From: Deltaproteobacteria bacterium
GTDB lineage: Bacteria; Desulfobacterota; Desulfovibrionia; Desulfovibrionales; Desulfovibrionaceae
Assembly (NCBI GenBank): GCA_031275645.1
Contig: JAISOL010000052.1
Span: 1 to 32,306, forward strand
Length of the DNA stretch: 32,306 nt
Reading direction: 5' to 3'
In this document: positions 1 through 32,306 of the stretch, piece by piece
How positions within the stretch are numbered: position 1 is the stretch's first letter
Layout: the number at the start of each line of letters is the position of its first letter
Notes under the pieces: model-generated
The model's input: only the letters and a program-made list of their open reading frames with translations
Told to the model about the DNA's origin: nothing
The model's database searches: none
Position numbers and translations under genes: made by a program

Positions 1-108
1 GCGGTCAATACCAATTTAAGCCGCTTTGCTGTCCAAACCTCAGATGAACAAACCCCTTTTTATTCCAGCAAGTCTTTGGCCTCAGCGGTCTGTTATGCCA
101 TCAAATAG
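1..108 (+). CDS. C-terminal fragment of an unidentified protein, cut by the window edge
   Basis: Frame 1 is open from the first base to a TAG at 106-108 and gives 35 residues, ending in SAVCYAIK. I do not recognise the family. The codon use looks like ordinary coding sequence, and the next gene can start at an ATG at 95 that overlaps this stop in another frame, a layout common in phage structural operons. Since the next gene looks like a tail fibre, this may be the end of another tail protein. It is less GC-rich than most of the window, which fits a prophage origin. The 5' part lies outside the window, so no function can be assigned. Confidence 0.4.
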   Translation, partial: AVNTNLSRFAVQTSDEQTPFYSSKSLASAVCYAIK

Positions 109-679
109 CCAAAGACGAGGGCACGTCAAGGACGTGCCGATCCGGAACGGCTGTCTTTTCCATGTTCTGCATCCGGGCTCCTTGCAGAACGGCGACGGCG
201 TTTACTGGTTCGACAATACCTGGAACATTCTGGACACGAGCGTGAATCTGGCCGCGCCGGATACCCCCGGCCTGGTCAAGGCGGCGGCCGAGGCCCTGCC
301 CGGCACGGCGGTGACGCGCGACGCCGCCGGCCGGGCGCGGATCTCATCTCCCGCGGCGGGAGGAGAGATTGCAAATAAGGAGTATGTGGACGGAGTCGCC
401 CTGGGCGTGGGGCAGAGCTGGCGGGATATGAGGGCGGGCCGCGCGGTCAATGCCGCCTACGTCAACGCGACAGGCAGGCCGATTTTTGTGAATGTCCGCG
501 CCAACTACACTCCCGCGGCCGGATACGGCGTAACTCTTGAAGTGGATAATTTGGCCGTGGACGGCAACACGGCGGCCTACAGTTCTCTGCAGGCGATCGT
601 CCCGCCGGGCTCGACATATGCTTTTAAGGCGCCGGCTCAACTGAATATTTCCAGCTTCAGCTGGTTTGAACTGAGGTAG
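95..679 (+). CDS. Phage tail-fibre-like protein (prophage remnant)
   Basis: About 194 residues from the ATG at 95. A TTG at 26 and a GTG at 134 are other in-frame starts, and none has a convincing ribosome binding site. The N-terminal part contains NGDGVYWFDNTWNIL and then DTPGLVK, a linker often seen in tail fibres. The C-terminal half, from about residue 108, has the pattern VGQSWRDM...YVNATGRPI...IVPPGSTY...WFELR. This matches my memory of the receptor-side C-terminal domain of prophage tail fibres in gut Desulfovibrio and Bilophila. The protein would sit at the phage tail tip and bind host surface sugars. No other phage gene follows: the next gene is a housekeeping methyltransferase, so this is the right border of a prophage or a leftover of one. 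The family call rests on recalled pattern, not on a search. Confidence 0.6.
   Translation: MPSNSQRRGHVKDVPIRNGCLFHVLHPGSLQNGDGVYWFDNTWNILDTSVNLAAPDTPGLVKAAAEALPGTAVTRDAAGRARISSPAAGGEIANKEYVDGVALGVGQSWRDMRAGRAVNAAYVNATGRPIFVNVRANYTPAAGYGVTLEVDNLAVDGNTAAYSSLQAIVPPGSTYAFKAPAQLNISSFSWFELR
120..138 (+). other. Perfect 8-bp hairpin after the first fragment's stop
   Basis: GGCACGTC (120-127) and GACGTGCC (131-138) form a perfect stem around an AAG loop, 11 nt downstream of the TAG at 106-108. No T-run follows, so it is not a standard intrinsic terminator. It lies inside the tail-fibre frame if that gene begins at 95, or just upstream of and over its GTG option at 134. It could be an mRNA 3'-end hairpin of the upstream gene. 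Confidence 0.35.
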
Positions 680-716
680 GGCGGCCGCCGGCGCGAATAT
701 TTCCTTGCCCGCCCCT

Positions 717-745
717 TTGTGTTTGGCGGCAATCGAGAGTACAAT
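717..745 (+). promoter_or_regulatory. Candidate sigma-70 promoter for the TrmH-family gene
   Basis: TTGTGT at 717-722 and TACAAT at 740-745 are separated by 17 bp, close to the sigma-70 consensus. The expected transcription start lies about 7 nt after the -10 element, at or next to the ATG at 752. That would give a leaderless or near-leaderless mRNA. Confidence 0.45.
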
Positions 746-751
746 GCGCCC

Positions 752-1600
752 ATGATTGCCGCGGAGAATAACTTTCCGGAGCCGGAAAACGCGCTCTCCG
801 GGCCCAAGCCTGTGCTTGAGCTGTTGCGCTCTTCCCCCGGCCGGGCGGACTCCGTCTTTATCCGCAAAGGGCGGAAAGACAGAGTTACGGACGAGATAAT
901 CGATTTGTGCCGGGCCGCGGGGGTGCGTTTTTCCCTGCTGGAAGAGAGGGCGTGGCGGCGTATGGGCGCGGCGGGCTCCCAGGGGGTGCTGGCCCGCCTG
1001 TTCGAGCCCGGCTTCAGCAGCCTGGAGGAGGCGGCGGCGGCGGCCCTTTCCTCGCCTCTGCCTCTGCTGCTGGCTCTGGATCAACTGCTGGATCCGGGCA
1101 ATGTGGGAACTCTGGCGCGAACGCTTTACTCTCTGGGTGGGGGAGGGCTGCTGCTGCCCCGCCGCCGGGCGGCCTACCTCGGGGGAGGAGCGAACAGAAG
1201 CGCGGCCGGGGCCATGCAGAAACTGCCTGTCGCCAAGGTCGCCAATCTGGGCCGGGCCCTGGATCTCCTGGCCGCGCGGGGCTTCAGCGTATACGGCAGC
1301 GCGGCGCGCAAGGAGGATTCGGCGGATTCGCGCGGCGGCAGCCTGGATGTCTACTCTTTTCAACCCCGCTTTCCCTCAGTTCTGGCGCTGGGAAGCGAGG
1401 AATCCGGCCTGCGCCCCGGCATAGCCAAACGCTGCGCCCGGATGCTGCACATCCCCATGTGCCGGGATTTCAATTCCCTCAATGTCGCCCAGGCGGGGGG
1501 CATCATGCTCGCTTTTTTCAGCGCCGCCCGCCGGAGGGCGCCGGCATCCGCAGATCCAGAACCAGACGTTCCGGAGGCAGGAGAGAGGGGCCGCTTCTGA
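752..1600 (+). CDS. SpoU/TrmH-family RNA 2'-O-methyltransferase
   Basis: About 282 residues. The C-terminal SPOUT domain shows all three family motifs: LDQLLDPGNVGTLARTLYSLG-like motif 1 near residue 110, LALGSEESGL near residue 217, and IPMCRDFNSLNVAQAGGI near residue 239. An N-terminal part with GPKPVLELLRSS is the substrate-binding region typical of RlmB-type enzymes. It should methylate a ribose 2'-OH in 23S rRNA or tRNA using S-adenosylmethionine; which base cannot be told from sequence alone. I chose ATG 752 over GTG 719 because a promoter-like pair ends just before it and the upstream residues look non-conserved. The final 20 or so residues after the SPOUT fold are a Pro/Glu-rich tail that overlaps the convergent DUF4261 gene. 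Confidence 0.85.
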   Translation: MIAAENNFPEPENALSGPKPVLELLRSSPGRADSVFIRKGRKDRVTDEIIDLCRAAGVRFSLLEERAWRRMGAAGSQGVLARLFEPGFSSLEEAAAAALSSPLPLLLALDQLLDPGNVGTLARTLYSLGGGGLLLPRRRAAYLGGGANRSAAGAMQKLPVAKVANLGRALDLLAARGFSVYGSAARKEDSADSRGGSLDVYSFQPRFPSVLALGSEESGLRPGIAKRCARMLHIPMCRDFNSLNVAQAGGIMLAFFSAARRRAPASADPEPDVPEAGERGRF

Positions 1601-2411
1601 CCTCCCACTCGGAGCCGTCCGGCCCGATCAGCGTGTCTCCTTCGGCCGGAAGGCCGGGGTGCTCGCACATGTATTCGGCCAGATTGTAAAGCCAGAAGGA
1701 GAGATCGGCATAATCCGGAAAGCCCTGGGGAAGCGGACACTGAACGTCCGGCAGGCCCAGAAGGTGCAGGCCCAGCGTATCCATCAGAACGGGGCCTTTT
1801 TCGCCTTCAGCCGTAAAAATCCGGTTGTTCACCCAGCCGTGGACGCTGAGATAGTCCGGGCTGTCCGGGAGGTTCTCCCGGTAGGAAGCCGGGTCGATCA
1901 GGCACTGGCTGACCGGAAAATGCAAGGCCGCGGGCAGAAGCAGGGAAGTCGCGGCCTGGAGCGCGAGCTGGAGCAGCCCGACCCTTTCCCGTGGCTCAAG
2001 ATGCAGAGTATGCGTTTCGCTGAGAATGACGCGGAAGGGAGCGCCCAGAACGCTTTCCCTCGCTCCGTCCCATTGCCAGGTCTGGGAGAGGCTGTTCCGG
2101 AGCTCCGCATCTTCCGGGCCGGTTTGCCCCGGCGCGAAACGGAGCAGAAAACCGGCCGGCCCTTCCTCGGTCGCTTTCAGCAATTCCGGCAGGCAGAGCA
2201 GGGCCGCGCCGGAGGCGCCCTTTTTCCCCGGAGTGAAACCGCCGCCCAGAGTCCGGTGTTGCACCACTCCGAAACTCCCTCCCAGGGTTTTGTTCAGGAC
2301 GCGCAGAAGCTCTTCCTGCCTGACGGCGTCAAGGATCATCGGGGTTCTGAAACAAAGTTCGGCCAGGCAGGGTCCGGGAGTATTCCGGGGGGGCTTTTCC
2401 TGTTTATACAT
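1518..2411 (-). CDS. DUF4261 domain protein
   Basis: A 297-residue protein of unknown function. The C-terminal third has the pattern SVHGWVNNRIF, MDTLGLHLLGLPDVQC and LYNLAEYMCEH...EGDTL, which I recognise as the DUF4261 domain. No signal peptide or membrane segment is visible, so it is probably cytoplasmic. The start is supported by AGGAAA about 6 nt upstream; a second Met at residue 25 is possible. Its 3' end overlaps the 3' end of the convergent TrmH-family gene by 83 bp. It is divergent from mrcA with an 86-bp spacer that must hold signals for both genes. No partner gene suggests a role. Confidence 0.75.
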   Translation of the reverse strand: MYKQEKPPRNTPGPCLAELCFRTPMILDAVRQEELLRVLNKTLGGSFGVVQHRTLGGGFTPGKKGASGAALLCLPELLKATEEGPAGFLLRFAPGQTGPEDAELRNSLSQTWQWDGARESVLGAPFRVILSETHTLHLEPRERVGLLQLALQAATSLLLPAALHFPVSQCLIDPASYRENLPDSPDYLSVHGWVNNRIFTAEGEKGPVLMDTLGLHLLGLPDVQCPLPQGFPDYADLSFWLYNLAEYMCEHPGLPAEGDTLIGPDGSEWEVRSGPSLLPPERLVLDLRMPAPSGGRR

Positions 2412-2497
2412 GCAAAATTTCCTGTTTTCACGCGCCCGCCGGCTACGGAAGAAGAGAGGTTGAAGCTTTTCGCATTAAGGAGTATTGCAAGGGGATT

Positions 2498-4957
2498 ATG
2501 AAACGCTTCTGCCTGACGGCGCTGTTCATTTGTCTGGCTCTGGGCCTCCTGGGCTCCATCGGCGGCGTGGCCCTGATCTACTGGGCGTCGCTGGATTTGC
2601 CCAGCTATACGCAGGTTTCGGATTATCGTCCTCCGCAGGCCAGCACGGTCTATGCCGGAGACGGCAGCATCATCGGCTATTTTTACGATGAAAAGCGCTT
2701 TCTGGTCAACCTGGCGGATATGCCCCCCCACTTGTCCAAAGCCTTTCTGGCGGCGGAAGACGCCAGTTTCTACGAGCATGACGGCATCAACCCCAGAGCC
2801 ATAATCCGCGCCTTCTGGATTAACCTCCGCGCCGGGGCGACGGTGCACGGCGGCAGCACCATAACCCAGCAGCTGGTCAAGCGTCTTTTGCTCACCTCGG
2901 AGCGCAGCTATATACGCAAGCTCAAGGAGGCCATCCTGGCTTACAGGCTGGAGCGTTATCTCAGCAAAGACGACATCCTCAACATGTACCTGAACCAGAT
3001 TTTTTTCGGACACGGCTCTTATGGGGTCGAGGCCGCGGCCCGCACCTATTTCGGCAAGCACGTCGGCGAGCTGAATCTGGCCGAATGCGCCGTGCTGGCC
3101 GCTCTGCCCCAGGCCCCCTCGCGCACCAATCCCTTCGCCGACCCCCAGGCCACCAGGGACAGACAGCGCTACGTGCTGCGCCGCATGCTGGCGGAAGGCT
3201 TCATAAACCAGCAGGAACACGACGCGGCTCTGGGCACTCCCCTGCTTTACCGGAGCATGCCCGATCCTTCCTGGAAGCTGGGCGCCTGGTATCTGGAAGA
3301 AGTGCGGCGCAGGCTCATCGAGTTTTTCCAGGAGCAGAACGTGCTGGATCTGGACTTGCCGGTGGAAAGCTTCGGCCGGGACGTCCTCTATAACGCCGGC
3401 CTGCACATTTACACCTCCATGGACCCCCTGCACCAGAAAGCGGCTGAGAAAGCGTTGCGCCAGGGGCTTCTGGAGACCGGCAAAAGACATGGCTGGTTTG
3501 GGCCGCTTGAGCATATTTCCGAGGATCAATATGAATCTTTTCTGGAAAAGAACGTCTTCGTGCCGCAGGATTTTGAAAACGCCGGCTGGGCCAAGGCTCT
3601 GGTGACCAAGGTAGGCGCCAAGGGAGCGGAAGCGCGCCTGGGTTCGTTCAAAGGCTTTATCGAAGCCAAAAGGATGGAGTGGTGCAGGCTCCCCAACCCG
3701 GAGCTGGCCGCCGAGGAGCCGGGGCAGATCCGCAGCCCGGATAAGGTGCTCTCTCCCGGCGACGTGGTCTGGGTTTCCGCCGTGGGCGCTAGGGGAGACG
3801 CCAACCCGGTGGGCTATCCGGCTTCCGCGGAAATACCCGCCTATGATCCGGCCAAGGTCACTTTTGACAGGCCCATTCCGCTGAGTCTGGAGCAGGCCCC
3901 GCTGGTCAGCGGAGCCCTTATTTCGCAGGATCTGGAAAACGGCGATGTTCTGGCTCTGGTCGGCGGGTATGAATATAATCTGCACGATCAGTATAATCGG
4001 GCCACCCAGGCCGTCCGCCAGCCCGGTTCGGCCTTCAAGCCCGTGGTTTATTCCGCCGCCCTGGACAAAGGCTTCACCGCCGCCAGCATGATTGACGATT
4101 CTCCTTTCATCGGCGAACGCGGGGCGGAGGAAAACGCCGCGCTCTGGCGCCCCTCCAATTACGGCGGAGTCTTTTACGGCCCCACCCTGCTGCGCACGGC
4201 CCTGGTGCGCTCCCGCAATGTATGCACCATACGGCTGGCTCAGAGCCTGGGCATAAAGGCAATCACGGAGCGGGCGCAGGCCATGGGCATCGCGGGAAAA
4301 ATCCCGCAGGATCTCTCCATCAGCCTGGGCTCCTACGCCGTCACCCCCATGACCCTGACCGAGGTCTATACCACCTTCGCCAGCGGCGGGCAGCGCGTGC
4401 TCCCGCGCCTGGTCCGGCGCATCACCGACAGTTGGGGGCATAACATAGTTACCTTTGTTCCTGAAAAAATCGACGCCATCAGCCCGCTCAACGCTTTTCT
4501 CATGGCCAGTCTTCTCAAGGACGTCAGCGTTGACGGCACCGCGCGCCGGGCCAGGCATCTGACCCGCATATTCGGAGGGAAAACCGGCACCTCCAACGAG
4601 GAGAGAGACGCCTGGTTTGTGGGCTTTTCCCCCTTTCTGGTGACCACGGTTTATGTCGGCTACGACACGCCCCGCCCCATGGGCAAATATGAAACCGGCT
4701 CGCGGGTGGCGGTGCCCATTTTCGCCCAGTACCGGCAAGCCGTGGAACAGCGGTATCCCAACGCGGATTTCCCCATGCCGCAGGGGATAAGAATTTTAAG
4801 CATAGACGCCGACAACGGCTTTTTATCCGGCGAACAATCGACCAATGTCTATAATCTGCCCTTTATCGCCGGAACCGAGCCCGTCGTCGTCTCCGGCGCG
4901 GCGCTCCGGCGCGGGGATGACGATGTGCGGGGAGCGGAAGAAATATTTCAGCAATAG
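2498..4957 (+). CDS. mrcA: Bifunctional penicillin-binding protein 1A
   Basis: The 819-residue class A PBP polymerises and crosslinks peptidoglycan in the periplasm, anchored by one N-terminal membrane segment (about residues 5-30). The glycosyltransferase domain has the catalytic Glu at 87 (EDASFYEHDG), GGSTITQQLVK at 118-128 and the later YLNQIFFG and RTYFG motifs. The transpeptidase domain has SAFK at 511-514 (catalytic Ser 511), SRN at 572-574 and KTGT at 695-698. Between the two lies an insert of about 150 residues with an OB-like region, as in PBP1A rather than PBP1B. Length is close to E. coli PBP1A. AAGGGG about 4-5 nt upstream of the ATG supports the start. The stop codon lies at the edge of the 96-bp duplication that leads into ssb. 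Confidence 0.95.
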   Translation: MKRFCLTALFICLALGLLGSIGGVALIYWASLDLPSYTQVSDYRPPQASTVYAGDGSIIGYFYDEKRFLVNLADMPPHLSKAFLAAEDASFYEHDGINPRAIIRAFWINLRAGATVHGGSTITQQLVKRLLLTSERSYIRKLKEAILAYRLERYLSKDDILNMYLNQIFFGHGSYGVEAAARTYFGKHVGELNLAECAVLAALPQAPSRTNPFADPQATRDRQRYVLRRMLAEGFINQQEHDAALGTPLLYRSMPDPSWKLGAWYLEEVRRRLIEFFQEQNVLDLDLPVESFGRDVLYNAGLHIYTSMDPLHQKAAEKALRQGLLETGKRHGWFGPLEHISEDQYESFLEKNVFVPQDFENAGWAKALVTKVGAKGAEARLGSFKGFIEAKRMEWCRLPNPELAAEEPGQIRSPDKVLSPGDVVWVSAVGARGDANPVGYPASAEIPAYDPAKVTFDRPIPLSLEQAPLVSGALISQDLENGDVLALVGGYEYNLHDQYNRATQAVRQPGSAFKPVVYSAALDKGFTAASMIDDSPFIGERGAEENAALWRPSNYGGVFYGPTLLRTALVRSRNVCTIRLAQSLGIKAITERAQAMGIAGKIPQDLSISLGSYAVTPMTLTEVYTTFASGGQRVLPRLVRRITDSWGHNIVTFVPEKIDAISPLNAFLMASLLKDVSVDGTARRARHLTRIFGGKTGTSNEERDAWFVGFSPFLVTTVYVGYDTPRPMGKYETGSRVAVPIFAQYRQAVEQRYPNADFPMPQGIRILSIDADNGFLSGEQSTNVYNLPFIAGTEPVVVSGAALRRGDDDVRGAEEIFQQ

Positions 4958-5144
4958 AGCGGTTTACGCTGTATAACGCCGGCTGCGCACCCGCAGACAG
5001 GCGCAAGGTAAAACGGATGAGCACCCGGAGGGAAAAATGCTGAACAAGAATAGAGCGGTTTACGCTGTATAACGCCGGCTGCGTACCCGCAGACAGGCGC
5101 AAGGTAAAACGGATGAGCACCCGGAGGGAAAAATGCTGAACAAG
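4953..5144 (+). repeat. 96-bp tandem duplication of the ssb leader and start
   Basis: Copy 1 is 4953-5048 and copy 2 is 5049-5144. They differ at one base (C at 4988, T at 5084). The unit runs from the mrcA stop codon through an ssb ribosome binding site (GGAGGG) to the fourth ssb codon. Each copy can fold a CTGCG/CGCAG hairpin whose 4-nt loop contains the only mismatch, and an outer GTTTAC/GTAAAAC pairing with one bulged A. The high identity points to a recent duplication. Whether the unit is also dispersed elsewhere in the genome cannot be seen here. Confidence 0.95.
5037..5072 (+). other. Vestigial ssb start, 11-codon upstream frame
   Basis: The first repeat copy keeps the ssb ribosome binding site and ATG. 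Translation from it would give MLNKNRAVYAV and then stop at TAA 5070-5072, inside the second copy. It could be translated as a short upstream peptide or simply compete for ribosomes with the true ssb start 96 nt downstream. It is a by-product of the duplication and not a conserved gene as far as can be seen. Confidence 0.4.
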
Positions 5145-5606
5145 GTCATGTTGATCGGAAGACTTGGGAAAGATCCTGAAATTCGCTATGCCGCCAACGG
5201 CACGGCCATAACCAATCTGCGCATAGCCACGGACGAATCCTATGTGGACAGGGAAGGAAACCGCGTGGAACGAACCGAATGGCATTCCATAGTCGTGTTT
5301 CAGCGCCAGGCCGAGAATTGCAAAACTTATCTCTCCAAGGGCAGTCTGATCTTTGTGGAGGGTAGCCTGCAGACGCGCAAGTGGCAGGACCAGCAGGGGC
5401 AGGATCGCTACAGCACGGAGGTAAAGGCCAACCTGGTGAAATTTCTCGACCGCAAGAACAGCGGGCAGCAGGCCCCCTCGGAAGAAGGGGCGGTTTACGG
5501 AGGCGGGCCGCAGGTCCGGCAGAGCGGCAGAGCCGCCCCGGCGGGCGAGGACACAGGTTCGCCTTTTCCTTCGGAGGCCAGTCTGATGGATAAGATGCCT
5601 TTTTGA
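5133..5606 (+). CDS. ssb: Single-stranded DNA-binding protein
   Basis: The 157-residue SSB coats single-stranded DNA in replication and repair. The OB fold covers about residues 1-110: it opens MLNKVMLIGRLGKDPEIRY, continues with TEWHSIVVF and ends with STEVKANLVKFLD. A flexible Gly/Pro/Gln-rich linker follows. The last residues are MDKMPF. The usual tip that docks partner proteins is acidic (like DDDIPF), and here a Lys sits in it, with few acidic residues before it. The Pro-Phe end is kept. The start follows GGAGGG, 5 nt from the ATG. The leader is duplicated upstream. Transcription may come from mrcA or from a promoter in the repeat. Confidence 0.95.
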   Translation: MLNKVMLIGRLGKDPEIRYAANGTAITNLRIATDESYVDREGNRVERTEWHSIVVFQRQAENCKTYLSKGSLIFVEGSLQTRKWQDQQGQDRYSTEVKANLVKFLDRKNSGQQAPSEEGAVYGGGPQVRQSGRAAPAGEDTGSPFPSEASLMDKMPF

Positions 5607-5624
5607 GGCATTTTGAAAAATGCC
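5595..5624 (+). terminator. Terminator-like hairpins after ssb
   Basis: ATGCCT (5595-5600) pairs with AGGCAT (5606-5611) around TTTTG, followed by a short T-run. An overlapping alternative is GGCATTT with AAATGCC (to 5624). The stop codon of ssb lies inside the first loop and stem. T-runs are short, so termination may be partial. Confidence 0.45.
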
Positions 5625-5635
5625 CTTTCCCGCCC

Positions 5636-5664
5636 TTGACCTGAGCGGCGCAAACGTGTAAAGG
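5636..5664 (+). promoter_or_regulatory. Promoter for tRNA-His
   Basis: TTGACC (5636-5641) and TAAAGG (5659-5664) are 17 bp apart. The predicted transcription start is about 5671, a few bases before the tRNA 5' end. The -35 is near consensus and the -10 is weaker. Confidence 0.55.
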
Positions 5665-5676
5665 CATTGGTCTTAC

Positions 5677-5753
5677 GGCGGATGTAGCTCAGTTGGCAGA
5701 GCACCAGGTTGTGGCCCTGGGTGTCGTGGGTTCGATCCCCATCATTCGCCCCA
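5677..5753 (+). tRNA. tRNA-His (GTG anticodon)
   Basis: A full cloverleaf can be drawn. The acceptor stem GCGGATG pairs with CATTCGC, the anticodon stem is CCAGG/CCTGG, and the anticodon is GTG at 5711-5713. The T arm contains GGTTCGATCC. A G at 5677 lies opposite C73 (5750), the extra G(-1) pair that marks tRNA-His, and the 3' CCA is encoded at 5751-5753. Confidence 0.97.
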
Positions 5754-5806
5754 GAATTGAAAATCATGGAGATTGGCCCACAGGCCCCGTAGCGGGCGTG
5801 CCTTCG

Positions 5807-5829
5807 CAAACCCCGGTTTCCGGGGTTTG
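5807..5829 (+). terminator. Strong hairpin downstream of tRNA-His
   Basis: CAAACCCCGG (5807-5816) and CCGGGGTTTG (5820-5829) form a perfect 10-bp stem with a TTT loop. The base of the stem has three A-T pairs but the following tract is TCGTC, so release would rely on the stem itself or it acts as a processing stop. Confidence 0.6.
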
Positions 5830-5842
5830 TCGTCAATCCCGG

Positions 5843-5863
5843 GCCCCGCCTCGGCGGGGCTTT
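5843..5863 (+). terminator. Second GC-rich hairpin before lepA
   Basis: GCCCCGCC (5843-5850) pairs with GGCGGGGC (5853-5860), followed by TTT. The two-base loop will open to four in practice. It sits 17 nt before the lepA start and with the first hairpin isolates tRNA-His from lepA, or it could lie in the lepA 5' leader. Confidence 0.55.
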
Positions 5864-5879
5864 CCGCCAGGGCGTTCCT

Positions 5880-7685
5880 ATGCTTAAACAGGAACATATC
5901 CGCAATTTCTGCATCATTGCGCATATAGATCACGGCAAGTCCACCCTGGCCGACCGTATCCTGGATATTACCGGCCTGGTCGGCGAAAGGGACAAGCGCG
6001 AGCAGTATCTGGACCGCATGGAGCTGGAGAGGGAGCGCGGCATAACCATCAAGGCCCAGACCGTGCGCATACCCTACAAGGCCGGAGACGGGCGGGAGTA
6101 CATTCTGAATCTCATAGACACTCCCGGTCATGTGGATTTCAACTATGAAGTCTCGCGTTCTCTGGCGGCCTGCGAAGGAGCTTTGCTGGTGGTGGACGCT
6201 TCCCAGGGCGTGGAGGCGCAGACCCTGGCCAATGTCTATCTGGCTCTGGAAAACAACCATGAAATTATTCCGGTTCTGAACAAGATAGACCTGCCCGGCG
6301 CGGATGTGGAGCGGGTGAAAAAAGAAATTGAGGAAGGCATAGGCCTGGATTGCGCCGAAGCGCTGGCGGTAAGCGCCAAAACCGGGCTGGGAGTGGAAGA
6401 GGTGCTGGAAGCGGTCGTCAGCCGCCTGCCTCCTCCGGGCGGAGACCCCGCCTCTCCGCTCAAGGCCTTGATTTTCGACTCCTGGTATGACCCTTACCAG
6501 GGGGTGGTGGTGCTCTTTCGCATTATGGACGGGGTCCTGAAAAAAGGGGATCGCATCCGCCTCTTTTCCTCCGGCGTGGAATACGAGGTTCTGCGTCTGG
6601 GGGCTTTTTCGCCCGAAGCCGTGGATATACATATGCTCGCGGCCGGAGAGGTGGGTTTCTTATGCGCCGGCATCAAGCAACTGGGCGACGCCAAAGTGGG
6701 GGATACCCTCACTCTGGCCTCCGACCCGGCCTCGGAAGCCGTGCCCGGCTTCAAGGAAGTGAAGCCCATGGTCTTCTGCGGGCTTTACCCCACGGATAAC
6801 AACGAATACGAGGCCCTCAAGTTCGCCCTGGAAAAATTGCAGCTCAACGACGCGGCCTTTTCCTTTGAGGCGGAAACCTCCCAGGCTCTGGGCTTCGGCT
6901 TTCGCTGCGGTTTTCTCGGCCTGTTGCACATGGAGATCATTCAGGAGCGCCTGGAACGGGAGTTCCAGGTGGAGCTTATCGCCACCGCCCCCTCGGTTGT
7001 GTACAAGGTAACGACCACGGACGGGAGCGTCCTCCGGGTGGACAATCCGGCCAAACTTCCCGAGGCCGGGCGCATCGCCTCTTTCCATGAGCCTTACATG
7101 CGGGCGGAAATACATTCTCCTCCGGAATTCGTCGGAAACATCCTCAAACTCTGCGAGGAGAAACGCGGGCAGCAGAAGGATCTGCGCTACCTCGCGGGCA
7201 ACAGGGTGATCATCACTTATGAAATGCCTTTCGCGGAAATAGTTTTTGATTTTTTCGATCGCCTGAAATCCGGCACCAGAGGTTACGCCTCCATGGATTA
7301 CACCCTTCTGGATTACAGGCCGGGCGATCTCGTCAAGCTGGATATCCTGATCAACGGCGACCCGGTGGACGCTCTGGCGGTGATCACCCACAGGGAAAAC
7401 GCCTACCGGCAGGGACGGGAGCTGGCGCTGAAGCTCAAGCGCGTCATTCCCAGGCAGCTTTTCGAGGTAATCATTCAGGCGGCCATAGGCAGCAAGGTAA
7501 TTGCCCGCGAACGCAACGCGCCCATGGGTAAAAACGTCACGGCCAAATGCTATGGCGGCGACATAACGCGCAAGCGCAAACTCTTGGAAAAACAGAAAGA
7601 AGGTAAGAAACGCATGAAACGCATGGGAAATGTGGAATTGCCCCAGGAGGCCTTTCTGGCCGCTCTGCGCGTGGGCGAAGAATAG
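5880..7685 (+). CDS. lepA: Elongation factor 4 (LepA)
   Basis: The 601-residue translational GTPase back-translocates stalled ribosomes. G1 is AHIDHGKS at 14-21, G3 is DTPGH near 80, and G4 is NKID near 135. The C-terminal domain special to LepA ends with [22 protein letters not shown]-type sequence and [12 protein letters not shown]. Length equals the family norm. The ATG at 5880 has only a weak AGGGC upstream, but the start agrees with the family N-terminus. It is followed 16 nt later by lepB, the lepA-lepB pairing seen in many proteobacteria. Confidence 0.97.
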
Positions 7686-7701
7686 CGGCCGGAGGGGAAT
7701 A

Positions 7702-8385
7702 ATGTCCATGACCAAAAAATCAACCTGGCGCGAATTTTTTGAAGCCATTGTCATAGCTTTTTTTCTGGCCATGATCATCCGGTTTTTTGTGGTGCAGGCT
7801 TATCAGATCCCTTCGGGCTCCATGCTTGACACCCTGCTTATCGGAGACAAGCTCCTGGTGAACAAAATGAGCTACAACCTCAAAGTTCCTTTCACCGACA
7901 AGGTTCTGGCGCGTTTGGGCGACCCGGAAGCAGGCGACATCATTGTCTTTACCTTTCCCGATCCCAATCCGGACAATGCCCGGAAGGATTACATCAAGCG
8001 CGTGATCGGGCTGCCCGGCGACACCGTGGAAATGCGCGGCAACGTCATCTACCGCAACGGGCGGAAAATGGACGAGCCTTATACGCGTTTTACGCGCGAT
8101 TTCAGGGCCGTTCCGGATTATTACAGGGTTCCGGGAATGTTCGTGCAGGGCAACAGCCACAGCTTCGCCCCCTTTACCGTTCCCGAGGATCACTACTTTG
8201 TCCTGGGAGACAACCGCGATACATCCGAGGATTCCCGCTACTGGGGCTTTGTCCGGCGTGAGGCCATCCACGGCCGGGCCTGGCGCATCTATTGGTCCTG
8301 GGGGAGCAACCCCGGCGACGGAGGGAGTGCCCCCTTTCCCGATACCGGGCCCCGCTGGAGCCGCATAGGCAGGCTGGTGGAATAA
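7702..8385 (+). CDS. lepB: Signal peptidase I
   Basis: The 227-residue inner-membrane serine protease removes signal peptides from exported proteins. One membrane segment lies at about residues 13-33. The catalytic Ser is at 40 in IPSGSM, and the catalytic Lys is at 99 in DYIKRVIGLPGD. Box E GDNRDTSEDSRYWG is near residue 172. It has a single membrane anchor, unlike E. coli LepB with two, and so is shorter. The start at 7702 follows GGAGGGG by 5 nt. It is probably co-transcribed with lepA and the downstream nuclease gene. Confidence 0.96.
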   Translation: MSMTKKSTWREFFEAIVIAFFLAMIIRFFVVQAYQIPSGSMLDTLLIGDKLLVNKMSYNLKVPFTDKVLARLGDPEAGDIIVFTFPDPNPDNARKDYIKRVIGLPGDTVEMRGNVIYRNGRKMDEPYTRFTRDFRAVPDYYRVPGMFVQGNSHSFAPFTVPEDHYFVLGDNRDTSEDSRYWGFVRREAIHGRAWRIYWSWGSNPGDGGSAPFPDTGPRWSRIGRLVE

Positions 8386-8401
8386 TTCCGGCGGACGAGT
8401 C

Positions 8402-9754
8402 ATGCAGCCTTTCACCTTTGTTCATGCGGCGGATCTGCATCTGGACGCTGTTCTGCCCGGCCCAGGCGCCAAGGTTCTGCCGGCGGAGGCGGATGGGGGA
8501 GCCTGCGTCCGGCTCCTGCGGGAAGCCGTCTTTATGGCCCTGGATCGGCTGGTGGATTTGTGTCTGCGGGAAAAGGCGGCTTTTCTGCTCCTGGCCGGAG
8601 ACGTCTTTCACCGGGACGAGGGCAGCCTCAAGGCCTGCTTCGCCCTGCGCGAGGCTTGCCTGCGCCTGGGCGAAGAGGGCGTCGAGGTCTTCTGGGCCAG
8701 GGGCAACCACGACTTTGCCGCCTGGAACACGGAGATTCTAAGCCCTCCGGACAATCTGCGCGTCTTCAGCCGGGAAGGCGAAGCCTTTCCGGCGGGGAGT
8801 CGGGGGAAAGCCCTGGCTCTGGTGCGCGGCATCAGTCATTCCGGCCCCGGAGAGCGGGAAAATCTGGCGCGTAAACTGGCGGCCGGAGCGGGGCCGGAAA
8901 AGCTGTTTCAGATCGGGCTCCTGCACTGCGCGGTGCGGGGGGGAAGCGCGGGGCATGAGGTTTACGCCCCCTGCGAGCCGGGAGATTTTAAAACCGGGTC
9001 TCTGGATTACTGGGCTCTGGGGCATGTGCACGCTCCGGGCGTCGTTTCCCCGGCTCCTCTGGCAATCTATCCGGGAAGCCTGCAAGGGCTGCACATAAAC
9101 GAAAGCGGCCCGCACGGCTGTTATCTGGCGCGGGTGGACGCCCTGGGCCGGACGCGGGCCTTCCCTGTTCCTCTGGCCCCGGTACGCTGGGAAAATATAG
9201 AGTTCGATCTCCATGCCCTGTCCGAAGAAGACGCCTCCGGCCGCGATTCCCTGGAATCTTTGGAAAAGGCCCTTCTGGAAATCCTTGAGGATATGGGGGA
9301 AAAAGCGGCTCCGGCCCTTGCCCTGCTCTGCCGGCTGGAACTGCGCGGGCGCAGCCGTCTGGATTCTTTTCTGCGCCGCGAGGAGAATCTGGACGAACTG
9401 ACCCTCCGCCTGAATCTCGCCCTGGCCGGAAAAGACGCCCGGCCTTGCCTGATCCGGGTAAAGGACATAGCGCTGCGCAGCTCTCCGGACAGCGATCTGG
9501 AGGCTCTGCGCCGGAGCGACAACCTGGTGGGAGAAACCCTGCGCAAGGCGGAAGCCTTTATCCGGGCGCTGGAAGATCCGGAAGGCCCCGAGGAGGACGG
9601 GATGCCTCTCCGCCTTCTGGCGGAACTGGAAAAGCTTTACGCCGACCCCCGCTGCAAGGATTATCTCGCCCGGCCGGACTCCGCGGAACTGGCGGAACTG
9701 GCCCGCGCCGCCGTTGTCCTCTGCCTGGATTTGTTCGAGGCCGACAAATGCTGA
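8402..9754 (+). CDS. YhaO/SbcD-like metallophosphoesterase (DNA repair exonuclease)
   Basis: The 450-residue protein has the full calcineurin-like phosphoesterase set: DLH at 11-13, GD at 66-67 followed by VFHRD, GNHD at 101-104, a metal-binding His at 175 (LLHCA), and GHVH at 207-210. This is the SbcD/Mre11 type nuclease fold that cuts DNA with two metal ions. The C-terminal 200 residues are helical and poorly conserved, as expected for the part that docks the ATPase. Its stop overlaps the start of the SMC-like ATPase gene (ATGCTGA), which suggests coupled translation and a fixed complex. The pair matches YhaO-YhaN better than SbcD-SbcC because of the partner's architecture. Confidence 0.85.
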   Translation: MQPFTFVHAADLHLDAVLPGPGAKVLPAEADGGACVRLLREAVFMALDRLVDLCLREKAAFLLLAGDVFHRDEGSLKACFALREACLRLGEEGVEVFWARGNHDFAAWNTEILSPPDNLRVFSREGEAFPAGSRGKALALVRGISHSGPGERENLARKLAAGAGPEKLFQIGLLHCAVRGGSAGHEVYAPCEPGDFKTGSLDYWALGHVHAPGVVSPAPLAIYPGSLQGLHINESGPHGCYLARVDALGRTRAFPVPLAPVRWENIEFDLHALSEEDASGRDSLESLEKALLEILEDMGEKAAPALALLCRLELRGRSRLDSFLRREENLDELTLRLNLALAGKDARPCLIRVKDIALRSSPDSDLEALRRSDNLVGETLRKAEAFIRALEDPEGPEEDGMPLRLLAELEKLYADPRCKDYLARPDSAELAELARAAVVLCLDLFEADKC

Positions 9755-12700
9755 TCCGCTCCCTGCGCCTTGAACAGTTCGGCATTCTGCGCGACCTGGA
9801 GATCCGGGATCTGGCCCGCGGGCTGAACGTTTTTCTGGGCAACAACGAAGCCGGTAAAACCACGCTCCTGAAATTTTTCCGGGCCATGTTTTTCGGCTAC
9901 AAACGCGGGAGCCTGAATCTGGATTACGGCCGGAGCGGCGGCAAACTGGCCGGGGGGAGCCTCGAGATCGAGCTTGGGCAAGGCTCGCGCCTTACCCTCT
10001 CCCGCTCTCCCGGCAGAGACGGCGGCCCGGTCAGGCTGGACGCCGTCTCTTTGCCCTCTCAAGGCCGCGCGGAACGGGATATAAAGCCGGGCGACCTGCT
10101 GGGAGGCTATAACGCGGCGCTTTACGATCAGATTTTTTGTTTCAGCCTGAGCGAGCTTTCCAGCCTGGAGGGCATGGAGGCTCCCCAGGTAAGCGCGGCC
10201 CTGCATGCCGCCGCTTTCGGCACCGGCTTCACTTCCCCCTGGACTGTGCAGAAGAAAATAGACGAACGCCGGAAAGCCCTGTTCGCGAGCGGAAGCGCCG
10301 CCTTCAAGCCGGCCGTGAACAAAATTCTCATACGTCTGGCCGAAATAAAGGCTTCCCTGCGCGCCGACCCGGAAATGGAGCAGTATAACAGGCTGCTTCT
10401 GGAGCAGAGGGAGGCCGGAAAGACTCTGGCCCTTCTGGAGGAAAAGGCCGCCGGGCTGCGCCTGGAGGAGGGCCGGGCCAAAGCTCTGCTGCGCGTCTGG
10501 GATTACTGGACGCAGTTGCGGGACTGCGAAGCCGGCCTGTCTCTTTCCCCCAGGCCGGAAGGGGAGTTCGGGGAGGACGGCGGGAAGGCGCTGGAAGCCC
10601 TGCTTGCGGAACTGGAGGAAAGAAAGACCGGCCTGGCCCTGAAGCTTTCCTTGCGGGACAAGGCCCTGGAAGCCTTGCGCCGGGGGGGGGAATATCTGGC
10701 CTGCAGCCGGGTCTGGCCGGCCTGTCAGGATTTGCAGGCCCGCAAGGGAAGCTTGCTCAAGGCCCTCTCCGATCTGCCGCGTCTGGAAAAAAAACTGGCC
10801 CAGCTTCGCCTGGAGCAGGAAGAAGCCGTAAGCGGACTCGGTCCGGACTGGGACGAGGAAAAGGCCGTGAATTTTTCGGACAGCCTTTCAATGCGGGGAG
10901 AGCTCAGCCGTTACGGGCAGGAACTGAAGGAAGCCGGAGACGAATGCGCCCGCGCCGGGGCGGAAAAAGAGCGCCTGGACAAGGAATTGGCGGAAGCGGA
11001 AGCCGCGGCCTCCGGCCTGCGTCTGCGTCTGGGGCAGCCGGCGGAGGAGGGCGCCGTCTTCCGGGCCTCGCCGGGTGGGGAAAAGGCGGAGCTTTACAGC
11101 CCGTCCGCCCGCGCCGGGCTGGAACAACTGGGCAGGGAAAAGGAACTGGCCCTGGAAGGGCTCCGGGAAGCGGCGGAACGCCTGAAACAGACGGAAGAAG
11201 CCGCGGCCGGGCTCAAAGAAAGGAAAACCCGCCTGGAGGTGGAACTGGCCGCTCTGCGGGACAGGCTTTTCCCTCCCCCCAAAAAACAGGCTCTCCGGGA
11301 TCTGCTCAAAAAACTCGAAGCCTTGCGGGAGCTTCAGGCGGAACGCCGGAAGGAGCTTGCAAGCCTGGAGCTGCGCCGCGCCGCCCGGAAGCCTCCCCTG
11401 TTCGGCCCTTCCACAGTCCTGCGGGACAAGCGCCGGCTGCCGGGCCTGCTCCTTTGCGCGGCGGCGGCGGTCTTTCTTCCGCTTCACGAGCGGGCGCTTT
11501 TTCCCCTGAGCCCGTTTTTCGCCTGGGCCGCCGTTTACTGGCTGCATCCACGGGCGGCCACCCTGTTCCTGTATGCCTTTGCCCCGGAACCTCTCGCTCT
11601 GGAACTGGATGAAACGAAAAAAAAGCTTTCCCTTCTGGAGGAGGAAGAAGGGCTTCTTCTGGAGGAACTGGGCGGCCTGCTCGGCCGGCCCCAGGAAGGG
11701 GAGGCGCGCGCCTTTCCCGAAATTCTCTCCGGACTGGAAGAAGTCCTGCGGGAACAGGACGCGCTGCGCGGGCGGGAGCTTGCCCTGGAGGAGAGCCTGG
11801 AGGCTGAAAAAAGGGATCTCTTCCGGGCGGAGGAAGAATCGCGCCTTGCCCGCTCCGCCGCCCTGGAAGCCGGACAGAAGCTGGAACAAGCTCTGCTCCT
11901 GTGGAGCGGGGCCATGAAGGTTTACTCCCTGCTCCCGGATTCTTCCCCGGAAAGCGCGCTGAAAATTTTTGACGCCGCTTCCCTGGCCGCCGGCCGTGCC
12001 CGGAAAGCCGAAGAATGCGCCTCCCGCCTGCGCGCGGCCGGAGCCAGGCGGGAAAAGGCGCGGGCGGATTGGACAAGCTGGCTTGAGCGGTGGGGCTTCA
12101 CCCCGGAATTTGAACCGGACGACGTCCGGAGCGCCCTGATCCTTCTGGAGGGGATCAGAAAACGCCGCCCGGCCCTGCTCGAAGCGGAGGAGGAAATAGG
12201 CGCCGGGCAAAGGGAAATATCCTTTTTTGCGACCGAACTGGGCGCGTTGCGGGCACAGGCTTTTCCGGATTCTCCCGGATCTTGCCCGGAGGATAGCCGG
12301 GAACTTCCGGCCTTGTTCGATCACCTGTACAACGCTTCTTCCAACGCCAGGGAGGAGACGCTACGCCTGGAGCAGAAACGGGAGCAACTGGAAAGCCTGG
12401 AGGCGGAAATCGCGGGCGCGGAGGAGCTTCTGCGTCTGCGGGAAGCCGATCTCGCCGCCCTGCTGGAGCAGGGGAGGGCTGCGGACGCCCGGGACTACCG
12501 GCTGCGCTTTGATAAATACTCCCGCCATATGCGCCTGCTGCTGGAAAGGGAAAGACTAGGCTCCCTCCTCCGGCAGGCGGCGGCTTTGGATCTTCCGGAA
12601 GGGCGGGGAAAACTCTGGGAATCCCCGGAGGATTTCTTCAGCGCCTTGCGGGGAAGCGCCCGGGAAACCCTGGAAGAGAGGGCGCGAAATCTGGGAGAGA

Positions 12701-13356
12701 GCCTGAAGGAAACGGAAGAGCTGGAAAAAAAACAGCACATGCGCCTGGGTGAAATCAAACGCGGACTGGAAGTGCTGGGAGGAGGGGAGAGTAACGCCGC
12801 TCTCTCTTTTGAGGAAAGCTCCCTGAAAGAGGAACTTAAAATACTCGCCGGCCGCTGGGCCGTGCATGTCCTGGCGGACGGCTTTATCCGGGAGGCCAGG
12901 CGCAGCTTTGAGGAAGATCGCCAGGACAGCGTGCTCCATCTGGCCGGGAAGAATCTGGCTCTCCTGACCGGCGGCCGCTACGGGCAACTGCTTTTGAGCC
13001 CTGAAGACAAGGGATTCAAGGTCTTCGCCGTCTCCCGGGCCGGCGGCAGGCTGGACTCGGAAGAGGCCCTGAGCCGGGGCACGCGCGAACAGGTCTACCT
13101 GGCCCTGCGTCTGGCCTTTATCCAGCAGCACAACCTGAGCGGGGAAAGCCTTCCCCTGATTCTGGACGACATTCTGGTCAATTTCGATCCCGAAAGGCTG
13201 GAATACGCCGCCGGATTGCTGGCGGATTTCAGCGCCGGCAACCAATGCCTCTTCTTCACCTGCCATCCGCCTACAGCCGCCCTGCTGCGCCGCCTGGCCC
13301 CCCAGGGAGCCTTCCACAGGCTGGAAAAAGGGCGAATTTTCAGGGAAAACGCCTGA
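9748..13356 (+). CDS. YhaN/SbcC-like SMC-type ATPase with a central membrane hairpin
   Basis: The protein has 1202 residues. The N-terminal half-domain begins [19 protein letters not shown] and has Walker [11 protein letters not shown] at 31-40. Long Glu/Arg/Leu-rich coiled coils follow. A hydrophobic stretch of about 45 residues near 565-610 lies in the middle, where SbcC and Rad50 carry their zinc hook; no CxxC is seen there. The C-terminal half-domain has the signature [15 protein letters not shown] near 1108 and Walker [14 protein letters not shown] near 1134. With the upstream nuclease it should process DNA ends, perhaps at the membrane. It is longer than B. subtilis YhaN. A run of nine G at 10682-10690 (codon about 312) is a possible slippage site. 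Confidence 0.85.
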
Positions 13357-13368
13357 TACCGCCTCCGG

Positions 13369-13388
13369 GCGCCGGAACTTGCCGGCGC
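13369..13388 (+). terminator. Hairpin after the YhaN-like gene
   Basis: GCGCCGG (13369-13375) pairs with CCGGCGC (13382-13388) around AACTTG, 12 nt after the stop. The downstream tract is AATTAC and lacks a T-run, so it is a weak terminator candidate or a 3'-end stabiliser. Confidence 0.4.
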
Positions 13389-13411
13389 AATTACAGATTC
13401 CGCATATATGC

Positions 13412-13424
13412 TTATTTGAAATAA
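13412..13424 (+). promoter_or_regulatory. AT-rich palindrome upstream of the sulfate operon
   Basis: TTATTT-G-AAATAA is a perfect palindrome, next to a second one, GCATATATGC, at 13402-13411. Both stand out in a GC-rich region and are the only AT-rich block in the 259-nt gap before sbp. This is where an operon promoter or the site of a sulfur-responsive regulator would be expected. A weak TTGTTC (13426) and TGGAAT (13448) pair with a 16-bp spacer follows. The regulator is unknown. Confidence 0.35.
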
Positions 13425-13538
13425 ATTGTTCCTTTTCCCCGGAAGAATGGAATACTGCGTTTTCGCAAGGCGATTTCAGGGACAGGGGGAAGAAATACAT
13501 GACGGTTCGAGCCGCGATTTACGGCGTGTCATACGGGA

Positions 13539-13611
13539 GAGGCCCGCGGAGCGCGGGCTTCTGTCCCGCGTGGCTGTCACGGGGGATCTTTTTTCTTCAA
13601 TTAAAAGGATC
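13539..13611 (+). promoter_or_regulatory. Structured leader of sbp, with ribosome binding site in a stem
   Basis: GAGGCCCGCG (13539-13548) pairs with CGCGGGCTTC (13552-13561), 10 bp with one G-T pair and a 3-nt loop. Further down GATCTTTTT (13585-13593) pairs with AAAAGGATC (13603-13611), 9 bp with one G-T pair, and buries the AAAAGGA ribosome binding site of sbp. A T6 run lies in the second stem. I see no known riboswitch class in this leader. Confidence 0.4.
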
Positions 13612-13615
13612 TATC

Positions 13616-14632
13616 ATGAAAAAAAGCATGGGCATTTTTTTGGCGGCATTCATTTTCTCCGTAAACATCCTTGCCGGCGTCCAGGCCCGGGCGTACGGCG
13701 CGGAGCTTGTGAACGTATCCTATGATCCCACCAGGGAATTATACGAGCAGTTCAACGTCTCCTTTCGCAAATACTGGAAAGCCAAAACAGGGGAGGACGT
13801 CACAATCACGCAGTCCCACGGCGGCTCCGGCAAGCAGGCGCGTTCCGTCATTGAAGGGAACGCGGCGGATGTGGTCACCCTGGCGCTGGGCTACGACATA
13901 ACGGCCATTGAAAAGGCCGGGCTGATCCAGCCGGGCTGGCAACGGAAATTCCCGGACAACAGTTCCCCCTATACCTCCACCATAGTGTTTCTGGTGCGCA
14001 AGGGCAACCCCAAAGGCTTGAAGGATTGGGGAGACCTCGCCAAGCCCGGAGTCGGCATCATCACCCCCAATCCCAAGACCTCCGGCGGGGCGCGCTGGAA
14101 CTATCTGGCGGCCTGGGCCTGGGCGGACGGCGCGTACCGGCATGATGAAAAGGCCGTCCGCGACTTTGTCGGCAAGCTGCTCCGGAACGTGCTGGTGCTG
14201 GATACCGGCGCGCGCGGCTCCACCAACACCTTTGTGCGCAACGGGCAGGGAGACGTGCTCCTGGCCTGGGAAAACGAAGCTTATCTGGTGCTGGCCAACC
14301 AGCCGGGCGACTTCGAGATAGTCACCCCCGGCCTCAGCATACTGGCCGAGCCTCCCGTGGCCATAGTGGACGAGGTCGTGGACAAGCGCGGCAGCCGCGC
14401 GCTGGCTACGGAATATCTGCGCTATCTCTACTCGGACGAAGGGCAGCGCCTGGCCGGAAAGAACTATTACCGGCCGAGCAATCCGAACATCGCCAAAGAA
14501 TTCGCCAAGGTTTTCGATCTCAAGGTCAAACTGATCACCATCGACGATCCTCTCTTCGGCGGCTGGGAAAAGGCGCAACAGGCCCATTTCAGCGACGGCG
14601 GCATTTTTGATCAGATTTACGCCCGGAAATAA
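13616..14632 (+). CDS. sbp: Periplasmic sulfate-binding protein
   Basis: The 338-residue substrate-binding protein of the sulfate/thiosulfate ABC importer. A signal peptide [14 protein letters not shown]... ends near residue 26-29 (ARA or YGA). The mature protein opens [13 protein letters not shown] and has [26 protein letters not shown] and [16 protein letters not shown], all typical of Sbp/CysP. The start has AAGGA 6 nt upstream. An in-frame ATG at 13499 with a strong AGGGGGAAG lies 39 codons further up. It would place extra residues before the signal peptide, so I prefer 13616. This is the first gene of the sulfate operon. A strong hairpin follows the stop. Confidence 0.95.
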
Positions 14633-14644
14633 CCTCAGCCCCGA

Positions 14645-14669
14645 CGGCGGCCGCCTCGAGCGGCCGCCG
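14645..14669 (+). other. Intercistronic hairpin between sbp and cysT
   Basis: CGGCGGCCGC (14645-14654) and GCGGCCGCCG (14660-14669) form a perfect 10-bp GC stem with a CTCGA loop and no T-run. It is well placed to protect the 3' end of a short sbp mRNA and so raise binding protein over membrane subunits, as in other ABC operons. Confidence 0.7.
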
Positions 14670-14686
14670 CAACTGTGAAGTGTTCC

Positions 14687-15514
14687 ATGCGATACCGCTC
14701 CAGGCGCGGCATACCGGGTTTCAGGCTTTCCCTGGGTTTGACCGTGAGTTTTCTGAGCCTGATGGTTCTGCTGCCCATGCTCTCCATTGTTATCTTGTCT
14801 TCGGGGCTGGGTCCGCGCGGATTCTGGGAAGCCGTCTCCGACCCCAGGGTACTCGCCGGCTACCGGGTCAGTTTTCTCTGCTCCCTGATCGCCGCCTCGC
14901 TCAACAGCGTCTTCGGCCTGATTCTGGCCTGGGTGCTGGTGCGCTACCGTTTCCCCGGGCGCCGTTTCATCGACGGCCTGATCGAGCTGCCCTTCGCCCT
15001 GCCCACGGCCGTGACGGGCATAGCTCTGGCGACGCTGTATTCGGACAAGGGCTGGTTCGGCAAACCTCTGGCGGCTTTGGGCCTGCGGGCGGCGTATTCG
15101 GAAACCGGCATCATACTCGCCCTGACCTTCATCACTATTCCTTTTGTCGTCCGCGCCGTGCAGCCTGTGCTGGAGCAACTGGACAGATCCTACGAGGAAG
15201 CGGGGCGTATGCTCGGGGCTTCTCCTCCCCAGATATTCCGGCGGGTCATTTTTCCGGAAATAACGCCGGCCCTGCTCACGGGCTTCGGCCTCTCCTTTGC
15301 CAGGGCTCTGGGCGAATACGGCAGCGTGGTGTTCATAGCCGGCAATATGCCCTTCAGAACCGAAATCGCGCCCCTGCTGATCATGATCAAGCTGGAACAG
15401 TTCAACTACATGGAGGCCACGGCCGTGGCCCTGGTCATGCTGGCGGCTTCCTTCCTCATCATGTTCGGCATCAACTGCATTCAGAGCCGGGCCTCCTCCT
15501 TTGTCAGGGGTTAG
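14687..15514 (+). CDS. cysT: Sulfate ABC transporter permease CysT (CysU)
   Basis: About 275 residues with some six membrane segments; one of the two permeases of the sulfate importer. The EAA loop that contacts the ATPase is EEAGRMLGASPPQIFRRVIFP-like at about residues 167-187. LIELPFALPTAVTGIAL and ARALGEYGSVVFIAGN are typical of CysT. ATG 14687 is preceded by GAAG at good spacing; GTG 14675 is an alternative with no ribosome binding site. It lies 54 nt after sbp and 9 nt before cysW. Confidence 0.94.
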   Translation: MRYRSRRGIPGFRLSLGLTVSFLSLMVLLPMLSIVILSSGLGPRGFWEAVSDPRVLAGYRVSFLCSLIAASLNSVFGLILAWVLVRYRFPGRRFIDGLIELPFALPTAVTGIALATLYSDKGWFGKPLAALGLRAAYSETGIILALTFITIPFVVRAVQPVLEQLDRSYEEAGRMLGASPPQIFRRVIFPEITPALLTGFGLSFARALGEYGSVVFIAGNMPFRTEIAPLLIMIKLEQFNYMEATAVALVMLAASFLIMFGINCIQSRASSFVRG

Positions 15515-15523
15515 CGTCTCATC

Positions 15524-16354
15524 ATGCACAACAAAAATAATCTTTGGCTTCCCCGCCTGCTCATCGCCCTCAGCTTCGCCTTTGTGCTGCTGATGCTGGC
15601 GGCGCCGCTGAGCGTGGTGCTGGCCGAGGCCTTCAGTTCAGGCTGGGAGCTTTATCTGAAAGCCGTAACCGACCACTATGCCCTGCGGGCGGCGCAGCTT
15701 ACCGTCATCGCCACGCTTTCGTCGGTGCTGCTGAATGTGGCTTTCGGCCTGACGGCCGCCTGGGCCGTCACCAGGTTTTCCTTTCGCGGCAAGGGGCTGC
15801 TCACCACGCTGATTGACATTCCCTTCGCCGTTTCTCCGGTAATCGCGGGTCTGGTCTTTATCCTGCTCTTCGGCCGCCTGAGTCCTCTGCATTCTTTTCT
15901 GGACGCGTATAATCTGAGAATAGTCTTCGCGGTTCCCGGCATTGTCCTGGTGACCATTTTCGTGACCCTGCCCTTTGTGGCCAGAGAGATCATTCCGGTG
16001 CTGGAAGCAAGGGGCACGGACGAGGAACAGGCGGCGGCGCTGATGGGCGCCGGGTTTTTCAGGATTTTCCGGCGCATTACCTTCCCGCATATACGCTGGG
16101 CGCTTCTCTACAGCCTCATTCTCTGCGCGGCGCGCGCCATGGGGGAGTTCGGCGCCGTTTCCGTGGTTTCCGGGCATTTGCGGGGCAAGACCAACACCCT
16201 CCCTCTGCATGTGGAAATCCTTTACAGCGAATACCAGTTCACGGCCGCCTTCGCGGTGTCCTCCGTCCTGGCGGCGGCGGCGATCGCCATTCTGGTGGCG
16301 CGGAACATCGTGGAATTAGCCGCCCGGAAGGAGAAAAAAAGCAATGTACGTTAA
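15524..16354 (+). CDS. cysW: Sulfate ABC transporter permease CysW
   Basis: The 276-residue second permease. It has about six membrane segments, starting WLPRLLIALSFAFVLLML, the typical TLIDIPFAVSPVIAGLVF, and the EAA loop EEQAAALMGAGFFRIFRRITFP. The region ARAMGEFGAVSVVSGHLRGKT is diagnostic for CysW. The gene ends 11 nt inside cysA, which points to translational coupling with the ATPase gene. Confidence 0.94.
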   Translation: MHNKNNLWLPRLLIALSFAFVLLMLAAPLSVVLAEAFSSGWELYLKAVTDHYALRAAQLTVIATLSSVLLNVAFGLTAAWAVTRFSFRGKGLLTTLIDIPFAVSPVIAGLVFILLFGRLSPLHSFLDAYNLRIVFAVPGIVLVTIFVTLPFVAREIIPVLEARGTDEEQAAALMGAGFFRIFRRITFPHIRWALLYSLILCAARAMGEFGAVSVVSGHLRGKTNTLPLHVEILYSEYQFTAAFAVSSVLAAAAIAILVARNIVELAARKEKKSNVR

Positions 16355-17411
16355 CTTGGAACATATCAGCAAACGTTTCGACGGATTTCAGGCGGTGCGC
16401 GAGGTGAGCTTCGGAATACGCCGGGGCAGGCTGGCGGCTCTCCTGGGGCCGAGCGGCAGCGGCAAAACCACTATTCTGCGCATGATTGCCGGGCTGGAGG
16501 ATCCGGACTCCGGAGACATACGCATAGACGGGCTGCGCGTGAACGACATTGAACCCAGCCGGCGCGGCATAGGCTTTGTCTTCCAGAATTACGCCCTGTT
16601 CCGCTATATGACCGTCTTCGACAACATAGCTTTCGGCCTGACAATCAAAAAGGAAAAACCCGGCCGCATCCGGGAGAGGGTCGGGGAACTGCTCCAGCTC
16701 ATCGGCATGAGCGGCCTGGAAAAACGTTATCCGGCGCAGCTTTCCGGGGGGCAGAAACAGCGCGTGGCCTTTGCCCGGGCCCTGGCCCCCAATCCGCGCC
16801 TGCTGCTCCTGGATGAGCCTTTCGCGGCCATTGACGCCAAGGTGCGGCGGGAACTGCGCGCCTGGCTGCGGGAGATGATCCGCAGCCTGGGCCTTACCAG
16901 CATTTTCGTCACCCACGATCAGGACGAAGCCATTGAGGTGGCGGACGAAATCATCGTCACCAATCAGGGGCGGGTGGAGCAGATGGGTTCCTCCCTTGAG
17001 CTGTATCAGTCTCCGGCGACGCCCTTTGTCGTGGAATTCATAGGCGCCTCGACTCCAGTTCCGGAGATCTCCGCCCTGAAAGGGTTTGACGGCACTCCCC
17101 CGGGAGCCGGCGGCGCGGTGCGTCCGGAATTCGTCAGCGTCTACGCTCCGGACGAGCAGGTTCAGTACGCGCATACCGAAGAGGCCATAGTGAGAAGCAT
17201 AGCCTTCAGGGGGGATTCGCTGGAACTGGGGCTCACGCTCAAAGGCCTGCCGCTCACGGCCGCCTATTCGCTGGCCAGGGCTCCTCTGGCCGTGGGCGAC
17301 GCCGTCAGGCTGCTGATCCGCCACCTCTACCTCTTTGACGGCGGGCAAGTGCGTCTGTTGCAGAACAGCGCCTACGGCAACGGGCCTTCGGAAAATTTTT
17401 ACAGCATCTGA
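16344..17411 (+). CDS. cysA: Sulfate ABC transporter ATPase CysA
   Basis: The 355-residue ATPase energises sulfate import. Walker A is GPSGSGKT at 35-42, the signature QLSGGQKQRVAFARAL lies near 132, Walker B LLLLDEPFAAID near 153, and the H-loop FVTHDQDEA near 190. A C-terminal domain of about 120 residues (TOBE-like) follows, as in CysA. The start AGGAG-like GGAGAAAAAAAGC is 9 nt or so upstream. It overlaps cysW by 11 nt and is followed 10 nt later by the AprA-like gene, so uptake and reduction genes are one transcription unit. Confidence 0.95.
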   Translation: MYVNLEHISKRFDGFQAVREVSFGIRRGRLAALLGPSGSGKTTILRMIAGLEDPDSGDIRIDGLRVNDIEPSRRGIGFVFQNYALFRYMTVFDNIAFGLTIKKEKPGRIRERVGELLQLIGMSGLEKRYPAQLSGGQKQRVAFARALAPNPRLLLLDEPFAAIDAKVRRELRAWLREMIRSLGLTSIFVTHDQDEAIEVADEIIVTNQGRVEQMGSSLELYQSPATPFVVEFIGASTPVPEISALKGFDGTPPGAGGAVRPEFVSVYAPDEQVQYAHTEEAIVRSIAFRGDSLELGLTLKGLPLTAAYSLARAPLAVGDAVRLLIRHLYLFDGGQVRLLQNSAYGNGPSENFYSI

Positions 17412-17421
17412 GAGCCGTCTT

Positions 17422-19143
17422 ATGCGGATACGCCATATTGACGCGGACCTGCTCATAATCGGCGGCGGCGCGGCCGGTTGTTACGCGGCGATTCGCGCGG
17501 CCCGCGCCGCCGTTCCCGGCCCGGCGCCCCGAATCGCGCTGGTGGAAAAAGCGCATATAGAGCGCAGCGGCTGTCTGGCCGCCGGGGTCAACGCCATCAA
17601 CGCCTATATCGGCGAAGGGCGCCGTCCTGAAGATTATGTGGATTACGCCTCCAGAGACGCGGCCGGCATAGTGCGCGGCGATCTGCTCCTGAGCATGGCC
17701 CGGCGGCTGAACGGAACGGTACGGGCCCTGGAGGAGATGGGACTGCTTGTGCTGAAGGACGGGGCCGGAGGCTACGCCGCCAGGGGGTGGCGCAACGTCA
17801 GAATCAGGGGGGAGAACATCAAGCCCCTGCTGGCGGCGGCCGTGTCGGCCGAAAGTTCGGTCGCCGTCTTCAACAGGGTGAACGTGACGGCCTACCTGAC
17901 CGAGGACAACCGGATCCGCGGAGCTGTCGGCTTCGGCGTAACGGAGGCGGTATGCTACGTCTTCAGCGCCCCCGCCGTCATCTGCGCCACCGGAGGAGCG
18001 GCCGGGCTGTACAGGCCCAATTCTCCCGGCTTTGCCGGGCATGCCTTGTGGTATTCCCCCTTCAACACGGGTGCCGGCCTCGCTATGGGCATACTGGCCG
18101 GGGCGGAGATGACCACTCTGGAAATGCGCTTCGTGGCGCTGCGCTGCAAAGGAAGCATAGCCCCCACCGGGACTCTGGCCCAGGACGCCGGGGCTGAACA
18201 GCTCAACCGCCTGGGAGAGGCATACGGGGAGCGCTACGGCTTGAGCACGGCGGAGCGCGTATACGGCACGCGCAGGGAAAACGCCGCGGGGCGGGGCCCC
18301 TGTTTTCTGCGCGCCGCGCGCGCCGGGTCCGGGCAATGGGAGGCGCTGTGCAGGTCGTATCTGAACATGTCCCCCGTCCAGACCCTGCAATGGGTGGAAG
18401 AAGCCTCCGCCTTTTCCGGAAACGTGACGCCTCCGCCGGCGCCGGGCGCTGAAATTGAAGGCACGGAGCCTTATGTGAACGGCGGGCACTGCGCCGGCGG
18501 TTACTGGGTGGACAGCGACCGCCAGACTACCCTTAACGGTCTTTTTGCCGCCGGGGACGTGGCCGGGGGCTGCCCGCAGAAATATGTAAGCGGGGCCATG
18601 GCCGAGGCGGAGATCGCCGTCTTCGCCGCTCTGGATTACGCAAGAAGGTGCCCTCTGTCCCCGGCGTCAGTCAAGGCCCGTGATTCCTCCGTCCGGGAGG
18701 CTCTGGCGGAGGCGGAGAGATTTCTGCGGCGCCCCGCCGCTCTTTTTACCGCGGATCAACTGGAGGAAGCCATGCAGCAGAGCATGGACAGCTACGCGGG
18801 AGGCATAGGCGCCCAGTACCGCTACAACGGCGCCCAACTGGCCAGGGCCGGCGACAGGATAGGGCAGTTGCTCCGGCTGAGCGAAGCTTTGCGGGCGACG
18901 GACATGCGCGAGCTTATGCGCATCTATGAGCTGCGGGAGCGGCTGATCCTCTGCCGCAGCCTGCTGGCCCATCTGGAAGCCCGGCGGGAAAGCCGCTGGC
19001 CCGGTTTCGGAGAGTACGCGGAATACCCGGAGGCGGAGGATCGCTGGCTGCTCTACGTCAACTCGCGCCTGCGCGCCGGCGAGGTCCGCATCCTCTTCCG
19101 GGATCTGGTCGGCAAGGATGAAAGGTATGAGCATACGCATTGA
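17422..19143 (+). CDS. aprA: AprA-like adenylylsulfate reductase, flavin subunit (assimilatory type)
   Basis: The 573-residue flavoprotein belongs to the AprA/fumarate reductase fold. It should reduce APS to sulfite and AMP in the cytoplasm. The FAD-binding GGGAAG is at 14-19, and EKAHIERSGCLAAGVNAINAYIGE at 42-65 matches the AprA substrate loop (Asn in GxxAIN kept). EDYVDYASRDAAGIVRGDLL and, near the C-terminal third, VNGGHCAGGYWVD and GLFAAGDVAGGCPQKYVSGA are AprA-like. It is shorter than dissimilatory AprA (about 660 residues). The neighbours are the sulfate importer and CysDN, so its job is assimilation, as in some clostridia. Fumarate reductase or NadB are less likely because of this context and the loop match. 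ATG 17422 has no strong binding site, but it fits the family start. Confidence 0.85.
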   Translation: MRIRHIDADLLIIGGGAAGCYAAIRAARAAVPGPAPRIALVEKAHIERSGCLAAGVNAINAYIGEGRRPEDYVDYASRDAAGIVRGDLLLSMARRLNGTVRALEEMGLLVLKDGAGGYAARGWRNVRIRGENIKPLLAAAVSAESSVAVFNRVNVTAYLTEDNRIRGAVGFGVTEAVCYVFSAPAVICATGGAAGLYRPNSPGFAGHALWYSPFNTGAGLAMGILAGAEMTTLEMRFVALRCKGSIAPTGTLAQDAGAEQLNRLGEAYGERYGLSTAERVYGTRRENAAGRGPCFLRAARAGSGQWEALCRSYLNMSPVQTLQWVEEASAFSGNVTPPPAPGAEIEGTEPYVNGGHCAGGYWVDSDRQTTLNGLFAAGDVAGGCPQKYVSGAMAEAEIAVFAALDYARRCPLSPASVKARDSSVREALAEAERFLRRPAALFTADQLEEAMQQSMDSYAGGIGAQYRYNGAQLARAGDRIGQLLRLSEALRATDMRELMRIYELRERLILCRSLLAHLEARRESRWPGFGEYAEYPEAEDRWLLYVNSRLRAGEVRILFRDLVGKDERYEHTH

Positions 19144-19441
19144 CGCCGGAGCCTGCACTGGCTGCGGCCGCTGCGCGGAGATCTGCCCCGGGGCTTTGCT
19201 GCGCCTGGACGAGGCCGGCCGGGCGGAGTGCCGTTATCCGGGGGATTGCTGGAGCTGCGCCGCCTGCGTGAAGGCCTGCGGGCGCGGGGCCATAGCCCTG
19301 TACCGCGCCCCGGAACTCGGAGGCCTGGGAGCGACCCTGCGCGTGAAAAAGCGGGGAGAGGCCCTGGCCTGGGAGTTCACTCTGCCGGGAGGCGCGGTAT
19401 ACGTAATCAACTCACAGCCCGGCAACGCGGGCGAATATTGA
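19127..19441 (+). CDS. aprB: AprB-like ferredoxin subunit of adenylylsulfate reductase
   Basis: The 104-residue protein carries two [4Fe-4S] cluster motifs: C10, C13, C16, C20-P and C41, C44, C47, C51. After them a short beta-rich tail ([18 protein letters not shown], then [13 protein letters not shown]) matches the AprB tail that wraps the AprA subunit. It passes electrons to the FAD of AprA. It lacks the longer C-terminal extension of dissimilatory AprB (about 150 residues). AAGGA at 19114-19118, 8 nt before the ATG at 19127, favours this start over ATG 19118. It overlaps the end of aprA by 17 nt. Confidence 0.88.
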
Positions 19442-19451
19442 CGGAGTCCCC

Positions 19452-20252
19452 ATGCTGCACCTGGATGTTCTGGAAGCGCAGAGCGTGTATATTTTGAGGG
19501 AAGCTTACAAACTGCTCGGGAAACTGGGCATGTTGTGGTCCATAGGCAAGGATTCCACCGTCATGCTCTGGCTGGCGAAAAAGGCTTTTTTCGGGCATTG
19601 CCCCTTTCCTTTGATCCATGTGGACACCGGCTATAAAATTCCGGAAATGATCGCTTACAGGGACAAGCTGGCGGCGGAACTGGGCCTTGATCTCATTGTC
19701 CACAGCAACAGCGCGGCCCTGGCCGCGGGCATGGGGCCGGAAGCCGGACGCCTGGCCTGTTGCAGGGCGCTGAAAACCGACGCCCTGCAGCAGGTGGTGA
19801 AAAAATACTCTTTTGACGGCCTGCTTGTGGGCGTGCGCCGGGACGAGGAAGGCTCCCGCTCCAAGGAGCGCGTTTTTTCCGAGCGCAACGCCGCCGACGA
19901 ATGGGATTACGCCCATCAGGCGCCGGAATTCTGGAGTCAGTTCAAAACCGATTTTCCCAGGGGCCACCACATCAGGGTGCATCCGCTTCTGCACTGGAAT
20001 GAAATCGATATCTGGCGCTACATAGCGCGGGAAGAGATTCCGATTATAGGCCTCTACTTTTCCCGCGACGGCGAGCGTTACCGCAGCCTGGGCTGCACTC
20101 CCTGCACCGGCCGGGTCCGCTCGGAAGCCGCGACCCTGGACGAGATTATCGCGGAGCTGGAAAGCACCGGCGTGAGCGAGCGCGCCGGGCGCGCCCAGGA
20201 TCAGGAAGACCCCCACGCCATGCAGAAACTCCGGAAAGCGGGGTACATGTAA
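19452..20252 (+). CDS. cysD: Sulfate adenylyltransferase small subunit CysD
   Basis: The 266-residue PP-loop enzyme makes APS from sulfate and ATP with CysN. The PP-loop SIGKDST is at 30-36. [33 protein letters not shown] and [10 protein letters not shown] are the conserved CysD motifs. The family tail [23 protein letters not shown]-like is present at the end. It starts 10 nt after aprB, and its stop is followed directly by the cysN start. Confidence 0.96.
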
Positions 20253-21956
20253 ATGGAAAGCGCTCAGGATTTGTTGAAAGTCGTTTTCGCCGGCCATGTG
20301 GATCACGGCAAATCCTCCGTCATCGGCCGCCTCCTGTATGACACGCGCTCCCTGCCCCAGGGAGCCGTGGACAAGGTGAAGCGCATAGCCAGGGAGACGG
20401 GCAAAGCCTTTGAATTCGCCTATCTCCTGGACGCTCTTGAAGAAGAGCAGAAGCAGGGCATCACCATCGACAGCACGCGGCTGCAGTTCCGCACGAAGAA
20501 GCGCGGATACGTCATCATTGACGCTCCAGGGCACAAGGAATTTTTGAAGAATATGGTTTCCGGCGCGGCGGACGCGGAAAGCGCCTTTCTGGTGATTGAC
20601 GCGGCGCGCGGAGTCGAAGAGCAATCCACCCGGCACGCCTGTATGCTCTCCTTGCTGGGCATCAGGCAGATTTGCGTGCTCGTCAACAAGATGGACCTCA
20701 TAGATTACGACGAGGCCCGTTTTCTCGCCATCAAGGCCGATATGGACGCCTTTTTCGCCTCCCTGGGCCTGACGGCCTGCGATACCGTCCCCCTCTCGGC
20801 CCTGCGGGGCGAAAATATCCTGCGCCCCTCCCCCAGGCTGCCCTGGCATGCGGGCAAGACCCTAGTCCAGGCTCTGGATTCCCTTTCTCCGGCCGGGAGC
20901 GCGGAAAACGCCGTCCTGCGCCTGCCGGTGCAGGACGTGTACAAATTCGACGAGCGGCGGATTATCGCCGGACGCATTGAAAGCGGCAGGCTCAGGGCAG
21001 GGGACGGCATCGTGATCCATCCCGGCGGCAAAAGGACCAGAGTGGCCTCTCTGGAGAGCTGGCCGCCCAGGGGCAGGAAAGATGAGGCCAGCGCCGGGGA
21101 ATCCGTGGGCATTACCCTGGACGACGAATTTTTCAATCAGCGGGGGGAGGTCATCAGCCACAGCGGAGCGCCGCCGCTCATTACCGGCAGATTTCAGGCC
21201 AGTATTTTCTGGCTGGGCAAAAATCCCCTGCGCCCCCGGCAGGCATACAGGCTCAAAATCGCCACTCAAAGCGCGCAGGCCGTGATAGACGAGATTCTGC
21301 GCGTCATTGACTCCTCCAGTCTGGCCGCCGGGGAGAGGACGGAGGAAGTACGGCCGAACGAAGTGGCGAAAGTGGTCATCACGACAAAACAGCCTGTGGT
21401 GATTGACCTTTTTTCCGAATGCCGGGCTATGGGGCGCTTTGTGCTCCTGGACGGCCGCGATGTGGCCGGCGGGGGGATAGTCACGGCGGATTTCGGGGCG
21501 GAAGCGCGGGAATCCGGCTTTGCGCACGGCGGACTGAAAGTTCGCTGCGAGCTTTTTGAAGAGTATTACTACAGCCTGGAAGAACATGAGATCAGAAAAC
21601 GCCGTCCCGTCACGCCCCTGTATACGGTGGGGGATGCCGTGCCTTTAAGCGGCGGAAGCTTTTCCTATCCGGAGTTTTTCGATGTCATCGCGCTGCGGGA
21701 TCAGGCGGCGGTCAAGATCCGCGAGGGGCGCGTCTCCGCCGTGCTGCCCCTGGCGGAATACGCGTACGCGGGGCTGCCTCTGGTCAACGGGCGAGGCTTC
21801 GCCCTGCGCGTCTCCTCCAGCGCGGAGTGGCGGGCCTGCCTGCGGGACTACTCCCTGATCTCGTCTGTCGGAGATGAGGCCGCATTCTCTTCCAGATGGC
21901 TGCTTTTCGAGAAATACCGCCGTATACCCGTGGCCGCCGCCGACCGGGTCATCTGA
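20253..21956 (+). CDS. cysN: Sulfate adenylyltransferase GTPase subunit CysN with C-terminal extension
   Basis: The 567-residue GTPase couples GTP hydrolysis to APS synthesis. G1 is GHVDHGKS at 14-21, G3 DAPGHKEFLKNM starts near 90, and G4 NKMD is near 150. EF-Tu-like domains 2 and 3 run to about residue 445. E. coli CysN has about 475 residues. Here an extra region from about 447 to 567 begins RKRRPVTPLYTVGDAVPL and includes FFDVIALRDQAAVKIREG. It has no P-loop, so it is not the APS kinase of NodQ/CysNC. Its role is unknown. The last codons overlap the convergent frameshifted gene by 8 nt. Confidence 0.92.
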   Translation: MESAQDLLKVVFAGHVDHGKSSVIGRLLYDTRSLPQGAVDKVKRIARETGKAFEFAYLLDALEEEQKQGITIDSTRLQFRTKKRGYVIIDAPGHKEFLKNMVSGAADAESAFLVIDAARGVEEQSTRHACMLSLLGIRQICVLVNKMDLIDYDEARFLAIKADMDAFFASLGLTACDTVPLSALRGENILRPSPRLPWHAGKTLVQALDSLSPAGSAENAVLRLPVQDVYKFDERRIIAGRIESGRLRAGDGIVIHPGGKRTRVASLESWPPRGRKDEASAGESVGITLDDEFFNQRGEVISHSGAPPLITGRFQASIFWLGKNPLRPRQAYRLKIATQSAQAVIDEILRVIDSSSLAAGERTEEVRPNEVAKVVITTKQPVVIDLFSECRAMGRFVLLDGRDVAGGGIVTADFGAEARESGFAHGGLKVRCELFEEYYYSLEEHEIRKRRPVTPLYTVGDAVPLSGGSFSYPEFFDVIALRDQAAVKIREGRVSAVLPLAEYAYAGLPLVNGRGFALRVSSSAEWRACLRDYSLISSVGDEAAFSSRWLLFEKYRRIPVAAADRVI

Positions 21957-22432
21957 GCGCGCGGCGCAGGGCATCCATCCAGAAGCGCTCCTGCCGCGCC
22001 GAATATTTTTCCCACAGGGACAGGAAGGATTTCACGTCCGCTCGCAGAGCGTGGTATTCCCCGACGGCGCGCCAGTTCGCCCAGGCTTCGCCGCCCATGA
22101 GCGGATGGTCGCAGGCCGCCCGCGAGCAAGAGGCAAAGCATGTCGGAAACGTCAAGCCCTGTCCCTTCCGGACGGTTCAATTCCAGCGCGGCGGCCTCGC
22201 TGAAACGTCTGGCGGGTTCAAACAGTCGCGTCGAACACATCGGGTCGGCTCCGCCCTTCTCCAAACGAGCCGCGAGCGCCGCTCGCGCCGCCTTCTCGAA
22301 GGCGAGGCGGCATTTGGGCGTGGGGTAGGGCGGCCTGCCCGCTGCTTCGCGTTCTTCGTCCGCGGGCAGGGTGCGGATGGCTTCGAGGGCAAGGACGCCC
22401 AATTCGTCAACCAATTCGTCAATGTCCGGCAT
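21949..22432 (-). pseudogene. Frameshifted gene of unknown function
   Basis: The first reading frame starts at 22432 (MPDIDELVDELGVLALEAI) behind AAGGA and reads about 100 residues to DMLCLLLA. There the sensible sequence changes frame near 22108-22125 (GC-rich GCGGGCGGCC on the - strand). It continues as ACDHPLMGGEAWANWRAVG... to the stop at 21949, ending MDALRRALR. Together the two parts would give about 160 residues, mostly helical, acidic at the start and basic at the end. I do not recognise the family. Either the gene is broken or a base is missing or added in the assembly. It is the last gene after zur on the - strand. Confidence 0.6.
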
Positions 22433-22468
22433 TCGCTGTATCCTTGCAAACGCCCGCGGCCGCCGCGC

Positions 22469-22488
22469 GGCGAAAGTGTGGTTTCGCC
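22469..22488 (-). terminator. Hairpin between zur and the frameshifted gene
   Basis: On the - strand GGCGAAA pairs with TTTCGCC around CCACAC, just after the zur stop. No T-run follows. It could be a weak terminator or an intercistronic hairpin. Confidence 0.4.
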
Positions 22489-22492
22489 CTCC

Positions 22493-22975
22493 TTAACCGG
22501 ATTTGCCGGCGGAGCAGGAGGGGCAGGCGCCCTGTATCTCTATGCTGGCGTTGTCCAGAGAAAAGCCCAGGACGCCCAGGCGCGCGCGCAGGGAGTCGTA
22601 TAAAACCGGGTCGTTGAGCTCGGAGGCCTTCTGGCAGTCCGAGCAGACGAAAAGCAGCAGGCCGCCGCTATCATGGGCGGCCGTGCAGGGAACATAGGCG
22701 TTGAGCGCGTTGATGCGGTGCGCCAACCCCTGCTGCAGCAGAAATTCCAGAGTCCGGTACATGGTGGCGGGGGTGATCCGCCTGCCGTCCTCACGCATGC
22801 GGTCAATAATGTCATAAGCTTTGAGCGGCGCTCCCGCTTGAAGAAGGATTTTGAAAATTTTGCGGCGTATGGCCGTCAGGCGCACGCCGTGCCGCGCGCA
22901 CAGCTCTTCCGCATCCTTCGCGGCGGAGCAGCCTCCGCTTCCGGCGGCCGGAACAGCCCGGACGGGTGCTTTCAT
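22493..22975 (-). CDS. zur: Zinc uptake regulator Zur (Fur family)
   Basis: The 160-residue Fur-family repressor. The winged-helix part is at about residues 22-95, with RRITPATMYRTLEFLLQQGLA as recognition helix region. The structural zinc is held by CSDC (111-114) and CPSC (151-154). The layout of this segment, LLLFVCSDCQKASEL, and of the GFSLDNASIEIQGACPSC tail is like E. coli Zur and unlike Fur or PerR. It should bind DNA when zinc is plentiful and shut off uptake genes. A strong binding site (GAAGGAG) precedes the ATG. It lies at the end of the zinc-uptake cluster and may be part of the same transcript. Confidence 0.87.
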   Translation of the reverse strand: MKAPVRAVPAAGSGGCSAAKDAEELCARHGVRLTAIRRKIFKILLQAGAPLKAYDIIDRMREDGRRITPATMYRTLEFLLQQGLAHRINALNAYVPCTAAHDSGGLLLFVCSDCQKASELNDPVLYDSLRARLGVLGFSLDNASIEIQGACPSCSAGKSG

Positions 22976-23005
22976 CTGGATAAATCTCCTTCAATCAATA
23001 TATGC

Positions 23006-23560
23006 TTATTGCGGCAGCGGTTCCGTATAGGGCTCTATGTGATCCACCCGCATGGCATAGCTGGCCGTGCCCATGCCCCCTGTATGCCTCTCCAGAAATA
23101 TTTTGCCGTATACCCAGATTGCCGCCATGCTTTCCAGACCGTCCCGCCCCTTGTCCAGCTTGATGTAGACGATCTGGTTGGCCGGCGGCGGCGGAACGTG
23201 GATGCAGGCCCCGAAATAGGGAACCAGCAGAAACTCCCTGAGCGAGGCTTCGTCCTCCCAATCCAGAGGGGCCACAAAGCCCGGAAGTTTTATGAGCTTA
23301 TCCTGTATTTCGGGATTGACCGGAGCGTTGTTCCATTCCGTGATGAGCGTTTCCAGTATTTTGACGGCCCGGGGATCTCCATCGGCCAGTTCGTCGAGGT
23401 TGAGCCCCTCGAAAATTTTTTCCGGATGCCATGAAGCGGGGACGAGCTGTTCCCATTGTATTTCCAGGTATTGGGAGAGGGGGGGGCTCTCTCCGCCCTG
23501 GGCGGCGGCGGGTATGAAAAAGAGCAGGACAAGCGCGGCAAGGGCTTTTCTGTTCAACAT
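23006..23560 (-). CDS. Periplasmic DUF3299 protein, stand-alone paralogue
   Basis: The 184-residue exported protein has a signal peptide (MLNRKALAALVLLFFIPAAA, cut near residue 20) and a DUF3299 domain. The motif LLVPYFGACIHVPPPPANQ with a single Cys and a His is the core of the domain, and LPGFVAPLDWE precedes it. The same domain occurs in the fused gene just upstream. Function in detail is unknown; the family is found with zinc-uptake genes. GGAGG lies 6 nt or so before the ATG. The stop codon is 30 nt before the zur start. Confidence 0.85.
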   Translation of the reverse strand: MLNRKALAALVLLFFIPAAAQGGESPPLSQYLEIQWEQLVPASWHPEKIFEGLNLDELADGDPRAVKILETLITEWNNAPVNPEIQDKLIKLPGFVAPLDWEDEASLREFLLVPYFGACIHVPPPPANQIVYIKLDKGRDGLESMAAIWVYGKIFLERHTGGMGTASYAMRVDHIEPYTEPLPQ

Positions 23561-23600
23561 TGCGGCCTCCGGAAAAAGCCGCGTCGCGGCTCGAAAATAT

Positions 23601-24881
23601 TTATCCGCGGGTCGTCAGCAGCAGCACGGCCCCCATAATAAGCACACCCGCGCACAGGCCGGCCAGACGCCTGCCTTTCCCCCCGTAGCTCCGCGCGGCG
23701 GGAAGCAGATCCCTGACGGCTATGACGAGCATGATACCCCCGGCGCAGGAAAAAAGCATCCCCCCGGCAGCGGGGGTGAGGAAAGGGTGCAGGACGAGAA
23801 AACCCAGAAGCGCTCCCGCCGGCTGCATCAGTCCGGCCAGCAGGGCGTAGCCGAAAGCCTGCCCGCGTTTATGCGTGCTGTGGTAGAGCGCCAGAGCCAC
23901 GGCCGCGCCCAGGGGGATATTATGGGCCGCGATGGCGCCTCCCAGAGTCAGTCCCATCCGGGGATCGGCCAGAGCGGCGTTGAACAGGGCGAAGCCCTCG
24001 GGAAAATTGTGCATGCCCACGGCCAGGGCGGCGATTTTGCCGGTGCGGGGAAGGAAATGCGCCTGTTCTTCCGGAGGCGAAGCCGGGCCGGATTCGCGGC
24101 GGACAGGGCAGGCCTCTCCCGGCCCGAGGCGTTGCAGAAGCAGCATAAGCAGAATGCCTGCCAGAAAAACGCCCGCGTTTTCCGGAAGAACTTCTCCGGA
24201 GGCCGGCCGGCCGAAGGCCGTCGCCAAGGCGAAAGAGATCATCAGGCCGGCGGCGAGGCTCAGGCCCAGGCAAAGCGTGCCGGGAGCGGGCGTTTTTCGG
24301 GAAAGGGCCAGCAATCCTCCCAGCCCGGCGGAAAGCCCGATCAGCAGAGTGAGGCCGAAACCGGCCGCCACAGGCATGCCTTGGTTTTCCGCATATGCCT
24401 CCGCCCTCTCAAGCTCCAGGCTGTAAGTCGAGCTGCCCAGGTCCGAGAAATTTTCCTCCAGAAGCAGCGTGCCGTAAACCTGGAGCAAATCCATGGAGCG
24501 CACTCCCCGGAGGGGGAGGCGCGGCCGGACATGGACAATCTGATTGGCCGGAGGCGGCGGCACATGTATGCAGGCGCCGAAATACGGAACCAGCAGGAAT
24601 TCCGCGAGTTCAAGTTCGCTTTCCTCATTTTTCCAATCCAGGGGGACCACAAATCCGCGCAGTTTTACGCGCTTTCCCTGAAGCGCCGGATTGGGCGGAA
24701 AATTCGCGCCGGCAGTCACGTCCTCCTTCCGCTCCGGCGGAAGAAGCTCTTCCCAGAATATTTCCGGGTAAGCGGCGCTATCCTGGGGGGGCGGGGCGGC
24801 GCGGGCGGAGCTTGCGGCCGCGGACAGCGCCGGCGCCATTATAGCCAGGAGCAGGATCAGGCGGAATTTTACGGAAAGCAC
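23601..24881 (-). CDS. Fusion of periplasmic DUF3299 domain and ZIP-family metal transporter
   Basis: A 426-residue protein from GTG 24881. A signal peptide or signal anchor (about 1-28) is followed by a DUF3299 domain at about 35-165 with LLVPYFGACIHVPPPPANQ near 96-114. From about 170 there are some eight membrane segments of a ZIP transporter: HNFPEG (291-296), HNIPLG (320-325), and QPAGALLG (353-360). The ZIP half should move zinc into the cytoplasm. The second histidine motif has Leu where HNIPEG has Glu, and the TM6 Glu position is Gln. GTG 24881 was chosen because it gives an intact signal peptide and follows the permease stop by 8 nt; no strong binding site precedes it. Related systems usually carry these as separate genes, so the fusion is unusual. 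Confidence 0.82.
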   Translation of the reverse strand: MLSVKFRLILLLAIMAPALSAAASSARAAPPPQDSAAYPEIFWEELLPPERKEDVTAGANFPPNPALQGKRVKLRGFVVPLDWKNEESELELAEFLLVPYFGACIHVPPPPANQIVHVRPRLPLRGVRSMDLLQVYGTLLLEENFSDLGSSTYSLELERAEAYAENQGMPVAAGFGLTLLIGLSAGLGGLLALSRKTPAPGTLCLGLSLAAGLMISFALATAFGRPASGEVLPENAGVFLAGILLMLLLQRLGPGEACPVRRESGPASPPEEQAHFLPRTGKIAALAVGMHNFPEGFALFNAALADPRMGLTLGGAIAAHNIPLGAAVALALYHSTHKRGQAFGYALLAGLMQPAGALLGFLVLHPFLTPAAGGMLFSCAGGIMLVIAVRDLLPAARSYGGKGRRLAGLCAGVLIMGAVLLLTTRG

Positions 24882-24889
24882 GGGCAGGC

Positions 24890-26161
24890 TCAGGTAGAGG
24901 CCGTGAGGCCGTCGGCCAGGCTCAGACGGTAGGCGCGCCAGGCCGGAATAAGGCAGGTGAGAAAGCCGGCCGCGGCGATTCCGCCCAGCAGCAGCAGTTC
25001 GCCCGTTCCCGGCGGGGAGACGTGGAGGGCTATGCCGTAGCTGTCGGCGAGCGTCGGCCCCAGAGCGAGCAGCAGCAGGACAAGCAGGAGCAGCCCGCAG
25101 GCCATGCCCGCGCACAGGAGCAGAAATCCCTCGCAGGCGAGCAGGATGAGTATGTCCAGCGGGCGCGCCCCGGCGGAGCGCAGTATGGCCAGCTCTCTGC
25201 GGCGCTCCCCCAGGCCGGCCAGAATGGCCGAAGCCAGACCGGCCAGGCCGGTAAAGATCACCAGACCGGAAACAAGAAAAAGGGCCTGTTCGCCCGTGCT
25301 GACCAGACGCCAGATCTGATCCATGGCCACGCCCGGCATGACGCCGGTCAGGGCCTCCTCTTTCCAGTTTCTGATATCCTGCTGCAAGGCGAAGACGCGG
25401 GAGCGGCTTTTCATCCCCACCAGCAGGGCCGTGATGCTTTTGGGTTCCAGATTGAATTTCCGCACCTGATCCGGGCGGATCTCCAGGCCGCGTATGGGCG
25501 CGCCGCCCTGCCAGTTGAGATGGATGGCTTCCATGGCTTCAAGGCTGATGTACAGGGATCTGTCCACGGGAGTGCCGGTGGGCCGCAGGACGCCGGAAAC
25601 GACAAAAGGCTTGTCCTCGTGCCGCGCCAGTTGAGCGCCGCTGTTGCCGTGGCTTAAAATAATCCTGCTGCCCGGAACGTAGCCGTGTTTTTTGGCGACT
25701 TCCGAGCCTGTGACCACATCGAAAAGATCGCTGAAGCTCCCGCCCTGCGCGAGTTGCAGTTCTCTCCCCCCGCGGAAGCGGTAGCGCGTGAAGAAATCGG
25801 CGCTGGTGCCCACAACGGGATAGCCGTTGTGGGAATCCCCCAGGGATATGGGAACGCTCCAGGCCACATCCGGCCGCGCGGCAATGCTCAGGGCGCTTTT
25901 CCAGCTCATGTTGTTGGTGGCTCCGCCCAGGTGGAACACGGCGTAAAGCATAAGCTGCATATCGCCGCCGCGCGCCCCGACCACAAGATCCACGCCGGAT
26001 ACCGCCTGCACGAAGCTCTCCCGCACCTGGGTTCTGACCCGCTCCAGGCCGAGCAGAAGCGTTGTGGACAAGGCGATGGAAAGGACGACCAGCAGCAGGG
26101 TGCCCCGCCTGTTCCAGGCGCTTTTTCCGGCGAGAAAGAAAAGATAGGTAAAGCGGATCAT
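24890..26161 (-). CDS. FtsX/MacB-type ABC transporter permease (Zrg-like)
   Basis: A 423-residue permease from the ATG at 26161. One membrane segment near residues 20-42 is followed by a periplasmic MacB-like domain of some 230 residues (GVDLVVGARGGDMQLMLYAVF..., PVVGTSADFF). Three membrane segments follow near the C-terminus, with GLGERRRELAILRSAGARPLDI as the FtsX coupling helix. The ATG sits one base after the ATPase stop (TGAGATG), so translation is coupled. With the ATPase it forms an ABC pair of the mechanotransmission type, probably acting on the periplasmic zinc-binding protein rather than exporting a macrolide. The exact transported substrate is inference from context. Confidence 0.88.
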   Translation of the reverse strand: MIRFTYLFFLAGKSAWNRRGTLLLVVLSIALSTTLLLGLERVRTQVRESFVQAVSGVDLVVGARGGDMQLMLYAVFHLGGATNNMSWKSALSIAARPDVAWSVPISLGDSHNGYPVVGTSADFFTRYRFRGGRELQLAQGGSFSDLFDVVTGSEVAKKHGYVPGSRIILSHGNSGAQLARHEDKPFVVSGVLRPTGTPVDRSLYISLEAMEAIHLNWQGGAPIRGLEIRPDQVRKFNLEPKSITALLVGMKSRSRVFALQQDIRNWKEEALTGVMPGVAMDQIWRLVSTGEQALFLVSGLVIFTGLAGLASAILAGLGERRRELAILRSAGARPLDILILLACEGFLLLCAGMACGLLLLVLLLLALGPTLADSYGIALHVSPPGTGELLLLGGIAAAGFLTCLIPAWRAYRLSLADGLTAST

Positions 26162-26162
26162 C

Positions 26163-26900
26163 TCAGCGGCCCGCGCGGCGGTTAAGTTCCTCAAAATTCG
26201 CCGCCGAGGAGAATTCGGCGGCCAGTCCCTGATCGTGGCTCACAAAGATCAGGGTTGAGCCGGAATTTTCACATTCGCGCAGCAGAAGGCGCAAAAAATC
26301 CCTGCGCCTGTCCGCGTCCAGGGAAGAGGTCGGCTCATCGGCAATAAGCAGCTCCGGGCCGCCTATGAGGGCGCGGGCCGCGGCCACCCTCTGCTGCTGC
26401 CCCACGGACAGGTGCGCGACCCGGCGCTCCCAGAGTTCCGCCCGCAAATCAAGGCATTCCAGCAGGTTTCGCGCCGCCAGCGCCGCGCTCCCGGCCTGCC
26501 GGGCGGCTCTGGCGGCGCGCCTTGCGGAAAAGCGGCAGGGGATCAGGACATTTTCCAGTATGGACAAATAAGGGACAAGATTAAACTGCTGGAAAATCAC
26601 GCCGACGTGATCTCCCCGGAACCTGTCCCTGGCGGCTCCGCCCAGCTTGTGCAGAGCCGTGCCCTGCACCGAGACCTCCCCTTCCGAAGCCGTCAGGACG
26701 CCGGAAAGGAGGCCGAGCAGGGTGCTTTTGCCGCTGCCGCTCGGCCCGAAAATAAACAGGCGCTCCCCCGCCTTTATGGTCAGCTCGGGGATATGCAGCA
26801 CCGGATTCTCCTGCCCCGGCCAGGCGAAGGAGACGGCGCGCAGGCTCACGGCCGGCGGCGCGGCTTCCTCGGAAGAGAGCCGGGGCTCCGCCCTTACCAT
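26163..26900 (-). CDS. ABC transporter ATPase (LolD/MacB type, Zrg-like)
   Basis: The 245-residue ATPase has Walker A GPSGSGKST near 53-61, the Q-loop VIFQQFNLVPYLSILEN, the signature LSVGQQQRVAAARALIGGPE, Walker B LLIADEPTSSLD and the H-loop FVSHDQG. It is of the LolD/MacB/FtsE group that works with FtsX-type permeases. It overlaps the end of the DUF2796 gene by 7 nt and the permease starts one base after its stop. The trio is translated as a unit. Confidence 0.93.
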   Translation of the reverse strand: MVRAEPRLSSEEAAPPAVSLRAVSFAWPGQENPVLHIPELTIKAGERLFIFGPSGSGKSTLLGLLSGVLTASEGEVSVQGTALHKLGGAARDRFRGDHVGVIFQQFNLVPYLSILENVLIPCRFSARRAARAARQAGSAALAARNLLECLDLRAELWERRVAHLSVGQQQRVAAARALIGGPELLIADEPTSSLDADRRRDFLRLLLRECENSGSTLIFVSHDQGLAAEFSSAANFEELNRRAGR

Positions 26901-27502
26901 CTCAGGCGGTTTTCACCGGGAGTCAGTTCCGCGGCTTTCTGCCCCTTGCCGGTGATTAACTGCGCTTCAATTTCGTTAACTCCCGGGAATTTTTTGAACA
27001 GATCCAGCTCAAGAGAATTCAGAGCGGCAGGATTGGCGCAGTGGAAAGTAAAAGCGGCGTCAAGGTCGGCATGGCCTTCCTCTCCTTCATGCTCTTCCTC
27101 CCCCTCATGCTTTTCAGGCGCGGGCGCCGCCGCTCCGGCGGCCGGGCGCGCGGCTTCCCCTCCGGCAGGCGGGGCAAGGAGTTCAGCGCTCAAGGCCCCG
27201 GATTCCAGCTCAATTTCCGCGCTCCGGCAACGGGCCGCCGCCGGGAAGAGGAAAAGTTCATCCGCGCGGTGCAGAAGCAGAGCCATATGGCGGGCTTCAT
27301 CCTTCTGGGCCGCGCTTTCCGGAGCGTGCTCAAAAGAAAGCAGGTTGGCCAGAGGCGTTTCCAGCTCAATTTCCACCGTCCCGCCTTCCACGGCGATATT
27401 CATATGCGCCACGCCGTGTTCGTGCGGGCCGTGCGCGTAAGCGGCCGCAACCGCAAAAACGGGGGAACAAAAAAGAAAGAGCAGTAAAAATGATTTTTTC
27501 AT
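26894..27502 (-). CDS. Periplasmic zinc-binding protein, DUF2796 (ZrgA-like)
   Basis: The 202-residue exported protein has a signal peptide (about 1-23) followed at once by a histidine-rich mature start, HGPHEHGVAHMNI. A second metal-binding stretch, EKHEGEEEHEGEEGHAD, lies near residues 133-150. The pattern MNIAVEGGTVEIELETPLANLL and FHCANPAAL...ELDLFKKFPGV is DUF2796, the family of Vibrio cholerae ZrgA. It should hold zinc in the periplasm for uptake. AAGGAAA lies 7 nt before the ATG. It is first in the zinc cluster, with a Zur-type operator upstream. Confidence 0.88.
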   Translation of the reverse strand: MKKSFLLLFLFCSPVFAVAAAYAHGPHEHGVAHMNIAVEGGTVEIELETPLANLLSFEHAPESAAQKDEARHMALLLHRADELFLFPAAARCRSAEIELESGALSAELLAPPAGGEAARPAAGAAAPAPEKHEGEEEHEGEEGHADLDAAFTFHCANPAALNSLELDLFKKFPGVNEIEAQLITGKGQKAAELTPGENRLRW

Positions 27503-27562
27503 CCGAATTTTCCTTATGGTCTGAGGTCTGTCCCCGATTACTGTCCACAGCTTTTTCGGTGC

Positions 27563-27581
27563 AATGATATATTATTTCATT
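27563..27581 (-). promoter_or_regulatory. Candidate Zur operator of the zinc-uptake operon
   Basis: AATGATATATTATTTCATT is a 19-bp inverted repeat with 8 of 9 pairs matched around a central T. It resembles proteobacterial Zur boxes of the GTTATA-TATAAC type in size, AT content and symmetry. It lies 61 nt upstream of the first gene's start, and on the - strand a TTGACA (27589-27584) sits directly before it. A repressor bound here would block the promoter. A Zur gene lies in the same cluster. Confidence 0.65.
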
Positions 27582-27630
27582 TTTGTCAAGGTCCGGATCG
27601 TTTCACACTTATTTTTCGCGCGGCCGGCTT

Positions 27631-29670
27631 TTACAGTACGCCTATGTTCCAGTTGAACTCGCTGGAGCGGGGGGGGCTTTCCTTCTCTTTGGCCCCGCCG
27701 CGCGAGGCTTTGGGCGGAGATTCGCCAATCTGCACAAAGGTGCTGTATCCGGCCCGTTCCAGCAGGGGGATTTTCGAACCCAGATCCAGAGGCCAGGCCG
27801 GATACAGCCAGACGTTCTGCCCGTAGCGCCTGCTCCAGAATCCTTCCTTTTTGGGGCTGAACCACAGTTCGTCGGCTTTCAGGGGGCCGGCGCCGTAGCG
27901 GGTGATGCCCACGGGCAGGAATCCCTTGCTGACTATGCCCAGGGGCAGGGGGCTTTGTCCGGGCAGGGCGAGGTAATCTTCCTCCCCCAGTTCCGGGCTG
28001 ACCAGCGCCCGGCTGAAGCCCATTTTTTTCAGAGCCTCCACTGCCGGCCCGTTGGTGACGTTGCAAAAGGGCCCGGCGTTGAGGGCGAGACCCCGGAGCG
28101 TGTCAAACATGGAGATCTGCCAGGGTGAGTTGCAGACGAAGTGCCTCGCTCCGTCGCGTCTGGCCCTGGAAATCAGCCTGAGCCAGCGATCCTCCTCCTC
28201 CGGCCAGATCACCGGCGGGAGCCACCAGAAAATGCGGCTGAACAGGGTACGGGAAATCTCAAGCAGAGCGCGGGGTGAAAGCCAGATGCCCTGCACCGTG
28301 CCCTGGCCTATTCCGCTCTTGCCTTCCATCCCGCGCGGCAGGCTCCCCCGCAGCATTATATCCAGGCGGCGGGCCTTGCCGGCCGGAGCGGGCAGCTCCG
28401 GCTCGAAATCCGGGATGTTTCCGGCCTCTCCCCGCTCAGGCTTGCGCGCCTCCAGGCGCTTGCGCCATTCCCGCAGGAGGCTCAGCAGCCCCGCTTCCCG
28501 CCTGTCCAGCAAAAAAACCGGAGTTCCGTTTTTGGGGGTTTTATGCTTGGGAACTTTCAGGGTCAGGGAGCCGTTTTTGGGCAGAGCGCGCTGCAGGGAA
28601 AGAGTCTGGTGCCAGGGCTCGTCCTCGTAGCCCACCCGCAGGAAATCTCCGGCCAGAAGTTCCATCCTGGTCTTCAACAGAATTTCTCCCGCCTCTCCCG
28701 GGGCGATTTTTCCGCACAACAATCCGGAAGCTGTCTGAAGCTTCTGCTTTTCTCCGGGCTTTGTTTCGCCGAAGGCCGTGGGGGTGGCTTTGCGCTGGGG
28801 CAGAAATCCGGCTCTGCTGCCGGGGCGCCCGAGAGAGAGCTCCAGCAGGGACAGGGCTTCACGCCTGGCCTGGGTCTCGCCCGGGCAATCGCGCAGAAGG
28901 CGGTAGGCGCTTACCGTGTGAAAAACGTAATGCGCCCCCTTTTTGCGTCCCTCTATTTTCCAGGAGAGAACTCCCGGCATATCCAGCAGGGTCTTGACCA
29001 GCACATCCAGAGAGAGATCCAGGCAGGAGAAGAACCTCCCCTCTCTCCCTCCCTGAGTGTAGATCCGGCGGCAGGGCTGCACGCAACGGCCGCGCAGGCC
29101 GCTTTTTCCCCCCAGGTAGCTGGACCACCAGCAACGCCCGGAGACATTATAGCAGAGCGCCCCGTGGACAAAGACCTCCAGGCCCAGCCCAGGCGGCAGA
29201 GCCGCGTGCAGCAGGCGTATTTCATCAAGGGAAAGCTCGCGCGGCAGGACCACTCTGCTGGCTCCCGCCTTTACGGCCGCGAGGCAGGCCCGCTGATGGG
29301 TCAGGCCGGCCAGGGTGGAAAAGAAAATTTCACCGCTGTAACCGGCCTGGCGCGCCAGATCCGGCAGAGCCAGATCCTGCACGATCAGGGCGTCCGGCGC
29401 CGGGCCGAGCAGCACGCGCCGGAGCAGTCTGGCGGCCTGGCCTATCTCGCCGGGTTTGAGAAAAGTGTTCAGAGCCAGATAAATTTTACGGCCTTCGGCC
29501 TGGGCCAGATCCGTCAGCCTGCCGAGTTCCTCGGTCGAAAAATTCTCGGCCTGCATACGGGCCGAAAAATGCTTCAGCCCCAGATAAAGAGCGTCGGCTC
29601 CGGCCGCCAGAGCCGCCAGGGCCGAGGAGATATCCCCGGCCGGAGCCAGAAGTTCGGGTTTAGCGGACAT
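27631..29670 (-). CDS. U32 family peptidase / RNA hydroxylase (RlhA-like)
   Basis: The 679-residue protein has the U32 start PELLAPAGDISSALAALAAGADALYLG and the cysteine set C173, C180, C196, C200 (CYNVSGRC, then GLRGRCVQPCR) that binds an iron-sulfur cluster. SWKIEGRKKG near residue 240 is also typical. Members of this length, with a long C-terminal half, include RlhA, which makes 5-hydroxycytidine in 23S rRNA; the shorter TrhP acts on tRNA. Two Trp follow C180, where family members often have Leu/Met. Which RNA is modified cannot be told. It starts 5 nt after rnhB ends, so the two are probably co-transcribed. Confidence 0.85.
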   Translation of the reverse strand: MSAKPELLAPAGDISSALAALAAGADALYLGLKHFSARMQAENFSTEELGRLTDLAQAEGRKIYLALNTFLKPGEIGQAARLLRRVLLGPAPDALIVQDLALPDLARQAGYSGEIFFSTLAGLTHQRACLAAVKAGASRVVLPRELSLDEIRLLHAALPPGLGLEVFVHGALCYNVSGRCWWSSYLGGKSGLRGRCVQPCRRIYTQGGREGRFFSCLDLSLDVLVKTLLDMPGVLSWKIEGRKKGAHYVFHTVSAYRLLRDCPGETQARREALSLLELSLGRPGSRAGFLPQRKATPTAFGETKPGEKQKLQTASGLLCGKIAPGEAGEILLKTRMELLAGDFLRVGYEDEPWHQTLSLQRALPKNGSLTLKVPKHKTPKNGTPVFLLDRREAGLLSLLREWRKRLEARKPERGEAGNIPDFEPELPAPAGKARRLDIMLRGSLPRGMEGKSGIGQGTVQGIWLSPRALLEISRTLFSRIFWWLPPVIWPEEEDRWLRLISRARRDGARHFVCNSPWQISMFDTLRGLALNAGPFCNVTNGPAVEALKKMGFSRALVSPELGEEDYLALPGQSPLPLGIVSKGFLPVGITRYGAGPLKADELWFSPKKEGFWSRRYGQNVWLYPAWPLDLGSKIPLLERAGYSTFVQIGESPPKASRGGAKEKESPPRSSEFNWNIGVL

Positions 29671-29675
29671 GTTTT

Positions 29676-30443
29676 TTAGTGTTTTACCTGGAGTCGGAAT
29701 TGCGGGCCGGAGTCAGCCGGCGGAAAAGAAAATTCAAGCTGTTTCTCCTCGCGCGCCGCCGGAATCCTGAAGCTGCGGCGATGCTGGGGGCTTAAGCCGT
29801 ACAGGGCGATTTTTTCCAGGTGCTCTCTGGTGGCATAGCCCTTGTGCCGGGCAAATTCGTAAGGGGGCCAGCGCCGTCCCAGAGCGGCCATGAGCCGGTC
29901 ACGCCGGGTTTTGGCCAGAACGGAGGCGGCGGATATGGCCGGGATCAGCGCGTCTCCGTGTATCACGGGAAACTGGGGGGGAGGGAGAGGGGCGGGGGGA
30001 TTTTTCCGGGAGAGGCGCCATTGGCCCGCCGGAATGGCGAACGGCCCGTCCACGAGAAGCGGCAGGCTGAAAACCTCCCTTTTTCCGGCGGCCGCGAGAG
30101 CCAGCACGGCCCGGCTCATGGCCCGGAAGGTGGCGTTGAGAATGTTCGCCTTGTCTATTTCCGGCGGCCAGGACAGACCCAGCCCCCAGAGCAGGCCGCT
30201 GGAGAGAATGGCCAGAGCCAGAGCTTCCCGCCGGGCGGGACTGAGCTTCTTGGAATCGGTCAGGCCGGGAAAAACGGAAAAATCGAAACCCGGCGGAATC
30301 AGGACAGCGGCCGCGCTTACCGGCCCGGCGAGGCAGCCCCGCCCGGCTTCGTCCAATCCCAGGTGCCAGCCGCGCAAAAGATAGGGCGGACAGGCCGCGG
30401 GCCGCTCCGGAGAAAGCCCGGAATTTTTTTCAGGCTTGAGCAA
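29676..30443 (-). CDS. rnhB: Ribonuclease HII
   Basis: The 255-residue enzyme removes RNA from RNA-DNA hybrids and misincorporated ribonucleotides. The catalytic DEAGRG is at 31-36, LTDSKKLS near 61, LLVDGPF near 130, and ISAASVLAKTRRD with the second catalytic acid near 182. HKGYATREHL and GLSPQHRRSF are typical of RnhB. An insert of about 15 residues with Pro-rich sequence follows the VDG motif. The start is a TTG at 30443, 5 nt after the upstream stop; no ATG or GTG alternative exists before DEAGRG. The N-terminal 25 residues look non-conserved. Confidence 0.93.
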   Translation of the reverse strand: MLKPEKNSGLSPERPAACPPYLLRGWHLGLDEAGRGCLAGPVSAAAVLIPPGFDFSVFPGLTDSKKLSPARREALALAILSSGLLWGLGLSWPPEIDKANILNATFRAMSRAVLALAAAGKREVFSLPLLVDGPFAIPAGQWRLSRKNPPAPLPPPQFPVIHGDALIPAISAASVLAKTRRDRLMAALGRRWPPYEFARHKGYATREHLEKIALYGLSPQHRRSFRIPAAREEKQLEFSFPPADSGPQFRLQVKH

Positions 30444-30448
30444 GGGAG

Positions 30449-32306
30449 CTAAACCAGTTCACGCAGGAGCTTGTCGGCGCTGCCCGGAGAATTGAGAAGA
30501 AAGCCCTGCACCATATCCGCCCCCATGTCCATGCAGAACTCCAGTTGGGGTTCCGTCTCCACTCCGCTCAGGCAGATCTCCTTGCCGGAGTAATGCCCCA
30601 GATCGGAGACCAGCTTGATGAAATGCCCGGCGAACTCGTCGGTGTAAGCATGCAGGTACATGGGCGAGATCTTGATGATATCCACGGGCAGATTGCGCAT
30701 GTTTATGAAGGAGGAACTGCCGGAGCCGAAATCGTCCATGACCACCTGCATGCCCTGGCGGCGGAATTCGGCGCAGTATTCCAGGGTGCTTTTGCGTTCG
30801 CTCAGGGCCGTGCCTTCGTTGATGCCCACAATTATGTTGCGGAGGTTGACGCCGCTGTCCCTGAGAATGCCCTTGAACTTCTGCACCACGTTTTTCTGTT
30901 TGAACTGGGCCGCGGAAAGGTTGATGCTCAGGGTGAAATCCTTGTGCCCGCTTTCGTTGATTTGCCTGCAAAAGCTCGTGACCCGGCGCAGCACATGATC
31001 GCCTATGGGTATGATCAGCCCCAGGTATTCGGCCAGTCCTATGAAATCCTTGGGCAGAATGAATTTGCCGTCTCTGTCGCGCAGACGGAGCAGAGCTTCG
31101 CCTCCCGCCAGTTCCAGCCGCCGGCTGCTTTGCGGGTTCAGCCTGTAATAGGGCTGATAGAGAATTTCGAAGCCGGAGAAATCGTTTTCCATGGCCCTGC
31201 GCAGCAGGTTTTCTATCTCCGAGCGGGTTATGGTATCCGCGTCCAGTCCTTCGGTATAGTAGGCGTAGTTGTTTTTGCCCATTTTTTTCGCCTGGTACAT
31301 GGCGAGATCCGCTTTTTTGAGGACGGAGCGGGGGCTTTCCAACTGCGCGATGAATTCCACCACCCCTATGCTCAGAGAGCAGTAAAATTCCTTGTCCAAG
31401 GAGTTCCAGGGCCGTCGCGCCCTTTCAAGCAGTTCTTCCAGGTATTCCGGAACATGGAAGCCGTTGGAGAAATCGACGATTACCACAAATTCGTCCCCGC
31501 CCAGGCGGAAAACCAGGTTTTTACCATGAAAGACCCGCTTCAGAAATTCGGCAAAGGCGACAAGCACGCCATCCCCGTAGTCATGCCCGAAGCTGTCGTT
31601 GACTATCTTGAAGTCGTCCAGGTCTATGAAAAAAAGATAAGCCGGGGTTTTGACGGTATGTAAATTCTTCAGCATGCGGCTGAGCTCTTCGTCGCAAGCC
31701 TGGCGGTTGGACAAGCCGGTGAGGTAGTCCGTGAGAACGCGTTCCTGGAGCCCGGCCCCGGCCTGCCCGCCGGGATGCTTACGGCAGATAAGCAGCCGCG
31801 CCTGACCCCGCTCCGCCCAGGGGATTGTTTCCATGCGGATCAGCCATTGCTCCCCGCCGTCAAGGCTCAGCTCGAAATCTCCTTCCCCCGTGGAGCGCGT
31901 CTTGTCCGAAGGGATAGGAAACTTGCCGTTCCTTTCCGGGCAAGCCTCACCAAAGGCGGCTCTGAAAGAGGAACTGGCAAAAATGACGGCGTCGCTTTCC
32001 GCATCCAGAACGCAGACGCAGGCGTCGATTTTGTCCAGAATAGCGGCGCAGACTTCTTTGGGGAGCGGAGAGGATTTCCTTGTATTTTTGCTCATGGCGT
32101 AATTCCGGCTGGGAGTATCTTTATTTTTTTTTACAAGTTCTTCAACATAGCGTTTATAGTCGCGTTCCGCAATCGCAAATTGGCGGCCGCGCAAGCGGGC
32201 GCCCGCCACGAAGGCGCGGGCGGAACTCGTTTCGCCGTCAAGCGCCGAAGTGAGCGTCTTAAAGTTAAAATGCTTTAGATGCGCCTGGCGGAGACGCTCC
32301 GGGTTT
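30449..32306 (-). CDS. GGDEF-EAL protein, N-terminus beyond the window
   Basis: The frame reads from the window edge to TAG 30449-30451. From ATG 32095 (MSKNTRKSSPLP) there is a PAS-like sensor of about 110 residues, a GGDEF domain with FRLGGDEF intact (diguanylate cyclase), and an EAL domain. The EAL part keeps GEALLRL, SINLSAAQF, VGINEGTAL and DDFGSG. It has ISP where KID is expected and LSGVE where AEGVE is expected, so two residues used for c-di-GMP hydrolysis are replaced. I predict cyclase activity and a non-catalytic EAL. Upstream of ATG 32095 the same frame stays open to the edge with coding-like sequence (RDYKRYVEELVKKN), and GTG 32209 is the only start in it. No membrane segment is seen. 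Confidence 0.88.
   Translation of the reverse strand, partial: NPERLRQAHLKHFNFKTLTSALDGETSSARAFVAGARLRGRQFAIAERDYKRYVEELVKKNKDTPSRNYAMSKNTRKSSPLPKEVCAAILDKIDACVCVLDAESDAVIFASSSFRAAFGEACPERNGKFPIPSDKTRSTGEGDFELSLDGGEQWLIRMETIPWAERGQARLLICRKHPGGQAGAGLQERVLTDYLTGLSNRQACDEELSRMLKNLHTVKTPAYLFFIDLDDFKIVNDSFGHDYGDGVLVAFAEFLKRVFHGKNLVFRLGGDEFVVIVDFSNGFHVPEYLEELLERARRPWNSLDKEFYCSLSIGVVEFIAQLESPRSVLKKADLAMYQAKKMGKNNYAYYTEGLDADTITRSEIENLLRRAMENDFSGFEILYQPYYRLNPQSSRRLELAGGEALLRLRDRDGKFILPKDFIGLAEYLGLIIPIGDHVLRRVTSFCRQINESGHKDFTLSINLSAAQFKQKNVVQKFKGILRDSGVNLRNIIVGINEGTALSERKSTLEYCAEFRRQGMQVVMDDFGSGSSSFINMRNLPVDIIKISPMYLHAYTDEFAGHFIKLVSDLGHYSGKEICLSGVETEPQLEFCMDMGADMVQGFLLNSPGSADKLLRELV

Follow-up and report, generated by a model that had tools for sequence, protein, structure and literature searches.

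The analyzed stretch of DNA (the window, 32,306 nucleotides) contains a zrg operon in which a DUF3299 domain and a ZIP metal permease domain are encoded in one reading frame. The fusion gene is located on the minus strand (24881 to 23601), starts with GTG at position 24881 and comprises 426 codons with a stop-free translation. We consider it somewhat better than an even chance that the protein is a tethered inner-membrane zinc-uptake permease of the zrg operon, replacing ZnuABC in most of the species that carry it.

Both domains were identified by profile searches. Residues 62-160 match DUF3299 (PF11736; E 1.9e-30; 106 bits, cut-off 22), placing this ZrgE-like domain at 24402 to 24695. The ZIP domain extends over 23628 to 24380, with helices from residue 168 and the Pfam core at 23628 to 24041 (residues 281-418; PF02535, E 5.9e-20, 72.2 bits against a cut-off of 35.1). 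The NCBIfam ZupT model (NF003243) aligns over residues 171-422 and the ZIP domain is therefore complete, but the cut-off of this equivalog is missed (188.6 vs 252 bits). In an AlphaFold2 model built from 15 natural fusions (pLDDT 79.3, pTM 0.71), residues 2-24 form a helical N-terminus and residues 71-162 a beta domain, followed by transmembrane helices at 168-425. Compared with PDB structures, the DUF3299 half of the model (residues 36-169) resembles 4hsp with a Z score of 14.8 and an rmsd of 2.6 over 125 residues, and the ZIP half (residues 167-424) resembles BbZIP with a Z score of 17.2 and keeps the full ZIP fold. The N-terminus of the protein is a hydrophobic, signal-like segment. The modelled order of signal, DUF3299 and first transmembrane helix would fit, given what is known of the family, a periplasmic N-terminus. 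The sequence-only reading, which had placed a signal sequence, DUF3299 and ZIP in a single frame, is thus confirmed by the profile matches, the model and the PDB comparison.

The fusion gene is the fourth gene of an operon with the order zrgA-zrgC-zrgB-[DUF3299-ZIP]-zrgE-zur, whose genes are nearly contiguous and all located on the minus strand. It is preceded by genes for the periplasmic zinc protein ZrgA with a His/Glu-rich loop (26894 to 27502; PF10986, E 2.4e-49), a ZrgC-like ABC ATPase (26163 to 26900; profile match) and a ZrgB-like ABC permease with MacB_PCD and FtsX domains (24890 to 26194). Downstream follow a stand-alone ZrgE-like DUF3299 gene (23006 to 23560; 184 aa, PF11736 E 7.4e-40), which is a paralogue of the fused domain according to the tree, and a gene for a Fur-family regulator (22493 to 22975), whose nearest NCBIfam model is Zur with 94 bits, under the cut-off of the model. 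ZrgA, ABC ATPase, FtsX/MacB permease and DUF3299 occur together here, as in the described zrgABCDE / PA4063-4066 gene set (PMC9817125; PMC9820375; PMC8561739), and the stand-alone DUF3299 protein is therefore ZrgE, which has been described as DUF3299 (PMC9817125). DUF3299 is consequently not the unknown it had been taken for, as the family is the ZrgE/PA4066 component of known Zur-regulated systems. Most zrg operons do not encode a ZIP and their DUF3299 protein works without one from the operon, so a ZIP is not essential to the zrg system in general.

A Zur-box-like operator, the near-palindrome AATGAAATAATATATCATT, is located upstream of zrgA (27563 to 27581, minus strand). It is the sole copy at up to two mismatches in the 1.8 Mb genome of the window. 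Relatives (consensus CAAAAATGCAAYAATATATCATTTCA) precede zrgA or zrgC in the majority of zrg loci from the window's family, both with and without the fusion; as a control, shuffled sequence gave three chance matches at the loosest setting of the search. The window operon thus contains both a Zur-like gene and a conserved operator-like palindrome, and Zur may bind at this putative operator.

Several zrg loci show further variations. In loci of a second type (L066:7696 and 10781, minus strand; L068:1146 and 3469, plus strand), a shortened zrgA is separated from zrgC by a GGDEF/EAL-like gene, and each of the two has its own operator-like site. In two fusion species (L069:3938-5311 and L070:3600-4901, both plus strand), the periplasmic domain of the ZrgB permease has a His-rich insertion, as if the His-rich loop of ZrgA had been relocated there; ZrgA was not detected in these two genomes, one of which is only 81% complete. 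A zrg operon on a Pseudooceanicola plasmid contains two tandem stand-alone DUF3299 genes (L089:7064-8007, plus strand) and lies near a ZnuA-type gene and two genes for GTP-binding proteins.

Among 288 genomes of the window's family, 28 contain DUF3299 and 15 the DUF3299-ZIP fusion. The same fusion is therefore carried by 15 species, which fall in three genera. Outside the family it was not seen in samples of 348 order genomes and 395 phylum genomes. On the plasmids searched, DUF3299 and ZIP were found only apart. A contig scan returned stand-alone ZIPs and no fusion, which is weak evidence because few exact peptide patterns were used. No paper describing the fusion was found in our literature searches. 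Where the neighboring genes lie on the same contig, the fusion gene always follows the ZrgB permease gene and precedes zrgE or zur. The fused DUF3299 domains group as one clade in the trees, with ZrgE proteins from these lineages as neighbors (96/85 and 95/93), and the fused ZIP domains are split from stand-alone ZupT-type proteins (98/93). The first of these groupings indicates that a duplicate of zrgE gained the ZIP, and the simplest history would be a single duplication followed by a single fusion event, with one apparent origin. A separate ZIP gene beside single-zrgE operons was looked for and not seen at the family loci fetched; in the single-zrgE genomes of the family no ZIP was found except in G663. 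In six fusion species of one genus the separate zrgE was lost and only the fused copy is kept. Their zrgA is located a few kilobases away in three, on another contig in one (G505), and was not detected in two.

Two further groups of DUF3299 proteins were found. In G663, which belongs to another genus of the window's family, a DUF3299 domain is fused to a NicO-type permease (PF11736 and PF03824; L072:4142-5668, minus strand). The CxH...NQ motif is retained and the locus contains no zrg genes. NicO is a nickel/cobalt permease family, and this second fusion suggests that DUF3299 may team with metal permeases more generally. Distant relatives from other families of the phylum (L028-L031) do not have the CxH motif but a conserved TTQTCCYGPRP.NQY segment instead; in three of these four loci they are located next to FtsX-type permease genes.

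The presence of the fusion is connected with the absence of ZnuB, which was called by PF00950 at E<=1e-20. ZnuB is present in 245 of the 288 family genomes, namely in 242/273 without the fusion and in 3/15 with it (Fisher p 9e-9). Among high-quality genomes, ZnuB is missing from 8/9 with the fusion and from 7/196 others (p 8e-10). Both p-values take related genomes as independent, so that relatedness inflates their significance, and many genomes are incomplete, but the absence of ZnuB together with the fusion recurs in three genera. All 11 compared genomes with DUF3299 but without the ZIP fusion (ten with DUF3299 in zrg operons, and G663) contain ZnuB. Neither a second detectable ZIP nor Nramp was found in the 15 fusion genomes. 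Since ZnuB is mostly gone from these genomes, the fusion, on the plainest reading, probably fills the role of zinc importer and does the job of ZnuABC in most of them. The three fusion genomes that retain ZnuB count against a replacement.

The metal sites of the 15 fusions and of nine stand-alone ZIPs were compared with those of BbZIP, for which positions were taken from the literature (PMC11549095) and from family knowledge. The M1 ligands H291, E295 and H320 are invariant in 15/15 fusions (BbZIP H177, E181 and the His of position 207 are kept), and 14/15 have an acidic residue at the E276 position. The glutamate of TM5 (BbZIP E211) is replaced by Leu or Val and that of TM6 (E240) by Pro or Gln in all 15; E211 is kept in all nine stand-alone ZIPs. 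We take E211 to be a ligand of both M1 and M2 in BbZIP, E240 to be an M2 ligand and E276 to be the release position. The M1/M2 binuclear site, a canonical ZIP feature outside the Pfam family definition, is thus incomplete in the fusion. The ZIP domain, which had been described as full, is complete in its fold, but two glutamates of its metal site are replaced. Disruption of M2 in BbZIP lowers transport only modestly (PMC11549095), which would fit a working transporter with one site here. H177A/E211A, however, was used to destroy M1, the authentic transport site (PMC11549095), and transport by a ZIP without E211 is therefore not assured. The altered ZIP may still transport metal. It represents a naturally altered metal site and could be used to test which ligands a ZIP needs. 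In the DUF3299 domain C104, H106, N113 and Q114 are invariant among the fusions, and Cys104-x-His106 could act as metal ligand.

The altered site also allows the ZIP half to be read as a pseudo-transporter that no longer transports metal and instead anchors DUF3299 in the membrane, or acts as a receptor or sensor of zinc, and presents DUF3299 to ZrgB. The loss of both the E211 and the E240 equivalent in 15/15 fusions and the strong divergence of the ZIP halves, several of which are under the Pfam cut-off, argue for this. It is nevertheless rather unlikely, as the full ZIP fold, the three invariant M1 residues and the E276-type acid in 14/15 are retained, and as the fusion genomes have no other ZIP or Nramp and 12/15 no ZnuB.

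The metal moved by the fusion is probably zinc, judged from the genes around it. A permease for Co, Ni, Mn or Fe, whose level would go up when zinc is scarce so that less zinc is needed, is an unlikely explanation to which lower odds are given. It would agree with the altered ZIP site, which could shift selectivity, with the NicO domain of the sibling fusion and with the link of P. aeruginosa PA4063-4066 to cobalt, as the ABC pair of this system was reported to export pyochelin-cobalt (PMC11481552). The operon, however, contains ZrgA and a Zur-like regulator, and the fusion is anticorrelated with the zinc importer family ZnuB, although PF00950 also includes manganese/iron permeases.

It is quite improbable that the two domains share a polypeptide only for joint expression, in which case DUF3299 would act on ZrgBC while the ZIP functions on its own. 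DUF3299 occurs without ZIP in most zrg operons, and most first-type operons retain a separate ZrgE in addition to the fusion, both as expected from such independence. On the other hand, the fusion was retained through deep divergence, six species were left with the fused copy alone, and DUF3299 was joined a second time to a different permease family.

A frameshift, missed stop or assembly join can practically be dismissed, as the same unbroken frame is found in 15 independent species assemblies, the other 14 proteins being 30-42% identical to that of the window, although the window's own assembly consists of 77 contigs. A separate start of the ZIP near residue 170 is not supported either. The window fusion has ATG at residue 169 and GTG at 171, neither with a clear, properly spaced Shine-Dalgarno sequence, and the other species have no conserved start codon in the junction region.

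For the favored reading, a zinc-uptake permease tethered to DUF3299, the following course can be proposed. Under zinc starvation Zur would leave the operator and the zrg operon would be made. ZrgA would bind zinc in the periplasm and the MacB/FtsX-type ABC pair ZrgBC would use ATP for work on the periplasmic side of the membrane. The DUF3299 domain would sit where the ZIP domain opens to the periplasm and either take zinc, probably via Cys104/His106, or dock the ZrgABC complex. The ZIP domain would then move the ion across the inner membrane, in place of ZnuABC in most fusion species. The interpretation given in the sequence-only reading is partly supported. Its tie of DUF3299 to metal import is backed, more strongly than the sequence alone could show, by the zrg operon with its zur gene and operator-like site, the 15 fused species with mostly ZnuB-less genomes and the NicO fusion; DUF3299 itself may hand metal over to the pore or act as its gate.

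MacB-type proteins are thought to act by mechanotransmission, according to the statement in PMC11481552 that cites Crow 2017. By analogy, such ABC pairs would not pass small ions through, and an importing zrg system would therefore need a separate pore. In the fusion species this pore is most likely the ZIP attached to the ZrgE partner. As a tentative extension, for which we would give clearly less than even chances, zrg may be a two-stage importer, in which the ABC pair itself takes no metal across the membrane but loads or strips periplasmic metal, and a secondary permease, here joined to ZrgE and superseding ZnuABC, performs the crossing. DUF3299 would then be a general adaptor linking the handling of periplasmic metal to permeases like ZIP and NicO.

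To our knowledge, the structure of ZrgE/PA4066 is solved but no role has been assigned to it. The natural fusion makes this role directly testable and probably reveals the working partner of ZrgE. As a point against the favored reading, individual zrgE knockouts in V. cholerae did not affect growth (PMC9820375). The published work also conflicts, as ZrgBC is described to import zinc in Vibrio and to export a cobalt metallophore complex in Pseudomonas; the Pseudomonas finding likewise counts against the favored reading. The fusion bears on this dispute, since ZrgE is here joined to a metal permease fold, mostly in genomes that have no ZnuB, which speaks in favor of import.

The window operon shares ZrgA, the ABC ATPase, the ABC permease, DUF3299 (ZrgE) and probably regulation by zinc starvation with Vibrio ZrgABCDE (PMC9817125; PMC9820375). 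It differs by an extra DUF3299 fused to ZIP and its own zur-like gene; ZrgD (DUF2607) is not among its assigned genes, for which no dedicated ZrgD search was made. Pseudomonas PA4063-PA4066 has the same gene set, the same DUF3299 fold (PA4066 is 4hsp) and the CIHVPPPP..NQ motif, but its DUF3299 has no fused ZIP. The NicO (RcnA-type) Ni/Co permeases are related to this subject only by the joined DUF3299 domain of G663; they form an unrelated permease family and the locus is not a zrg operon. With ZupT and BbZIP, the ZIP half shares the fold and the HNxPE and HN motifs of TM4 and TM5. In contrast to these proteins, the fusion has an additional N-terminal periplasmic domain and replaced glutamates in TM5 and TM6, and it scores under the NCBI cut-off for ZupT.
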